Assembly (NCBI GenBank): GCA_958296045.1
Contig: CATQHT010000002.1
Span: forward strand, 434,001-498,000
Source: Rhodothermales bacterium
Lineage (GTDB): Bacteria; Bacteroidota; Rhodothermia; Rhodothermales; Bin80
Direction of reading: 5' to 3'
Length of the DNA: 64,000 bases
The position numbers and the translations under genes are program-made. Positions 1-64,000 of this stretch are shown here, piece by piece. The notes under the pieces were generated by a model. That model was not told where the DNA came from. It did not search any database and saw only the letters and a list, made by a program, of their open reading frames with translations. Within the stretch, counting starts at the first letter, position 1. Every line of letters starts with the position of its first letter.

Positions 1-1
1 C

Positions 2-438
2 TTACAGCGCCGCCACCCTGGCCGGTTCCATTCGGGTCAGCTGCGCACATTACAGCGGCGTGTGAAGCGGTGGCGAGCCGAAGCGGGTCCTGGGAAGGAG
101 GTCTTCTTTGACCAGGCATACGAACCTGGTGAGCGGGCGCAGTCGGACTTCACCTGCATGAACAAGCTGGGCGTGACCATCCAAGGCCAGCCGTTTAAGC
201 ATATGCTGTTCCACTTCGTTTTGGCCTACTCCAACTGGGAGGCGGGTACGATCGGCAAGTCTGAGAGCTTTGAGGCGCTAAGTGAGGGCTGCAGAACGCG
301 CTCACGCAGTTGGGTGGTGTGCCCCAGCTGCACCAGACCGACTCGATGAGCTGTGCGGTACGCAATCTGAAGCGTACCGAGAAGGAGGGAGCCCCCTTTA
401 CCGATCGATATGGTGCTCTGATGCGGCACTACGGGATG
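2..438 (+). pseudogene. istA: IS21-type transposase IstA fragment, frameshifted
   Basis: This is the middle of an IstA (DDE) transposase; its 5' end lies outside the window. The reading frame is open from base 2 and gives a typical IstA core: the AQSDFT motif (first catalytic Asp), HFVLAYSNWE, then the second Asp in QTDSMSCAV and a KRTEKEGAPF stretch. Near base 288 the frame shifts; restoring one missing G in the run after GAG would rejoin the two parts. After roughly base 438 the protein stops resembling IstA and becomes IS110-like, so the Glu of the DDE triad is missing. The gene is dead. Its partner istB lies about 1.4 kb downstream instead of overlapping it, as expected for intact IS21. 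Confidence 0.8.
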
Positions 439-1440
439 GATGGCAACTTGTTCATGAGCGAGCAGCTCAGGACACGCGAGCTGTCGATAGTGAGTCGCAT
501 TGTTGCGGTAGATGCTAAGGAAAAGCTCTTGGCCCTGGAGGAATCCACATTAGCTGCGTGGCTGGCAGGCATGCTGCGTGGTTACGTGGATAAGCTGGTG
601 GTCTGTGATCCACGCCAGAATGCGCTGATTAGCAGGAGTGCGAGCAAGGACGACTTAACGGATGCGTTCCGCTTGGCCCGTCTGCTGCGGATGGGTGAGC
701 TGCGACCGGTCTATCACTCGGATCATCAACACCGCGCCACCTTCAAGGCTATCGCGCAGCAATATCTCAAGCTGCGCGATAGCCAACACAGTCTGAAGAC
801 CATCATAAAGGCGAAGTATCGGAGAGCGGGTGTCTTGCGCGTAGACGGGACAACGGTTTTCAGCGCGGCACACCGCAAGAGTTTTTTGGAGCAGCTGCCG
901 AACGCTCCCACTCGTGAGATGGTATCGGATGATTATGATGTGCTGGATTCAACAATCGCGGCGCAGCAGAAGGCGCAAGACCGGATGATCCGAGAGGGCA
1001 GACGGTACCCAGAGATTCAGCAGTTCATGAAGATGCCCGGAGTGGGACCGATCAGTGCTCATATCTATGATGCGTTCATTCAGACGCCGCACCGTTTTGC
1101 GACCAAGCAGCGGCTTTGGCGCTACTGCAGGCTGGGCATTCGCACACGCAGTTCTGCTGGAAAGCCGCTGGCGTATAAACGTCTGGATCGCTCGGGCAAT
1201 GGCGAGCTCAAGGCCCTTAGCTATCGCGCCTGGATGAACGGCATACGCGGCGGTAAGGACTCGAATGAGGTGAAGCGCTTTTTTGAGGCCTCGCTGGATC
1301 GCACGAACAACCGCACACATGCGCGCCTGAATACGCAGCGCAAGATTCTGGCCGTGCTGTGGACCATCTGGAGAAAACAGACAGCCTACGACCCCAACCT
1401 CTTCTTTCCATTGACCCCAACCGCACAAGCGGTCTGCTGA
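439..1440 (+). pseudogene. IS110-family transposase lacking its N-terminus, fused to istA
   Basis: The C-terminal part is a clear IS110/IS116/IS902 transposase: the helix-hairpin-like MPGVGPISAHIYDAF segment, then RSSAGKPLAYKRLDRSGNGELK, which holds the Ser proposed as nucleophile in this family. The N-terminal RuvC-like (DEDD) domain keeps the Glu/Asp region (VVCDPRQNALI, KDDLTDAFRLARLL). The usual start of the family, with the first catalytic Asp, is replaced by about 43 residues of IstA read in the same frame, starting from a possible ATG at 310. So 310-1440 is one open chimeric frame of 376 aa. It should be catalytically inactive as a recombinase because the first Asp is lost. A deletion or imprecise insertion joined the two elements. 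Confidence 0.75.
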
Positions 1441-1857
1441 GCCATTAGCAGCAGCGAAGGCCTTGTGCATGGCAGCCGCGACAGGCGGATACGGGTAGCC
1501 GGGAAATGCTCCACAGCGAGTATAAATGCCGTACGGTAAGTTCGAAACATAGCGTAGCACCCCGGCCTCCATGCCCCATATGACTATAGATCCCATTAGT
1601 GGGAATCTCATAAACGAGCCTGGCAATCGAAAAGCCCTGCCAACCGTCATGCACATCCGTTACCCCGCTGGCTACCAGCCCATGCACTGACCCCTCGCCT
1701 ACGCACGGCTCTACTGCAGATGCGGTCCTGACCGGGAGTCACGCGCGACCTGAAAAATCTCGCCCATTTTTCAGGATGGGGGACCTATGGGCTTGACTTT
1801 CTTTTTGAAACGAGCCTCGCTGCTCCAGTGGACGTGGCTGCCCCGTTATGTTAGGGA
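1441..1857. other. Non-coding tail after IS110 fragment, before istB
   Basis: These 417 bases hold no convincing gene. The first 240 or so probably belong to the non-coding end of the IS110-type element. In this family one non-coding end encodes a structured bridge RNA, upstream of the gene in the IS110 group and downstream in the IS1111 group; I cannot fold it here. The remainder contains a strong hairpin (1749-1775) and no recognisable IstA C-terminus. Confidence 0.4.
1749..1775. repeat. 10-bp inverted repeat hairpin
   Basis: CCTGAAAAAT (1749-1758) and ATTTTTCAGG (1766-1775) form a perfect 10-bp stem around a 7-base loop. It lies between the IS110 remnant and istB. It could be a terminator, part of an element end, or part of a structured RNA; the sequence alone does not decide. 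Confidence 0.6.
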
Positions 1858-2687
1858 TTGTCTTCGCCCAACACCACGACCTCGCTCAACGCCACATTGC
1901 TCGGATCACACAAAGCCCCTCGCGCACGTTCGCGGGCTTTTGCTGGACGACTCCATCCCATCGTAGCTAAGCTTGAACACATGCGCCTGTTTGGCATGGC
2001 CAGCGCTTTGCGAGATCAGCTCGTGACCCCAGATATGGCCGAGTTCGGCTTTGAGGAACGCCTGGGACTGATGGTCGATGCCGAGATGGCACGGCGCGAA
2101 TCACGTCGCTTGAATCTGAGACTCGGGCGCGCTAAGCTAAATTGTCAAGCAAGTATGGCCGACGTCGACGACGGAAAGGGGCGTGGCCTCAGCAAACGAC
2201 TCATGCTGCATCTGGCTAGCTGTCAGTGGATTCAGCGGCATGAAAATGTCATCATTACCGGCGCGACAGGCACAGGCAAGACCTACTTGGCCTATGCGCT
2301 GGCTCATAAGGTATGCCTAGAAAACTACCGAGCACAATACCACCGACTTTCGCGACTCTTGCAGGATATGCACCTCGGGCGCGCCGATGACGCCGATCGG
2401 AAACTCCTGCGTAAGATGTCAAAGATCGATGTCTTGATCACCGACGACTGGGGTACCAGCGAAGTGAACGTCACGCAACAACGCTACCTCCTGGAGCTGT
2501 TCGACGACCGATACCAGATTCGGTCCACGATCGCGACCAGCCAAGTCCCCGTGGAACAATGGCACGACACCATGGAAGATCCTACCTTGGCCGACTGGTT
2601 CACAATGCACACCACATCTCACTCAAGGGTGAATCCATGCGCAAAACACACGCCCTGCGGAGCATCAAACCCTACGACCAGGCATGA
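1858..2687 (+). pseudogene. istB: IS21 helper ATPase IstB, frameshifted near C-terminus
   Basis: IstB is the AAA+ ATPase that remodels target DNA for the IS21 transposase. The N-terminal region (IVAKLEHMRLFGMASAL), Walker A GATGTGKT (about residue 138) and Walker B VLITDDWG are all present. After PTLAD the frame changes: the family's ending, read in another frame as RLVHNAHHISLKGESMRK, runs to a TGA at 2685-2687. The original frame instead runs on as unrelated sequence to 2727. The pattern fits a deletion of about a dozen bases around 2591 that is not a multiple of three. A TTG at 1858 or the ATG at 1981 could be the start. The gene is probably non-functional, since the C-terminal box is scrambled. 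Confidence 0.85.
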
Positions 2688-2813
2688 CACATACACATGT
2701 GTGCAAAGGCCGATTTCGTGCCCCTGACGCAAGACGTAGGGTGGCGCGCTTGAAGCCGGAATTGGTGGCGCAGTGGATCGGAATATGCAACGTTTAGCAA
2801 GCGTACCTCCCAT

Positions 2814-3305
2814 CAGAAAAAAACCCAGGCCACCGGAGGGTATGTGCTCAGCACCAGCCATTCCACCTGGTCCGCCAAAAGGATTGCGCGCACCTACTGG
2901 CGGCTCTCGGAGATTGAGGCTACGTTCCGAGTCATGAAGTCCGATCTTGGATTACGACCCATCTATCACAGCAAAGATGAGCGGATTGAAGGACATCTGT
3001 TCATTACCGTGCTGGCCTACCACGTGTCCCATTTGATCCGCACAAAGCTCAAGGCCAACCATGTCCATGAAAGCTGGAATGCGCTCCGCTTCAGACTCAA
3101 CCAGATCCATCGGATTACTACGGTGCTGCCAAAGAGTAAGCACCGCTATATCGTCCTCAAAGTGGATCAGAAGTTGACGCCAGTCTTGCAGCGAATCGTC
3201 CATTGTCTGGGCATGAGCTACGATCCCGCGGCGACAAGAAGCAAGGAGGAATACTCCAGTGAACCGAGCGATCTGAAAAAACCTCCTGATTCACGAATCC
3301 TGTGA
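2814..3305 (+). pseudogene. IS1634/IS4-type transposase C-terminal fragment
   Basis: Only the last quarter of a DDE transposase remains. It carries the region with the catalytic Glu, YWRLSEIEATFRVMKSDLGL, followed by RPIYHSKDERIEGHLFITVLAYHV, the usual C-terminal signature of IS1634-like IS4-family enzymes. The frame is open upstream to about 2814 (ATGGYVLSTS), so the GTG at 2844 is not a meaningful start. Both Asp-containing parts of the active site are absent. The piece sits directly after the broken istB and is read on the plus strand, opposite to the matching N-terminal piece at 3577-3769. Confidence 0.8.
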
Positions 3306-3576
3306 CGCTCCCCATGCCTCACGCCAGTACCCACTCCAGAAGGAGTAGCGTGAGCTGTGTCCGATTCGGACCGATGAGACCCGATCAAGGGGCTTCAATA
3401 CGACGAAGGACACGCAAGACACGGGCGAACACCCCGTAAGCCACCACCGACCGCTCCGGTAATCAGCAAGGCTCCATAGCACCCGGAAAAACGCCCCCAA
3501 AAACGGGGACAGGGGAGGTCCGACCTCTCACTTCACTACAAGTGATAAAGTCGAGTTAACGGGATGCGGGTTTGTC

Positions 3577-3769
3577 CTTTCAGTCGGGTGGTAACCTGTC
3601 TGGCGAGTTCGGGCCAGTCTTGCTTCGGGATACTGAAATCCTGTCCGAGGTTGAGCAGGGTACGCTGTGTGGGTTCTCCTCCGATGCGTCGGGCCTGAAG
3701 GAGTGCGAATGCGGTTCGTTCCTCGCCGTTTTTGAGGCGGTGTTTGGAGGCTCGTACAAGGATGGCGCT
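3577..3769 (-). pseudogene. IS1634-type transposase N-terminal fragment
   Basis: On the minus strand the stretch reads AILVRASKHRLKNGEERTAF, then LLQARRIGGEPTQRTLLNLG and DFSIPKQDWPELARQVTTRL. This is the typical start of IS1634-family transposases, where the chain begins with a short beta-rich region followed by a statement such as 'TLLNLG..F.I....WP.L'. The frame continues upstream to 4027 but without family resemblance, and it stops at 3536, so only about 65 residues survive. It may come from the same copy as the plus-strand C-terminal fragment after an inversion, or from a second copy. Confidence 0.65.
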
Positions 3770-4080
3770 GCGCGTCTGGCCCGGGGTAGTGTTACGGGTG
3801 CCTTGGCGGCGGGTTCTCGCGCCATTACGCATTTCATTACAACGCGATTTTCGCAAATACCACCCGAATGCTGGGGCAAACGGGCGTAAAAGGCACTGAA
3901 ATCGGCCCTCCAGGAGGAAAATGAGGACGAACGTGGCCCCACCGTCAGCCCGAGTGACAAAGATGGGCTTAGTACAACCCGCTGAAGGCCAAAAAGCCCC
4001 CCTGAGTACGCCGCAAACCCCCGACAACGCCCTCTCCCACCACGACTAGGCCCCATCAAAGGGGCACGCACCTGCCCCCT
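3770..4080. other. Gene-free stretch between IS remnants
   Basis: I see no gene, RNA or clear repeat in these 311 bases. They lie between the N-terminal IS1634 fragment and the duplicated left end of the IS4-type element, and are probably decayed element DNA. The preceding 3306-3576 is equally featureless. Confidence 0.5.
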
Positions 4081-4320
4081 AGCCCTCCCCCTTCGCCTAT
4101 TAATCGACTTGACAACACCGTTTGTGTCCGTTACCTTACGGGCATGCAGGGGCCACTTGGGACCTTGGAAACGCTTCGCAGTGCCGTGCCGGAGGTGTCG
4201 GCTACGGTAGCGGCGCACCGTGATAAGAGTCGGCGTGCACTCGCGGGTATAGTGTGCGAGCAATTCCGTTTGGTCGATGCATGTGGCAAGAAGCGGCTGG
4301 TGGGCTGAATGAAGACCCTT
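4081..4320 (+). repeat. Truncated tandem copy of the IS4-type element's left end
   Basis: This 240-base unit repeats 4321-4560: left terminus, the CTTGACAAC subterminal box (4108-4116 against 4347-4355), start codon (4144 against 4383) and the first 57 or so codons. I count 12 differences in about 180 coding bases, so roughly 93% identity. The copy has decayed: the triplet for Cys-57 has become TGA. It ends at an internal CCCTT that abuts AGGG of the next copy's terminus, which matches the CCCTTAGGG found inside the intact gene at 4555-4563. Confidence 0.85.
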
Positions 4321-7003
4321 AGGGCTCCCCTTCGAGTATCAATCGACTTGACAACCACGTTTGTGTCCGTTACCTTACGGGCATGCAGGGGCCACTCGGG
4401 ATCTTGGAAACGCTTCGCAGAGCCGTGCCGGAGGTGTCGGCTACGGTAGCGGCGCATCGTGATAAGAGTCGGCGTGCGCTCGCGGGTATGGTGTGCGAGC
4501 AATTCCGCTTGGTCGATGCACGTGGCGAGAAGCGGCTGGCGGGCTGCATGAAGGCCCTTAGGGTGCTGCATTCTGAAGAGCAGATTGCTTTACCCCCTCC
4601 ACAGGTGAAGCTTCAAATCGCCAAGCCACGGCTATTGGGTAAACCGGTACCAGAGGCGGTGGACGTTCCGGCTGATGTGCGCGAGATCGAGGATTTCGAG
4701 ATCGTCCGAGTAGACAGCGCACAAGATCGCGCCATCTGGAATACGCTCATGGACGAAGAGCATCCGCGGGGGGTGACCACCTTTGCGGGAGCACAAATGC
4801 GCTACCTAATTAAGAGCGCCCACGGTTATCTGGGGGCGGTCGGTTTCTCTGCCGCTGCGCTTTATCTCAAGGCGCGGGACCGGTGGATGGCCTGGAGTCA
4901 TGAGCAGCGCAGCGGCCATCTTAAGCGCGTAGTGAACCTGAGTCGTTTTCTGATTCGTCCAAGTGTTCGGTGCAAGAATCTGGCGAGCTTCGTGCTGGGT
5001 CGCGTGTTTCGGCGATTGTCCTCCGACTTCATGGCCCGGTATAAGTATGTACCTTACGTGGTAGAGACCTTCGTGTGTCCACGTTACGAGGGTACGTGTT
5101 TCAAGGCAGCAGGCTTCCAATACTTAGGTCTCACCCAGGGGCGCGGTCGGCATGCACCGAGCGGCGTGGGAAAGCGTTCACGGAAGAAGGTATTCGCCTA
5201 TGAACTGGATCCTGCGTGGCGCGATCGTCTGGGCGTACCGCATGTGGAATTGCGACCCCGGCTGGAGGTGGGCGCTGGGCTGGCGAGCGACTCTTGGGCG
5301 GAACAGGAATTCGGCGGTGCAGCGTTGGGCCATATTCGGCGCACCGCCCGTCTGGTAAAGAGCGCGGCACTAGTAGCAAAGACGATGGGAAAGCCCGTAA
5401 CCACGGTTCCTAACCGAGACTTAGCTGCTGTAAGGGGATATTGGCGATTCATCGAGAAGGCCGATAGGTTCGGCATCACACCTGCGAAGATACTGGCGCC
5501 GCACCGGCAGCGGACCATTGAGCGGATGCGCACCCAGAAAACGGTGCTGTGCGTGCAGGATGGTACAGACATTAGTTACAGCACACGTCCGCAGTGCGAC
5601 GGATTGGAAGTAATCGGTAGTAACCAGACCAAGGCACAGGCGCGCGGCGTACATCTGCACGCGACCCTGGCGTTGAACGACGAGGGATTGCCCTTGGGAG
5701 TATTACGGTGTTCGTACAGAAAAGAGGAAGGGCAAACCACGACGCATCAATGGATTGACGGGCTTCGCGACATAGATGAGGCTGCACAGACGCTGCCGCG
5801 CAAGACGCGCGTGCTTAGCGTGATGGACCGGGAAGCGGATGCATTCGAGATCTTTGCGGCGCAGCGCACTTTGAAGCGGACCGATGTGCTGATTCGGGCC
5901 AAACACGATCGGAATCTGGGTAAGAACCATGATCGCCTGTTTAAAGCCATGCGCCGTGGACCTGCTGCCGGTGTGCTGGAGCTCTTGGTAGAGCGTCTGA
6001 GTCTTCGGGCGAAGTCTGGTCGGATCACGCACAAGGGCCGTCCGAAGCGCAATGCACGCATGGAGGTGCGTTTTCGCCAAGTGAGGCTGCCAGCAACAGG
6101 CGGGTCTGCCGAAGATCCCGTGAAGGTCTCCGCGGTCCACGTTCGTGAGATAGCACCGCCCAAAGGTGCAGATCGGATTGAGTGGTTTCTGCTAACCACC
6201 GTGGAGGTTACCTCACTACAGGAGGCAGAGCAGATACTGGAATACTACACCCTGCGCTGGCGCGTGGAGGACACCTTTCGGGTACTCAAGACGGGTTGCC
6301 GCGTCGAAAAGCTGCGTATGCAGCAGGCAGAGAACCTGCACCGGGTAATAACGCTGTATATCGTCACGTCCTGGCGGCTCATGCTCATGACGCTGTTGGG
6401 GCGTGTAACTGCCAGCATGGACGCGGAAGTGATTTTCACGGACGCGGAGATGTATATGTTGCGGGTCTATGCCCGCAATTACGACCTTCCCGAACTTAAG
6501 GACCTCGCCTCGGGAATTTTGTTGATGGCGATGATGGGCGGCTACATGAACCGAAAGCACGACCCGCCGCCGGGGCACGAAATCATGTGGCGTGGGTACG
6601 CAAGTCTGCAGATGCGCGCCATAGCCTACGAAGAACTCGGAGCGATTTACGACCTTGTGGAGCGCCAGCCACCATAGCGCATGGCGTAGGCTCGGCAATC
6701 TCAACGGTTTCGCTCACCGCACGCTCCGCAAGGTGCATGCCCGCAAAGCGAGGGGAATATACGCGCCCGTCGCGGTCGGCGCATACACCCTTAACTCACG
6801 CTCGCTACGCGAATAGCCTTGACCCTTCGCATCTACCACTTAGAATAGCGTAACATTCACCTCCAGCGTGAAGCTCCGGCCTCCCGCTACGAGGGCTATG
6901 CTATTCTTGTCGGGTAACCGCGTGGTGAAGGGCCAAACTCTGCCCGCCCTATGCACCTTGAGGGCTCGTTGTCAAGCTGCTTGAGTGATTACCGGGTAGC
7001 CCT
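4321..7003 (+). mobile_element. IS4-family (Tn5-like) insertion sequence with DruA domain
   Basis: The element spans about 2.7 kb with a single large gene. The left end AGGGCTCCCC (4321-4330) pairs with the right end GGGTAGCCCT (6994-7003) at 9 of 10 positions. A second inverted pair, CTTGACAAC (4347-4355) and GTTGTCAAG (6968-6976), lies 26 and 27 bases inside the respective tips, which supports these boundaries. No target duplication is evident, because the left flank is a truncated copy of the same element. Bases 6678-6967 are the non-coding right end, with no second gene. Confidence 0.65.
4383..6677 (+). CDS. IS4-family transposase with N-terminal DruA (DUF4338) domain
   Basis: 764 aa, apparently intact. 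Residues 1-270 resemble DruA/DUF4338, the domain named after the Druantia anti-phage system: LAGMVCEQFRLVDARGEKRL, the LPPP box, then LIKSAHGYLGAVGFSAAALY and a long conserved block to FQYLGLTQGRGRH. From about residue 303 it is a full Tn5-like transposase. The DNA-binding start WAEQEFGGAALGHIRR is followed by first Asp D393 in VQDGTD, second Asp D482 in MDREADAF, and the YREK signature Y622, R625, E629, K636. The C-terminal half alone is about the size of Tn5 transposase, so the DruA part is an addition. It should move its own element by cut and paste. What the DruA domain contributes is unknown; DNA binding or target choice are guesses. Confidence 0.85.
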   Translation: MQGPLGILETLRRAVPEVSATVAAHRDKSRRALAGMVCEQFRLVDARGEKRLAGCMKALRVLHSEEQIALPPPQVKLQIAKPRLLGKPVPEAVDVPADVREIEDFEIVRVDSAQDRAIWNTLMDEEHPRGVTTFAGAQMRYLIKSAHGYLGAVGFSAAALYLKARDRWMAWSHEQRSGHLKRVVNLSRFLIRPSVRCKNLASFVLGRVFRRLSSDFMARYKYVPYVVETFVCPRYEGTCFKAAGFQYLGLTQGRGRHAPSGVGKRSRKKVFAYELDPAWRDRLGVPHVELRPRLEVGAGLASDSWAEQEFGGAALGHIRRTARLVKSAALVAKTMGKPVTTVPNRDLAAVRGYWRFIEKADRFGITPAKILAPHRQRTIERMRTQKTVLCVQDGTDISYSTRPQCDGLEVIGSNQTKAQARGVHLHATLALNDEGLPLGVLRCSYRKEEGQTTTHQWIDGLRDIDEAAQTLPRKTRVLSVMDREADAFEIFAAQRTLKRTDVLIRAKHDRNLGKNHDRLFKAMRRGPAAGVLELLVERLSLRAKSGRITHKGRPKRNARMEVRFRQVRLPATGGSAEDPVKVSAVHVREIAPPKGADRIEWFLLTTVEVTSLQEAEQILEYYTLRWRVEDTFRVLKTGCRVEKLRMQQAENLHRVITLYIVTSWRLMLMTLLGRVTASMDAEVIFTDAEMYMLRVYARNYDLPELKDLASGILLMAMMGGYMNRKHDPPPGHEIMWRGYASLQMRAIAYEELGAIYDLVERQPP

Positions 7004-7058
7004 AGCCAACCCCACCCAACCGCCCGCCCACGACCTCCCGCCAGTGAATAAGGTGGGG

Positions 7059-8597
7059 TCATAGAGGTCTGTTTGCCTCGCGCTTCAGATTGGTCACGCC
7101 GCTTAGGACATTCACCTGCGCTGCTTTGGCCCGCTCCTGACTCTGCATCCAACCGATCTTCTTGTTCCTGTTCATCAGTCCTTTCAATGCAAGGGTATCG
7201 CTCTTCGTACGGTTGCACGGGGCACAGAGCAGAATGCGATTGTCTATGAAGTTGGATCCACCCTCGCTGCGTGGCGCCTTATGGTCCAGCTCCATAAACT
7301 CAAACTCCAACTGTCTTCCGCACCCGGCGCAATTCACCAGCTCTTGGCCGGAACCGTAGCTCTGCCACTGGGCCAGCTGTTCCTTCATCTGCCTGTTAGT
7401 AAGCTTCTGCCAAGGCTCCTTGGCTCGCTCCCAGAGGGCCTGCAGCTTGGCGCCAGCACGCTCCCCTTCGTCTGTGCGCACAGGCAACGTACGCGTGTAG
7501 CCTACGTCACCGAAAGAAAACATTCCCGCATTGAAATCAGCTTCGCCATTAATGCTGTATCCCATCCGCCGAAAACGCTCAAGGACGACTTCGTGAGCCT
7601 TTGGCCAGATGTCAATGCCTATCCACTGTCTATTGAGTCCCTCTGCTGCTACACATGTCGTGGCACAACCTGCAAAGGGATCGAGGACAATATCTCCTTC
7701 ATTGGAGCTTACCTTGATTATGCGCTCGTACAGCTTAAGCGGCTTCTGCGTCGGATAACCCATGCGCTCCTTCTTCGGCATGTGCATGGCGTCTGGAATA
7801 TCAAGCCACGTGTCGCCAACAAGCTTTTGCTCAATTACCCCACCACCCTTATGACTTTCCAGAAAATACTTTATTCTGATCTTGCCGTTGCGCGTGACAT
7901 AGATGCGCCCCTCAGCCTTCAGTCGCCGAATCGACTCATCCGTGTAGTCTCCCCTGGGACTTGTCTTGAACCATTTGCCGTTCTCATCCAGCCTGAATCC
8001 CTTGTTTCTGGCTTCTCTACGTGAGTACACGTGCGCCACAAATTGCCTGTTGAATGTGTATTCCCGGCCGCGTGTATAGAACAGAATGACATCCTTGTTG
8101 CGCCCAAAGCGCTTGGCAATGGCCTTTGCACCTCTGCCGCCGTAGCACCATGCGATGTCATTTCTGAACTGCTTTCTGCCAAATATCGCATCCAAACAGG
8201 CCTTCAGATAGTGCGACGCCGTAGGGTCGCAATGCAGGAAAAGGCTGCCGGTCGGTTTCAGCACTCTGCGCATCTCCATTAGCCGCACAGACATAAAGCA
8301 CATGTACGCCCCCATGCCCTCCGAGTGAGCGAACCGACCGGATTCTATCGCTTCGGCCAGCGCTGGGTTGTCGTTGTCGATGGTATCCTCCCACTCCTCG
8401 TGCACGTCCGCCCACGTCCATCTGTCCTGGAACCTTGCGCCCTTGGCCAAGCTCTCGGGGGTGGCGTGAAAATCCTTGCTCTTGTTAAATGGTGGATCCG
8501 TGGCGATCAGGTCTACCGTGCCGCTGTTCATGTTGCGCAGCACATCCAAGTTATCAGCGTGAAAAAGTGTGCGGTTGTTCCAGTTAGGTGTAGCCAT
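7059..8597 (-). CDS. DNA methyltransferase fused to HNH nuclease domain
   Basis: 512 aa. Residues 1-345 form a beta-class amino-methyltransferase: catalytic motif IV DPPF at 34-37, then GYPTQKP near 280 and the SAM-binding motif I DPFAGCATT at 306-314. The DPPF form suggests N6-adenine methylation. Residues 420-475 form an HNH endonuclease module: C423 and C426, ELDHK with H439, an Asn-rich stretch, and C458-x2-C461. Methylation and cleavage could therefore reside in one chain, as in some single-protein restriction-modification enzymes. Alternatively the HNH part could be a DNA-binding zinc module. No separate restriction gene is adjacent. It sits just beyond the IS4-type element, transcribed toward it, in an accessory-looking region. 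Confidence 0.8.
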   Translation of the reverse strand: MATPNWNNRTLFHADNLDVLRNMNSGTVDLIATDPPFNKSKDFHATPESLAKGARFQDRWTWADVHEEWEDTIDNDNPALAEAIESGRFAHSEGMGAYMCFMSVRLMEMRRVLKPTGSLFLHCDPTASHYLKACLDAIFGRKQFRNDIAWCYGGRGAKAIAKRFGRNKDVILFYTRGREYTFNRQFVAHVYSRREARNKGFRLDENGKWFKTSPRGDYTDESIRRLKAEGRIYVTRNGKIRIKYFLESHKGGGVIEQKLVGDTWLDIPDAMHMPKKERMGYPTQKPLKLYERIIKVSSNEGDIVLDPFAGCATTCVAAEGLNRQWIGIDIWPKAHEVVLERFRRMGYSINGEADFNAGMFSFGDVGYTRTLPVRTDEGERAGAKLQALWERAKEPWQKLTNRQMKEQLAQWQSYGSGQELVNCAGCGRQLEFEFMELDHKAPRSEGGSNFIDNRILLCAPCNRTKSDTLALKGLMNRNKKIGWMQSQERAKAAQVNVLSGVTNLKREANRPL

Positions 8598-8903
8598 GAG
8601 TATCTGATATCGGATCCTGGCTTATACCGCAGCGCTGGAAAGAGTGTCCGTGGGGCACAGCTGACCACCGTAGAATTGCAGCTTAACGGTAACACATACG
8701 GCGCGGCGTTGCACAATGCACCACGCCTCTACCGGGTTTGCGGAACAGCCCCTGCGCGGTGTGCCGATCACTGGACAGGCGACCAGGACGTGTTTGCGCT
8801 CAATCCCCCTGATGATTCTGCGGGCTAAACCGGACGACCGGAAACCAAACAATCCGCGCGGAGCAAGGAAAGGTGACTCCGACGACTTGGTGGCCTATCC
8901 GCG
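8598..8903. other. Gene-free stretch
   Basis: About 306 bases between the methyltransferase start and the stop of the lipB-linked gene. It must contain the methyltransferase promoter. I see no gene, tRNA or convincing terminator. Confidence 0.5.
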
Positions 8904-9251
8904 CTACAGGATGTCCTCGAACAACACCACATAACTGGGCATAAGCCTGTGCTGCAGGGCAAGAGCGACCAGCGCCTTGGCAGCCTCCTCTGCCGTCTCG
9001 TACGTGCGGACAATCGTGGTTTCCGTGCCTAAAGCATAGCCGATTCCTTGATCTATGTCCCCCCGCTCCCACGCTGAAGATAGCTCAATGATATAGTAAG
9101 ACTCCTCCGACAGATAAGAGGCGACGTACATCTCCTTGGCGGTTCGCTCATCGATCAGACTGAGACTGCCCGTCACGCCGAATTCAGCATCGTGCATCAG
9201 CGCCTGAGCAACCAGCCGTACTGCAAACTCCTCTCCGTACGATGGACTCAT
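8904..9251 (-). CDS. Unknown 115-aa protein coupled to lipB
   Basis: I do not recognise a family. The start is the ATG at 9249-9251, which overlaps the lipB stop by four bases (ATGA) and so suggests translational coupling. The protein is acidic and looks like a mixed alpha/beta fold, starting MSPSYGEEFAVRLVAQ and ending with YVVLFEDIL. No signal peptide, membrane helix or cysteine cluster is visible. It is the last gene of the sprA-lipB run. Its position says it is co-expressed with LipB but not what it does. Confidence 0.7.
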   Translation of the reverse strand: MSPSYGEEFAVRLVAQALMHDAEFGVTGSLSLIDERTAKEMYVASYLSEESYYIIELSSAWERGDIDQGIGYALGTETTIVRTYETAEEAAKALVALALQHRLMPSYVVLFEDIL

Positions 9252-10054
9252 CGTTGCCCCTCCATAAAGTTGTGCTCGGCAGCCTTCAGCGTACGCCCTC
9301 TGAGCGAGCTCGCCAGGCCTGAAATGCCGCTCAGCTCTTCCAGCACAATGAATGCCTCCCCTTTGCTTAGCATCTCGGTCGCCAAACCAAACACCTGCCC
9401 GCAATGATGCACCAGAAGGCGGCGCACCCGCGCCTCATCGCAACGCTGCCCCAGCTCCTGGGACAATGAGGTGACAGCGCGGTTACTGATACCACACGGC
9501 ACGATATGGTGGTAGTAGGTAAGGTCCGTGTTAAGGTTCAAAGCGATCCCATGCATCGTGACCCAACGACTGCAGCGGATCCCCTGCGCACAAACCTTGC
9601 GCTCAGCGCCAGGCGGCCCAACCCACACGCCCGAACTCCCAGACACGCGGACCGCGGCTACGCCAAAGTCGGCCAGCGTCCGGATAACTACCTCTTCTAA
9701 TAAACGCATCAGCCGGTGCAGGTCGCGAAAGAGGCGGTCCAAGTCAAGCAGGAAATACGCGACCAGCTGCCCGGGCCCGTGAAAAGTGATGTCGCCACCA
9801 CGGTCCACACGATAATACTCGGCTCCGACGCTCTTGAGCCGCTCCTCATCGACCAAAAGGTGAGCAGCATCGCCGCTGCGACCCAAGGTGTAAACGGGAG
9901 GATGCTCCAAAAGCAGCACCACATGCGGCATAAACTGCGGCGGCTGCGCACGCTTTGCCTGGACCATCCGCTCCTTGAGAGCCTCCTGCAATGCCCAGGA
10001 GCGGCGGTATGGAACCACACCCAAAGGACAAATGAGCGCGTGGTCCTGCCCCAT
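9248..10054 (-). CDS. lipB: Octanoyltransferase LipB
   Basis: LipB moves octanoyl groups from acyl carrier protein to lipoate-dependent enzymes, the first step of lipoate synthesis in the cytoplasm. The 268-aa chain has the signature RGGDITFHGPGQ (85-96), K153 in the KVCAQGIR segment, and the catalytic Cys at 187 in VPCGISNRAVTSL. Length is slightly above the usual 210-240 aa because of an N-terminal stretch (KERMVQAKRAQPPQF). It starts 7 bases after the sprA stop and overlaps the next gene by four bases, so the three genes probably form one transcript. Confidence 0.95.
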   Translation of the reverse strand: MGQDHALICPLGVVPYRRSWALQEALKERMVQAKRAQPPQFMPHVVLLLEHPPVYTLGRSGDAAHLLVDEERLKSVGAEYYRVDRGGDITFHGPGQLVAYFLLDLDRLFRDLHRLMRLLEEVVIRTLADFGVAAVRVSGSSGVWVGPPGAERKVCAQGIRCSRWVTMHGIALNLNTDLTYYHHIVPCGISNRAVTSLSQELGQRCDEARVRRLLVHHCGQVFGLATEMLSKGEAFIVLEELSGISGLASSLRGRTLKAAEHNFMEGQR

Positions 10055-10061
10055 GTCCAGA

Positions 10062-13000
10062 CTAATTGCTGAAGTTCACGCGGACGTTGAAGCCTCCCTC
10101 CATGCGCGTGTATGGCAGCCGCCGGCTGTCGCCAATAAAGTCCTCGTACAGAAAAACCATGTCCGCCGACACAATATTGCTGAATTGGTACGAGATTTTC
10201 GGCTCAATACGGATCCGAGAAGTCTTGGTGAGGATGTCCGCGTAGGGCTCCTCAAGCGCCATCTGCGTGGTGAAGCCGGTCTCTGTCACCGCAGCCTCTA
10301 TGGCCCGCCGAATGTAAAAGCTGCGATCATTGTTGGCGGAACGGGAAACCGTCAGGCTGAAGTTAATCCGGTTATTCAGTGCCTCTTTAAAGAAGGGCAG
10401 ACGCAACCCTGTGACCGCGTACGACGCAGAAACCGTAATCTCATCATTGCGCGTGTCGCTCACCACATTGTTGGTGGTGCTGAGCGAATACGTGTGAGAC
10501 TGATTCCACGAGAAGCTGGTCTGCACGCTGCCAAACAGGGTCATGTCCAGCCCGATGAGCGGCTGAAAACGCTTGTTCACGCGCGCCGCATCTACCGCAA
10601 TCGAAGGCCGGGTATACACGACCGTCGGACCATTGGCCAGCGTAAAGCCGTCCTGCGCACCTCCCTGAAGACTGGACCGGAAGTCGGCGTTATAATCCCC
10701 GCTGAATCCGTGACGTAACGATGTGCTAGAAGAGATAGAACGAAACAGCGGCCAGTTCGAGATGCCCGAATAGCTGATGCGCCAGCTCGGCAAAGGAAAA
10801 GGGATGGAGCCGCTGCTACCGGTGAGATAGGCCCGGTTAAAGTCGTTGACGATGGCCTCATTGGTCAGGACACTGGAATAAATGGTGTCCGGCGGTGTAC
10901 CTAACGGCCCGCAGTCCGGTCCGCAATCATTGCGATACCGCGCCAGCTGACTTTCAAACAGCTTCTCGTAGGAGCTACCAAACGCCCATACCGAAACCCG
11001 TGTGTCCCCGCCACGGGCCGTGTCAGCACCCGGCGTGCCGTCCTGCAGGATGCGGTACGTCAGCAACGTCTGCTCAGTCTTCTCCCAGGTCCAATCCATA
11101 GAAATCTGTAGACTCGTAGAAGGGTTCAAGCTCATGCGACCCTGGAGATTGTCCGATCGCGAATGCTGATCGGTTACCTGGAGCCGGTCATTAATTACGC
11201 GATCCGTGCCCGCATCAAGCGTCTTCTCCAGACCCAAGCGGTAGCCGACAGAAGGACCACGCCCCCTGAAGATGGCATCCATAAGGCTGTAGCTGGGAAC
11301 TACATTGCCGTCTTCGTCCAGCCTGCCGACGTTGGTCGCCGCAGCGCGCGCGGATGCAGAATAGTTCAGTGAGAAGTCACGAAGGCCAGCAACGACAAAA
11401 AAGGCGCGCCTTAATAGACTCTTCGGCGTCAGCCATGTGGGAAATGAGATTCTTAAGCCACGCCGCACATTCGCGGTGGAATCGGTAGGCGCTGCCTCTT
11501 CAGGAGTGCGTGGTGTAGGAGCATCCTCCTGAGGCGGCAAATCCTCTTCGCCAGGCTGGACTTGCACTGTATCCGCCTCGGCTGCCGCATCTGCCTCCCG
11601 CGCACGCTGTCGCTCCAGGAGCCGTGTCTCCCTCCGCTTCGCTCGATCCTTGGCCCGCTGTGCACGTTTAGCGGATGAAGCCGCCTCCGCGGCGCGCTGC
11701 TCCTCCTCCATCCTGTCGTATAAAGGTAGCCTACGTAACACATCCTGCGGACGCAACGATATACCAGCCCTGGCAGAAACCGTCGTATTGACCTGCGCAC
11801 CCGTATTGTTGCCGAATGAGCCGTTGCGCCAAGTGAAGTCGGATGAGTAGCTGAGATCGCTTAGATCCAGCCAGCTCAGCCAAGGAGAATTAAGACGCAA
11901 ACGTAAGGTTGCCCCCGCCCGTGAATTGTACGACTCCGTGCGGACATCCGTACTGTGCGTCCTGCCAAATATGCGCTGCAGAATGCGCCCAGCCCCAGGA
12001 GTCTGTAGCCCCGTGAGCTCGAAGGCGGACACGCCCAGCTGCGTACTGTCTATGACTCCCTGTTCTAGAAGCGTGCGCAGACGCGTGTCCTCTAGCCGCG
12101 TCTCCGCGCCGGTCGAATCCACCAGGATGACCGAAAATGTGGTGTCCGCGCCAATAGCGTTGAGGCTCTGGTCCGTATTCGTTTCCATATTCATGCCCAG
12201 AAACTCGAACGGATTGTAGTTGAGCGAAAACCGCCGCGTGTGACTGAGGCGGTGCTGTTGGCGGACGGGAAGCTCCACGGCGAGCGGCTTTGTCAAAACC
12301 CGCTGCCGCACCGGGTCGCGCCGCTGCTGAGACTCGCTAAATGAGCGGGACGCGTTCATGGTGTAGTCGAACGAGCTGGGCAGGTAGTTGAATGTCAGAT
12401 CACCCAGCCTGCCGACGATTGGCGTGCCCCGCAAGAACCAGAACGGATACAGCAGACGCGCCCTGGGTACCTGCAGGCGGTAGTTCAGGCTGCCATTCCA
12501 GCGCCACGAATCGCGCGTTACCTCTCGAGGGGATCGGCTCCTGGTTTCCGAAAAGGAATAGGAAATATTCGTGGCATCGATGGTGTACTCCAAGAGGGGA
12601 GAGCGCGAGCGCGACTTGCTCACCCTGGCCGTGTAGGAACGCGTCTCCGATTGTGTCTGGGCCTGGAGGTCAATCTCGTTATGTCGCTGGGCCACCTCGT
12701 CCGACGTCAGCGTGGTGTCCGCGGACACGGCATTCTTCAAACTCTGTACGCGCACATCCCCACGGCTGGGGTCAAAGCGCGGCGTGGAAGACCGGGACTT
12801 GACTTCCATGCTCACCGGTAGCGACCATCCGAACCGCTCGGGCATGAAGGCGTCCATGTTGATTTGGGTGTTGACCGTCCAGTCTGTCGTGTTGATCTGG
12901 GTACGGTCCCCAAGCGTGCTCTGAAGGCCACCAAAGCCATCGGTCTGAACGCGTGCGTTGGCCCTGACACGCCCGAAGTCAGCCAGCCCGACTTCGGCGT

Positions 13001-16000
13001 TAATAAGGCCAGCCATGCCGGTCTTCTCGTCATAGCCCGCCACGCGGAGCTCATTGACCCACACATTCACGTCAGAGAGCACGCGCTCGGCACCCTCGGG
13101 GTTGCGGATCCCTAGGACAATGGTGGTAACACTCGTCAGTGAAGGCGTGCCCTTGATGCCGACCCGCGTGCCTGGCGCAGCAAACTCGTCAATCAACGGT
13201 TGCAGACGGCTGTGCACATTGCTCCAGAAGGTCGAGTCAGTTGGAAATCCCATGCCCTGGTCGTCGGTGAACTCGTCCCTTTGGAACTTGAGCTGATTCA
13301 AGGCACTCAGCTCAAGGTTGATGGAGTTAAGGTCGATGTGCGACGGACCGTCGGGATCCGGGTTCGGCTGGTTAGTTCGCCATAGGTAATCGCTACGCTG
13401 CGTGGCCTCCTCTGGCAACAGTGCCAGCGGGCTGGGCGTGAGCGGTAACTCAATTTCGTAATAGTCATCCACCTCGTTGGCGCCAAGGCGCATAAAGAAG
13501 AGGCCCATGCCCCGGTCCTCGTCCTGAAGCTCTATCCCGTCGGCAAGCCCGTCCAGGTGCAAAAACATGCGAAGATTGCTGTAGCGTAAAAAGTCTACAG
13601 CCGTGGTGTACGTATGAAAGACGGCTTGCTGGCGGTTCGGGTGGACGTCCCTGACGCGCAGCACCATGGACTGCTCCTTTGCATCGCGAACGGAGCCTGA
13701 CTGCGGGTCGCGCAGGCGCGTACGTACCGTCCCGTTAGGAATCTCATATCCCGTGTTTTCTTCGTTGTTGACGCTTTCAATAGAGATCGTGCCCGAAGCT
13801 AAGTCGCCTTCCTCGGGCAGCGGAACGTCAGAAGCCGTGCGGGCGCTCGCAAACATGGAGGTCCGCCATTGGCTTCCAACGAGCTCAAGCGTGGCGAATC
13901 GCAGCGTGATAGGCTGGGTGTGTCCCGAAGTCCAGAGCCGGATGGACTCGATCAGGGTGAAGTCCTGGATGCCGCCCACGCGGCGCGTGAAGTCCTTTAC
14001 CGGGATGCGAACCAAATACCATCCGGTGCCGGTGCCGCCGCGCGCCTCGATCTCGTTGACCACATAGTCGTCCGTGCGCTCAGGGTCGGCCAGCGCATCA
14101 AGCTCGGAAAGGTTGAGCGGCAGCTCATACTGAAAGTAGCTGTTGTCCGTGTCAGCCGCGGAATTCAGGTTGAAGTCCTCAGAATCGGGTGAGCGCGAAT
14201 TGCCGGTGGGAGCCGTAGCGTCTGACAGCTCCTTGTAGGCTTCAAAAGAGTTCAGCTCATGGCCAGCAAAGAAGTGCAAGAAGCGCTGCTGCACGGTCGC
14301 CCCGCCAGGGTAATACCGCGAGTTACCAAAGAAGCTCTGATCCAGAAAGTAGTGATAGTCGTCGGCCGACGGGTCGCGTTGTGCCTTCTCCCTTTCGCGA
14401 GCCAGATGTTCAGGAAAGTTCACGCTGGTAGTCGTGGAAAGGGCGTCGAGAAACTCCTCAAACTTCTGCTGCTCCGTCCCGAGTCCGCCTTCGCGCTCAA
14501 ACTTGTTGTCTGGAAATGATGCCAGCCCGTCCAAGCCCAAGTCCTCTGTGATGCGCTCGGACGGATCGATCGGGTTGATGGCCTGGTTCTGCTGCCCGGT
14601 GGAAAGACGCGCAAGCCGGCCGACGGGGCCGCTCTCCGAAGTCGAAAGACCGTCCTCCGTGTTGAGCTTGTTGTCGGGGATGACTTCCTCGGAGATGCGC
14701 CCAAGGTCGATGTAAAGGCGTGCATCTGGATCGGTGGCCCCCCCGCTAGGAAATGGCTGGAACACGAATTCAACGAACTCGATGTTCTTGCCCGTAAAGT
14801 CAGTGTTACCCTCGGACAGACGCTGGGTCATGCCTCCCCAAGCGGCGCGCGGGTTGTCCAAAAACGCGCCCATATCCAAGTTGTAGTTGTAGGGACCACG
14901 CTCATGAGGCGTAAAATGAAAATCCAGCGTGGTTAGAATACGCTCCTGCGCCGACGATTCCCGGTTGGGGAAGACGGCCTGCGGCGACACCAAGCTGACA
15001 GCCGGGTCCGCGGGCAACCCGAGCTCCCTCAGCGCATGGTCATTAAGCGTGTACCATCCCAGCGCGCCGCGGCCGTCGTTGGGCAGCTCGACAGAAGGAT
15101 CGTCCATACCGTCCAGGCCGCCCAGTACCGGAGCGCTGCTGAGGATCCATGCGCCTGGGCGCATCAGGGTTGAAACGTTTTCGAAGCCCTCAAAGTCATC
15201 GACATACGAGACCCCGCGAATTTCATCCGCGTTATAGTCTCGTCCTTGGCGGCGCAAGTCGCGCCTTCCGTCTTTGAAGGCGTTAGTCAGGGCCCGGCCC
15301 GGCCTGAGCTGCGCAAACTCTCCCTGCACCCGGATATAGCTGGTCTCTTTGGTCTGCAACAGGGGAATGGCATCTATGATGCGCGTCAACCACCGCGGCT
15401 CAAGGTCAATCGACCCATCGATGCCCCAGATGACGTTGGAAATGGGCTCCTCGCCGATGCGGTACTTATCCGTGATAGACTTCTGGCTCATCCGCATAAT
15501 CGTTCCTCCTACCTCGAACCGCTCATCGATGGAGTATCCCAGCCGCGCACCCAGCAACGTCTTCTTCTGCAGGTTGAACAAGGAATTCTCCTCACTCTCG
15601 ATGGAAAGGTCACGGCCACTGGTCAAATAGGCGGTGTTGATGATGTTGACCGAGCCACCCTGGTAATCCACAACAAAGTCGACCCCTTCGGTCAAAGGTA
15701 CACCGCCACTGGTGACGCGCACTGAACCCGGTACCAGACCGCTGTATGCCTTCAGGTCATAAAAGGATGGGATCCCACCCTTGAAAGAGCCCTGGATCCG
15801 ATACACGTTAAGCTTGGTGTTGCGGGCGGCATTGAGGCGCTTGGTGGTGTACAGATCATAAAAGACATACTGCTCACGGGCGGCCGCCTTTTCCTCTTCC
15901 GGGAGTCCGCTTTGATTGATGAGCGTTTCCATGCGGAGGCCGAAGGGCTCCAGGTACGGAAATATGAGCAGCCCTTCGCTCTGGATGACCGAGTAGTTGT

Positions 16001-17993
16001 TCAGAAAGTCGAATAGATTATCCGGCTGATTGGCGCCGTCCTCATTGAGGCGGTCCAGGCCTAGGACCTGTATCAGGGTCTCCTGACCCGTGATGCCGGG
16101 CAAGGTCTTGGTGGCCCCACTGCCGGGCGGCTCGTGTACGATGTCTAGCACAAACTCGCTCGGCATAAGCCCGCGCCCAAGCCGGTAAAGGTTGCGCATC
16201 TCCAGGTACCAGGCCGGGGGATTGAGTTCGTTCGGCGTTCCCAGGTTGGCCGGCTGCTGCAGGTTTACCGGCTTGAGTAGCTTCAGCACGATACGCTCGC
16301 CGGTCTGGCTGTTGTCGCCGCCGCCGGTCTCAGATGAGAAGTCTCCGACCTGATGCTCTTCCCCGCTGGCTAGATATCGGAACGATACCGCTAGCGCTTC
16401 GCTCTCCTGGAGAGCGCTCTTGAGCGTTATATATCCCAGAAGCGGATCCAGGTCGTAATGGCGTCCCTCTTCCAGCTTCTTGTACTGACCCACCTGGAAG
16501 TCACCCGTGTTGAGGGGACGATCCATCTCCTCAGAAAGCAGATAGTCCCGTGGCACTGCGTCGCCCGGGCGTAGCTCCTCATCCAGCTCTACTTCCGAAT
16601 ACTGGTCCAGATCGGGGTGCGGACGTACGGCGTCGCGGTAGTCATCGGCGTCGCGAACGACTAGTGGGCTTTCCCCCAGGTCCACTACCGCTACGACCTG
16701 GCGTACGTTCTTCTCCTCCGGTGCCACCTGCGTAAGCTTCCAGACTTCCAGCTCCGTAATGCCCGAAAAGACGGCGTCAAGGATGATGTCTGGAGGAGCA
16801 CTTAGCGCGTCCTCCCAGCGGTTGCGAAAGTAGTAGCTGAGAAAGTAGTGGGTGCGCTCACTGTAGTCGGTGGGGCGTCGGTCGAACTCGGTGGTTTCTG
16901 CACCACCATCGAGCGAAAGCACGTTGGACTGACCTTCCTGTTGACTGGCGACCGTGGTGAGCGAAAGGCCGCCCATCTGGATCTCGGACTTAATGCCGAA
17001 TAGGCTTTGGCCGCCGCGAATGAGCGATGAGGGCGTCGTTAGGAACACGTTGCCCGCTTCAATGCTCTGCACGACGTCGTCCTCGTAGCCAGTGTAGTGC
17101 AGCTTGAGCTGGTTCTGGTAATTGAACTGGCGCCCGGTATTCCAGTCCACCTCGACCGCGAGTTTGTCGCCGATGGAGCCCTTAACGCCGAGCCGGAGAT
17201 CCATCTTGAATGACGGGTCTAGCCTCGAGCCCTGGCCCAGTATCTCCTGCTGCTCACTCTTATTGTAGATGAAGCCGGGTTGGATGTTAGCGCTGCCTGT
17301 GACGCGAAGGTTGACCGTGTTCTTGCCGAAGATGGTGGTAAAGCCGCTTTGGCGTCCGCCGGGTACCTGTATCTGAAGGCCGATGCCGCCAGCACGCTCA
17401 TAGCCGCGGCGCTGGGAACGCCGCTGCCATAACTCCTCCCAGTTGCGGTCAAGGCTTGCCTCAAGCTTCTGCTGACGATACTGGGAACGCGTCAAGGTGA
17501 GCGGAAAGCGGATGTCACCGTCGGCTACCCGCTCCTTCGCCGTATAGGTCATCCGCACAGAATCGAGCACCAGCTGGTGACGGATCGAGGACACCGGCCT
17601 TGGACCCAGACCGCGCCGCTCAGCCTGAAACGTCGACGCGGAATGCCTCTGTAAGCGTAGCGCTGTCAGATATCGGTCCACGCGCACGTTGGTATCGCCA
17701 AGCACAGAATCCACCAGTACCGCCAGGAGCGAATCCTGCATGACGCGCACCAGCGACCGGAGTGAGTCTTCCCCCAGCGCACGCACGAAGGCCAGCAGCG
17801 AATCCACGCGGTGCAGACCCACCGTGTCGGTGTCTGCGCGCGCATAGCTGATTAGCCCAGCGTCTCGGTCCAGAAACTGTACGCGTGCAAACTCGCCCTG
17901 TGCAGCCGTGGAGGCCAGCCCCAACAGGAGCGCGCCTGCTACTAGGCTTGCCAGTCGGCGCAGGGCATCCGGATTTCGCGCAGATTCCTGCAT
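10062..17993 (-). CDS. sprA: Cell-surface protein SprA, type IX secretion translocon
   Basis: 2643 aa, the size expected for SprA, the giant outer-membrane beta-barrel that forms the type IX secretion channel in Bacteroidota and supports gliding in some species. A signal peptide is visible (LRRLASLVAGALLLGLASTAAQG). SprA hallmarks include the GFTTIFGKNTVNLRVTGSAN region, repeated long beta-strand segments and a C-terminal strand ending in VRVNFSN. An unusual Lys/Arg/Glu/Ala-rich helical stretch followed by Pro/Glu-rich sequence occupies roughly residues 2090-2175 (about 11460-11715) and looks like a long loop inserted between strands. It heads the sprA-lipB-unknown run. No other type IX component is in the window. 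Confidence 0.9.
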   Translation of the reverse strand: MQESARNPDALRRLASLVAGALLLGLASTAAQGEFARVQFLDRDAGLISYARADTDTVGLHRVDSLLAFVRALGEDSLRSLVRVMQDSLLAVLVDSVLGDTNVRVDRYLTALRLQRHSASTFQAERRGLGPRPVSSIRHQLVLDSVRMTYTAKERVADGDIRFPLTLTRSQYRQQKLEASLDRNWEELWQRRSQRRGYERAGGIGLQIQVPGGRQSGFTTIFGKNTVNLRVTGSANIQPGFIYNKSEQQEILGQGSRLDPSFKMDLRLGVKGSIGDKLAVEVDWNTGRQFNYQNQLKLHYTGYEDDVVQSIEAGNVFLTTPSSLIRGGQSLFGIKSEIQMGGLSLTTVASQQEGQSNVLSLDGGAETTEFDRRPTDYSERTHYFLSYYFRNRWEDALSAPPDIILDAVFSGITELEVWKLTQVAPEEKNVRQVVAVVDLGESPLVVRDADDYRDAVRPHPDLDQYSEVELDEELRPGDAVPRDYLLSEEMDRPLNTGDFQVGQYKKLEEGRHYDLDPLLGYITLKSALQESEALAVSFRYLASGEEHQVGDFSSETGGGDNSQTGERIVLKLLKPVNLQQPANLGTPNELNPPAWYLEMRNLYRLGRGLMPSEFVLDIVHEPPGSGATKTLPGITGQETLIQVLGLDRLNEDGANQPDNLFDFLNNYSVIQSEGLLIFPYLEPFGLRMETLINQSGLPEEEKAAAREQYVFYDLYTTKRLNAARNTKLNVYRIQGSFKGGIPSFYDLKAYSGLVPGSVRVTSGGVPLTEGVDFVVDYQGGSVNIINTAYLTSGRDLSIESEENSLFNLQKKTLLGARLGYSIDERFEVGGTIMRMSQKSITDKYRIGEEPISNVIWGIDGSIDLEPRWLTRIIDAIPLLQTKETSYIRVQGEFAQLRPGRALTNAFKDGRRDLRRQGRDYNADEIRGVSYVDDFEGFENVSTLMRPGAWILSSAPVLGGLDGMDDPSVELPNDGRGALGWYTLNDHALRELGLPADPAVSLVSPQAVFPNRESSAQERILTTLDFHFTPHERGPYNYNLDMGAFLDNPRAAWGGMTQRLSEGNTDFTGKNIEFVEFVFQPFPSGGATDPDARLYIDLGRISEEVIPDNKLNTEDGLSTSESGPVGRLARLSTGQQNQAINPIDPSERITEDLGLDGLASFPDNKFEREGGLGTEQQKFEEFLDALSTTTSVNFPEHLAREREKAQRDPSADDYHYFLDQSFFGNSRYYPGGATVQQRFLHFFAGHELNSFEAYKELSDATAPTGNSRSPDSEDFNLNSAADTDNSYFQYELPLNLSELDALADPERTDDYVVNEIEARGGTGTGWYLVRIPVKDFTRRVGGIQDFTLIESIRLWTSGHTQPITLRFATLELVGSQWRTSMFASARTASDVPLPEEGDLASGTISIESVNNEENTGYEIPNGTVRTRLRDPQSGSVRDAKEQSMVLRVRDVHPNRQQAVFHTYTTAVDFLRYSNLRMFLHLDGLADGIELQDEDRGMGLFFMRLGANEVDDYYEIELPLTPSPLALLPEEATQRSDYLWRTNQPNPDPDGPSHIDLNSINLELSALNQLKFQRDEFTDDQGMGFPTDSTFWSNVHSRLQPLIDEFAAPGTRVGIKGTPSLTSVTTIVLGIRNPEGAERVLSDVNVWVNELRVAGYDEKTGMAGLINAEVGLADFGRVRANARVQTDGFGGLQSTLGDRTQINTTDWTVNTQINMDAFMPERFGWSLPVSMEVKSRSSTPRFDPSRGDVRVQSLKNAVSADTTLTSDEVAQRHNEIDLQAQTQSETRSYTARVSKSRSRSPLLEYTIDATNISYSFSETRSRSPREVTRDSWRWNGSLNYRLQVPRARLLYPFWFLRGTPIVGRLGDLTFNYLPSSFDYTMNASRSFSESQQRRDPVRQRVLTKPLAVELPVRQQHRLSHTRRFSLNYNPFEFLGMNMETNTDQSLNAIGADTTFSVILVDSTGAETRLEDTRLRTLLEQGVIDSTQLGVSAFELTGLQTPGAGRILQRIFGRTHSTDVRTESYNSRAGATLRLRLNSPWLSWLDLSDLSYSSDFTWRNGSFGNNTGAQVNTTVSARAGISLRPQDVLRRLPLYDRMEEEQRAAEAASSAKRAQRAKDRAKRRETRLLERQRAREADAAAEADTVQVQPGEEDLPPQEDAPTPRTPEEAAPTDSTANVRRGLRISFPTWLTPKSLLRRAFFVVAGLRDFSLNYSASARAAATNVGRLDEDGNVVPSYSLMDAIFRGRGPSVGYRLGLEKTLDAGTDRVINDRLQVTDQHSRSDNLQGRMSLNPSTSLQISMDWTWEKTEQTLLTYRILQDGTPGADTARGGDTRVSVWAFGSSYEKLFESQLARYRNDCGPDCGPLGTPPDTIYSSVLTNEAIVNDFNRAYLTGSSGSIPFPLPSWRISYSGISNWPLFRSISSSTSLRHGFSGDYNADFRSSLQGGAQDGFTLANGPTVVYTRPSIAVDAARVNKRFQPLIGLDMTLFGSVQTSFSWNQSHTYSLSTTNNVVSDTRNDEITVSASYAVTGLRLPFFKEALNNRINFSLTVSRSANNDRSFYIRRAIEAAVTETGFTTQMALEEPYADILTKTSRIRIEPKISYQFSNIVSADMVFLYEDFIGDSRRLPYTRMEGGFNVRVNFSN

Positions 17994-18209
17994 ATGCTCA
18001 GAATGAGCAAGATTCGGTCAAGAAAAACGTGACGGTAGCGAGAGCGCGCGATAGGAAGTCGTTTATTTCGATGTGTTTTCGTACCCTTGCCGTGTACGAG
18101 GCACGTTAAAGGCAACGCGCCGTCAACGAATGGCCTCTGGAATTGTTCACCTTGGTGCTGGTGGAGACGGCCGCAGGGTGGCGTATCGTTCATAAGCATA
18201 CCGGTGCGG

Positions 18210-18878
18210 ATGCTCCAGAATTCTGATCATGGCAAAAGCCCGAAGCGCACGGTCATTATTACCGGTGCATCCGGGCGTCTGGGGAGCCGCATGGTGAGCT
18301 TCTTTCGCGAACAGGGCTTTAGGGTGGTTGGGATTGGTCGGGGTAGCGATTTTGAGGCCGACCTCACCGATGAGCCAGCAACGGTCGAGACGTTTGCCGA
18401 GATCGGCCGCCGTCACGGTGCTATCTGGGCACTGGTCCATACGGTAGGCACATGGGAAGAAAGGTCCTTGGAGCAGAGCTCGCTGCGGGACTGGCAGCGC
18501 ATGCAGGACATCAACCTCACCTCCACGTTTCTTTGTTTTCGGGAGGCGGTATCTTTGATGGCACCCAATGGGGGCCGGCTTATCGCCATTACGTCACAGC
18601 AGGGAGCGGACGGCGCTCGTGCCAACCAGGCGGCCTATGCCGCCGCCAAAGCCGGTGTCGTGCGTCTGGTCGAAGCGGTGGCGGAAGAGTTGCACCCGCG
18701 CGGTATTATGGTGTATGCGCTGGTACCGAGCACCATCATCTACGACGGGAACGTGAACAGCCGCGGCATTTTGGCCGACCAACTGGTGACCTCGGCGATC
18801 CACCTGTGTGGGCCGAGCGGCCAAATTGGAAGTGGTGATATGTGGCGGATGTACCAATCCAGGAAGGAACGTTCTTAA
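18210..18878 (+). CDS. SDR-family oxidoreductase
   Basis: A 222-aa short-chain dehydrogenase/reductase. The NAD(P)-binding motif TGASGRLG lies near the N-terminus, the catalytic Ser is in AITSQQ, and the YAAAK motif supplies Tyr and Lys. I chose ATG 18210 because the upstream in-frame extension to 18087 is Trp/Cys-rich and lies in the divergent promoter region with sprA. The substrate is unknown. The C-terminal part (VPSTIIYDGNVN and SGQIGSGDMWRMY) resembles reductases of the dihydropteridine reductase or 3-oxoacyl-ACP type, but that is only a hint. It is followed within 3 bases by the small membrane protein and the symporter, so they may be co-transcribed. Confidence 0.85.
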   Translation: MLQNSDHGKSPKRTVIITGASGRLGSRMVSFFREQGFRVVGIGRGSDFEADLTDEPATVETFAEIGRRHGAIWALVHTVGTWEERSLEQSSLRDWQRMQDINLTSTFLCFREAVSLMAPNGGRLIAITSQQGADGARANQAAYAAAKAGVVRLVEAVAEELHPRGIMVYALVPSTIIYDGNVNSRGILADQLVTSAIHLCGPSGQIGSGDMWRMYQSRKERS

Positions 18879-18881
18879 GCC

Positions 18882-19040
18882 ATGGTGCAAGGTTCTTACG
18901 GTGCGGATCCAACGCACGAGCCCGCTGCTCGGGCGGATATAGCTAAGCGCAGATTCTGGCGCACCCTGGCGGGTGTGTTGGCGGTCCAGATGGTTGCGCT
19001 GGCCCTTCTTTGGCTGCTGCAAACAACCTACGGCCTCTAA
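18882..19040 (+). CDS. 52-aa single-pass membrane protein preceding symporter
   Basis: The ATG at 18882 opens a 52-codon frame ending in TAA directly against the GTG start of the symporter (no gap). Residues 1-26 are polar (MVQGSYGADPTHEPAARADI, then KRRFWR). Residues 29-46 are a single hydrophobic helix (AGVLAVQMVALALLWLL). This placement recalls the small auxiliary membrane proteins paired with some sodium/solute symporters (DUF485- or DUF4212-like partners), but I cannot assign it to either family. It may stabilise or regulate the transporter. The lack of space between stop and start suggests coupled translation. Confidence 0.7.
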   Translation: MVQGSYGADPTHEPAARADIAKRRFWRTLAGVLAVQMVALALLWLLQTTYGL

Positions 19041-20672
19041 GTGCACTGGGTTAACTGGCTGGTTGTCGGTGTCTATCTGATCTACGTGGTCTGGGACGGG
19101 TTGCGCCGCTCTCGGGACACGAACCGCATCGAAGGCTATTTCCTGGCCAACCAGACACTGCCCTGGTGGGCGGTGGGTCTGAGCGTGATGGCAACGCAGC
19201 TGTCGGCCATCACGATGATCGGCACGACAGGGCAGGGTGCTACAGATGGAATACGGTTTATCCAGTTCTATTTCGGGCTCCCGATCGCGATGGTGATTCT
19301 GGGGGTAACACTGGTCCCGTTCCTGCATCGAAGCCGGGTATTTACCGCGTACGAGTATCTGGAGCGGCGTTTTAATGCACCGACGCGTTCTTTGACCAGT
19401 TTCTTGTTTCTGATTTCGCGCGGCATGGCCTGCGGGACCATTGTGGCGGCACCGGCCGTGGTGTTCTCTGCGATCTTCGGGTGGCCGCTAACCTGGTGTG
19501 TTGCGGTGATCGGCATCCCAACGGTCTTGTACACCATGTTCGGGGGCATTCAGGCTGTGGCATGGGCCGATGTCAAACAGATGGTGCTGATCGTCGTAGC
19601 GCTAGCGGCCGTGGTGGTGGTGCTTCTGGTCAAGATGCCGGTGCCAGCAGATGATGCCTTGCGTATCGCAGGGGCGACTGGCCGCCTGCAGGCATTCGAC
19701 TTTTCATTCAACTTCAATGAGACCTACACCTTCTGGTCGGGCATATTGGGGGGCACCTTTCTGATGCTGTCGTATTTCGGGACAGATCAGAGCCAAGTGC
19801 AGCGTTACCTAGCCGCGCGCAGCGTGGATGAGGCTCGCAGCTCATTGCTTATGAGCGCGTACTGGAAGATTCCGCTGCAAGGTCTGGTGCTCCTGATTGG
19901 CGTGCTGGTGTTTGTGTTCTACCTTTTCACCACGCCGCCTCTATTGTACAACCCGGCCCACGAGGCGCAGGTGCGTGCGCAGCACGCGCAGGAGTATGCT
20001 GCGATGGAGGCGCAGTTCGGCGAGATCTTCGACGCGCGTGAGGATGCCGCCTACGCTGCCGCGGCGGGCACAGGCACGATGGAGGCATTTGAGCAGCATG
20101 ATGCATCGCTGGGGGAGCTCAGAGAGCAGGCGCTCGACATGGCCGCGAGCGCGAGTGGGGAGCCCAGTCGCGACGTCAACTATATCATCCCGAGCTTCGC
20201 GCTTCGGGAGCTTCCGCTGGGGCTTACGGGTCTTTTCATTGCCGCCATCATGGCTGCGGCGATGTCCAGCATTGCCGCGGAGCTGAATTCCTTGTCCACG
20301 GCTACCGTGATTGACTTCTATCGACGCTGGGTGAGGCGGGAAGCCTCCGACCGCCATTTCCTGGTGGTAAGCAAGATCGCCACGGGATTCTGGGGTCTGT
20401 TTGCATGTGTGGTGGCCACCTTCGCTGCAACACTTGGTTCGCTCATTGAAGTAGTGAACCGTTTCGGCTCCCTGTTTTACGGGTCAATCCTTGGCGCCTT
20501 TATATTGGCCATGATTCCTGCGGCGCGCGGCTGGGGTGCCTTCGTGGGACTTATTGCTGGGATGGCCACCGTGGGTGCGGTGGCATTCTTTATGCCTGAC
20601 GTATCTTTCCTGTGGCACAATGTGATTGGAGCAGCGACCGTGGTGGCGGTCGGGCTGCTGGTACGCAGGTAG
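19041..20672 (+). CDS. Sodium/solute symporter (SSS family)
   Basis: 543 aa with about 13 hydrophobic helices. It has typical SSS features: WDGLRRSRDTNRIEGYFLANQTLPWWAVGLS and SVMATQLSAITMIG at the start, the AVAWADVKQMVLI helix, SYFGTDQSQVQRYLAA, and GLFIAAIMAAAMSSIAAELNSLSTA near the sodium site. Between helices, residues 300-377 form a long Ala/Glu/Gln-rich soluble segment, probably helical, that is longer than in well-studied members. GTG is the likely start because it adjoins the stop of the 52-aa gene. The transported solute cannot be told from sequence. Confidence 0.9.
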   Translation: MHWVNWLVVGVYLIYVVWDGLRRSRDTNRIEGYFLANQTLPWWAVGLSVMATQLSAITMIGTTGQGATDGIRFIQFYFGLPIAMVILGVTLVPFLHRSRVFTAYEYLERRFNAPTRSLTSFLFLISRGMACGTIVAAPAVVFSAIFGWPLTWCVAVIGIPTVLYTMFGGIQAVAWADVKQMVLIVVALAAVVVVLLVKMPVPADDALRIAGATGRLQAFDFSFNFNETYTFWSGILGGTFLMLSYFGTDQSQVQRYLAARSVDEARSSLLMSAYWKIPLQGLVLLIGVLVFVFYLFTTPPLLYNPAHEAQVRAQHAQEYAAMEAQFGEIFDAREDAAYAAAAGTGTMEAFEQHDASLGELREQALDMAASASGEPSRDVNYIIPSFALRELPLGLTGLFIAAIMAAAMSSIAAELNSLSTATVIDFYRRWVRREASDRHFLVVSKIATGFWGLFACVVATFAATLGSLIEVVNRFGSLFYGSILGAFILAMIPAARGWGAFVGLIAGMATVGAVAFFMPDVSFLWHNVIGAATVVAVGLLVRR

Positions 20673-20693
20673 AGGGTGGGTGCTGCAGCCAAG

Positions 20694-21311
20694 CTACAGG
20701 GGTCGGCGCCCAGCCAGTGCGCGAGCGAGTGTAGCTTCGTCCGCAAAGGACAGGTCAGCGCCGATCGGCAGTCCGTGCGCCACCCTTGTGACGCTTACAT
20801 AGGGAGCAAGGAACTCGCGGAGGTAGTGGGCGGTCACGTCTCCCTCGACCGTGGGGTTGACCGCCACGATCACTTCGCGGATCTTGGGCGCTTCGGGATT
20901 CTTCGGATCCGGCGCCACGCGGTTAACAAGGTCACCGAAGGTCAGGTCATCGGGGCCTATGCCGTCCACGGGCGAAACCGCTCCCCCTAGGACATGATAT
21001 ACGCCGTTATATTCGCCGGTGCGCTCCAGGGCAACCACATCGCTGGATTCTTCCACCACGCACACCAGCCCGTGGTCCCGTCGGGTAGAGAGACACAGCG
21101 CGCACGTATCTGCATCTGTGACATTCTTGCAGATTCTACAAGCGCGTACGCGGTCTTTGACGGCAACGAGCGCCTCCGCAAGCTGCTTTACATCGCTGCG
21201 GGGCATCTTGAGCACATGTGCTGCTAAGCGCTGGGCTGACTTCCGGCCGATGGTAGGTAGCCGGCACAACTGCTCTATCAGTTCTTCAACCGATTCAGAG
21301 GAGTAGTACAT
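20694..21311 (-). CDS. recR: Recombination protein RecR
   Basis: RecR acts with RecO/RecF to load RecA at gaps and breaks. The 205-aa chain has the helix-hairpin-helix (LCRLPTIGRKSAQRLA, residues 15-30), a zinc finger with C58, C61, C70 and C73, and a Toprim domain (VCVVEESSDVVALERTGEY onward, then EVIVAVNPTVEGD). Length is normal. It is the third gene of a dnaX-ybaB-recR operon, 24 bases after ybaB, a widely conserved arrangement. It converges with the symporter gene, with 21 bases between the stops. Confidence 0.95.
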   Translation of the reverse strand: MYYSSESVEELIEQLCRLPTIGRKSAQRLAAHVLKMPRSDVKQLAEALVAVKDRVRACRICKNVTDADTCALCLSTRRDHGLVCVVEESSDVVALERTGEYNGVYHVLGGAVSPVDGIGPDDLTFGDLVNRVAPDPKNPEAPKIREVIVAVNPTVEGDVTAHYLREFLAPYVSVTRVAHGLPIGADLSFADEATLARALAGRRPL

Positions 21312-21335
21312 CCGGTAGGTCGGATAAGATCAGCC

Positions 21336-21647
21336 CTAGGTCGGGTCCGTATCCAGCCCGGCTCGCATCTCTGGTTTGACCGCGTCAATGGCATGTTTGC
21401 GGGCGGCCACCGAAGCGGCATCCAGTGCCTGATTGAGTCCAGCCACCAACAGCGATTCCAGCATTTCTCGGTCTCCGGTATCCAGCAGGGCTTGTTCGAT
21501 GGTGATCGACCGGATTCTGTGGCCTGCGGTAGCGACGACCTTCACCATCCCGCCGCCGGATTCACCGGTGACCTCAACATGATCAAGGCGAGCGGTGACG
21601 TTGGCGATGGTCTTCTGAAGCCGCGCCATCTGGCGCATAATGTTCAT
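21336..21647 (-). CDS. ybaB: YbaB/EbfC nucleoid-associated protein
   Basis: A 103-aa DNA-binding protein of the YbaB/EbfC family. It has the family core: an N-terminal helix (MRQMARLQKTIANVTARLDHVEV), the central Gly-rich strand pair SGGGMVKVVATAGHRIRSITI, and the C-terminal helices with LLVAGLNQALDAASVAARK. Such proteins form dimers that bind DNA with little sequence preference. It lies between dnaX and recR in the expected order, 37 bases after dnaX. Confidence 0.93.
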   Translation of the reverse strand: MNIMRQMARLQKTIANVTARLDHVEVTGESGGGMVKVVATAGHRIRSITIEQALLDTGDREMLESLLVAGLNQALDAASVAARKHAIDAVKPEMRAGLDTDPT

Positions 21648-21684
21648 CGCACTGTCAGGTTGTGAATGTCGCCGTTGGGGTTTA

Positions 21685-23457
21685 CTAGATCGGTTCCACC
21701 CCCAGCTTCTCTACCAGAGACTTCACCACCGGTTCCTTACGGACGCGTTCCTCCAACCGGCGATGCGCGTCAAAGGGGCGGGCCGGTCGTCGTTGTGCCG
21801 CGCCGCTGCTCCCGCGTACCTGGACCGCGAGCCGGGCCGGTGCACGCCCAGCAACCTGCTGTATCAGCGTGAGCACTTTGCGGAAATCTAGTTCTAGCGC
21901 AGTCTGATGCCTGTATTCCGTCACCGTGATGTGGAGGGTGTTTTTATCCAGGCGGTGCGGTTCTGCGGCTGCGATGGCCGTGCCCAGCTCTGTATTGCTG
22001 CTGACCTTTTTTGCGACATCATTCCAGGTTGCACGGATGCGTTTGATGTCGAGGGTTGGCTCGTCGTGGGAGTCCTCATTTTGCAGTGCTGGTTTCCCGA
22101 GGACGCGGCTGGCCGTGGCCCTTGACTGGACGGAGGGCTTGGGGCCTGCCATTTTGCGACGGTCGGGCCCGGCAGCTGGTGTGTGCTTAGGTGCCTCTTG
22201 TGCCGGTGTCGGGCGCCGTGGCTGCACTGCTCGAGGCGTGCGTACCGGGGGACTCTTGCTGGGGCGTTGGGGGGGAGCACCTGTGGCTCCGCGCAGCATA
22301 CCCCGCTTTTGCATTGCCAGCATCCGGTCCACCTGTGCTAGCGCGTCAGACAGGACCAGGGCGTCTTGCATGGTGGCCATCTGCATCAGAGCCAGCTCCA
22401 GCCGCAGCCTGCTGTGCGTGGTGGTGACCAGGTCTCGCTGTGCCGCCTCGATGGCCATCAGAAGCCGCACCAGCGTGGGCTCCCCGAAGTGCTGGCATGC
22501 CCTCACGTACCTGGCGCGCATAGCCTGGGACGCTTGAATGAGGTCTGGGTCCGGCATGGTCTTCGCGATGAGCAGGTTGCGCACATGATCGGCCAGGCCT
22601 GCAAGGAATTCCTGGATGTCGTGCCCGTTGTGCATCACCGTTTCGACGAGCCTCAGCATCCCCGCAAGGCTTCTGTCCTGCATGTATTGTGTGGCCTCGA
22701 AATAGAGGTCCGTATCGACCACACCGAGTGCTGCGGCCAGCTCCGCGTACTGCAGATCAGTCCCGCACAATGCAACCGCCTGGTCGAAGGCAGAAAGAGC
22801 GTCGCGCATCGCGCCGTCGCCCTTGTGTGCTAGCAGCAGAAGGGAGCTTTCGTCGGCTGTGACGCCTTCTGCTACGCAGATCTTCTCCAGCTGCGACACG
22901 ATGGCAGACACCGGAATGCGCCTGAAGTCAAAGCGCTGGCAGCGCGACAGGATGGTTAGCGGCAACTTATGCGGCTCTGTCGTAGCAAAAACGAACAGCA
23001 TGTGAGGGGGCGGCTCCTCTAGCGTTTTGAGCAGCGCGTTAAATGCTGGCTTGGAAAGCATGTGGACTTCGTCCACGATGTACACTTTTCGCCGCGCACC
23101 CTGGGGAGGTACCTGCACGGTTTCTTGCAGCTCCCGGACATCGTCCACCGAGTTGTTGGATGCGGCATCGATCTCGAAGATGGACATGCTGCGTCCTTGC
23201 TCGAAGTCACGGCACGACGTGCATTTCCGGCAGGGTTCCGTGTCGGCGGCTTCGCAGTTGACGGCTTTGGCGAGGATCCGTGCTGCCGTGGTTTTCCCGA
23301 CGCCACGGGGGCCGCTCAGCAGATAGGCATGTGCCAGGCGATTCAGCTTGAGCGCGTTTTGGAGCGTCTTTGCCACATGCTCCTGTGCGATGAGCTCACT
23401 GAACAGTCGTGGCCGAAATTTGCGCGCTGAGACGAGGAACCGTTCTGAAGTGGGCAT
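21685..23457 (-). CDS. dnaX: DNA polymerase III subunit gamma/tau
   Basis: The clamp-loader ATPase of the replicative polymerase. 590 aa: Walker A G49-T56 (GPRGVGKT), zinc-binding cysteines C68, C76, C79 and C82, Walker B DEVH at 129-132, and sensor region EEPPPHMLFVFATTEPHKLP with the Arg-finger SRCQRFDF. A Pro/Arg/Lys-rich linker (about residues 380-460) leads to a tau-like C-terminal domain. I saw no obvious slippery A/T run for a programmed gamma frameshift. It heads the dnaX-ybaB-recR operon. Confidence 0.95.
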   Translation of the reverse strand: MPTSERFLVSARKFRPRLFSELIAQEHVAKTLQNALKLNRLAHAYLLSGPRGVGKTTAARILAKAVNCEAADTEPCRKCTSCRDFEQGRSMSIFEIDAASNNSVDDVRELQETVQVPPQGARRKVYIVDEVHMLSKPAFNALLKTLEEPPPHMLFVFATTEPHKLPLTILSRCQRFDFRRIPVSAIVSQLEKICVAEGVTADESSLLLLAHKGDGAMRDALSAFDQAVALCGTDLQYAELAAALGVVDTDLYFEATQYMQDRSLAGMLRLVETVMHNGHDIQEFLAGLADHVRNLLIAKTMPDPDLIQASQAMRARYVRACQHFGEPTLVRLLMAIEAAQRDLVTTTHSRLRLELALMQMATMQDALVLSDALAQVDRMLAMQKRGMLRGATGAPPQRPSKSPPVRTPRAVQPRRPTPAQEAPKHTPAAGPDRRKMAGPKPSVQSRATASRVLGKPALQNEDSHDEPTLDIKRIRATWNDVAKKVSSNTELGTAIAAAEPHRLDKNTLHITVTEYRHQTALELDFRKVLTLIQQVAGRAPARLAVQVRGSSGAAQRRPARPFDAHRRLEERVRKEPVVKSLVEKLGVEPI

Positions 23458-23731
23458 AGATCGTCAATCCATTGTGCGAGGTGCGCAATCGAATGATACT
23501 GCGGGCTGCGGTGCCTTGATTCGCTTCGCACTGATAAGCGTCAGATCGCTAGGTTGCGCCGACCGGAAGCCCTTGGCTGTTGATCACGCCTAGGGGCCTG
23601 AGCCGTAGGAACGATCACTTTTGCTTTCGTGGGCCGGATTGATGGTCAGCCGTACAGCCCAAGGCAAATGGTGTCCGTTAGCAGCCCTTTCTTGTCTTGG
23701 AGCAGCCCTATTCACCTGATTCTTGTTGCCT

Positions 23732-25273
23732 TTACGTCACATTTGCCACCTGCATTGCAAATAGCCTTCTCCGATTCAGGCTTAAGCACACCAAGTCCCA
23801 CTGGCCAGCAACCTTTTTCAGTCCCCGAACGCTGAATTGTCGAAAGCCGAGGACAGACTTTATCCAACCGTTGGGTGCCTCCGAGAGCCACTTGCGCTCG
23901 CGGTAGACCGCGCGCCCCTCCTGCGTACGCAGCTTGTCCCACATGCGTGCCGTAGCGGGCCGTGTCTCTGGATTGATGGATCCCACCTTCTCGCTCTCCC
24001 GACCGACGGCGATATAGCCATCTATGCCACGGGCGTTCAACGCGGTGATATTGGCCTCGCTGCAATAGCCTGCGTCCGCTATCACAATAGCGAGCTGCTG
24101 ACCATAGGTATCTTGGGTGGCCGTTACCATCGGCAAGAGCTGATCTTGGTCTGTAGCCTGGTTAGTCACGCGTGTTTCCACGATTAACTGGTTGCGCCCG
24201 TCCACTACCGTTTGTGCATTGTAACTTTGCTGGAAGCCATCCTGGCTCGTCAGCATGATGCGGCTTTCGGGATCGGTAAAATTGCTTTGTGCCTTGGCTT
24301 CGGGTTCCCCGAACGGACGCTTGTACGCTGGACCCCCTTTCGGATTGCGCTTCTGACCCGGCTCGCGCCCCTTAGCCTCATCCCTCTCCCGCTGTCTGGC
24401 TTTCAAGTTGGACTTGGCCTTTCGGATGTTGGCAAGCTTCTTCCGCCTGCGTGCAATCTCCTCCTCCACACTGCTATCCGCGGAGACTTCTACGAACAGG
24501 TCGGTCGTATCCGTCGGCAATTCTGGAGACAATGAGGACGAATCCACTGCCTCGGTGGGCTATGTCGTGTCAACCCCCTGCTTTTTGCTGCCAACCGCCC
24601 TGCTCGCACGCTTGCGTTCCGCCTCCATTGCATCAAGAGCGGCTTTACGACCTGCGCGAGTAGACAGCGCCGGCGGCAACTCGTCGCCACGCACTTCTTA
24701 TTCTAACAACGCGTCGTCTACTTCATCCTCGTCCTGCGCCTGCGCCAACAGCGCGTCAATCTCTGACTGCAGCCGCTTCTCCGCCTTGTTCAGTCGCGCG
24801 TAGCTCATCGCCTTACGCTTACTCGCATTCGCCCTGACTTTGGTGCCATCAATCGCAACCTTCCCCCAATCAATCAAGCCAGAATTCTGTGCCATCAAGA
24901 CGACCTGAACAAACAAAGCACGGAAATCCTGGAAATGGCGCTGCCGGAACGCACAAATCGTACGATGGTGCGGCATGTTATTGGCCGCCAGTACACGGAA
25001 GGCAATATCAGTCTCCAACTTCTGCGCAATCTGCCGCGATGAGGTGACCCCTGTGGCATAAGCGTAGATCAACACCTTCAACATTATGGCAGGATGATAG
25101 GGTCTATTGCGGCGCCCATCCCCCTCGTATGGAGCAAGAAAGGGCGCAAGGTCCGCGCGATCTACAAAGTCAGACACGAAATAAGCCAGATGATCCTCTG
25201 GAAGCCAGTCCCGGAGCAATGGTGGCATCACCACCGGATCCTCTGGTGCATACGGGCGAAACGTTGTCGGCAT
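23732..25273 (-). pseudogene. IS1182-type transposase broken by two in-frame stops
   Basis: The whole coding length of an IS1182-family (IS5-like) DDE transposase is present in one frame. The N-terminal half (24698-25273) starts MPTTFRPYAPEDPVVMPPLL and contains the first Asp in KVAIDGTKVRAN. The C-terminal half (23732-24547) contains the second Asp in IVIADAGYCSEAN and the Glu region near APNGWIKSVLGFRQFSVRG. A TAA at 24698-24700 after DDALLE and a TAG just before PTEAVDSSS interrupt it without a frameshift; the stretch between reads EVRGDELPPALSTRAGRKAA as expected. Two nonsense mutations make it a recent pseudogene. I could not define terminal repeats with confidence. The element lies between the dnaX operon and the type III-like restriction genes. 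Confidence 0.88.
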
Positions 25274-25473
25274 GGGCTTAAGGGACGGCAGGTAACACTA
25301 ATGTACATATACGTACCTGCAATCATAAAGATGCATATATGCAGTGGGTACAGGGTGACTGTTCCAAAGATGCCACGTCAGCAAGCACCGCCACCATGCA
25401 TAACGGGTGCTACTGCATCGCAGGCTCCTAGCGATGATACAGAGCCGAGGCAGGTTACAGCCACCCCTGGGTA

Positions 25474-28224
25474 CTACAATAACGTCGCGAGAATGTCATG
25501 AATCTCATCAGGGCTGGTGGTCATTGCGCTGTGCCAGCGTCCGAAGCCACCGTGCTCATTGACCGCCTCTACCCAGGCTTGCAGGTGCTTACGTTTCACG
25601 GTGGCCTCTTCGGTCACTTTACCTTTCGTTTCCAGCACCAGCATGTCGCCTGATTTCAGGCGCACCAGAAAGTCTGGGCGGTACTTGCGTACGACGCCGC
25701 GGAAGATGTAGGCGATTTCAAAGCCCAGGTGGTCATTCTTGACCCATGCTTCTACCAGGTCGGAGTGGTCCAGCGTGTACGCGTCCGACCGTTCCCATGT
25801 GCTGTCGTATACGCAATAGTTGACATGGCTCTTGGTGGTGGCTTCGCACGGCCGCCCGGTGAACCAGCGTCTCATGTCGCCGGTCGTTCGGATCGGACGG
25901 TCCTGATCGAAAACAAGGTCACGCTTTTCGACCTGGCTACATCGGATGCCGCGACAGATGTGCTGCACCACCTTGTTCATGTTCAGCGTGAGGATCAGGC
26001 GGCGCAGCTGGTGGTCCGCATTAGCGGTGGCGGGTTTGATCACGATGGACCCGGAGCGAACGAACTGTTCGATGAGGCCTACCAGCTGCTGAAAAAGCTG
26101 CCCTTGGCCTCCCTTCCATTCCGATTGCATCGTATGGCAAGTGCGGCGTGCCGCATCGAAGATGATGCTCTGCATCCGCAGCTCCTGCGCGAGCCTGTCC
26201 AGCTCGATCCTCTTTTCGTCGGCGTTGTGGGGCGCGCCGTCCAGGATTGGTGCCAGCTCCGCCAGCCGCGTCGTCTGGTGTAGATGGAGCGTCAGGTCTG
26301 GCAGCTGCTGCCTATTGATCGACAGGTGAGGCCCGATTTCCGTGTTGATGCGGAGCACGTTGGGCCAGGTGATCTCATAGGTGGCTTTGTCCTGCACAGG
26401 CTCGATGGCCACCTTGGGAGGGACTGGGGGAGGCGGCTTAATCCGATGCTCATGCGGCAGGAATGAGAATGGAATGCCGAAGATGTTGACGTATTCGGGT
26501 TCGAAGCGCCCGGTGGTCGGGTTCACGTCGTAGGACGTGCGGCGCAGCCCCCGTCCTACCACCTGCTCACACAGTAGCTGACTGGAAAAGGCACGCAGCC
26601 CCATAATGTGGGTCACGGTCTTGGCATCCCATCCTTCCGAAAGCATCCCCACCGAGATGACATTCTGAATCTTTTCGCCCGGCTTGCCTGGTTTGCCCAC
26701 CGTGTTGACCATTTCCCGCAGGTGCTCTCTTTCACGGTCGGCCTTCTTGAGGGTCCCTTGGGCTCCTCCGTCTGTCCTGGTCTCGGCCTTCTGCAGCACC
26801 GTCGAATCGATGTGCATGGTGCGCTCTGCGTCGCAGAGCTCAGCGATTGCGATCAGGTTGCGATCGAAGGCATACTTGATGCGCGCAGCGGTGTGCGTCC
26901 TGTTCGCCACCGTGATGATGACAGGTGGCGTAGCTGCGTTCCGGTCTTTCCACGCCCGCAGGGTTTCGCGCCAGTCGTATCCCAGGAGGTAATAGGCGTT
27001 CGTCACCAGGTCGGGCAGCGGAGCCGTTTCTGGAGCTTTCCGGTTAAGGTCTTCTTTGACCTCCGGGTCGTTGTAGATGTGGTACAGGCGCGACCTGTAC
27101 GTCTTGGCATCTGGCACCACGTCATCGCGCACCACGACGCGTGGCGTCTTGACCAGACCCGATTCGATGGCATCATTGAGCCCGAAGTCGCTCACGATCC
27201 ACTCAAAGAGCGTGTCTTCTGAGCTGCGCTTGCCTATGGGCACAAACGGTGTGGCGGTGAAGTCGTAGCAGAGGCGGACGCCGCGCGCCCGGTGTATCCG
27301 GTCCAGCGCGCCCACCCACTTGGTGGCCTGGTCGATGGTTGTTTTACGGATGCCGCGCTTGGTGCGATCAGTGACGCGCCACGCGTGATGCGCCTCATCG
27401 TTGATGACCAGAATGTTACGCGCCCGCGCGAGGTCACCCAGCACTTCCCGCACGTAGGCCTCGTCGCTCTTGGCGCCTCGCTTATCTACGGACCGCTTCT
27501 TTTTAAGCTTCTCAGGTGATTCCCAGGCGAGCGCATGCCAGTTGCGGATGACGACCTTACCTTGATGCAGCTTGTCCGCCAGCGTCGGGGGCACGACGTG
27601 GAACGCGTCATAGTAGTTGTCTGGATCCGTGGGCACCAGCACCGCCAGGCGGTCCCTGACCGTCAGCCCGGGTGCCACGATCAGCACATTCTTGGAGAAG
27701 CGCCGGTCGTTCGGACGGGCCACCTTGTTGAGGATATGCCAGGCCAGGACCATCGCCATCACGACGGTCTTGCCACTGCCTGTAGCCATCTTGGCGCAGA
27801 GGCGCCGAAAGTCGCCACCATCGCTGGGGATGTCGAGGCCCACCTTATCCACCTGGGGCCCTTCTGTGAGCCACATCAGCGTTTCTGCGGCTTCGATCTG
27901 GCAATAGTAGAAGCGGCGAGAGTCAAATTCCTCCGGGTCCATCCAGTATGCCAGGAGCCTGCGTGTGACGGCGGTGGCTCCGGGGTACCCGGCTTCGCGC
28001 CACTCTTTGACGCGTTGGCGAATCTGGTCCACGCGCGGAATTGGGACCGGGGTCCCGGGCGCGTCGTGCTCTTTGGAGTCTGCTGACGCAACGACGAAGC
28101 TTGCTGGGCGCCGTCCCGCCTTCAGGATGAACTGCCGCGTGTGCGGGTCAAAGCTCCAGTGCTGGCTGGGCTCCTCGTATGGCGAGCTGATGATGAGCTG
28201 CTTGATCGTGGGGCTGCCCATCAC
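25474..28224 (-). CDS. res: Type III-like restriction enzyme subunit (Res helicase-nuclease)
   Basis: 916 aa. It is an SF2 helicase motor with Walker A MATGSGKT (147-153), DEAH box NDEAHHAW (D276-H279) and motif VI VVGRGLRRTS. It ends in a PD-(D/E)XK nuclease-like site (PDFLV about residue 850, then LVLETKGK to 869). This is the R subunit of a type III-like restriction system: it translocates ATP-dependently and cuts unmodified DNA together with Mod. The start is GTG 28224 or ATG 28221; both overlap the mod stop, so the genes are coupled. No frameshift or lost motif is visible. AT-rich palindromes (for example TGCATATATGCA at 25332-25343) lie between it and the dead IS. Confidence 0.88.
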   Translation of the reverse strand: MMGSPTIKQLIISSPYEEPSQHWSFDPHTRQFILKAGRRPASFVVASADSKEHDAPGTPVPIPRVDQIRQRVKEWREAGYPGATAVTRRLLAYWMDPEEFDSRRFYYCQIEAAETLMWLTEGPQVDKVGLDIPSDGGDFRRLCAKMATGSGKTVVMAMVLAWHILNKVARPNDRRFSKNVLIVAPGLTVRDRLAVLVPTDPDNYYDAFHVVPPTLADKLHQGKVVIRNWHALAWESPEKLKKKRSVDKRGAKSDEAYVREVLGDLARARNILVINDEAHHAWRVTDRTKRGIRKTTIDQATKWVGALDRIHRARGVRLCYDFTATPFVPIGKRSSEDTLFEWIVSDFGLNDAIESGLVKTPRVVVRDDVVPDAKTYRSRLYHIYNDPEVKEDLNRKAPETAPLPDLVTNAYYLLGYDWRETLRAWKDRNAATPPVIITVANRTHTAARIKYAFDRNLIAIAELCDAERTMHIDSTVLQKAETRTDGGAQGTLKKADREREHLREMVNTVGKPGKPGEKIQNVISVGMLSEGWDAKTVTHIMGLRAFSSQLLCEQVVGRGLRRTSYDVNPTTGRFEPEYVNIFGIPFSFLPHEHRIKPPPPVPPKVAIEPVQDKATYEITWPNVLRINTEIGPHLSINRQQLPDLTLHLHQTTRLAELAPILDGAPHNADEKRIELDRLAQELRMQSIIFDAARRTCHTMQSEWKGGQGQLFQQLVGLIEQFVRSGSIVIKPATANADHQLRRLILTLNMNKVVQHICRGIRCSQVEKRDLVFDQDRPIRTTGDMRRWFTGRPCEATTKSHVNYCVYDSTWERSDAYTLDHSDLVEAWVKNDHLGFEIAYIFRGVVRKYRPDFLVRLKSGDMLVLETKGKVTEEATVKRKHLQAWVEAVNEHGGFGRWHSAMTTSPDEIHDILATLL

Positions 28225-30776
28225 TCCAGGGGAAGGACCTTGAGGCTCTCGATGCCACGATCGTCGATAATCTTGACGGCGGCTCGGCGATGGTCTCCGG
28301 CTTCAAACGGCAGGGATTCGGTGCCGCGGTATTTCTCAATCAGGTCAGGATCAATGACCGCTTTGAGGTTCTTGGCCAGCTTCTGCCATCCTTCCTTGGC
28401 GCCCGCCATAGGGAAGAAGACTTGGCGTGCAAAAAGGCTGCGCCCATCGTAGTTGGGATCCAGCATCCAGCACGCGATGCGATCAGCGCCGCCGGACTCT
28501 AGGTTACCGGTTCGCACGTCAAAGTAGTCGAACCCCTGCACGGTGATCCGGTACCGACCGGCGTTTGGACCTGTTTGCACCTGCTCACAAAGAACATCGG
28601 GCTGCCCTATGAGCCAGAAGCTCTCATTGCTGGCGCGCTTCTTTTTCAGGTCTGCTGTTAGCAGATCCGCATTCATTTGAGCCTTGATAAGGGTTGTACC
28701 CGGCCAGCGCATCTCATCGATGGTCTTGGCGGCCTCGGGGTCAAACTGGAATGCCGCAAAGACAACAATCTTCGGCTTAAGAACGAGCCGATACGCCTCC
28801 TCCAATGCACGTTCTACCTGACGCGGCTCAAGTGGCGCATGCGTAGGTCCAAACGACACCACCGTGCGCCGAGGATGCGCATCGATCGAAAAATCGGGGG
28901 GCGAATCCGAATGCACTTCTCCATCTGCGTGGAGCCAATCGGCTGCTGGCAGCGTCTCCAGACGTGAAAACAAGAGCTTTCGTCCGCTCCTGCCGCGGAT
29001 GCCCGTCTTTTGGAGTTCTGCACACCAGTCGGCGTGGCGGGCCGATGCGCCCACCCGCGCTTCCGATGCATCGGCCGGAGCAGGTGTGTCTGCTGGGACC
29101 TTATCGATGGGCATCACTGTCGGCGCTGGCACAGCTTCTACGGTGAAGGGGCCGGAGACGCGCGTCGTGGATCTATCCTCCAGCGGCTGATCGTATAGCA
29201 CGATAGGCTCTGCCGGCTGATCATACGCCAGAATGCCCGCCGACACTCTGGGCACGCTCTTGTACTCAAATCCGGCACCTACTCCTTCTTCTGGACGCGC
29301 CAGCCTGTAGTAACTAAATTGAGCGGTCATCAGCCGCTGGCGTGCGATAGCCAGCGCTACACGCGACGTATCGCACGAAATCCAGCGTCGGCCCCACTGC
29401 TCAGCCACGAATGCGGTTGTACCGCTGCCGCACGTAGGATCAAACACCAGGTCACCTGGATCGCTGGACATCAGGATCGCGCGCTGCACGGCTTTCTTGG
29501 CCGTCTGTACTACATAGACTTTCCCCTGCACCGGCATCTGCGCGGCCCAAAGATTGTTGATGCGCCTGCCAGCCACCTCGTCTTCATACAGCCTCCACAT
29601 CAATGAAGTCTGTCCCGGCAGAGCTTCCAAGCGCCCCAGCCGGGCAAGATGATCCATGCCTTCTCTGGAGACCGCCCAATGTCGATTCTTACCGCAGTGG
29701 TACTGCTGACCTTGAAATTCGTACGGATCCGAGCGATCGGTCTTAGACCAGCCCTGCGAGGTAAGATTCATTCGTCGATAAACCCGAGCACCCCTGGGCA
29801 GGTATCGATCGGGATCGAACCGCTCTTCGCGCGTCAACTTGCGGCGTGTGCTGTCGGGCAGCTCAACCATCACATAGGAACTGAAGTAGCCAACCACCTC
29901 CGCTCGGGTCAGCCGCTCATAAAGCTGGCGATACTTCACCTGCGACCGCTGCCTGGCATACCACAAGAGATAGTGTGCGACCTCTGGAAGCGTGGCCGCC
30001 GAAGTACCTGAAGATGTCGCGAAGGCGATGGACGCTACACGGTTCTCTGCCCCAAAGACTTCGTCCATAAGCATCGCGGCGCGATGCACATTGGTCTTGC
30101 CGATCTGAAGGAAACAGCTGCCGGTTGGGGTGAGCAGCTCGCGGGCTAAGAACAACCGATCGCGCAGATAGGTGAGGTATGAGTGGATGCCCAGCTCCCA
30201 CGTGTCACGGAAGGCGCGCAGCTGCTCCGGCTCCTGAGTCAGATCCTCGTCGCGACCGTCGTCCGCGCTCCGCTTGCTTACAAACGGCTGAAAGTTGGAG
30301 CCATACGTGATGCCGTACGGCGGATCCATATACACCGTCTGAACCTTCTGCGCCATGCCCTCCTTCTCCAGCAAACTGTTCATCACCAGAAGGCTGTCTC
30401 CGGCGATAAGCCGGTTAGACCAGCTGTGACGATGCCTGTAAAATTCGATCGCCTTGTGTATGGGAGGGTTCTCTGTCGGCAGGTCAAACAGCGACGGCTG
30501 CGCTGCATCCGCCCGCCGCCGACGCACAGCGTCCATGATGGTCTTCGGATCCACGCGCTCATGCACGTGCAGCGATACTGTCGGTACCTCGAAAGAGGCA
30601 TGCTCCGCCTTGCCTCCCCAGCTCAGTTGCGGATCGATGTGGGGATCGTGCGCGAGTGTGCGCACTGCCGCGTCGGGATCCGTGCCCGCCGTGACTAGGC
30701 CGACAGGCGGGTTGTTGGGCCGGTCCTTGTCGGCATGTGCATACGAGGAAACGTCCTTAGACTTTTTCATGGTCAC
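28221..30776 (-). CDS. mod: Type III-like modification methyltransferase (Mod)
   Basis: 851 aa. It is a beta-class adenine methyltransferase: catalytic DPPYG at 151-155, a long target-recognition region with EFQGQQYHCGKNRHWAVS, then the SAM motif DPTCGSGTT near residue 446. An approximately 350-residue C-terminal extension follows, including FDPEAAKTIDEMRWPGTTLIKAQMN split over two stretches; such tails occur in Mods paired with DEAD/DEAH Res proteins. It would mark the host DNA and give the complex its specificity. GTG 30776 has a weak Shine-Dalgarno-like AGAGACAG six bases upstream; ATG 30770 is the alternative. It is transcribed first, ahead of res. Confidence 0.88.
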   Translation of the reverse strand: MTMKKSKDVSSYAHADKDRPNNPPVGLVTAGTDPDAAVRTLAHDPHIDPQLSWGGKAEHASFEVPTVSLHVHERVDPKTIMDAVRRRRADAAQPSLFDLPTENPPIHKAIEFYRHRHSWSNRLIAGDSLLVMNSLLEKEGMAQKVQTVYMDPPYGITYGSNFQPFVSKRSADDGRDEDLTQEPEQLRAFRDTWELGIHSYLTYLRDRLFLARELLTPTGSCFLQIGKTNVHRAAMLMDEVFGAENRVASIAFATSSGTSAATLPEVAHYLLWYARQRSQVKYRQLYERLTRAEVVGYFSSYVMVELPDSTRRKLTREERFDPDRYLPRGARVYRRMNLTSQGWSKTDRSDPYEFQGQQYHCGKNRHWAVSREGMDHLARLGRLEALPGQTSLMWRLYEDEVAGRRINNLWAAQMPVQGKVYVVQTAKKAVQRAILMSSDPGDLVFDPTCGSGTTAFVAEQWGRRWISCDTSRVALAIARQRLMTAQFSYYRLARPEEGVGAGFEYKSVPRVSAGILAYDQPAEPIVLYDQPLEDRSTTRVSGPFTVEAVPAPTVMPIDKVPADTPAPADASEARVGASARHADWCAELQKTGIRGRSGRKLLFSRLETLPAADWLHADGEVHSDSPPDFSIDAHPRRTVVSFGPTHAPLEPRQVERALEEAYRLVLKPKIVVFAAFQFDPEAAKTIDEMRWPGTTLIKAQMNADLLTADLKKKRASNESFWLIGQPDVLCEQVQTGPNAGRYRITVQGFDYFDVRTGNLESGGADRIACWMLDPNYDGRSLFARQVFFPMAGAKEGWQKLAKNLKAVIDPDLIEKYRGTESLPFEAGDHRRAAVKIIDDRGIESLKVLPLE

Positions 30777-31140
30777 TACTGTCTCTTAATCCATTCTTGG
30801 GCTGCAACCCCATCCGCCGTTTCGCATGCGCATCAGTCTCGTATCTCGGGGTGCGCAAAAATAACGCGGCCCAAGCTGCCAATCGGGGTTGGTCTGGTGG
30901 CGCTGCAGACGGATGCGCGAAGTCTTATGGCTGAGGAGCGGCTCGCTTACCCAGCCCGATCGGGCCACCTGGCATGGCTATCCGTTGCAAATGCGTACCT
31001 TCCGTTCGGGGGCATTCAATAGGTTCCGGCCAGGATCGTGGGCCAGCCCTGGAATGCTGCCAAATACGCTGCGTATTGTCCGCCTTGGACGCGGGTCCGA
31101 CGCAGGATGCAATCGGAGTGCTCCACCATTCACCGTGGTC
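30777..31140. other. Divergent intergenic region of the restriction locus
   Basis: These 364 bases separate mod (minus strand) from the unknown 194-aa gene (plus strand) and must hold both promoters. The unknown gene's frame is open upstream to 30889, but that stretch is Arg/Trp-rich and does not look like real protein. I identify no controller-protein operator here. Confidence 0.45.
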
Positions 31141-31725
31141 ATGGCCGCCATTCGACAACCGACAGATGACGAGCTCAGGCTGGTCAAGAACCCTACGGAT
31201 CTGAGCATCGTCGCAGACAACATCATCCATGTGGCGGACTTCGTCGTGGAAAAGTACGAATTCACGCATGGGGCCAGACTTCCCAACACTTTGCGCGACA
31301 ACGCGCTGACGAGGGTAAAGCGCTACCTCTGGGAATTCATGGATACGCACCGGCTGCTGCGTCGCCGCTTCGTGAAAGAGCTCTTTGCGCTGGCGGATCA
31401 AGCCGTCGATCCCTACAAGAGAAGGCAGCAGGTCGAGCCGCCCGCGGAGGCTCCAGCCGCCACGACACCCCATACCCCCAACCTGCGCCCGGCAGAACGC
31501 GCAAGCGTCTGGGCAGAAAACGTCCAGCAGATCTGCACTAACGCCGTGGCACGGTACGAGGAAGCAAAAGGCGGGCTGAGTCCTGCGCAACGTGAGGCTG
31601 CAATGGCTGCGGCCGCTCAAGCGCTGAAGGTGCGTCTGGCAGCGCTCGAAATGAGTAGGGCTAAGGTGCTGCCGACCATGTTCAGGGCTGCCGAGGATGC
31701 GCTGGTGCGGGTGATCGGATCGTAA
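31141..31725 (+). CDS. Unknown 194-aa protein divergent from mod-res
   Basis: I do not recognise the family. The ATG at 31141 gives MAAIRQPTDDELRLVKNPTD. The chain looks all-helical in two parts: residues 10-90, rich in charged and aromatic residues (TRVKRYLWEFMDTHRLLRRRF), and residues 120-194 (AERASVWAENVQQICTNAVA and LSPAQREAAMAAAAQALKV). A Pro/Ala linker joins them. It has no signal peptide, membrane helix or cysteine pair. Being divergent from a restriction system it could be an accessory or regulatory protein, but no DNA-binding motif is obvious and the link is positional only. Confidence 0.6.
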   Translation: MAAIRQPTDDELRLVKNPTDLSIVADNIIHVADFVVEKYEFTHGARLPNTLRDNALTRVKRYLWEFMDTHRLLRRRFVKELFALADQAVDPYKRRQQVEPPAEAPAATTPHTPNLRPAERASVWAENVQQICTNAVARYEEAKGGLSPAQREAAMAAAAQALKVRLAALEMSRAKVLPTMFRAAEDALVRVIGS

Positions 31726-31898
31726 GCAGTGCTATATCGCATGGCGCGAAGCCGCCTGACAGCGTCCCTGGTGGCTACTTGGACTAACCCTTGGGCCCGG
31801 GAGGATGGATGCTGAAGACGCTATATACGAATGCGGCCACGAGGCTCGTAACAGCCGCGCATCTTTAATAGGCCAGGAATTTGTGCGGGCCGTTTGTA

Positions 31899-32249
31899 TT
31901 ACCTGCCGCTTAGCGCCTTCTCGACCGTTGAATAGATCTCTATGATGCGGTCAAAGCCGCTGATCCGAACGATCTCCTCAATGTCGCGAGAAAGCGCTGC
32001 CATAGCAAACCGTCGGGACGGCGGCCTGAATCGCTTCGCGAGCTTGAGTGAGACGCGAAGTCCAGCGCTGCTGATATAGCGAAGGTTCTTGCAATCCATC
32101 ACGAGAACCGCATCCGAGGACTTGAAGCTGCTCTGTAACTCGCGGTCAAACTCCCACGCGTTCGAGCTGTCAATCCGCCCGCCTACGTGAGCGGTCACGG
32201 TAGTGCCGGACCGCTGGAATGAGAGTTGAAATGTCTGATTGCTTCCCAT
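31899..32249 (-). CDS. STAS-domain protein (anti-sigma factor antagonist type)
   Basis: A 116-aa single STAS domain. I take the ATG at 32249; the longer frame to 32408 is low-complexity and unlike the family. The core matches anti-anti-sigma factors: TTVTAHVGGRIDSSNAWEF, VLVMDCKNLRYISSAGLRV (the SSAG Ser is the usual phosphorylation site), and the helix KLAKRF. It should control a sigma factor by binding a kinase-type anti-sigma partner, but neither partner gene is adjacent. It lies 194 bases after batE on the same strand. Confidence 0.88.
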   Translation of the reverse strand: MGSNQTFQLSFQRSGTTVTAHVGGRIDSSNAWEFDRELQSSFKSSDAVLVMDCKNLRYISSAGLRVSLKLAKRFRPPSRRFAMAALSRDIEEIVRISGFDRIIEIYSTVEKALSGR

Positions 32250-32443
32250 GGCAGCTACGCTGGATTCTGTAAGGTTAAGTAGTAAGGGCGGTGCTGGGCC
32301 GGAGTGCCGCCTCGGCCTGCTGACCGTGTGGCACAAGCCGCAACGGCCAGCAGCATGCAAAATAAGCATTCTTGCGACCACTTGCTTGCCCAATGACCCG
32401 CTCCGCAATGGCTCCTAGCTAGATGCATTCGCTGGCGCCTCAT

Positions 32444-33214
32444 TCAAATCTCACCCACCGCATGGGCTGGTAAGTAGCCTTCAATGCCGTTGGGCAGCCG
32501 GATGAGATAGTGCGTCCCCACTCGCTCCAGAATTGATACGACCACGCCCTCGGGGACGCCCTGCACCCCTAAGGCGCCAAGCGTGTCGGCGAGCGTGGCA
32601 GACCCCTCAATCACCACACCGCGCGAGATTCGGGCGTCCGTCGCGGAAACACCAACCGCCACAGCTAAGAGCAATACGCCCAACAGACCCGAAACCACGC
32701 GTAGCCGCCGCTGCCACGCGCTAGCCGATGGCATCCAGATGTGTCTAAGGTACAAGGCAGAAGCAATCCCGTAGAGCATCAACCCAAGAACAAGGAAGGG
32801 CATCGGGCCCAGTGGCATCACGAGCTCTTCCCACCATGTCATCCAGAACGGTGGCGGCACCGAGGAATACGGGGTCCCAATGTTGGCCTCCAGAAGCGCA
32901 ATGTTGTGCTCCAACGCCGGAATATTGCCCAGATGGCGGCGGGCCTTCTCCCAGTACCGCCGTGCCTGACCGTATTGATCAATACGGTAATACGCATTCC
33001 CCGCATTAAAGTACAATGCGCCCGTCGCATACCCCGTAGTAAGCACGGAGTCGTAAGCGGCGGCCGCCCTCAGATAGTGTCCATCGATATACAGCTGATC
33101 CGCCGCGTCAAAGCTTTGTACGGCTGCTGGGAGCTGTGCTTGAGCCCAAGAGGCCCCTGACGCCAAAATGGCGGTGCAGGTCAGCACTATCGAGACCGAA
33201 CGGAGCAACCTCAC
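32444..33214 (-). CDS. batE: BatE, TPR and SH3-domain membrane protein
   Basis: 256 aa. It has a signal peptide (VLTCTAILASGASWAQAQ), a TPR region (DQLYIDGHYLRAAAAYDSVL, ALYFNAGNAYYRIDQYGQAR), two membrane helices (FLVLGLMLYGIASALYL, VSGLLGVLLLAVAVGVS) and a C-terminal SH3-like segment (RVGTHYLIRLPNGIEGYLPA). This is the usual layout of BatE, the last gene of the Bacteroides aerotolerance operon. It overlaps batD by four bases. Confidence 0.88.
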   Translation of the reverse strand: MRLLRSVSIVLTCTAILASGASWAQAQLPAAVQSFDAADQLYIDGHYLRAAAAYDSVLTTGYATGALYFNAGNAYYRIDQYGQARRYWEKARRHLGNIPALEHNIALLEANIGTPYSSVPPPFWMTWWEELVMPLGPMPFLVLGLMLYGIASALYLRHIWMPSASAWQRRLRVVSGLLGVLLLAVAVGVSATDARISRGVVIEGSATLADTLGALGVQGVPEGVVVSILERVGTHYLIRLPNGIEGYLPAHAVGEI

Positions 33215-35040
33215 GCGCGAATCACCTCCTTGAGCCGAGCGATCAGGCCAGCGGCAGTCTGCAGTGCCTGATCCATTCGGGCACGGTCAGGTCTCGACGG
33301 TGAGAATCGAGCGGCGTCACATTCTGACAGGAATTCCTGCACCGCCCCGAGGGTAACGGTTTGCACACCCGCCTCCTGGAGCGCGGCAAGCAGCTGCGGA
33401 CGAGTCAGCCCGCGCTCGGAGATGTTCATCCTGTCGCAGATAAAGCCGAGTACCGCGCGCTCCAATTCCTCAAACAGTGCGCGAGCCTCGTCCCGCCGAT
33501 GCAGCTTCACCGCGCGCCTGAGATGTCGCTTCGCCAAGGGGTGTGCCCGCTTGCCTCGCGCCCACGCCAGATCAGTCTCCATGCGTACTGTGTGACGGCG
33601 CCAAAGCGCAACAACCCCCATCGCCAATAGCGGAGCGACTAGAGCCACGTATATCCACCAGCGCAGATGAAGAGGACGCGGAGGATAGGGCACCCAGCGA
33701 CCCGGCGGGAGCGGAGGTGCAATGTCGTCCACCGGAAAACCGGACGAAAACGTGCTCAATGGCACATCCTCGGTCGCCGTGCCGCTTACCCGTATGGGTG
33801 GCAATGCCCGCTCAATCGTGCGGTACGTGGATTCCTTCGGATCGAAAAAGCTGAACCGCAACGGTGCTATGGAGAACTCCCCGTTCGTTCTGGGAATCAT
33901 GACGTAAGAGTACGTCTTGGTCCCAGCCGCCACCTGAGCACTGCCACGGCTCCTCGTGCTGACCTCTGGATCATACTGCTCAAACGCGCCAGGCAGCGTC
34001 ACGTCGGGACCTTCGAGCGTGGAAATGTTACCCTCCCCGGAAATCTGGATCGTAAGCTCAACCGGCTCACCCACGTCCACCTCCGACCGGCTCAGTTGCG
34101 CGTTCATCTCGTAGGTTCCCACGGCATCCTGGTATCCATTTGGAGCGCCACGTGGAAGCGGCTTGACCTCCATGGCTATCTCGGGCGAACTGCGGAGAAC
34201 CTCCTGGTAGGCGGGTCGCCTGGAGAAGATGCCGCCCAGTCCACGTGATGCAGGCGCAAACACATCGGTGGCAATACGAAGGGGATCAATCGTTAGCCGC
34301 CCAGGACGCGTAGGAAACACCGCGATGCGCTTCACGACTATGGCATTGTAGCGCAGCCCGTCTAGGATCGTAGTGCGCGGCATGGGCCGCCCTTCAACGG
34401 GAAGGTCCTCGCGCCAGAATCCCTCCGCATCCCACGAATCAGTGATTCGGCTGTTGCGCGGCAGCATGCCTTCGCGGAATACAAGCTCATAGCTGACCGT
34501 TACCTGCTCATTAACAAACGGAGTGGTACTCGAAGGAATGGCTTGGATGAAGATGTCGCGCTCTTCCACCTGCGGGTCTGGCTCCGCAGCCAAGGGGTCT
34601 GGCCAGGGATCGAAAATGCTGCGCCGTGCCCTTGTCCGTGTCGGGCGTTGAGATTGCGGCACCACCTGCAGTGTGATGGCCGCTGTCACATTGGGCGTAT
34701 CGGCAATATTGACGGTGGTCTGCTCGATGCGTGCCTCCCCTTCGCTCAGGGGCCGGTATCGCCACGAAAAAGTGATGGACTGCGTTACGTTGCCGTTAAC
34801 CCAAGACATGTTGGTGCTCCGCGACGGCGAGGGCGACAGCAGTTCGAGCCCCTGCGCACCGGGCGGGGTGGGGGTCGCTACCTGGCTGAGATCGGTAGTG
34901 GAGACTTCTATAGAGTACGTGACGATCTCCTCCGTGCCGACGGTGGTCGCATCCACCAGCGCCTGCACGGATTGTGCGGCTACCCCACGTCCGGCAGCGG
35001 TGAGCACCAGGCCAATACCGATCAGGCGAAACCACTGCAT
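33211..35040 (-). CDS. batD: BatD, oxygen-tolerance family protein
   Basis: 609 aa with a signal peptide (LIGIGLVLTAAGRGVAAQ), several beta-sandwich repeats of BatD type (EIVTYSIEVSTTDLSQVATP, VNEQVTVSYELVFREGM, VGEPVELTIQISGEGNIS), one membrane helix (WWIYVALVAPLLAMGVVALW) and a cytoplasmic helical tail. BatD is thought to work with the VWA-domain proteins BatA and BatB at the inner membrane in stress tolerance, but its biochemical role is not settled. It starts 6 bases after batC and overlaps batE by four. Confidence 0.9.
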   Translation of the reverse strand: MQWFRLIGIGLVLTAAGRGVAAQSVQALVDATTVGTEEIVTYSIEVSTTDLSQVATPTPPGAQGLELLSPSPSRSTNMSWVNGNVTQSITFSWRYRPLSEGEARIEQTTVNIADTPNVTAAITLQVVPQSQRPTRTRARRSIFDPWPDPLAAEPDPQVEERDIFIQAIPSSTTPFVNEQVTVSYELVFREGMLPRNSRITDSWDAEGFWREDLPVEGRPMPRTTILDGLRYNAIVVKRIAVFPTRPGRLTIDPLRIATDVFAPASRGLGGIFSRRPAYQEVLRSSPEIAMEVKPLPRGAPNGYQDAVGTYEMNAQLSRSEVDVGEPVELTIQISGEGNISTLEGPDVTLPGAFEQYDPEVSTRSRGSAQVAAGTKTYSYVMIPRTNGEFSIAPLRFSFFDPKESTYRTIERALPPIRVSGTATEDVPLSTFSSGFPVDDIAPPLPPGRWVPYPPRPLHLRWWIYVALVAPLLAMGVVALWRRHTVRMETDLAWARGKRAHPLAKRHLRRAVKLHRRDEARALFEELERAVLGFICDRMNISERGLTRPQLLAALQEAGVQTVTLGAVQEFLSECDAARFSPSRPDRARMDQALQTAAGLIARLKEVIRA

Positions 35041-35046
35041 GGCCTG

Positions 35047-35760
35047 TTACCAGTCCTTAGTTACACGCCGCGGGCGACCCTTAGGCTCTTGCATTTCCCG
35101 CATAAGCTCCTTTTCCTCATTCTCCAGCGCCTGCAGGATCCGTTCCGCCTCGGCGCGGCTCATGGGAGCGTCCTGCGGCTGGTCCTGCTGCTGCTCTTCT
35201 TCCTGCTGTTCCTGTTCCTGCTCCTGACCCTGATCCTGCTGCTGTTCCTGTTCTTGCTCCCCTTGGTCCTGCTGCTGCTCTTGGTCCTGCGGTTCCTGTT
35301 CCTGTTCCTGCTCTGGCGGCTGGAGCCGCTTTACATACTCGTAATTGAAGCGGGCATCCTCATTCTGCGGATTCGATAGCAGCGCCTGGCGGTAAAACTC
35401 CAGAGCAGTGTCATTGGCTTGCGCACCAAACGAGCTGTTGCCCGCATTATATCGGGCCCAAGAGGCATCTTCCGCTCGCTGGGCCGCTTCGGCTACCTCC
35501 GCCGCACCACCGAAGGCGGCCTGCGCCTGCTCATGAGCGCCCTGGCCGTGCAGCGCCAGCCCTAGATTGTTCTGCAGACCATAATAGATGCGGTCACGCG
35601 TCCTGCCGTCCCGATATACGTCCAGCCCCTGCTCATAGGCGGCTTGCGCTTCCTGATGCTGGTTGTTTTGCAGATACAGGTTGCCCTGCCACCCCTGAGC
35701 TTGAGCACTAGTGTCAGGCGCGACCTGAAACAGGACGAGCACTACCGTCAGCACTTGCAT
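35047..35760 (-). CDS. batC: BatC, TPR protein with Gln/Glu-rich tail
   Basis: 237 aa. A signal-like start (LTVVLVLFQVAPDTSAQAQ) is followed by TPR repeats: QGNLYLQNNQHQEAQAAYEQ, LGLALHGQGAHEQAQAAFGG and ARYNAGNSSFGAQANDTALE. Residues about 150-198 are almost only Gln, Glu and Asp (35165-35315). A final helix (AEAERILQALENEEKELMRE) and a basic C-terminus complete it. BatC-type proteins with acidic low-complexity tails are usual in Bat operons, though this tract is nearly pure Q/E/D. It follows batB by 12 bases. Confidence 0.88.
   Translation of the reverse strand: MQVLTVVLVLFQVAPDTSAQAQGWQGNLYLQNNQHQEAQAAYEQGLDVYRDGRTRDRIYYGLQNNLGLALHGQGAHEQAQAAFGGAAEVAEAAQRAEDASWARYNAGNSSFGAQANDTALEFYRQALLSNPQNEDARFNYEYVKRLQPPEQEQEQEPQDQEQQQDQGEQEQEQQQDQGQEQEQEQQEEEQQQDQPQDAPMSRAEAERILQALENEEKELMREMQEPKGRPRRVTKDW
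35165..35315 (-). repeat. Low-complexity Gln/Glu codon repeat in batC
   Basis: The strand shown repeats CTGTTCCTG/CTGCTC-type hexamers, encoding runs of EQ and QQ. Such tracts are prone to length change by slippage, so the tail length may vary among strains. Confidence 0.8.
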
Positions 35761-35772
35761 AGCATTGGCGTT

Positions 35773-36789
35773 CTACTTGAATGCAGGTTTCTTGCGGGCG
35801 AAGATGAATCCCTCGGCAAGCAACAGCAATATCGCTAGCGCAAGAGGAAGCTGGTACTTGACATCATATTCCTCGAACTGCTCGCCTGACACCTCTGTGC
35901 GCTCCAGTCTGGCAAGCGCCGGGATGATCTGCATGACGCTGCTAGAAGTCCTCGCGATGCGAAAGTAGGAACCATCTTGCGCCAGCCTTTTCAGCTCGGC
36001 CTCCTCCAGCTTGGTTTGGACCACGTCTCCAGCTAGGTCCCGGTGAAATGTCCGTCGTCCACCCTCATAAACCGGGATGGGGACTCCGCCCGTCTCTCCG
36101 ACGCCGACGGTGTAAATGACGATGCCTGCCTCGCGTGCCCTGCCCAGGATGGATTCCAGGTTGGCCACATGGTTATCACCGTCAGACACAAAGATCAGCG
36201 CGCGCGAACGTTCCGAAGCTGTAGGCTCAGCCGCTGCGCCGTCAAGCGCGCGCACGGCCTCTTCTAGCGCCCTCTCAAAATCCGTTCCAGGCGTTGCAAG
36301 AAGGTCTCGGTCTGCCACATCGAGAAACAGACGCAGAGCGCTGTAGTCGGTGGTTAACGGACACTGCAAAAACGCGTCACCCGCAAAGATTACGAGCCCC
36401 ACGCGGTCCCCACGCAGACTGCCCAAAAGCTTCCTTATCTCATTCTTGGCCCGGCTCAGCCGGTTCGGCGCCACATCTTCCGCATCCATGGAGCGTGAAA
36501 CGTCCAGCGCGATTATAACGTCCACGCCTTCACGCGTAACCTCCTTCAACACGGTACCTACTTGGGGTCCTGCAAGCGCCAAAGATAGCAGAGCTACCCC
36601 TAGGCATACCAGGGCTGACTTCCAGCGCCTGCTGCGTCCGCTGACGAGCGACGAAAGACGCCGGATTAGCACCTCATCACCAAAGCGGCGACCCAGACTG
36701 CGGCGACGCCACCAAGCGTACACAAAGACCAGAACAGCAGTCGGCACCAGTGCCAGGGTCCACAGATAGTGAGGATGTAGCCAGCTCAT
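35773..36789 (-). CDS. batB: BatB, VWA-domain membrane protein
   Basis: 338 aa from the ATG at 36789; the frame extends upstream to 36837 through the batA stop. It has an N-terminal membrane helix (LWTLALVPTAVLVFVYAWW), a second helix (LVCLGVALLSLALAG) and a von Willebrand A domain with an intact MIDAS start D96-S98-S100 (ALDVSRSM) and FVSDGDNH. A final membrane helix is LPLALAILLLLAEGFIFA. BatB is believed to partner BatA in a membrane-bound MoxR-type complex. It starts 4 bases after batA. Confidence 0.92.
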   Translation of the reverse strand: MSWLHPHYLWTLALVPTAVLVFVYAWWRRRSLGRRFGDEVLIRRLSSLVSGRSRRWKSALVCLGVALLSLALAGPQVGTVLKEVTREGVDVIIALDVSRSMDAEDVAPNRLSRAKNEIRKLLGSLRGDRVGLVIFAGDAFLQCPLTTDYSALRLFLDVADRDLLATPGTDFERALEEAVRALDGAAAEPTASERSRALIFVSDGDNHVANLESILGRAREAGIVIYTVGVGETGGVPIPVYEGGRRTFHRDLAGDVVQTKLEEAELKRLAQDGSYFRIARTSSSVMQIIPALARLERTEVSGEQFEEYDVKYQLPLALAILLLLAEGFIFARKKPAFK

Positions 36790-36793
36790 CGTG

Positions 36794-37777
36794 CTATGGG
36801 AATCGCCTGAGCAGGATATTGGATAACACCAGTTCAAGGACCACCAGGAGTAGGCCCGGCCACAGATAACGCTGATACCTCTCTTGAAAGTCTGTGTACA
36901 TCAGCGTCTCAATGCGGGTCTGCTCCATCTCACCGATACGGTCGTAGATCGCGCGAAGCGCGTCACTGTTGACTGCACGAAAATACTCGCCACCAGTGTT
37001 GGCCGACACGCTGCGCAGCATGTCTTCATCGATCTCTACGTTGATCATCTGGCGCCGTGTTACGCCATAGGGGTCGTCAACAGGGTAGGGCGCCTGTCCG
37101 CGCGTGCCGACTCCGATCGCATAGATGCGTACGCCAAGAGCAGCGGCCAGCTCCGAGGCGGTCACTGGATCCACTTCGCCGCGGTTGTTCTGCCCATCAG
37201 TAAGAAGGATGATCACCTTGCTTTCCGCCTCCGTGTCCTTGAGCCTGTTGACCGCCGTTGCCAGCGCTGTGCCGATAGCTGTGCCGTCCTCAATCATGCC
37301 GGTATGGACTTCTTCTAGCATCGCCAGAAGGAATGGGTAGTCCAGCGTCAGCGGCGCCTGCGTGTATGCTCTGCCCGCAAACACGATGAGTCCGATCCGG
37401 TCCGAAACGCGCCCGCGAACAAAATCGGCGCCCACAACGCGGGCCGCCTCAAGCCTGTTGGGTCGAAAATCTTCCGCTCGCATAGATGTAGAAGTGTCCA
37501 GCACCAGCATAATATCCACACCTTCTGCGTATCGCTCCACGGTGACATCCCGTATCTGGGGGCGAGCCATGGCGAGCGTGCACAAAGCCAGCGCTGCGAC
37601 TCGCAACACCAGGGGCGCCTGCGTAACGTAGGAGCGCCATCCGCGAGGCGCGGCAGCCGCCACGCGGATGGCGCCGAAGCGCAGCCCGCCTCGCTTGCGT
37701 GCATGCCACCACCTCCACCCTCCCCATACGGGGAGCAGCGCAAGCATCCACAGCCATCCTGGCGCAGCAAACTCCAT
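36794..37777 (-). CDS. batA: BatA, VWA-domain membrane protein
   Basis: 327 aa from ATG 37777 (MEFAAPGWLWMLALLPVWGG), matching the usual start; the longer frame to 37930 is shadow sequence over the preceding gene. The MIDAS is complete: D94-S96-S98 in LVLDTSTSM, then IILLTDGQNNRGEVDP. Membrane helices lie at the start, at about residues 55-72, and at the end (LLLVVLELVLSNILL). It sits in the middle of the DUF58-Bat operon and follows the BatD-like gene by 10 bases. Confidence 0.92.
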   Translation of the reverse strand: MEFAAPGWLWMLALLPVWGGWRWWHARKRGGLRFGAIRVAAAAPRGWRSYVTQAPLVLRVAALALCTLAMARPQIRDVTVERYAEGVDIMLVLDTSTSMRAEDFRPNRLEAARVVGADFVRGRVSDRIGLIVFAGRAYTQAPLTLDYPFLLAMLEEVHTGMIEDGTAIGTALATAVNRLKDTEAESKVIILLTDGQNNRGEVDPVTASELAAALGVRIYAIGVGTRGQAPYPVDDPYGVTRRQMINVEIDEDMLRSVSANTGGEYFRAVNSDALRAIYDRIGEMEQTRIETLMYTDFQERYQRYLWPGLLLVVLELVLSNILLRRFP

Positions 37778-37787
37778 CAGCGCGAAA

Positions 37788-38765
37788 TCAAGACTGCTCC
37801 TGACGGGCAGCATCGAGCTCGAGCTGCCGCTGTTTTGCTTCCAAACGATCCACCAAACGCTTGGTCCGCTCCAAGGCCTTCCTGCTGTCAGGTTCGGGCG
37901 GGACATGTTCGGCGAACTTGACCAGATCACTCAGGCCCAGTACCTGTTGCGCGGCATCGGGCGTGCCTCCAGGGATCTTGTAACGCACAATAGTAAACTG
38001 GTCCAGCAGCTCACTGGTTGTAAGCTCCAAAGCCGGGATACCTATACGCCGCTCCACATAGGTGCGTACAGCATCAGAGAGCTCCACAAAGTAGGGCAGC
38101 TCGGAGCCCTTGGCGTCCAGCTTTGCATCTTCCAGCTTATTCAGTCGCGCCATCGCTTGGTCATAAGGGGACAACTGCGGCTGCGACGGTGCGCCTCCAA
38201 CAACCGTCTGGGTTCGGCGTCGGGTATACCAGTACCACAGGGTACCTAGCGCGGCGAGCGCGGCGAGCCCCAACAGAATCCATGGCCAGGGCGGCGTGGT
38301 ACGTTGATCCGGCTTCAAAAAGCGGACCGCCTCCGCCATCGCGCGGATGGTATCTGCATCCGCCGGCACCACAGAGACTACCGGAATCACCAGCCGACGA
38401 GTGCTGTCCTCCACGTTGCTCGCGTCAAATGAGACTTTCAGCGGCGGAATCACCGCGCTGTCCAGCGCAAACGTCGTTACATCATATACCACACTATCAA
38501 CGCGGGCTCTAGGCCCCAGCGAGGTGTAGCCTGAGGAGACCACCCTGAAGGCTTCAAGGTCCCCGAAGGCTGCTGACCCCTGGCGCGGATTCGGAAAACC
38601 GGGTGCCTGGTCAAAGGGATGTAGGGCAGCTATGGTTAACAGAAATCGTTCCCCGATGCGCACGCTGTCTTGTGATACCACCGCAGTGACACGCTGCGCA
38701 AAGGCAGGTCCGCAAGGCGCCACAGCCGCCGCTACGACCAGCAACGTTGCCAGAAATCGAAACAT
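37788..38765 (-). CDS. BatD-like (DUF4381-type) membrane protein in the Bat operon
   Basis: 325 aa from ATG 38765. It has a signal peptide (FLATLLVVAAAVAPCGPAFAQ), a beta-sandwich resembling the first BatD repeat (VTAVVSQDSVRIGERFLLTI), one membrane helix (PWPWILLGLAALAALGTLWYW) and a cytoplasmic helical domain (LPYFVELSDAVRTYVERRIG, ELTTSELLDQF) like the DUF4381 or BatD tail. Genes of this layout often stand between DUF58 and batA. Its start codon overlaps the DUF58 stop by ATGA. The precise function is unknown. Confidence 0.78.
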   Translation of the reverse strand: MFRFLATLLVVAAAVAPCGPAFAQRVTAVVSQDSVRIGERFLLTIAALHPFDQAPGFPNPRQGSAAFGDLEAFRVVSSGYTSLGPRARVDSVVYDVTTFALDSAVIPPLKVSFDASNVEDSTRRLVIPVVSVVPADADTIRAMAEAVRFLKPDQRTTPPWPWILLGLAALAALGTLWYWYTRRRTQTVVGGAPSQPQLSPYDQAMARLNKLEDAKLDAKGSELPYFVELSDAVRTYVERRIGIPALELTTSELLDQFTIVRYKIPGGTPDAAQQVLGLSDLVKFAEHVPPEPDSRKALERTKRLVDRLEAKQRQLELDAARQEQS

Positions 38766-39640
38766 CACGCCGTTCCAGCCCGCTGTCGGAAAAATCGCAT
38801 CAGGGGCTCGGTATAGTCTTCTTCGCACACGATGGAGACATGGTCCACACGCGCTCCGCGCAGCACATTGCGTGTTGCGTTACGCTGGGACTGTGCATGG
38901 GCTTCAAAGCCGCTGCGGACACGCCGGCTGCTGGTGTCCAGCGTGAGGATCTGGCCTGTTTCCGGGTCGGCAAGGTCAAGGATGCCCATGGCGGGAAGCT
39001 TAATGTCTCGCCGGTCATGCAGGCGGATCGCCACGGTGTCGTGCTTTCTGGACAAGAGTCTAAGCGGCCGCTGATAGCCTTCGTCAAAGAAGTCGCTGAT
39101 GATGAGCACGATCGAGCGGCGGCGCAGTGTGCGCTGGACGAACTCCAATGCGTGGCCGATGTTGGTTCCGCGCCTAGCGGGCATATGGGCAAACAGGTCG
39201 CGGATAAGCCTCAGCACATGGCGGCGGCCGCTCTTGGGCGGCACATAGAGCTCCACCTCGCTAGAGAAAAGCAACAGTCCGACCTTATCGTTGTTCTTGA
39301 TGGCGCTAAAGCCCAGGATGGCGCAGATTTCAGCTGCTATTTCGCGCTTGAATTTGTTGCGTGAGGCAAAGTTGCCTGACCTCGAGATATCTACCACGAG
39401 GACGAGCGTCTGCTCACGCTCTTCTTCGAAGATCTTGACGTAGGCATCACCGGTTCTCGCCGTCACATTCCAGTCAATGGAACGGATGTCGTCCCCTACC
39501 TGGTAGGGGCGGACCTCTGCAAAGGAGATGCCACGCCCCTTGAAGGCGGAGTTGTATTCGCCCCCAAAAACGTTATTGACCAGCCCTTTAGTACGTATCT
39601 CTATGCGCCGGATCTTGGCAAACAGCTCTTTGGGTATCAT
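38765..39640 (-). CDS. DUF58-domain protein, first gene of the Bat operon
   Basis: 291 aa from ATG 39640; a TTG at 39655 is possible. The DUF58 signature RPYQVGDDIRSIDWNVTART is present, followed by a VWA-like domain with a MIDAS-type DISRSGNF and IVLIISDFFDEGY. DUF58 proteins are normally encoded beside a MoxR AAA+ ATPase and are thought to deliver substrates to it. Here the upstream neighbour is a divergent yceI, so the moxR gene is elsewhere or missing. It leads a seven-gene run with gaps or overlaps of 12 bases or fewer. Confidence 0.92.
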   Translation of the reverse strand: MIPKELFAKIRRIEIRTKGLVNNVFGGEYNSAFKGRGISFAEVRPYQVGDDIRSIDWNVTARTGDAYVKIFEEEREQTLVLVVDISRSGNFASRNKFKREIAAEICAILGFSAIKNNDKVGLLLFSSEVELYVPPKSGRRHVLRLIRDLFAHMPARRGTNIGHALEFVQRTLRRRSIVLIISDFFDEGYQRPLRLLSRKHDTVAIRLHDRRDIKLPAMGILDLADPETGQILTLDTSSRRVRSGFEAHAQSQRNATRNVLRGARVDHVSIVCEEDYTEPLMRFFRQRAGTA

Positions 39641-39989
39641 GGGCAATGGACGCAAGACAGGTCTGGCAGCTTACGAATGACGGCCCCAAATGTTGAGTGC
39701 ACCAACGGCCTTGCCCAGCCACTAGGTCTTTGTGGCAGCGCCTAGCCAGCAAAAGCGACATCGCCAGCGGCCTGTATCTACACAGCCGACGCGCGGCGGC
39801 GCCTTGACTGCACAATGGTATGCGAAAGAATTCGCCACGCTCGCCGCAGCGTCGCGGGTCGGTGTTTGGCCGATGGACCGCACAGGAGAATCGCTCCCAA
39901 GCTGCCCAGGAACCTTGGGCAGCCATCCCCTGGCGATGAACATGATGATGGTGTACCAGTTTAAGGAAGCGTACCAAACCGACTGACCG
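39641..39989. other. Divergent promoter region, Bat operon and yceI
   Basis: 349 bases between the DUF58 start and yceI. It should contain both promoters. I see no gene or clear operator. Short open frames across it have no family resemblance. Confidence 0.45.
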
Positions 39990-40580
39990 ATGAAGACTCG
40001 TCTTATGCTGCTACTTGTACCGTTACTCGCGATGACCGCCTTCGACGGTCATGCACCCACCACCTGGTCTATAGATACTGAGCACTCCACGATCGGCTTC
40101 AAAGTGCGGCATCTGGGCATCTCCAACGTGCGTGGTGAGTTTAGCAACTACGATGCCAGCATCACAATGGATCAGGAGGATCTGACATCGTTGGAGGCCA
40201 CAGTGACCATTCAGGTGGGCAGCATCAACACGAACAATGAGGAGCGCGACAACCACCTGAGGGCGGACGACTTCTTTTCCGCGGAGCAGTTTCCCGAGAT
40301 GACTTTTGAGAGCACCGGGGTTTCCAACCTGGAGGGTTCCGAGTTTGATCTGATGGGTAACCTGACCATCCGGGATGTCACGAAGGAGGTCGTGCTAAGT
40401 GCCGAGTATCTGGGTGCCGCCTCGTTTGGGGATTCCCAGCGTGCGGGCTTTGAGGCGCGTACGAAGGTGGATCGTCGCGAGTTCGGCTTGGAATGGAACC
40501 GGCTGACAGAAGCCGGAGGCGTCGTTGTGGGGCACAACGTGGAAATCATTCTCGAGCTGGAGCTGGTCCAAGAGGATTGA
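39990..40580 (+). CDS. YceI-family periplasmic lipid-binding protein
   Basis: 196 aa. A signal peptide ([17 protein letters not shown]) precedes a complete YceI beta-barrel: [20 protein letters not shown] at the start, [32 protein letters not shown] and [17 protein letters not shown]. YceI proteins bind isoprenoid-type lipids in an open barrel and are periplasmic; the exact role is unclear. It is four bases upstream of purQ, so the two are likely co-transcribed although functionally unrelated. Confidence 0.93.
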
Positions 40581-40584
40581 CGCC

Positions 40585-41307
40585 GTGAATGTCGGTGTTA
40601 TCGTCTTTCCAGGTTCGAACTGCGACCACGACGCATACCATGTGGTGCGGCATGTTGCGGGGTTCCCCGCCCGCTTCATCTGGCACAAGGAGACCGCGCT
40701 GGGTGATGTGGATCTGGTCATCGTTCCGGGCGGGTTCTCTTACGGGGACTATCTGCGTGCGGGGGCGGTAGCACGATTTTCACCCATTATGTCGCGCGTG
40801 ACGGCGTTTGCCCGCAACGGAGGCCTTGTGCTGGGCATATGCAATGGGTTTCAGGTGCTTTGCGAGGCCGGGCTGCTGCCGGGTGCGCTTCTACGCAACG
40901 CAGATCTGCGTTTCGTTTGCCGGTGGGTGCACCTGAGGGCGGAGCGTACAGATACGCCGTTTACCGGGGCGATGAAGCCAGGCCAAGTCATCAGGGTGCC
41001 GGTAGCGCATGGCGAAGGCAACTATTTTGCCTCGGATGCGACACTGGATCGCCTGGAACGCGACGGAAGGACGGTGTTTCGCTATTGTGATGAGGCGGGT
41101 GCGCCGACGCGAAGGGCTAACCCGAATGGTTCCAGCCGCAACATCGCGGGCATCATCAATCGCGAAGGCAATGTGTTGGGCATGATGCCGCATCCAGAGC
41201 GATGCGCTGAATCGGTGCTGGGCGGCGTGGACGGTATGCTCGTATTTCGGAGCTTGATGGCGTGGGCAGCGGCGCGGCATCTGCCCGCGCAGCACGCAGC
41301 GGCTTAA
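40585..41307 (+). CDS. purQ: Phosphoribosylformylglycinamidine synthase, glutaminase subunit
   Basis: PurQ supplies ammonia from glutamine to PurL in purine synthesis. From GTG 40585 it has 240 aa starting [20 protein letters not shown]. It has the oxyanion segment [15 protein letters not shown], the nucleophile Cys in [25 protein letters not shown], and the His/Glu of the triad in GMMPHPERC. The frame is open further upstream over the yceI end but lacks similarity there. PurL and PurS are not in the window. Confidence 0.94.
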
Positions 41308-42382
41308 CAGCGCAATAAGGGGCGACGCATGAGCAGGCCTTGACCATGCGCCGGCGTCGAGATGGCTAGCGCATGCAGCTACGCTGTGCGCCAGCGGGCA
41401 GCTCGTACGTGACCATCCCATCGGTCCGCGCGAATAGATATCACGTCCACCATCCTGCGTGGAATTGTCCTCCCTCCAACGTCTTCGCACATAGCGGTGC
41501 GCATAACTGAAGGAACCTGGGGGATGTCATAGAGTGCTGGAAAAGGCATTCTTGTCACTACTTTGACCGCTGTCTTCGCCTTAACCTGCCGACCGCGTGC
41601 GGATCAGTGCTGGTAATGGGCAAACGGAGGCAATACTGTGTGCTATCAGCAAGTGTGGCGGTTTCTTGGTTTTTGTGCCTTATCACAACGGCAGCTGCTA
41701 TGCAGGGCTCCAGTTGTTGGAAGTTAGAAGGCAGCGCTGTTGGCGTAAGGATACGAGCATGCTGTATATGAAGAGCGCTCAAACGGTTAGCTGGAGCGCA
41801 GTCGTTACGGGTCCAATGCTCTCTGGACCGGCGATACGTCATTCCTTCACCATCTCACCCGCCAGTACTCTGCGCAGCTACAGACGTTCGCAGGGCATAT
41901 AAGGATTGGCCATGACATCCTGGACCTTACCGGGTCAGCCCGAGAAATAAGATCCCTGCCATGCTACGGTGCACCAATCACGGACGAGGCGATTCGTTAG
42001 CTGCTGATCACCCAGTCGGTCTCCACTGATACAGGCTTAAGTCCCTGCCCAAACCACGTCGATCGGGATTGGTGGCGGTGCAATAAGCGCAGTGCCTTTC
42101 ACCGTCTCGGTGGTTACATGCCGCTTTGATTTATGACAGACGTTAGAGATGACGAGGGGGCGGCGTATCGTCGCCAACAGGGTTATTGAGGCGCATTGGT
42201 TGTCCCGCAGCACTCGCCCGTCCAGGCGCCCGCCCCCGAAGACTGTGAGGTTCGCTAGGCTATCGGGACGTTGGTGCTGCCGCATAACCTCTAACCCGAT
42301 GTATGCATTGACGGGTAAGTGATGGTATGGCGAGTGACCAACGGGCGCAAGACATCAGTGGCGATGGATGGAGCAACGCACC
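41308..42382. other. 1.07-kb convergent gap without recognisable genes
   Basis: purQ and the acyltransferase gene converge here, so no promoter is required. I find no credible coding frame, tRNA-like fold or clear terminator. Small open frames in both strands lack family signatures and biased composition. It may be a decayed gene or element, or hold an unrecognised RNA. Confidence 0.5.
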
Positions 42383-43564
42383 TTATGAAGACGCTAAGTC
42401 CGCACTCGGGGTCCCCCCGCCGGATTGCCCGGTCTCTGAAATATCCTTCTCCAACAGCGCGTACTCCTTATCAACGGCGGTGCCCAGACTCCGCAAGAGA
42501 TTCTTGAGCACCGTATTGGAATCCAGTACCCAGCTCGTTTCGCATGCTTCATACCCGTAGCTGGGTGCCTTGAGCATGGTCTCCAACACGGGGAGCACAT
42601 CAAAGGCACGGCCTTGATATGCCTTTTTCACGCCCATTAGCGGCATCCGTATCTCGTTGAACCCGCCGAATTTGTCATGCAGCAGAATCTTGAACAGCCC
42701 GAATGGGAACAACCGTCCGTCAGGTAACTTCTTCAGCGCCGGGTTGATGTTCGGCAGTGATACAGAAAAGGCAGCCGGCTCTTGGTCAACCTCAACAAAG
42801 TAGCAGATGCGCGGGTCGACGATATCTTTGAATTCTTTGGCCAGCTGAAGGACCTCGCGCTCTGTGATCGGCACAAATCCCCAGTTGTTTTCCCAGCCGT
42901 CGTTCCATATCTCGCGCATGATCTGCACATCCCTATAGAAGTTGGACATGTCCAAGGTGCGCAGCGTGATACCGGGGTTGCGGCGCTTGATTATCGCGGC
43001 GCCACGCGTCAGGCGGTCAAAGTTGGCGTGCTTGTAATGAATAAAGTAGGCCCAGATCTTCATGATATGCTGAAATCCCCAACGCTCGAGGTATTCCAGG
43101 TAATGGGGCGGGTTGTAGGGCATCAGTACCGAGGGCATCCGGTCAAACCCATTTATCAGCAGCGCTGACAGGTCATTGAGCGTCGGGTTCGTGGGTCCCC
43201 GCAGCGTGGTCAGACCCTGGGCACGCACCCAGCCAGCGGCGGCTTCAAACAGCGCAGTCGCCGTTTCGTAGCGCTCTTCGCACTCGAAAAAGCCGAAAAA
43301 GCCTACGCCGTCATCATATGTCTCCAGGTGCGAGCCATTGCGAATGCCCGCGATACGTCCGACCACGTGGCCATTCTCCCCCAGCGCCAGGAATAGACCC
43401 ATATCTCCGTGCTCGAAAAACGCGTTCTTCTTACGGCTAAGGGTGTGCCGGATCTCCTTACGCAGCTGCGGTACCCAGTACGGGTTCCCCTTATAGAACG
43501 AGTACGGAAAGTCGATAAAGCGCCGTAGCGCGCCGCGGCTTTGAACTTCCTGGATGCTAACCAT
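42383..43564 (-). CDS. GNAT-like N-acyltransferase, probable ceramide synthesis
   Basis: 393 aa. The chain opens FIDFPYSFYKGNPYWVPQLR, then ALGENGHVVGRIAGIRNGSH, RGPTNPTLNDLSALLINGFD and EIWNDGWENNWGFVPITERE. This is the YghO-like branch of the GNAT fold; bacterial ceramide synthase of Caulobacter is, as I recall it, an N-acyltransferase of this kind. It follows a serine palmitoyltransferase by 24 bases, which supports N-acylation of a sphingoid base as the function. That is an inference from context. The protein is full length, with no membrane helix obvious. Confidence 0.75.
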   Translation of the reverse strand: MVSIQEVQSRGALRRFIDFPYSFYKGNPYWVPQLRKEIRHTLSRKKNAFFEHGDMGLFLALGENGHVVGRIAGIRNGSHLETYDDGVGFFGFFECEERYETATALFEAAAGWVRAQGLTTLRGPTNPTLNDLSALLINGFDRMPSVLMPYNPPHYLEYLERWGFQHIMKIWAYFIHYKHANFDRLTRGAAIIKRRNPGITLRTLDMSNFYRDVQIMREIWNDGWENNWGFVPITEREVLQLAKEFKDIVDPRICYFVEVDQEPAAFSVSLPNINPALKKLPDGRLFPFGLFKILLHDKFGGFNEIRMPLMGVKKAYQGRAFDVLPVLETMLKAPSYGYEACETSWVLDSNTVLKNLLRSLGTAVDKEYALLEKDISETGQSGGGTPSADLASS

Positions 43565-43588
43565 AACCGCGTGCGGGCAGGACCTGCG

Positions 43589-44875
43589 TTAAACCACCCC
43601 GTTACTGCCGATGCCGTGGCGGCGCCCCACGCGCTCAAAAGCACTGAGGATGTGGTCAAGGTCGTCATCAGTATGGGTCGCCATGTACGAGGTTCGCATA
43701 ATGGCAAATCCGCCGGCCACGGCGCCGCGCCAGGGAACGATTGGATTCACAAACACCCCCTCCTCCAAAAGGTCCGTCCAGAACCGGAAGGCGGTACTCA
43801 TGTCCTTGCCGATCACCACAGGGATGATTGGGGCTTGGCTGGTCCAGACGTTGAACCCGGCCTCCTTAAAGCCCTCTCGCATATAGTGGGAGATTTCCCA
43901 GAGACGCTTAAGACGCCACGTCTCTTCCTCAAGGATGTCCAGACACTTCAGCACGGTTGCTACACACGACGGCGGCATGGACGCGCTGAAAATGTGCACG
44001 CTTGCGTTGTGGCGGATGTATTCAATGATGTCGTGGTCGCCAACCGCGAATCCGCCCAAAGAAGAAAAGCTCTTAGAAAAGGTGCCGGTAGTCAGCGGCA
44101 CCTTGTCGGAGAGACCGAAGTAGGCCGCGGACCCTCTTCCTCCCGGACCGATGACACCGACCGCATGCGCATCGTCTAGCATCAGCGCCGCATCAAACTC
44201 GGCCGCCACATCCACCAGCTCCTTTACCTTGGCGATACGGCCACTCATGGAAAAGACGCCGTCGGTGACGATAAGCTTGCCAGCACCAGGATATTCCTTG
44301 TCGGCTCTGGTCAGCAGTCTGCGCAGATGGCCGATACTGTTGTGGCGGAATCGGCGCATCCTGGCCGGGCTGACCTGCGTGCCAGCAACGATGCACGCGT
44401 GGTTGTCATGATCCGAAAAAATCAGATCATTCTTGGAAGTGATGCCCTCAATCACCCCCATGTTGGTCATATAGCCGGTCGAAAACAGCACACAGGCCTC
44501 TTTACCCATAAACGCGGCTAGGCGCGTTTCGAGCTCCAGATGGATGTCGAGCGTGCCGTTAAGAAACCGACTGCCGGTGCAACCCGTGCCGTACTGCTGC
44601 ATGGCCAGCACGGCTGCCTCCTTCACCCTCTGGTCGGACGCGAGCCCAAGGTAGTTGTTAGAACCCGCCATGATGACCTCACGGCCATCGACTATGGCAC
44701 GCGTGCCTTCGTTGCGCTCAATAGCGCGGAAATACGGATACAGCCCCGAGGCGATGACCTTGGGCACAAAGGCGCCCGGGGCCATGAAGGCATGCGCCTT
44801 GTCAAAGATGGACGGCTCGCGCGGGTCGGCTTGTACTGCAGGCACAGCGGGTGCCGCCTTTAAGGTACGCGTCAT
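43589..44875 (-). CDS. spt: Serine palmitoyltransferase (alpha-oxoamine synthase family)
   Basis: 428 aa, PLP-dependent. It has AGSNNYLGLASD, the GTGCTGSRFLNGTLDIHLELE block, H159 in DHDNHA, D235/H237 in LDDAHAVG and the PLP lysine K268 in GTFSKSFSSLGG. The GSRFLNGTLD block and neighbouring genes favour serine palmitoyltransferase, which condenses serine and an acyl-CoA as the first step of sphingolipid synthesis, over 2-amino-3-ketobutyrate CoA ligase or BioF. It precedes the GNAT-type acyltransferase. No 3-ketosphinganine reductase is beside it; the SDR gene at 18210 is far away. Confidence 0.85.
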   Translation of the reverse strand: MTRTLKAAPAVPAVQADPREPSIFDKAHAFMAPGAFVPKVIASGLYPYFRAIERNEGTRAIVDGREVIMAGSNNYLGLASDQRVKEAAVLAMQQYGTGCTGSRFLNGTLDIHLELETRLAAFMGKEACVLFSTGYMTNMGVIEGITSKNDLIFSDHDNHACIVAGTQVSPARMRRFRHNSIGHLRRLLTRADKEYPGAGKLIVTDGVFSMSGRIAKVKELVDVAAEFDAALMLDDAHAVGVIGPGGRGSAAYFGLSDKVPLTTGTFSKSFSSLGGFAVGDHDIIEYIRHNASVHIFSASMPPSCVATVLKCLDILEEETWRLKRLWEISHYMREGFKEAGFNVWTSQAPIIPVVIGKDMSTAFRFWTDLLEEGVFVNPIVPWRGAVAGGFAIMRTSYMATHTDDDLDHILSAFERVGRRHGIGSNGVV

Positions 44876-44991
44876 CGAAAGGGGAGTCGTCCAGTGACTT
44901 GAAAACTAGCCAATTTCACCCAACTAGTCAACGGACCAGCGAATCCGGCGGCCACGCGGTCCAGCGGCCGCCTGACTCCGGTGTCCTGGCG

Positions 44992-46125
44992 CTAGTGACC
45001 GGCTGCACGGACGGAAGCAAATGGGCTGATAGAGGCCATCATGTGCGTGGAGAGTTCCGTATTCGTTCCATTAAGGACGCCCTCTATCGCGGCGATGGCC
45101 TCCTGATTGCCGCTTACGCGGTGTGACCGCAGCGTGGTCGCAAAGTGGTCCGCCCGGCTGTGGAAAGCTTCCAGGTCATCCGCGTTGATGTTGCGCCCTA
45201 TGACGGCTGCTCCAAGGCCCTCCTGCTCGAGAAACAGCGCATTGAGGGTCTGCTCAAAGATGCCGCGGTTTGGAACCGCAAGCAGCGGCTTGCCAAGATA
45301 GAGCGCCTCGCTGATCAACGTGAATCCCGCTGTGCACAGCACCGCGCGACAGGTCGCCAGATCCTGCAGGAAATCAGCGATCGAGACGCGCTTGAACGTC
45401 ACGTTGGGGAAGCTTTCCGGGTCGGGCGGTTGTGGGAAATTGTACACGACAAATGGCCGCCCATCCTTGCGCAGCAGGTCTGGAAACTCGGCATGCCCCT
45501 CCGGCTGGTTATAATACACCAGGATGTGCTCGCCGGGCGTGGCGACCAGCCCCTCTACCTGTTTGCGGATTATTGGCGCAATGAGCCGCGTTCGGCCTGG
45601 ACGCCGGACCGGCGGAAAATAAAACGAAGTCAACAGGAGCAGCTCTGGATTGCGGGGCGCAATAATGTTGATGATGGCCTTGGCCACCTGCGCGTCAATC
45701 CAGTGCTCGGTTGGCAGGTCGTAGGATGTCTCGGTGACGACCTGCTGGTGGTTGAATGAGATAATCGGTATGCCGAGCTTATCCGCGGCCCGCCAGGAAA
45801 AGGGCTCAAAGTCGGTGATAACTAGGTCCGCCCTGTAAGGGCGCAGCGTGTCGGCCAAGCGCGCGACGATCAAGTCCGAGCTCATTATCGCCTTGAGGTT
45901 GGCGATTAACGTAGACGCCGGAAGCATCACATTGTCTCGTAGCACGGTCCGGATGTGGGGCACGTCAATGACCTGTTCGCCGCGCGCCTCCATAATTTCT
46001 TTGGCGGTGCCGCTGCAGCAGACCAGGATGTCATGGTCCCGTTTGCGCAAGGCGGAGGAAATCGCCAAACAGCGCGAAGAATGTCCGCGACCCTGGCCGC
46101 TAAGTGCGTAGACTATCCGAGCCAT
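44992..46125 (-). CDS. MJ1255-type glycosyltransferase (GT-B fold)
   Basis: 377 aa. The N-terminus IVYALSGQGRGHSSRCLAIS matches the MJ1255/VC2487 glycosyltransferase family, with a second Rossmann part TPGEHILVYYNQPEGHAEFP and a donor-site loop CTAGFTLISEALYLGKPLLA. It follows DUF5683 by 15 bases and lies 116 bases upstream of spt, so it could glycosylate a sphingolipid or another lipid. The acceptor is not determined by the sequence. Confidence 0.8.
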   Translation of the reverse strand: MARIVYALSGQGRGHSSRCLAISSALRKRDHDILVCCSGTAKEIMEARGEQVIDVPHIRTVLRDNVMLPASTLIANLKAIMSSDLIVARLADTLRPYRADLVITDFEPFSWRAADKLGIPIISFNHQQVVTETSYDLPTEHWIDAQVAKAIINIIAPRNPELLLLTSFYFPPVRRPGRTRLIAPIIRKQVEGLVATPGEHILVYYNQPEGHAEFPDLLRKDGRPFVVYNFPQPPDPESFPNVTFKRVSIADFLQDLATCRAVLCTAGFTLISEALYLGKPLLAVPNRGIFEQTLNALFLEQEGLGAAVIGRNINADDLEAFHSRADHFATTLRSHRVSGNQEAIAAIEGVLNGTNTELSTHMMASISPFASVRAAGH

Positions 46126-46140
46126 CGCATCATGTCCGCT

Positions 46141-46737
46141 TCAATAGACCCATCGCAGCGTTATCGCGCCCGCCCGGCTCCCGAATGAAAGCGCCAGATC
46201 TCCACTGACATCGAAGTCCAATAGGTGCGCAGTAACATATGCATCCAGGATTGACAGCCCGTACCACGCGACTATTCCAAAGTACAAAAGGTCGCGGTTT
46301 CTGCGCAGGCTGTCCCGCTGGCGGCGGATCTGAGGCTCCAGGCGGCTGCGGCGAGCGGCTACCTCCTGCTCAGAAAGACTTTCCTCCGATCGCAGGCCCA
46401 AGTGCCGAAGTAGCCGGACATAGTCGGTCTCGTATTGGGGAAACACGGGCGTGCCATTGTTTCCAGTCCGTGCGGTATACAGGTAGGCATGTCGGTAAAG
46501 AAGGTATCGCTGATTGACCAGGATGGCACCTCCTGCGAAGGCCGCCAGTCCGCCATACACAATCGGTATCTTCAAGTACTGGCGATTGTAGAGCTGCCCC
46601 ATCCCGGGCACGATGGCACGCTTTAACGCGCGGGTCGGATGATTGATACGGGTGGAATCCACCTGGGCGTCTGTGGGGCGGGCCATTACCACTACGAGGG
46701 CGCACAATAGAAGATGCCGCGCGGCGTCAGTGGCCAA
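46141..46737 (-). CDS. DUF5683 membrane protein downstream of ParB
   Basis: 198 aa. I choose the TTG at 46737, which overlaps the parB end by 11 bases. It yields a clear signal peptide (ATDAARHLLLCALVVVMARPTDAQ) that is lost in context if the longer frame to 46812 is taken. The family core is ALKRAIVPGMGQLYNRQYLK and GGLAAFAGGAILVNQRYLLY, then DLLYFGIVAWYGLSILDAYV. DUF5683 follows parA-parB in many Bacteroidota and is of unknown function. Confidence 0.85.
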   Translation of the reverse strand: MATDAARHLLLCALVVVMARPTDAQVDSTRINHPTRALKRAIVPGMGQLYNRQYLKIPIVYGGLAAFAGGAILVNQRYLLYRHAYLYTARTGNNGTPVFPQYETDYVRLLRHLGLRSEESLSEQEVAARRSRLEPQIRRQRDSLRRNRDLLYFGIVAWYGLSILDAYVTAHLLDFDVSGDLALSFGSRAGAITLRWVY

Positions 46738-47617
46738 GCAGCAGCTCCAGCATACGCTCCCTTTCTTCGGCAGAATAGAAATGAAGCTCGACTTTTCCTT
46801 TGCCCGATCCATCGCTGGTAAGCTTGACCTTGGTACCGTATCGACGCCGCAAGGACTGTTCCATATGCCGTAGCTGCGCCGACTGTTGCGGGCGTTTGGG
46901 CTGCTTCCGATTCTTTCCGACCTGGCTTGTTAGTTGTGCGACCTTGCTTTCGACTTGGCGGACGGATAGCTGCTTTCGCTCTATCTCCGCAAGCAGCTTG
47001 AGCTGCACATCCGCGCTGGACAGGCGCAGCAGCGCGCGCGCATGGCCGGCTGTGATCGTACGTTCCTGAAGTGCCACCTGCACGCGCTTGGGTAGCCGCA
47101 ATAGGCGCAGGGAGTTGGCTACTGTGGACCGCCCTTTGCAGACACGGCGCGCCACTTGTTCCTGCTGCAGGCCGCATTCATCGATCAGCCGGCGGTATCC
47201 TTGCGCTACCTCGATGGGGTTAAGCTCTTCCCGCTGAAGGTTTTCGACCAGCGCCAGCTCGAGCATTTCGTTCGTGCTGGCCAGACGCACGAGGGCAGGG
47301 ATCGACTTGAGACCTACCTGGCGCGCGGCACGGACGCGGCGTTCGCCGGCGATAATTTCGAAACGTCCGCTAGCTACCGCCCGAACCGTGATAGGCGTGA
47401 TGATGCCATGCTCGGCGATGGAGCGGACCAGGTCATCGAGCGCCTCGCCGTCAAAGGACTGGCGCGGCTGGTACGGGTTTGGGGTGATGAGCTCCGTGCG
47501 GATCTGGCGTGCGCCTTCGTGAACCCTCGGGGTCTCGCTCCTGAGCTCTGACAGGCTCTCCGCAGGAAGAAGGGCACCCAACCCGCGACCTAGGGCGACG
47601 ACTTTTCTTCTTGCCAT
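46727..47617 (-). CDS. parB: Chromosome partitioning protein ParB
   Basis: 296 aa. The CTPase/nuclease-like domain has LITPNPYQPRQSFDGEALDD and RFEIIAGERRVRAARQVGL (box II). The helix-turn-helix lies around QEQVARRVCKGRSTVANSLR, and a C-terminal dimerisation part follows a basic linker (GKNRKQPKRPQQ). ParB spreads from parS sites near the origin and works with ParA. It follows parA by 121 bases. I did not find a full TGTTTCACGTGAAACA-type parS in the window. Confidence 0.94.
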   Translation of the reverse strand: MARRKVVALGRGLGALLPAESLSELRSETPRVHEGARQIRTELITPNPYQPRQSFDGEALDDLVRSIAEHGIITPITVRAVASGRFEIIAGERRVRAARQVGLKSIPALVRLASTNEMLELALVENLQREELNPIEVAQGYRRLIDECGLQQEQVARRVCKGRSTVANSLRLLRLPKRVQVALQERTITAGHARALLRLSSADVQLKLLAEIERKQLSVRQVESKVAQLTSQVGKNRKQPKRPQQSAQLRHMEQSLRRRYGTKVKLTSDGSGKGKVELHFYSAEERERMLELLLGH

Positions 47618-47738
47618 AGCATCTGAGGCTTAAGGACGGTACCGCTACCGCCTGGTGGCTGGCCTGCCAAGATCGGCGCAGGGCCCGATCCATGCGGTCA
47701 GAGCAGGGTTCGCGGGTCCACCAGCGGGGCCGATGTGG

Positions 47739-48515
47739 CTACGAGACGTAGGACGCGTTCTTTTCGAGAAACTCTTGTGCTAAGGAAAAATAGTTCTTAG
47801 CTCCAGCACTAGTGCCATCAAACATCAGAACGGGCTTACCAAAGCTGGGTGCCTCGGCCACGCGCACATTACGGCGAGCGACGGTCTGATACACATATGG
47901 ATCAAAATACCGCTTCACCTCGGCTGCAACCTGTTTGGCAAGGCGCAACCTCGCATCAAACAGTGTCAGCAGCACCCCCTCAAGGGATAACCCGGGGTTG
48001 AAGCTCTGGCGCATCTTCTTGATGGTGGCCAGGAGTTGCCCCAACCCTTCGAGCGCAAAAAACTCGGCCTGCACTGGGATGAGGACGGAGTCTGCCGCCG
48101 TGAGCGCATTGAGCGTCAACAGTCCAAGGGACGGTGGACAATCCAAAAAGATAAAGTCGTAGCGGTTCCGAATGCCGCTCAATGCACGGGCCAGCCGCTG
48201 TTCGCGAAAGTCCAGGCCTGAAAGCTCCACCTCGGCTCCAGCCAGGTTGATGCTGCCCGGTAGCAGGTCCAGGTTGGGCACCTCGGTCTTGCGAATCGCA
48301 TCGCTGAAATGTGCTTCGCCGATGAGCACTTCATACGACGACTGCGCCAGAGTTCGCGAGTCAAACCCCAGTCCCGAAGTGCAGTTGGCCTGGGAATCCA
48401 GGTCCACTACCAGCACGCCATGATCCATCACCGCCAGCGAAGCAGACAGGTTGATGGCCGTAGTCGTCTTACCGACGCCTCCCTTCTGATTAGCTATCGC
48501 GACTACCTTTTCCAT
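47739..48515 (-). CDS. parA: Chromosome partitioning ATPase ParA (Soj)
   Basis: 258 aa from ATG 48515 (MEKVVAIANQKGGVGKTTTA). The deviant Walker A KGGVGKTT is at residues 11-18, VVDLDSQANCTSGLG follows, and DCPPSLGLLTLNAL carries the Walker B region. Length fits chromosomal Soj-type ParA. It starts the parA-parB-DUF5683 run. A 12-bp palindrome lies 74 bases upstream. Confidence 0.95.
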   Translation of the reverse strand: MEKVVAIANQKGGVGKTTTAINLSASLAVMDHGVLVVDLDSQANCTSGLGFDSRTLAQSSYEVLIGEAHFSDAIRKTEVPNLDLLPGSINLAGAEVELSGLDFREQRLARALSGIRNRYDFIFLDCPPSLGLLTLNALTAADSVLIPVQAEFFALEGLGQLLATIKKMRQSFNPGLSLEGVLLTLFDARLRLAKQVAAEVKRYFDPYVYQTVARRNVRVAEAPSFGKPVLMFDGTSAGAKNYFSLAQEFLEKNASYVS

Positions 48516-48888
48516 CAGTAAGGCGCCGCAGAAAAGGTGACAAAGCACAATCTGGCTCCCCACGGCGCACGATCAAAGGTCAACTGACCGCGATATCGCG
48601 AAGATATGAACACTGAATTGCAGGATAGCCCGGTGCCGCAGGCAACAAGTGGGGCGCCACTGCACCTGCTACCTGACTGTTGCGCACGGCACCAGCTAAA
48701 GAGTCCCGCTGCCATCACGCTGATCGGCGAAAGATAATCCGGGATTTCCGCATGCGTTAAGGCGCATGAATGCATAGGCTGCCACAAACCCCGACAAAGG
48801 TCATGGAACGCGCCGGTGGGTGGGATGTGCCGGAAGCAGAGATGTATGTGTAACCCTCAGGCACGGCTCTTCGTAGCAAACAAGTAAC
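48516..48888. other. Divergent intergenic region, parA and permease genes
   Basis: 373 bases with both promoters. It includes the palindrome CGCGATATCGCG at 48589-48600. Otherwise I see nothing definite; the permease may start at TTG 48889 or GTG 48919. Confidence 0.45.
48589..48600. promoter_or_regulatory. 12-bp perfect palindrome upstream of parA
   Basis: CGCGATATCGCG is a perfect palindrome 74 bases upstream of the parA start. It could be an operator or just a chance restriction-like site; it does not match the usual parS sequence. Confidence 0.3.
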
Positions 48889-50148
48889 TTGCGTTCCATC
48901 ACCGGACCTGGTCGCTCTGTGGCGAACTTTTTTGTAGAACTCTCCGAGGGGCTGGGAATCGCCCGGCGGTCCATGTTTGCGCATAAGCTGCGTAGCTTCC
49001 TCACGATGCTGGGCATCGTCATTGGCATCGTGACCGTCACGAGCATGTTCACGGTGATCAGCGGGCTGGAGCGAAGTTTTGAGAATTCGCTTTCGATGCT
49101 CGGCACCAACGTGCTGTATGTGCAGCGCACGGCTTGGTTTATGACGCCCTCCGAATGGATCAAGGCACGCAACCGGCCGCGCATCACGAAGGAGTTGGCA
49201 GACGATATTCGCGTCCGCGCGCGGTATGTGAGTGCTGTCGCACCTTCGGCTGATTCATTCCGTCCCGTGCGCTATCGGGATCGGGTGCTCTATGGAATCA
49301 GGGTGGAAGGCTCGACGCCCGAAGTGACAGAGATCGGTGATATGGATCTGACCGAGGGTCGCTGGTACAACGAGACCGAGCTTCAGGCCGCGCGTCCTGT
49401 CGTGGTGCTGGGGTCCGAGGTGGCCGAGAAGCTATTTCCCAGCGAGAGGGCCGTAGGCAAGCGAGTTCGGATTGGGGCCACCCGTTTTGAGGTGATTGGG
49501 GTGCTCAAGCGTCAGGGTCAGTTTCTGGGGATGTTTTCGTTTGACGATCAGGTACAGATACCCCTTACCACCTTTGAGCGTCTCTTCGGCCGTTACCGCA
49601 GCGTTATTATCCAGGTCAAGGCGGTCTCAGGCGAGGACCTGTTAAAGGCGGAGGATGAGCTGACTGGAATCATTCGCGCCGTTCGGGGCGTGGACGCCGC
49701 AGAGGAAAACAATTTCGCCATCAATAAGACGCAGGCCTTCCGGGACCAGATCGGCCAAGTGAAGAGCATCATCTATATGATCGGCATCTTCTTGACAAGC
49801 CTAGCGCTGGTCGTAGGAGGCATCGGCGTGATGAACATCATGTTCGTGTCTGTGAAGGAGCGCACACGAGAGATTGGCATCCGGAAAGCTGTTGGTGCAC
49901 CCCGCCGAGCTATAGTGATGCAGTTCCTGTTTGAAGCTATTGGCGTATGCATTGGTGCTGGTGTCATTGGCGTGGCCATCTCCGCGGGTGCGACGATGCT
50001 GATCCAGCGGTTTGTCCCAGCGGTACTAGCCCCGGGAACCGTCGTACTGGCATTTGTTATCTGCGTCGGCGTGGGCATAGTGTTTGGCATCTTGCCGGCT
50101 TGGAATGCCGCGCGGCTTAAGCCCATTGACGCTTTGCGGTACAGTTGA
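48889..50148 (+). CDS. MacB/FtsX-type ABC transporter permease, pair 1 first gene
   Basis: 419 aa from TTG 48889 (GTG 48919 is the alternative; neither has a clear ribosome binding site). The layout is standard for MacB-type permeases without their ATPase: an N-terminal helix (LRSFLTMLGIVIGIVTVTSM), a periplasmic MacB_PCD domain (about residues 60-290), then the FtsX part with three helices starting GIFLTSLALVVGGIGVMNIM and the motif VKERTREIGIRKAVGA. It ends 21 bases before its partner. Homologous to the gene at 51658, so the pair is duplicated. The substrate is unknown. Confidence 0.88.
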   Translation: MRSITGPGRSVANFFVELSEGLGIARRSMFAHKLRSFLTMLGIVIGIVTVTSMFTVISGLERSFENSLSMLGTNVLYVQRTAWFMTPSEWIKARNRPRITKELADDIRVRARYVSAVAPSADSFRPVRYRDRVLYGIRVEGSTPEVTEIGDMDLTEGRWYNETELQAARPVVVLGSEVAEKLFPSERAVGKRVRIGATRFEVIGVLKRQGQFLGMFSFDDQVQIPLTTFERLFGRYRSVIIQVKAVSGEDLLKAEDELTGIIRAVRGVDAAEENNFAINKTQAFRDQIGQVKSIIYMIGIFLTSLALVVGGIGVMNIMFVSVKERTREIGIRKAVGAPRRAIVMQFLFEAIGVCIGAGVIGVAISAGATMLIQRFVPAVLAPGTVVLAFVICVGVGIVFGILPAWNAARLKPIDALRYS

Positions 50149-50169
50149 CACTGATTCCGATACGGAGTT

Positions 50170-51393
50170 ATGGCTAACCTGGAGTTTGTGCGGCTGGCAT
50201 GGGAAGCGGTGCGCAGCAACAAGCTGCGCAGCGCGCTGACGCTGTTGGGCATCATCATTGGGGTGTTTGCCATCATTGTGGCTGTCACGGCGGTGGAAGT
50301 CATCCGGTCGAGTGCCGCGGGCACCATCGAATCGTTTGGCGCCACCACGTTTTCCGTCAGCAGCCGGAGCGGCTTTCAGCAGCGGGGAGGTGTTTGGCGA
50401 CCGCGCAGGGCGATTACCTACGACCAGGCGCACCTGTTGGCCCGCAGGGCGAAACTCCCCGTTGGCGTCAGCCCGGAAATGATGCAGAACGATCGCGTTG
50501 AAGCGCGCGTCGGGGCGGTGGAGACGGACCCGACCGTCATCTTTTTAGGCTCCAATGAAGATTGGATCGCGAACAATGGCTTTGAGATGGGTACCGGCCG
50601 GTTCATTGGAGATCAGGATGTACACTTAGCCCGGCCTGTCACTGTTATCGGCGCTGACTTGAAGGACGAACTGTTCCCCAACGAGACTGCGATCGGCAAA
50701 GATATTGTTCTTGACGGGCATCGGTACCAGGTAGTCGGCGTGATGGCCGAGAAGGGGGAAGCCTTTGGCCAGAATGTGGACATGATTGCGATCGTACCTA
50801 TCACGCGCATGATCAACCTGTACAGTGCCGCTCGGCGCGGCGTCCAGGTAACCGTACGTGCCGCCAGTATGCAGGACCTGCAGGCGACGATGGACGAAAC
50901 TATCGGCATCCTGCGCGTGATTCGAGGAGTAGGTCCGGGTGAGGAGAATGACTTCGAGGCCGAAAGTAACGAGAGCTTTGTTGAACAGATCGGCGACTTT
51001 ACGGGCAGGATTGCGCTGGGTGGTGCCGCTGTGGGGCTTATCACGCTGTTTGCCGCGGGTATCGGCATCATGAATATCATGTTGGTTTCGGTGACCGAGC
51101 GTACGCGCGAGATCGGTTTGCGCAAGGCCGTCGGGGCGCGCCGTCGTGACGTGCTGCGTCAGTTTCTTTATGAGGCCATCTTTCTCTGCCAGATCGGCGG
51201 TATCGTGGGTATTATGGCGGGTGCGGCCGGAGGCAATGTCTTGGGTTTGGTCTTTAAGACATCGTTTGTGTTTCCGTGGATTTGGGCGCTGGGCGCCACA
51301 TTGGCCGTAACCTGCGTGGCCGTCGCATTTGGCGTGTATCCGGCCTCGAAGGCCGCACGTCTGGATCCTATCGACGCGCTGCGCCACCACTGA
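50170..51393 (+). CDS. MacB/FtsX-type ABC transporter permease, pair 1 second gene
   Basis: 407 aa. GGAG lies just upstream of the ATG. First helix LRSALTLLGIIIGVFAIIVAV; MacB_PCD domain; FtsX part GAAVGLITLFAAGIGIMNIM with VTERTREIGLRKAVGARRRD; final helices end in DPIDALRHH. It most closely resembles the gene at 52893. The first and second genes of a pair differ from each other, which suggests they form a heterodimeric permease; the ATP-binding subunit must come from elsewhere. Confidence 0.88.
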   Translation: MANLEFVRLAWEAVRSNKLRSALTLLGIIIGVFAIIVAVTAVEVIRSSAAGTIESFGATTFSVSSRSGFQQRGGVWRPRRAITYDQAHLLARRAKLPVGVSPEMMQNDRVEARVGAVETDPTVIFLGSNEDWIANNGFEMGTGRFIGDQDVHLARPVTVIGADLKDELFPNETAIGKDIVLDGHRYQVVGVMAEKGEAFGQNVDMIAIVPITRMINLYSAARRGVQVTVRAASMQDLQATMDETIGILRVIRGVGPGEENDFEAESNESFVEQIGDFTGRIALGGAAVGLITLFAAGIGIMNIMLVSVTERTREIGLRKAVGARRRDVLRQFLYEAIFLCQIGGIVGIMAGAAGGNVLGLVFKTSFVFPWIWALGATLAVTCVAVAFGVYPASKAARLDPIDALRHH

Positions 51394-51657
51394 TGGTGCC
51401 GCCAAAGCAATAGGGGCAGACCTCCGAAGCATATTGGCCAATACTGGTGCGGCTTGGATGACCACCCCAGCAATAGGCCGGGGTTGAGGAAGGCATCGGG
51501 ATCGGGGTGATTTGCCGCTGGCCCTTAGCTTTGCTCTCGGTAAGCTGATCCTTTGGGGGCATCTTACGTTTCAGCGGTGCTGCTTAGCCTGCAAGTCTTC
51601 TTCCTGTTGCGCATTGTGGGCTAAAGCCGAGCCCCTCCAGGCCACACGACGTATGCC
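51394..51657. other. Spacer between the two permease pairs
   Basis: 264 bases without a secure gene. A minus-strand frame at 51368-51562 contains CPYCFGG and could be mistaken for a small zinc protein, but it overlaps the permease end and has no ribosome site. Confidence 0.4.
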
Positions 51658-52887
51658 GTGATCCGCTTTCTTGTTGAGGTCTACGAAGCGCTGCAGATTG
51701 CTGTGCGGTCGCTTAGCGCGCAGAAGCTTCGCAGTCTGCTCACCATGCTGGGAATCGTGATCGGCATCGTCACGGTTACCGCGATGTTCACCATCATCTC
51801 GGGCCTAGAGCGGGAGTTTGAGAACTCGCTGGCGATGCTGGGCACCAACGTGCTGTATGTTGAAAGGACGGACTGGTTTATTCCTGAGAGTGAGCAGAGG
51901 CGACAGTGGAATAGGCCGAGGATTGAGCCCAGCCTGGCGGACGAGATCAGGAGCCGCGCCAGATATGTTGAAGCGGTAGCTCCCACCTTACAAACGGTAC
52001 GGCCAGTCAAGTACCGCGACCGAACGCTGTATGGGATCTATACGCAGGGTTCCACCGTCGACATCACCCGTGTGATGGATATTGACCTAGCGGGCGGCCG
52101 CTGGTATACAGAAGTTGAAAACCAGACAGGTAAGCCCGTAGTCGTTATCGGAGCCAGCATCGCCGAAGAGCTGTTTCCACATCAGCAGCCCTTGGGCAAG
52201 AAGGTCCGTATTGGCGGTAGCCGTTTCGAGGTGATTGGGATTTTGGCGCGCCAGGGCAAGTTTATGGGGTTCTTCTCCTTTGATGATCAGGTTCAGATGC
52301 CGCTGCGGTCGTTTGAAAACCTATTTGGTCGTTACCGCAGCGCACGCATAGAGGTCCGAGCCGCTTCGGCAGAGGTGATCGATGCAGCCCAGGATGAACT
52401 TACTGGCATCGTCCGTACGGCACGCGGCGTGGATGCACTAGAAGAAAGCAACTTCGCCATCAACCGTACGGAGATGTTCCGAGAAATGGTCGGAAGGATC
52501 AAGGGCATCACGTATGGGATCGGGATATTCTTAACTAGCCTTGCCCTCCTGGTCGGGGGCATCGGTGTGATGAACATCATGTTCGTATCGGTCAAAGAGC
52601 GCACGAAGGAGATTGGTATTCGCAAAGCGGTCGGTGCCAGGCGACGCGCGGTGCTGTCTCAGTTCCTGATTGAAGCGGTCAGTGTATGCCTGATTGCGGG
52701 ATTCATCGGCGTAGCAGTGTCGGCTGGTGTCACACAAATCGTTGCCCGCTTTATTCCAGCGACATTATCGCTTAGCACCGTGGCTTTGGCGTTTGGCATC
52801 TGCGTCGGTGTCGGGATCATTTTCGGTCTGGTGCCTGCCTGGAATGCTGCGCGGCAGAACCCCATCGAAGCGCTCCGCTACGGGTAG
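51658..52887 (+). CDS. MacB/FtsX-type ABC transporter permease, pair 2 first gene
   Basis: 409 aa from GTG 51658. It is strongly similar to the 48889 gene over the whole length: LRSLLTMLGIVIGIVTVTAM, then ISGLEREFENSLAMLGTNVL, FSFDDQVQMPLRSFENLFGR, and FtsX part GIFLTSLALLVGGIGVMNIM with VKERTKEIGIRKAVGARRRA. No ATPase motif. Six bases separate it from its partner. It may have arisen by duplication of the pair. Confidence 0.88.
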   Translation: MIRFLVEVYEALQIAVRSLSAQKLRSLLTMLGIVIGIVTVTAMFTIISGLEREFENSLAMLGTNVLYVERTDWFIPESEQRRQWNRPRIEPSLADEIRSRARYVEAVAPTLQTVRPVKYRDRTLYGIYTQGSTVDITRVMDIDLAGGRWYTEVENQTGKPVVVIGASIAEELFPHQQPLGKKVRIGGSRFEVIGILARQGKFMGFFSFDDQVQMPLRSFENLFGRYRSARIEVRAASAEVIDAAQDELTGIVRTARGVDALEESNFAINRTEMFREMVGRIKGITYGIGIFLTSLALLVGGIGVMNIMFVSVKERTKEIGIRKAVGARRRAVLSQFLIEAVSVCLIAGFIGVAVSAGVTQIVARFIPATLSLSTVALAFGICVGVGIIFGLVPAWNAARQNPIEALRYG

Positions 52888-52892
52888 GTCAG

Positions 52893-54113
52893 ATGGTAAA
52901 CATCGAATTCATCCGGCTGGCGTGGGAAACAGTGCGCAGCCACAAGGTGCGCAGCGCGCTTACGCTTCTGGGCATGGTGATCGGCGTATTCGCCATCATC
53001 GTGGCGGTCACGGCTGTTGAGGTTATCAAGTCGAGTGCCACCAGTGCGGTGGAGTCATTCGGTTCGACGACCTATACTATCAACAGGTCGCGTGGCTTCT
53101 CTCGCAGCGGAGTGGGCGTGCGGGGACGTGAGCCGCTGACGTATAGCCAGATGGAGGTGCTGGCCGAGCGAAGCATGCTGCCTGCAGCCATCAGTCCTGC
53201 CATGGGAGGCTGGATGGTCGATGCCCGCTATCGTGACAGGAAGACTGATCCCTCAGTGATTCTTGTCGGAACGAACCAGCATCACCTAGCCAACAACGGC
53301 CTCAAGATGGATCAGGGGCGGTTTCTGACGGCGCAGGATGTCCATCTGGTGCGCCGAGTGGTCGTGATCGGAGCCGACGTGGCGGACGAGCTTTTTCCTA
53401 CTGAAACGCCGCTTGGCAAGGACATCATCCTGGCCAGCAACCGCTATCAGGTGATTGGCGTGATGGATGAGAAGGGTGAGGCGTTCGGACAGAACCTGGA
53501 CATGATTGCGCTGGTGCCCATCACGCGCATGATCCAGATTTTCGGCGGAGCTAAGTGGGATGTCGAGATCAAGGTGCGTGCGGTCAACATGCTGATGCTG
53601 GATGCGACAATGGAGGAATCTATCGGCGTCTTGCGCGTCATCCGGCGTGTGGGTCCGGGAGAGGACAACGACTTTGAGCTGGTAAGCAACGAAGGCATCG
53701 TGGGTGAGATCACAAACTTCACCAACAACATCGCCAAGGGTGGCGCTGCCATTGGGCTTATCACGCTTCTGGCTGCTGGCATCGGCATTATGAATATTAT
53801 GCTGGTGTCGGTGACCGAGCGCACGCGCGAAATCGGCATCCGCAAGGCAGTCGGTGCGCGTCGGCGCGACATATTGCGGCAGTTCCTATATGAGGCCATG
53901 TTTCTCTGTCAGATCGGCGGCATTGTGGGCATCTTAGCTGGCGCTGGAGGCGGCAACGTGGTGGGGTTCTTCGCTAAGACATCGTTTGTGTTTCCGTGGC
54001 TGTGGGCCACGATTGCGGTAGGTGGTGTGACGGCGATCGCCTTGATTTTCGGCGTGTACCCTGCGTACAAGGCCGCCGGACTTGATCCAATAGAGGCTTT
54101 GCGCCACGAGTAG
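52893..54113 (+). CDS. MacB/FtsX-type ABC transporter permease, pair 2 second gene
   Basis: 406 aa. Paralogue of the 50170 gene: VRSALTLLGMVIGVFAIIVA, DMIALVPITRMIQIFGGAKW, then GAAIGLITLLAAGIGIMNIM, VTERTREIGIRKAVGARRRD and the ending LDPIEALRHE. Its stop TAG shares one base with the rpiA GTG start, so rpiA may be translated by coupling. Confidence 0.88.
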   Translation: MVNIEFIRLAWETVRSHKVRSALTLLGMVIGVFAIIVAVTAVEVIKSSATSAVESFGSTTYTINRSRGFSRSGVGVRGREPLTYSQMEVLAERSMLPAAISPAMGGWMVDARYRDRKTDPSVILVGTNQHHLANNGLKMDQGRFLTAQDVHLVRRVVVIGADVADELFPTETPLGKDIILASNRYQVIGVMDEKGEAFGQNLDMIALVPITRMIQIFGGAKWDVEIKVRAVNMLMLDATMEESIGVLRVIRRVGPGEDNDFELVSNEGIVGEITNFTNNIAKGGAAIGLITLLAAGIGIMNIMLVSVTERTREIGIRKAVGARRRDILRQFLYEAMFLCQIGGIVGILAGAGGGNVVGFFAKTSFVFPWLWATIAVGGVTAIALIFGVYPAYKAAGLDPIEALRHE

Positions 54114-54829
54114 TGGCTTTGGCACCTTCGGACCTTGTTGCTGCTAAGCGGGCTGCAGGCAGAGCGGCAGCCGCGTACGCAGGTGATCGCTATCGCTTGG
54201 GCCTGGGGACGGGGTCGACGGCGGCGTGTGCCATTGAGGCAGTGGGTCGCAGGATCAGGGAGGAGGCCCTGCGCGTGATGGCCGTGGCGACCTCGAGTGC
54301 GGCAGCGCTATTGGCGCGTCACCAGGGCATCCCCCTGGTGGGACTGGACCAGTTGCCGGAGCTGGACCTTGCGTTTGATGGCGCAGACGAGGTCGATCGG
54401 TACGGCAACCTTATCAAGGGGCGTGGCGCTGCCCACACCCAGGAGAAGGTCGTGGCATCGGTAGCACGGCGTTTTGTAGTCCTGATTGATACCTCAAAGC
54501 TTGTCGAGACGCTGGGCGTGGTCAAACCGCTTCCCGTGGAGGTGTTGCCAATGGCGGCCTACCCGGTCATGAGAAGGCTTCGCAACCTGGGTGCGCGGCC
54601 CGAATTGCGAATGGGTGTGCGCAAGGATGGGCCGGTGGTGACAGACCAGGGATTCTGGGTCGTAGACGCCTTCTTTGAGGACGGAATACACGACCCTGCT
54701 GGGCTCAATGCAGCGCTTCTCGGCATCCCTGGCGTCTTGGACCACGGACTCTTTGTCGGAATGACATCAGATATCTTAGTGGGCAATCCCAACGGCACCT
54801 TTCAGCACTTGGGGATCCAGCGCTCATAG
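54113..54829 (+). CDS. rpiA: Ribose-5-phosphate isomerase A
   Basis: 238 aa from GTG 54113. It interconverts ribose 5-phosphate and ribulose 5-phosphate in the pentose phosphate pathway. Phosphate-binding LGLGTGSTAACAIEAVG, the catalytic DGADEVDRYGNLIKGRGAA and the TQEK segment are present. The usual loop KGGGAALTREK reads KGRGAAHTQEK here, with one Gly changed to Arg; the catalytic Lys and Glu positions are kept, so I expect activity. Confidence 0.94.
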   Translation: MALAPSDLVAAKRAAGRAAAAYAGDRYRLGLGTGSTAACAIEAVGRRIREEALRVMAVATSSAAALLARHQGIPLVGLDQLPELDLAFDGADEVDRYGNLIKGRGAAHTQEKVVASVARRFVVLIDTSKLVETLGVVKPLPVEVLPMAAYPVMRRLRNLGARPELRMGVRKDGPVVTDQGFWVVDAFFEDGIHDPAGLNAALLGIPGVLDHGLFVGMTSDILVGNPNGTFQHLGIQRS

Positions 54830-55359
54830 CCGCCGAAGCGGATGGGGTCGGTTCATAGTGCTCGCCTGCCATTGTGGCGGGCCCTTGAAAGCGAGGTGAT
54901 AGAGGTGTGGTCGTGGTAGAAGGCGGCCTGACCTTGGGGGGTTAAAGCGCCAATGTCGCACTTGCCAGCAGCTGACTTGCCTGTAATGGCTGATCTAGAG
55001 AGACCGAATGCTCAAACCCCACAATGACTGGTACGGGATACTATAAGCGCAAGCGCTGCTATGGGTCACTTCAGCCCGCAGCGCACACCGCCCCCCGGGC
55101 GTGTTTGTCTCAAGAACGACCGCAGGCACCCTGTTGGATACGTACCACAAGTGCTTAATAGATGGCGCTCAAGAAGCGAGCGACAATAGCCTTGGATGCA
55201 GGGCGCCGATTCTGGGATTACAAGAGGTGGCGCCTGTGCCTGCTAAACTTGCCTCGGGGTGGGACCACCCCGAGGCTGCGCCGAATGGAGGACAGAGCAC
55301 GAAGGAGCGGACCACCTGAAACCGCTCCCTCGTCCCTCATCCACCTGCGCTGCACAGTC
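54830..55359. other. 530-bp convergent gap with a strong hairpin
   Basis: rpiA and the TonB-like gene converge here. The only feature I can name is the inverted repeat at 55251-55276. I see no tRNA or gene. Confidence 0.55.
55251..55276. terminator. Perfect 12-bp inverted repeat, probable terminator hairpin
   Basis: GCCTCGGGGTGG and CCACCCCGAGGC are separated by only GA. It lies 84 bases beyond the stop of the TonB-like gene (minus strand) and 421 bases after rpiA. No T-run follows on either strand, so Rho-independent termination is not assured; the stem itself is very strong. A 2-base loop would open to a larger one in RNA. Confidence 0.55.
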
Positions 55360-56022
55360 TTAGCGCAGCTTGAACTGAATCGGCAGCGTCATCCGTACCT
55401 TCACCGCCTTGTTGCGCTGACGGCCCGGCACGAACTTGGCCTCACTGATGACCCGCAGGGCTTCCTGATCACAGCCGGCCCCAATGCCTCGGGCGATGAC
55501 GGCATTAGATACATTGCCTTGCTCGTCTACCACGAACTCGACAAATACCTTCCCTTCGACGCCGGCTTTGCGCGCGATCTCAGGGTATTTGATTTTGGCA
55601 GAAAGCCCCTGAAGACCACCGATAATGTCGGGCAGCTGTTCGACTACCAAGAAGATCTCCGGCTCAGCCTCCTCTTCGGGCTCATCGGCAGGCGGTGGGG
55701 GCGGAAGCGCTGTAAGCGGCTCGTCAATGTCGAGTGAAGCATCCAAGTCCAGGTCGTCATCCTCGAGCACTTCATCGTTGGGGACCTCGACGGGCACGGG
55801 CGGACGCGGCGGCGGCGGCGGCTTCTGAATCTGCTTGGTCTGCAGAATCTCCTCCATCTGCACGACTTCCTGTTCTACCTGTTCGATCTCCATCGTTTCG
55901 CCGCGATCAAGGTTGGCGCGGAATGCGAACACTAGGAGCACTAGCGCGATGGCCATGCCGATCTGAACAGAGGTCAGATACCACTGGCGTAAATCAGCCT
56001 TGGGGTTCTTTCTAAGAGCCAT
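55360..56022 (-). CDS. TonB-family energy-transducer protein
   Basis: 220 aa. An N-terminal membrane anchor (YLTSVQIGMAIALVLLVFAF) is followed by Pro- and acid-rich linkers (KPPPPPRPPVPVE, DDDLDLDASLDIDEPLTALP), then a TonB C-terminal domain: IKYPEIARKAGVEGKVFVEF, VDEQGNVSNAVIARGIG, and the ending KVRMTLPIQFKLR. This domain contacts outer-membrane receptors and passes on energy from ExbBD. The C-terminal domain is close to the tandem domains of the neighbouring lipoprotein. No exbB/exbD or receptor gene is in the window. Confidence 0.9.
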   Translation of the reverse strand: MALRKNPKADLRQWYLTSVQIGMAIALVLLVFAFRANLDRGETMEIEQVEQEVVQMEEILQTKQIQKPPPPPRPPVPVEVPNDEVLEDDDLDLDASLDIDEPLTALPPPPPADEPEEEAEPEIFLVVEQLPDIIGGLQGLSAKIKYPEIARKAGVEGKVFVEFVVDEQGNVSNAVIARGIGAGCDQEALRVISEAKFVPGRQRNKAVKVRMTLPIQFKLR

Positions 56023-56345
56023 TATGTAGCAAGTCTGGTTTCACGGTCGAGTAAAAGATAGCACACACGGCCAAGATTAGCGAAGCACATGGTCGCTGGC
56101 GCGTTGTGCTGCCTTTAAGAGTCTTGTGGGCCAAGAAAGTTGCTTGTGCAACGAACACGGTCCGAATGGGCGCTCCATGGTCGCGCTGGTCTCACATAAT
56201 ATTCGGCCCACAGAAGAGACATACTTAAGCTCGTGAGCCTACCGGCCAGAGGACGATCCAGGTGGGGGTACCCTAGCCGCAACGGCTGTGGCGCTGGGGG
56301 CGAGGCGAAGACGTCGTCATTGCAGCGTCCTGTTGCAGGGAATGG

Positions 56346-57191
56346 CTAATTGCTAAGCCGAAACTCGATTCGCTGCGTAAGGCGGACAGAGACTGCTTTG
56401 CCGTCGTTGCGGCCGGGCTTGAATTTGCTTGCGCGAACCACGCGCAGCGCTTCCTCATCAAGCTCTGCACCTAGGCTCTTGACTATCTTAGCCTCAGTCA
56501 CGACGCCTCGCTCGTCCACCACGAACTCGACAAATACCTTCCCTTCGACGCCGGCTTTGCGCGCGATCTCAGGGTACTTGATTTTAGCAAGAAGGCCTTG
56601 AAGACCACCGATAAGTTCGGGCAGCTGTTCTACTTCAGAGTACACTTCAGAGCTGGCCGAAGGCACGCTCGGAGCAGCTGGCCGAGGTGGTCCGGTAGGA
56701 GCATCCTCTTCGGCAGCACGCAACTTGAATTGGATAGGCAGTACCATCCGCACTGCCACTGCTTTGCCGTCCTGCTTGCCAGGAGAAAACCGTGTTTCTC
56801 GCACAACTCGCAGTGCTTCCTTATCAAGCTCGGGGCCCGCGCTGCGATTAACTTCGGCCTCAGTCACGTAGCCTCGCTCGTCGACCACGAACTCAACAAA
56901 TACCTTCCCTTCGACACCGGCTTTGCGCGCTATGTCGGGGTATTTGAGCCTGTTCATGATGGCTGTCAAGCCACCCTCGGGCTGGGGCATTTCCGAGACC
57001 ACGAGGAACACGTCCGTGTCGGAGACCTGATTACCCGACGAAACGGGGTCATTCACAGAGGTCGCAGTCAGGTTGCACCCAATGAGCATCATGGCTGCAA
57101 GCACCACGGAAAAAGCGAAGTGGCGTGCGTCATTCACGTAGCAGCGGGCGCGAGCGGTCGAGGAGGGGATGCGGAATGGGACTCGGGTCAT
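56346..57191 (-). CDS. Lipoprotein with two TonB C-terminal domains
   Basis: 281 aa from ATG 57191 (the frame extends to 57230). The N-terminus carries a lipobox (VVLAAMMLIGC), so it should be lipid-anchored rather than inner-membrane spanning. Two TonB-type domains follow: about residues 60-145 (LKYPDIARKAGVEGKVFVEF ... MVLPIQFKLR) and 185-281 (IKYPEIARKAGVEGKVFVEF ... QRIEFRLSN), joined by a Pro/Ala/Ser linker. DNA across the second domain matches the adjacent TonB-like gene closely. Without an ExbB-contacting helix it is unlikely to be a classical TonB. Confidence 0.85.
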   Translation of the reverse strand: MTRVPFRIPSSTARARCYVNDARHFAFSVVLAAMMLIGCNLTATSVNDPVSSGNQVSDTDVFLVVSEMPQPEGGLTAIMNRLKYPDIARKAGVEGKVFVEFVVDERGYVTEAEVNRSAGPELDKEALRVVRETRFSPGKQDGKAVAVRMVLPIQFKLRAAEEDAPTGPPRPAAPSVPSASSEVYSEVEQLPELIGGLQGLLAKIKYPEIARKAGVEGKVFVEFVVDERGVVTEAKIVKSLGAELDEEALRVVRASKFKPGRNDGKAVSVRLTQRIEFRLSN

Positions 57192-57793
57192 AGTAACCGG
57201 GTGTTGGGTGAAGGAATTGGTGGACCACAACGAATCCTCAGCGTGAGGAGGCTACATGGCCCGCAAGATAGACCGCAAAAGTGCCAAAAAGTTGCTGCTA
57301 CCCCTCTTCCCAGCCCAATTAGGAATGTGCAAGATGGCGTGGCTGGCCGACGCGCGATTCGCTGTTACCAGACGCGATACGGAGCCTTGGTAGATTTGTA
57401 GGCAGGCTTTCGGCCAGCCTGCCAGGAGGCATGGCTAATTTGTATGCCCATCAATTCCTCTGAAGGGAATCCCCAGCGCTGTCGGACCGGTGAAGCAATG
57501 CCGTGTTAGATCTGTAGGACTTGGCGGCCAAACGTTTCGGCCCCTGCCCGACGACGTGGCCAAGTTGGAGATGGCCTCGTAACCTGCGCCATCATCCTAG
57601 CCTTCGGACCTCGGCATTCCCGAGCTTGGTAACCCACATGTTCTTTGCTGCTAATCCCTTTTCAATCGTCTGCTGCCGTGACGAGCTCCAGGCCGAATCG
57701 TTCCTTGAGCATCTTCGGCAGTGTCCGCGACGCGGCAGGATCCGACATGCTTTCCGGGAAGCATCGCTGGTAACAACGATCGACTGTCCTCTT
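57192..57793. other. 602-bp gap before the tnpB element
   Basis: It contains the lipoprotein promoter, and a hairpin at 57401-57423 (GGCAGGCT and AGCCTGCC, 7-base loop). I see no gene. A TAGATYTGTAGG motif occurs twice (around 57391 and 57506), of unknown meaning. Confidence 0.45.
57401..57423. repeat. 8-bp perfect inverted repeat
   Basis: GGCAGGCT (57401-57408) pairs with AGCCTGCC (57416-57423). It may be a terminator or an RNA hairpin; neither strand has a clear T-run after it. Confidence 0.45.
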
Positions 57794-57818
57794 AGGGCTG
57801 GCGAAAAATTAACCTATC
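57794..57818. repeat. Terminal inverted repeat, left end of tnpB element
   Basis: Pairs with 59365-59389 (23 of 25 bases). The tnpB stop codon (57809-57811) lies within it. Confidence 0.7.
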
Positions 57819-59388
57819 TGCCTAGTTGGCCTGTGGTCAATTTCGCCTGAACTCGTGGGTGCGCAACACCCCTGCGGATGCAGCTCACGAGCACGATGCT
57901 GTACACTCCCCAGACCCGCCACAGCATCCAACAGCGGATGCCGCTCAGCGTCCAGGTGAGCAGACACGTGTTGCGCGTACGATAGGCTCGCCGCCCATCC
58001 ATCAGGGCAAAGGCCCCGATACAACACGTTCAACGCCGCGTTAACGTCGCGGCACTGGGTCTTTCCGCACATGGCACAACGATGCTTCCTGTCAGCCAAG
58101 CCAAGCCTTCCCTCTGGCCTGTGATGGTAAGCGCTGTATCTCTGCGTTGTGTCGTTCGGCGGAACCAGCTCCACCTTGCCGCCAAGCAAAGCGGATTGGT
58201 ACTTCAACAGCTGCACCAATTCGTACAGCCCTTGCGCGCGCATCGATCGGTTCAGCCCCGTCTTTCGGCTGCCACCGGCGCGTGTTATGCGTTCTACTTT
58301 CAGGTCTTCCAGAAACAGATTCGCGGATCGCTTAACGACGTCGGCAGCCACCTCGTGGCGGTACCCGCGGTTGCGTCTTACTACGCGCTCGGCCTCCTTG
58401 CGCCAAGCACCGAATCGCTTTCGGCGCAGACGCGTGTCTTTCTTCGTTTTAGCAGCCCGACGCTGCAAAGCGTCCCTGCGGGGCTCACTCTTTTTGATGG
58501 GCGCGTAGCTCTTTCCATCCGCCAGCGTTGCGATGGCCTTGCAGCCAAGGTCCACGGCCATCGGTGTGTCTGCGCAGCTGTTCTCTGGCGCCTCGGGGCG
58601 CTCGTACACGACTTGTATCGTGTATTCGGTACCCAGCGACGACCGCACGATGCGCACGAACGTGCAGCCGTAGCGCTTGATCAACCCGCGCCGATCGGTG
58701 AAACGGACGTACCCGACGCCCTTGATGCGAACGCGATAGTCTTGGCGCCTGACGCGTTCGGGCTTTCGTGGCAGCCTGAAGCTCTTCACCAAGTCGCCGC
58801 TGAAACGCGGCGGGCGCGCATGGTGCTTATTGAAAAAGCGCTTGTAACCCTCCGTCACGCCCCTGATCACAGAACGCTGCTCAGCCACGCCGAACTCGAG
58901 ATTGCGCTCATCGGCGTTGCGGGCGGCCGTCCAGCGCTTCGTTAACGTGAAATAGCTCGGATGCTTCTCTGCTACCTTGTGTGCGTTGCGGCATTGTTCG
59001 ACCGCCCAGTTACGGACCCACTTACCGTTAACGAACATCCGCCGCAGGCGGGCATAGCCCACCTTCTTTGTATAGCAGCGGTATGTCTGGCCCAGGAGCA
59101 AGGCTACGAGCGCGCTCGTGGGCCGGCTTGCAGGCGTGCCGTCTGGGCAGCAGCCCGTATCCGCTTCGAGTACGCAATGGCCTCATCGACAACGGCTCGG
59201 CGCAAGACGTCCGTGTACGGCGCCCCTTCGCGCAGGGCAAGACCGAAAGCGGCGTTACGGGCGCTACGTGAAACGTAAATAAGGACTATTCCCGACATTC
59301 AGGCGGGAGCGGTTATTGGCGTGCATAGCATCTGCGCAGTTACGGAGCCGATAGTTCCGGTCAGGATAAGTTAATATTTCGCCAGCCC
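57795..59388 (-). mobile_element. tnpB-only element with terminal inverted repeats
   Basis: The sequence AGGGCTGGCGAAAAATTAAC continuing to CTATC (57794-57818) recurs inverted at 59365-59389 with 23 of 25 positions matching. Flanking TTA at 57792-57794 and 59389-59391 looks like a 3-bp target duplication if the tips are GGGCTGG. The gene is a TnpB with no TnpA. IS200/IS605 elements normally lack terminal inverted repeats and do not duplicate their target, so the boundaries look like those of a DDE-type element. The tnpB stop lies inside the left repeat. Confidence 0.6.
57809..59101 (-). CDS. tnpB: RNA-guided nuclease TnpB (IS200/IS605 OrfB family)
   Basis: 430 aa. The N-terminus (QTYRCYTKKVGYARLRRMF) fits the usual start. 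RuvC catalytic positions are kept: D184 in MAVDLGCKA, E265 in FLEDLKVE, and D352 in CRDVNAALNVL. The zinc ribbon is altered: the first pair, normally CxxC, reads RYSAYHH with Tyr at 322 and 325, while C342, C345 and C350 remain. TnpB cuts DNA with an omega RNA drawn from its 3' end and flank; here the gene's 3' end overlaps the element tip. No TnpA gene is present. Reduced zinc binding may weaken activity. Confidence 0.85.
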   Translation of the reverse strand: MLLGQTYRCYTKKVGYARLRRMFVNGKWVRNWAVEQCRNAHKVAEKHPSYFTLTKRWTAARNADERNLEFGVAEQRSVIRGVTEGYKRFFNKHHARPPRFSGDLVKSFRLPRKPERVRRQDYRVRIKGVGYVRFTDRRGLIKRYGCTFVRIVRSSLGTEYTIQVVYERPEAPENSCADTPMAVDLGCKAIATLADGKSYAPIKKSEPRRDALQRRAAKTKKDTRLRRKRFGAWRKEAERVVRRNRGYRHEVAADVVKRSANLFLEDLKVERITRAGGSRKTGLNRSMRAQGLYELVQLLKYQSALLGGKVELVPPNDTTQRYSAYHHRPEGRLGLADRKHRCAMCGKTQCRDVNAALNVLYRGLCPDGWAASLSYAQHVSAHLDAERHPLLDAVAGLGSVQHRARELHPQGCCAPTSSGEIDHRPTRQIG

Positions 59389-59389
59389 T
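59365..59389. repeat. Terminal inverted repeat, right end of tnpB element
   Basis: Inverted match of 57794-57818, followed by TTA at 59389-59391 that matches the TTA before the other end. Confidence 0.7.
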
Positions 59390-59413
59390 TAACATGCGGC
59401 GCACGCCACGATG

Positions 59414-61090
59414 TCAGAACGTGGGAAGCCGCAGCGTGTCTGACACAACGGTATCCCATCGGGGGCGTACCTGCTCTAAGCCGCGGAGCAAGACTATCGG
59501 CTCGGGTTGCACAAACGGAAGCAGACGGCCGCCATCCCAGCCGCCGTTTGCGTTGACGTCGATAAAGGCGCGGATATGAAATTCGCCCAGCGGTAGACCG
59601 TCAAACGTGAAAGTGCCTACAGAATCTGGCGTTGTGCTCATCAGAAGCCGGCGCTCGGTACTACGCAGCTCAATGATGGTGTGTGGATGCACCGGCTGTA
59701 CGATGCCACTCAAACTGCCCAACTCCGAATTCCCCAGGCGATCAAATTGATGCTCCCATAGTTGAGTCGATTCGCTTGGACTGGGCATGCGTACCACCAT
59801 GGTCCGCGGGACTCCAGCTTCGAGCGGAGGCTCAAAAATGAGCGTGTAAGAGGTGCCGTCCGTCGTGACGGCGCGTACGCCGTGTGGGGTGCCCACCGAG
59901 TCGCGCGCTGATAACAGGTCTTCCAGCACGGCATCGCCAGGAGGTTCGCTAAACGTGATGCGAGGGACCTCATAGGGTGCCAGGTTCATGGCGGCTGCCG
60001 AATCAGGAGGATGAAATCCCGTCAGGCGTAACGCGCTGGTATCTGGCCGCGCGACACCGCGAAACGATACCGTGTCCAGTCGCACCGGGTTGCCGCTGGA
60101 ATCGGTCACCGAAGGATCGGGGACCAGGCGATACGTCGTGGCCCGCAGGGAATCGGTGCGCAACAGAACGGTGCGGACATCTCGGTCTAAGAGATACACG
60201 GAGCGAACAGTCACAGGCTCGCCGCTCAGCGAGTCCTCCACCTGCCATGCGGCCGGGTCACGACGACCTAGGGCTACTGCTTCCGACATTCTGACCTGCA
60301 GGCGGCGTGAAGATAAGCTGCGTACACGAGACACCTGCGGCGCAATGGTGTCAAGTCTAGCCACCACCCACCGCTGCACGGGTCGCATCGTGTCGGGCGT
60401 GGCCATGATGACCTCCTCGGGCGGTGCGGCGAAGGCCTCTGACGGATCCGGCTGCCGATCCCGATCCCTGTCCTGCAGCGCGACCACAAAGTATGGGGCC
60501 TCACGCAGATAGGCCAGCTCAAACGAGCCGTCCTCTCCAGATTGCGTGCGGTACGTGGGAAGGGTGGCCGGCGTGGCATCCTGGATAGCGTAAGCGAAAA
60601 TGTCCATCCCAGGTACCGCAGCACCAACCGTTGGCTCAATGACGCGCCCTCGAATCCAACCCTGATCGATGACATCACCCGTTGAGAAAGCCAGCGTGAC
60701 AGGCCGCTTCAATGCCACGCCTTGCATATCTCTAAGATCTGTGCCTAGCACCAAGACATAGGTCGTGCTGTCCTGCAGTGCCGCTGGCAGCCTGATATCC
60801 ACCCGCCGCCTGCGCCAGCGAAACCGCAAACGACCCTGCGGAGCCGGCGTGATAGATAAGGCGCGCTGCAAAGACGCCTGATTCACATACTCGCTAAACT
60901 CCAGCCGAATTGTCTCGCCGCTGACGTTGACCGCCTCATTGGGTGGATCCGACGACAACAGCCCCGGCGGCGTGGTGTCGCGCGGCCCGCCCGAAGGGAC
61001 CCGGGGCTCCGCGCAACCAGCCAGCCAGGCGAGCGTCAGGGCAGCTCCAACCAGCCCCGCCCCCCAGCGATTAGCCACCGGACGGAGCAC
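59414..61090 (-). CDS. Big_5-type Ig-like domain lipoprotein
   Basis: 558 aa. The lipobox is LAWLAGC at the N-terminus. A Big_5 domain starts DTTPPGLLSSDPPNEAVNVS and contains IRLEFSEYVNQASLQRALSI and LVLGTDLRDMQG. Then come a carboxypeptidase-regulatory-like segment (GSFELAYLREAPYFVVALQD), further Ig-like stretches and an ending with FHIRAFIDVNANGGWDGGRL. Proteins of this architecture are frequent outer-membrane lipoproteins in Bacteroidota; their role is unknown. It overlaps the preceding gene by 20 bases and ends beside the tnpB element. Confidence 0.88.
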   Translation of the reverse strand: MLRPVANRWGAGLVGAALTLAWLAGCAEPRVPSGGPRDTTPPGLLSSDPPNEAVNVSGETIRLEFSEYVNQASLQRALSITPAPQGRLRFRWRRRRVDIRLPAALQDSTTYVLVLGTDLRDMQGVALKRPVTLAFSTGDVIDQGWIRGRVIEPTVGAAVPGMDIFAYAIQDATPATLPTYRTQSGEDGSFELAYLREAPYFVVALQDRDRDRQPDPSEAFAAPPEEVIMATPDTMRPVQRWVVARLDTIAPQVSRVRSLSSRRLQVRMSEAVALGRRDPAAWQVEDSLSGEPVTVRSVYLLDRDVRTVLLRTDSLRATTYRLVPDPSVTDSSGNPVRLDTVSFRGVARPDTSALRLTGFHPPDSAAAMNLAPYEVPRITFSEPPGDAVLEDLLSARDSVGTPHGVRAVTTDGTSYTLIFEPPLEAGVPRTMVVRMPSPSESTQLWEHQFDRLGNSELGSLSGIVQPVHPHTIIELRSTERRLLMSTTPDSVGTFTFDGLPLGEFHIRAFIDVNANGGWDGGRLLPFVQPEPIVLLRGLEQVRPRWDTVVSDTLRLPTF

Positions 61091-61673
61091 TGCTGCTGCG
61101 CAGGTTGAAGAAAAGAAAGACGGTCAACACCGTCGCGGCGCCCAGCGCCAGAGGCTCCAAATACCGTCGCGTCCAGGAGGCGGGCGGGAGGGTAGCTACA
61201 GTTTGCGAATAGGACGGAGACTCCACAGTTGTCACCTCGCTGCGTAAGATGAAATCGTCAGAAGTCCTGGTACAATGCTCGCTCCGCAACATCTGACCCG
61301 TGCGGGTAACCCACGAAAAGCGTAGCCCCAATGAAACGCTGCGCGCGAATCGCTTGCGGCGCGCCCGGGCGTACGAGACGTTCGCCTCTTCGATGTCATA
61401 GGTTAAGGCCGGGAGTGGATGCACAAGCACAGAGTCGGTGCGGTAGACGGACCGACCGGATTCGGTCCATCGGGCGACCAGCGCCGTTTCCAAGAATGAC
61501 ATCACGCCCGGCGACTGCAGCACAAACGTATGGGCCGTGTCTGGGACGGCAATCAGACATGAGATCGCCTGGTCCGAATAGATTGCCGCATTCGTCGGCG
61601 TCTGAGCGCTGGCAGGCATCGCCAATATTGCCACGAACCATACAAGAGTCCCGAAGCGGGTCACAGCAGTCAC
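61071..61673 (-). CDS. Unknown secreted protein with C-terminal membrane helix
   Basis: 200 aa; the family is not recognised. A signal peptide (TLVWFVAILAMPASAQ) starts it, and a hydrophobic helix (YLEPLALGAATVLTVFLFFNL) ends it, leaving a periplasmic middle with two Cys (C39, about C133). The start overlaps the moaB stop by ATGA, and the end overlaps the Big_5 lipoprotein. It probably works with that lipoprotein at the envelope, but this is from position only. Confidence 0.75.
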   Translation of the reverse strand: MTAVTRFGTLVWFVAILAMPASAQTPTNAAIYSDQAISCLIAVPDTAHTFVLQSPGVMSFLETALVARWTESGRSVYRTDSVLVHPLPALTYDIEEANVSYARARRKRFARSVSLGLRFSWVTRTGQMLRSEHCTRTSDDFILRSEVTTVESPSYSQTVATLPPASWTRRYLEPLALGAATVLTVFLFFNLRSSSAPSGG

Positions 61674-62173
61674 CGCCGAATCTGGCTGACAAGATGGGGC
61701 AGCTCTGGCAAGATCAGCTTCCTGAGCGCAAGCGTAACGGCCGCCAGCGCGCCGGGCATGGCAAAGACCAGGGTGCCCTGTATGACACCCCCGATGGCGC
61801 GCGAAAGCATGGCCGCCGAGCCGATGTCCTCGAAAGAAAGCATTCGAAACAGCTCTCCAAAGCCATCCAGCGTCTTGTCCAGAAGCAGAGCCAGCATATC
61901 CGTTGTGGTGTCGCGGCGGCTAATGCCGGTTCCACCGGTGAGCAGGACTACATCAGCCTGAGTCGTGGCCTCAAGAACCCGCGACTCGATCAGGTGGGGA
62001 GCATCTGGCACGATATGGTAAGACACTACCTGATGACCAGCCTCTTGCACCAAAGAACGCATAACGCTACCGCTGCGATCGGTTCGCTCCGTCCTGGTAT
62101 CACTCACGGTAAGGATCGCACAGCGCAGAGCGCTCAAAGCCGCCGCATTCTCCTTATGTTCGCGGACGCTCAT
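61670..62173 (-). CDS. moaB: Molybdenum cofactor biosynthesis protein MoaB/MogA type
   Basis: 167 aa. The MoCF-binding fold is present: LRCAILTVSDTRTERTDRSG at the start, the LLTGGTGISRRDTT loop, and FRMLSFEDIGSAAMLSRAIG with the final GTLVFAMPGALAAVTLAL. The family adenylylates molybdopterin or is a close homologue of unknown role. It overlaps yidD and the next gene by four bases each. No other Moco gene is in the window. Confidence 0.92.
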   Translation of the reverse strand: MSVREHKENAAALSALRCAILTVSDTRTERTDRSGSVMRSLVQEAGHQVVSYHIVPDAPHLIESRVLEATTQADVVLLTGGTGISRRDTTTDMLALLLDKTLDGFGELFRMLSFEDIGSAAMLSRAIGGVIQGTLVFAMPGALAAVTLALRKLILPELPHLVSQIRR

Positions 62174-62445
62174 GACGTGGCTGAATTGTCAGCCTCACGC
62201 GGCTCGGAAAACCATCGTGGAGGGTCGTAGCCAACGCCGCCCCACGGGTTGCAGCGAATAAGGCGCCACCCTGCAAGGATGCACCCTCTGATCGCACCAT
62301 AGCGTTTGCATGCCTCAACGGCATATTCGGAGCATGAGGGGAAGTAGCGGCAGGTCCCGGGCACGAGCGGCGACAAAAGCAGCTGATACGTGCGAATCAG
62401 GACAATACAGACGCGCCGCGGGGCGCTTTTAATCCACGACACCAT
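62170..62445 (-). CDS. yidD: Membrane protein insertion efficiency factor YidD
   Basis: 91 aa from ATG 62445; the longer frame to 62517 covers the divergent hisI start. The core matches YidD: LIRTYQLLLSPLVPGTCRYF, PSCSEYAVEACKRYGAIRG and RCNPWGGVGYDPP. YidD helps YidC-dependent insertion of membrane proteins. It is usually beside rnpA and yidC; here it is isolated. It begins the yidD-moaB-unknown-Big_5 run. Confidence 0.94.
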   Translation of the reverse strand: MVSWIKSAPRRVCIVLIRTYQLLLSPLVPGTCRYFPSCSEYAVEACKRYGAIRGCILAGWRLIRCNPWGGVGYDPPRWFSEPREADNSATS

Positions 62446-62478
62446 GCTGTTCTTACCGAGGCAGCGGCGCTTTGTTAC

Positions 62479-62483
62479 GGAGG
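62479..62483 (+). promoter_or_regulatory. Ribosome binding site of hisI
   Basis: GGAGG, six bases upstream of TTG 62490. It decides the start over the ATG at 62517, which has no such site. Confidence 0.6.
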
Positions 62484-62489
62484 ACGTCC

Positions 62490-62852
62490 TTGCAATCACG
62501 TAGCACACCCCATCCAATGGAGACCATCTTGGATCAGGTGACGTTTGACGGCAAAGGTCTGGTAGTAGCCGTTGTGCAGGACTTTCAGTCCCAGGAAGTG
62601 CTCATGGTCGCCTACATGAATGCAGCCACGCTGCGCCAGACGCTGGAAACAGGCCTGATGACCTTCTGGAGCCGGCGCCGCCGGTGCGTCTGGATGAAGG
62701 GTGCCACGAGCGGCAATCTGCAGCAGGTACAGAGCGTTCGCGTCGACTGTGACGGCGACGCGTTGCTTTTCGCTGTGAAGCAGTCGGGTGGGGCAGCCTG
62801 TCACACCGGTGCGCGCTCCTGCTTTTTTCGCCAGCTCGACATCCAGCCATGA
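62490..62852 (+). CDS. hisI: Phosphoribosyl-AMP cyclohydrolase HisI
   Basis: HisI opens the adenine ring of phosphoribosyl-AMP in histidine synthesis. The TTG at 62490 has a GGAGG at 62479-62483 with a 6-base spacing, so I prefer it to ATG 62517; the protein is then 120 aa. The core has LMVAYMNAATLRQTLETGLM, WSRRRRCVWMKGATSGN, the DCDGDALLF metal site and AACHTGARSCFF. It is a stand-alone HisI without the HisE domain. It overlaps the next gene by four bases. Confidence 0.92.
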   Translation: MQSRSTPHPMETILDQVTFDGKGLVVAVVQDFQSQEVLMVAYMNAATLRQTLETGLMTFWSRRRRCVWMKGATSGNLQQVQSVRVDCDGDALLFAVKQSGGAACHTGARSCFFRQLDIQP

Positions 62853-63595
62853 CACGCCTATTGGTTTTCGTACTTGGTGTAGCTGCCTGCCAAGCGCCAG
62901 CGCTGCCATTTCCTGAGCCCGATTGGGTCGCAGATGGGGCCGACGTGCTCTCGAGCAATGAAGAGGCAGCACTGGTGGGCATGCTGATGGACCTGAATGA
63001 AGGGACCTTGGTGGAGATGGCCTGCGTCACCACCGACGATACCGGGGACCTGCTAACCTCCGCTTATGCGGAACAGCTGCTGTGGAGGTGGGAGGTCGGC
63101 ATGCCTGGAGTGTACAACGGCGTCGTAGTGGTGATTAATACGCGCGAAAGGGAAGTGCACTTGGCCGCAGGAGACGGCATGCGCTGGATCCTTACAGGAG
63201 AGGCAGAGGCTGCCGTGCTGGACAGCATGACGACGTACTTAGCAAATGCCCTTTACCGTCAGGGGCTGCAAGCGGGAATAGAGGGCATTGGCCGCCTCGT
63301 GGCAGATGTGGCTTGGGATGTGACCCACTTTAGTCTGGCCAGAATCCCTACAATCGGCGCTGAAGGCAGCATCGTGTCGTTTGATGCTGTCGTACAGAGG
63401 GTAAGCGGAGACACGGTGGTCGTCATGGATGACGACAGCGTCCATGCCAGTGTACTGCTGCTGCCGGGCACCACGCCCGCAGTGCTTGACGACCGGTGGG
63501 TGATCCACGGACGCGTGCAGCAACGTGATCCCCTGGAGTTGCAGCTGATGGGCCTCGAAGCAGAATCACTGGAATCTGCTCCAGGCCTCTTCTGA
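62849..63595 (+). CDS. TPM-domain protein, exported
   Basis: 248 aa. The start MTRLLVFVLGVAAC looks like a lipobox signal. A TPM (TPM_phosphatase/TLP18.3-Psb32-MOLO) domain follows: WVADGADVLSSNEEAALVGM, VEMACVTTDDTGDLL, YAEQLLWRWEVGMPGVYNGV and REVHLAAGDGMRWILT. The C-terminal 90 residues carry a beta-rich region without a known domain (FDAVVQRVSGDTVVVMDDDS). The function is unknown. It overlaps hisI by four bases and precedes the MATE gene by 7 bases. Confidence 0.85.
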   Translation: MTRLLVFVLGVAACQAPALPFPEPDWVADGADVLSSNEEAALVGMLMDLNEGTLVEMACVTTDDTGDLLTSAYAEQLLWRWEVGMPGVYNGVVVVINTREREVHLAAGDGMRWILTGEAEAAVLDSMTTYLANALYRQGLQAGIEGIGRLVADVAWDVTHFSLARIPTIGAEGSIVSFDAVVQRVSGDTVVVMDDDSVHASVLLLPGTTPAVLDDRWVIHGRVQQRDPLELQLMGLEAESLESAPGLF

Positions 63596-63602
63596 CAGGA
63601 TT

Positions 63603-64000
63603 ATGCCTGCGATGCCAGAGCCGGAGCAGGACGGACTGTGGGCCGAATTGGTGGCCGTGGTGCGCGGCGAGATGCGCGACTACACGCGTGGCAGCATGGC
63701 ACGCAACATCGTGCTGCTCGCGATCCCAATGGTGCTCGAGATGCTCATGCAGAGCGTCTTTGAGCTTGCCGATGCTTACTTCGTCGGGCAGCTGGGGCCA
63801 GCCGCACTGGGTGCCGTAGGGGCGGGCGCCTCGCTGATCATTATAGTCTTTGCCATCGGTTTCGGGCTCGCTATGAGCGTGACGGCGATGGTGGCGCGGC
63901 GCATCGGGGAAGGCAACAGCGAGGGGGCCTCGCAGGTAGCGATGCAGTCCATCATCGCAGTTGTGGCTGTCTCGATCCCGTTCGCGGTGCTGGGGGCGCT
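63603..64000 (+). CDS. MATE-family efflux transporter, 5' part
   Basis: The frame from ATG 63603 runs off the window end with 132 full codons. It starts MPAMPEPEQDGLWAELVAVV, then MARNIVLLAIPMVLEMLMQS, ADAYFVGQLGPAALGAVGAG and GFGLAMSVTAMVARRIGEGN. These are the first two or three helices of a NorM/MATE drug-sodium or proton antiporter. The rest cannot be judged. Confidence 0.9.
   Translation, partial: MPAMPEPEQDGLWAELVAVVRGEMRDYTRGSMARNIVLLAIPMVLEMLMQSVFELADAYFVGQLGPAALGAVGAGASLIIIVFAIGFGLAMSVTAMVARRIGEGNSEGASQVAMQSIIAVVAVSIPFAVLGA

Follow-up and report, generated by a model that had tools for sequence, protein, structure and literature searches.

A fused methyltransferase-HNH gene of a Rhodothermales bacterium: a candidate single-chain restriction-modification enzyme with variable recognition domains and transposon-borne relatives

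The gene and its two modules

The window, i.e. the whole stretch of 64 000 nucleotides of Rhodothermales DNA analysed here, carries on its minus strand a single open reading frame, 512 amino acids long when counted from ATG, in which a DNA methyltransferase (MTase) is followed by an HNH nuclease module (Table 1). The front part matches the Pfam profile PF01555 (N6_N4_Mtase) over residues 28-337 with an E-value of 1.7e-44 (152.8 bits against a cut-off of 26.7), and the end of the chain matches PF01844 (HNH) over residues 423-467 with an E-value of 2.7e-10 (40.7 bits against a cut-off of 21.4). An earlier, sequence-only reading had reported motif IV DPPF and motif I DPFAGCATT in the front part and, behind them, a four-cysteine HNH with ELDHK; the two motifs are indeed there, at residues 34-38 and 306-314, and the HNH core lies at residues 421-470, with the pattern CAGC..ELDHK..IDN..CAPCN..K. 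The same reading had the MTase extend to about residue 345 with the HNH coming next: the MTase module does end near residue 345, but a variable linker of about 75 residues separates it from the HNH. Among NCBIfam models the front part matches CcrM and other MTases and the HNH part matches IscB and Cas9, all under their cut-offs, while the best 25 of 80 matching PADLOC profiles comprise Type II, Type III and orphan MTases. The Pfam matches of the window protein include no SRA or EVE reader domain, nor any guide-RNA nuclease or methyl-reading domain.

Table 1. Coordinates of the MTase-HNH gene and its features within the window
Feature	Position	Strand	Evidence
MTase-HNH gene, single chain	7059..8597	-	PF01555 and PF01844 in one frame; AlphaFold2 mean pLDDT 88.7
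MTase motif IV DPPFN, catalytic (residues 34-38)	8484..8498	-	DPPF in 82/82 non-redundant full-length relatives
Target-recognition domain, TRD (residues 149-272), between motif IV and motifs X/I	7782..8153	-	Entropy; paralogue identity 6-33%
MTase motif I DPFAGCATT, AdoMet binding (residues 306-314)	7656..7682	-	Motif match and family alignment
Variable linker (residues 346-420)	7338..7562	-	Mean entropy 2.48 bits; low-confidence patches in AlphaFold2 model
HNH nuclease core (residues 421-470) with Cys423/426/458/461	7188..7337	-	PF01844 E 2.7e-10; Cas9-HNH-like fold, best Z 8.2
HNH Asp438-His439	7281..7286	-	79/82 and 82/82 relatives; in register with 8d2k
HNH Asn453	7239..7241	-	82/82 relatives
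HNH Asn462	7212..7214	-	80/82 relatives

The front half has the features of a beta-class amino MTase, namely a DPPF motif IV followed by the TRD and then by motifs X and I, a PF01555 match above cut-off and the fold of CcrM and M.MboIIA. In an AlphaFold2 model of the protein, built on an alignment of 68 sequences (mean pLDDT 88.7), this half compares best with the solved structures of CcrM (6pbd, Z 24.9), M.BceJIV (24.8), M.MboIIA (24.6) and M.RsrI (24.5). Since N4-cytosine MTases rank somewhat below (8s9m, 23.7; PvuII, 21.7), adenine is the likelier target base and, judging from these nearest solved relatives, most likely the one that is modified. The last 125 residues, modelled alone, reach a pLDDT of 94.5 and have as nearest folds the HNH domains of Cas9 (best Z 8.2 across 99 residues at 4.1 Å), the Gme nicking HNH 4h9d and McrA, no E-value in the Foldseek list being better than 2.9e-3. 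Taken alone, this fold match is modest, because a Z of 8.2 is near what the aligner yields without true kinship. The core also aligns by sequence with Acidothermus Cas9 (8d2k, E 3.1e-6), with Asp-His, Asn and CN..K in register, and by profile with McrA (6ghc), so that the earlier concern that its His or Asn might be out of line with active nucleases does not materialize; its sequence kin are Cas9, IscB and McrA. By comparison with Cas9 we take Asp438 to be a metal ligand and His439 the general base. The HNH thus combines a profile match above cut-off, a catalytic His and metal-site Asp and Asn that are kept, and a confident model with a nuclease fold.

An alignment of 87 full-length proteins was assembled from nine copies of the window genome, nine other relatives, three viral contigs and 66 of the 80 loci kept, out of 160 relatives, in a scan of named genomes (the ‘named loci’, all from records titled as MAGs); the remaining 14 of the 80 were excluded for want of a single intact frame across both modules. 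As one frame covers both modules in those 66 named loci and in nine loci of the window genome, the fusion is not due to chance. Mean entropy in the alignment reaches 2.47 bits in the TRD region (residues 141-262), whereas the MTase core has 1.09-1.25. Among the 82 non-redundant proteins, i.e. those differing by more than 5%, DPPF, His439 and Asn453 are each present in 82, Asn462 in 80, Asp438 in 79 and the four cysteines in 81-82. Counts of non-synonymous and synonymous changes in 15 close pairs, which were hand-picked and are not independent as they share sequences, were 41:196 in the HNH, 187:634 and 131:339 in the N- and C-terminal parts of the MTase, and 237:283 in the linker, the ratio being lowest in the HNH. 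Residue conservation and these counts together indicate that the HNH is maintained as a domain with its catalytic residues. The idea that it is a purely structural or DNA-binding zinc module, also entertained in the earlier reading, is accordingly disfavoured, given that conservation extends beyond the four cysteines to Asp438, His439, Asn453 and Asn462. In one intact paralogue of the window genome (L005), Asp438 is replaced by Glu and Lys465 by Thr. Two Alphaproteobacteria (L077 and L084) keep the MTase and have lost Asp438 and Asn462 of the HNH; they are possible natural nuclease-dead forms, which would be useful as controls.

Nine intact copies and their recognition domains

The window genome (4.78 Mb, 96.7% complete) contains nine intact and three broken copies of the gene. 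One broken copy (C3:1899999) has an intact MTase frame and an HNH remnant with stops, another (C3:2332585/2336722) is in two halves with 3.3 kb between them, and the last (C2:657785-658777) is decayed; broken copies go both ways, and we do not claim that the HNH decays before the MTase. The intact copies form one clade with an SH-aLRT of 98 in a tree of 84 core sequences, obtained by a quick method and no bootstrap. Across the 36 pairs that they make, the MTase core is 67-87% identical and the TRD 6-33%, with TRD lengths from 65 to 162 amino acids. For L227 and L231, DNA identity is 87-90% on the flanks of the TRD region, and the region itself gives no DNA match. Multiple copies occur elsewhere too: ten genomes of the named loci have from at least one to at least eight matches spanning both modules, the figure of at least eight coming from a 2.5-Mb Dehalococcoidia chromosome.

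L034-L036 and L126 were dropped as duplicates from a wider comparison. Of 125 pairs whose cores are 80% or more identical, 111 have TRDs less than 30% identical, six fall between 30 and 60% and eight lie above 60%; conversely, TRDs more than 60% identical are shared in 13 of 3278 pairs of lower core identity. The window protein and L037, for example, have TRDs 67% identical, cores 56% and HNHs 38%. Because similar cores carry different TRDs and differing cores share TRDs, recognition domains seem to move between backbones, and TRD replacement is our best reading, from these comparisons, of how the family may have diversified. Such movement of TRDs has been documented in Type III and Type I systems (PMC3983042). 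Grouping the TRDs by single linkage was uninformative, as it gave one cluster of 85. Two pairs, each made up of copies from one genome, differ in this respect: L099 and L100 have cores 90% and TRDs 37% identical, and L125 and L126 are identical in the parts compared.

Neighbours, IS1595 elements and distribution

In the flanks of 92 loci no partner nuclease recurs beside the MTase-HNH gene, and no neighbour family is found in more than five loci except the IS1595 transposase (17) and a DruA-transposase of the window genome (7). A cytosine-MTase-like gene, recognized by eye, is present in four of the 92. A Type III Res helicase-nuclease is absent beside the window gene, and no Res-like neighbour family recurs in the 92 loci. 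Elsewhere in the window (25474-30776, minus strand), two adjacent frames resemble, by eye, a complete Type III restriction-modification (RM) pair, with a Mod-like protein of 851 amino acids (PF01555) and a Res-like one of 916. The window gene itself is bordered by a transposase gene and by frames that include, by eye, lipB. At 4383-6677 on the plus strand a Tn5-like DDE transposase is preceded, in the same chain, by a DruA domain (PF14236). Matches to this protein number 109 across the genome; they include full-length copies that are near-identical and a second group with an identity of about 51%. A relative of DruA, the Druantia protein, may thus be linked to transposons. We considered this DruA-transposase as a possible vehicle, since seven of the 12 loci have it, whole or as a fragment, no more than 4 kb away, but with 109 matches in the genome and varying distance and orientation we rejected it.

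Of the 80 named loci, 17 have IS1595-family transposase genes, grouped by similarity and confirmed by Pfam (PF12762) in two cases. Terminal inverted repeats with exact 8-bp target duplications outside them enclose the MTase-HNH gene in 13 of the 80 loci, 8 bp being the size expected of an IS1595 transposase. The repeat ends of these 13 match at 21-24 of 24 nucleotides; 12 of the elements include the transposase and one (L079) is without it. The criterion was a repeat match of at least 21/24 together with an 8/8 duplication, of which the other 67 named loci fall short, and among 268 mismatched left/right controls none did better than 15/24 with 7/8. A duplication alone was discarded as evidence, because 8/8 also turns up by chance beside poor repeats (e.g. 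L099, L106, L233). The duplications differ in sequence between elements, with no shared site. The hosts are Pseudomonadota in seven cases, and Nitrospinota, Chloroflexota, Nitrososphaerota, Rhodothermota, Nitrospirota and Acidobacteriota in one each. The archaeal element, L101, is 2810 bp long with two frames listed inside; an SBDS gene lies about 1.1 kb beyond one of its ends, with two RNase PH-type genes close by, a gene set known from archaea. Carriage of the family as transposon cargo, at least sometimes, is the best reading of these data. At L136 (3260-8122), an IS1595 element with its own MTase-HNH gene interrupts the TRD region of a second MTase-HNH gene, itself flanked by repeats, and both the nested and the outer element have exact 8-bp duplications. 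L090 has a different, perfect 33-nucleotide repeat with an 8-bp duplication, read by eye, and in L089, L091 and L098 a recurring unknown gene of up to about 170 amino acids is found beside the MTase-HNH/IS1595 pair.

Around the window copy and its 11 sister loci we found no IS1595 transposase, terminal inverted repeat or 8-bp duplication, and none of the nine IS1595 matches of the genome lies within 10 kb of any copy. A search of the copies in this genome for element ends in common also found none, homology mostly stopping near the start and stop codons, with about 160-260 bp of upstream homology in a few pairs (L223/L226, L224/L227, L224/L228 and L227/L228). Inverted-repeat scores of these loci were not above controls in the test that included target duplications. 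L230 has an inverted-repeat score of 26.5 against a control maximum of 15, from an imperfect 69-nucleotide repeat with no duplication and no IS1595 ends.

By title, the 80 named loci belong to Pseudomonadota (27), Chloroflexota (25), Poribacteria (16), Bacteroidota (3), Rhodothermota (3) and Nitrososphaerota (2), with one each in four further phyla. The isolate labels RHO, CAR, COS, STY, CLI and APA fit sponge species named in passages of PMC8163846, and from these labels we infer that many of the relatives are bins of sponge symbionts. In a set of 59 relatives, 55 have some match, mostly to the MTase part, and long matches of more than 580 bits come from G012, G013 and G014 of its own family. 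The C-terminal module is matched in 160 of 198 genomes of the phylum, only the window genome exceeding 56 bits, and the next best among the matches listed reaches 55.2 bits in a frame of 186 amino acids. Of the phage records, 577 match, none over 80% of the protein, and one of 4195 plasmid records covers more than 80% of it, at 23% identity. The 80 viral loci kept, out of 522 relatives, contain 82 matching frames, only three of them with an HNH, which led us to reject a viral origin of the fusion; those three (L143, L144 and L146) are viral contigs encoding the fusion, and the other matching frames in the 80 fetched loci are without it. Homologues without the HNH being common, an MTase-only role in the wider family would be viable. 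As the phyla are grouped on the tree (17 changes of label, where shuffling gave a mean of 35.8 and nine is the least possible), transfer between phyla is probably at most occasional rather than free, and recent transfer found no backing in DNA identity, since no cross-phylum match reaches 85% over 200 nucleotides.

Proposed restriction and modification in one chain, and the alternatives

Comparison of sequences across the family makes it probable, in our judgement, that the window protein is a single-gene, single-chain RM enzyme with shared specificity. Its N-terminal beta-class MTase would methylate a base at a site chosen by the variable TRD, and the C-terminal HNH, on a flexible linker, would cut DNA bearing the same site unmethylated. 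One TRD would serve both activities, so that its replacement would change modification and restriction together, and one backbone amplified to nine intact copies with nine TRDs could put up a layered defence to foreign DNA. The protein would be expected to methylate and to cut, with one specificity for both activities, and to benefit its host through defence. The compact RM enzyme suggested in the sequence-only reading stands as the best reading, with intact HNH residues and no recurrent partner nuclease on its side, and with cleavage as a predicted activity. Counter-points are that 14 of the 80 named loci are without an intact full-length frame, that homologues without the HNH are common, that HNH residues are altered in L005, L077 and L084, that the fold match of the HNH is modest and that four of the 92 loci have the cytosine-MTase-like gene in their flanks; nine active self-cutting specificities would also be a heavy load, and some copies may be silent.

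That the protein is instead an orphan or regulatory MTase, whose HNH fold is a zinc DNA-binding module no longer able to cut, would agree with the abundance of MTase-only homologues in phages and plasmids and with the broken HNH sites of L077 and L084, both of which keep the MTase. We consider it unlikely, since Asp438, His439, Asn453 and Asn462 are retained, beyond the zinc cysteines, in 79-82 of 82 relatives, the ratio of non-synonymous to synonymous changes is lowest in the HNH, and the folds and sequences nearest to it are those of nucleases. The similarity of the HNH to that of McrA could also be taken to mean that the enzyme is modification-dependent and Type IV-like, the HNH cutting a methylated site and the MTase part acting as a reader or in some other role. 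This seems very improbable: the catalytic DPPF is invariant in 82 of 82, so the MTase part is not just a reader, and SRA and EVE domains are absent from the Pfam matches.

A further alternative is a nickase or homing-like helper of mobile DNA, whose HNH would break unmethylated sites in favour of integration or gene conversion while the MTase protects the donor, defence being a by-product. The 13 named loci between inverted repeats, the element inside the TRD region of another copy at L136 and the resemblance of the HNH to the single-strand-cutting HNH of Cas9 and to a nicking HNH are all in line with such a role, and a phage methylase gene that contains a homing insertion, in which an HNH is hidden, has been reported (PMC11855218). 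Nevertheless, the copies in the window genome are without such ends, and the duplications have the 8 bp typical of the IS1595 transposase and vary from element to element, with no site in common, so that we regard this account, too, as having little likelihood. Finally, the wide taxonomic spread might be due to errors in binning rather than to transfer, as the 80 records are MAGs, cross-phylum DNA matches stay below the threshold given above and phylum labels cluster on the tree. We find this scarcely credible in view of relatives in records titled chromosomes of Alphaproteobacteria, Gammaproteobacteria, Poribacteria and Dehalococcoidia, and of the genes known from archaea near L101.

The likeness of the proposed single-chain enzyme to known systems is partial in each case. 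The nuclease of Type IIG enzymes is usually of the PD-(D/E)XK kind. As presented in passages of PMC4081073, these enzymes (BcgI, MmeI, TstI) join restriction and modification in one chain sharing one recognition module, with a gamma-class MTase and an S module that is C-terminal or separate. The window protein likewise has MTase and nuclease domains in one chain with one recognition module, where a change of specificity would hit both activities, but its C-terminal nuclease is an HNH, its motif IV (residues 34-38) precedes motif I (306-314) and its fold matches are beta-class, i.e. the order is not that of the gamma class, and its variable domain is internal (149-272). We infer that it works like a Type IIG enzyme, yet we do not file it there, because two defining features fail, namely the gamma-class MTase and the C-terminal or separate S module. 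CcrM, M.MboII, M.RsrI and M.BceJIV share its MTase fold (Z 24-25) and the order IV-TRD-X-I, but the matched structures are without an HNH domain. In MboII-type systems an HNH endonuclease is paired with separate beta-class MTases, so that the same two kinds of catalytic module are found, in separate genes there and in one chain here. With the HNHs of Cas9, IscB and McrA the protein has in common the ELDH...N...C..CN..K core, the four-cysteine pattern and a similar fold, whereas its targeting would be by the TRD of the MTase. IS1595-family transposons with passenger genes are a known category, with which the elements found here have in common the PF12762 transposase, terminal inverted repeats and 8-bp target duplication; in our case the passenger is a whole MTase-HNH gene, and the window copy lies outside such an element. 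Conserved catalytic parts with exchanged recognition domains are likewise described, in passages of PMC3983042, for the Type I S and Type III Mod genes of Helicobacter pylori, but exchange in the present family, seen among nine paralogues of one genome, would re-aim a fused nuclease too. No description of the MTase-HNH fusion, or of IS1595 elements carrying it, was found in the titles and beginnings of abstracts covered by searches of the literature, and the fusion is not described in the passages matched by term in PMC9531527, PMC5099237, PMC8163846, PMC6563490, PMC6697440 and PMC12707154.

If this reading is true, a single gene of about 1.3-1.7 kb would make up a minimal RM system, which could be re-targeted through the one exchangeable domain that sets its specificity. 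We may speculate further, and only tentatively, since the whole chain of suppositions is rather doubtful, that there exists a ‘restriction transposon’ crossing phyla and domains, made of an IS1595 transposase and a single-gene RM enzyme, or of one gene in a non-autonomous form, in which the enzyme would both defend the host and addict it to the element. Its main hosts would be symbionts of animals (sponges), its TRDs would come from a common pool, some members would switch by homopolymers, and the window genome would represent a settled end state in which one backbone has given rise to nine specificities. According to passages of PMC8163846, Type I and II RM genes are almost exclusive to sponge-associated genomes and RM genes are among the laterally transferred genes of sponge symbionts; the one-gene RM enzyme would supply a concrete vehicle for what is reported there. 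It would also open the selfish-RM idea to testing on the simplest possible case, in which a transposon carries toxin and antidote as a single protein. The earlier reading had seen neither the multi-copy family nor the exchange of TRDs nor the transposons.

As regards switching, the window copy has no long homopolymer tract, and the named loci contain 34 runs of at least eight C or G. Enrichment inside the gene was looked for and discarded (genes had four runs in 110 kb, flanks 30 in 795 kb). Eight of the 34 fall between 160 bp before and 30 bp after the gene start, a region that makes up 1.7% of the bases (p 9e-8) and was chosen after looking, so that this enrichment is a lead only. Long C or G runs suggest phase variation, and homopolymer errors of short reads could also account for them; when read from upstream start codons, some of the run-bearing frames are open and some are not. 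Runs around the start were seen in L064, L072, L083, L094, L095, L108 and L136, and L141 has seven C only. In L116 (6931) and L122 (6926), runs of nine and 13 C, respectively, lie at the junction of MTase and HNH, and the frame is broken there.
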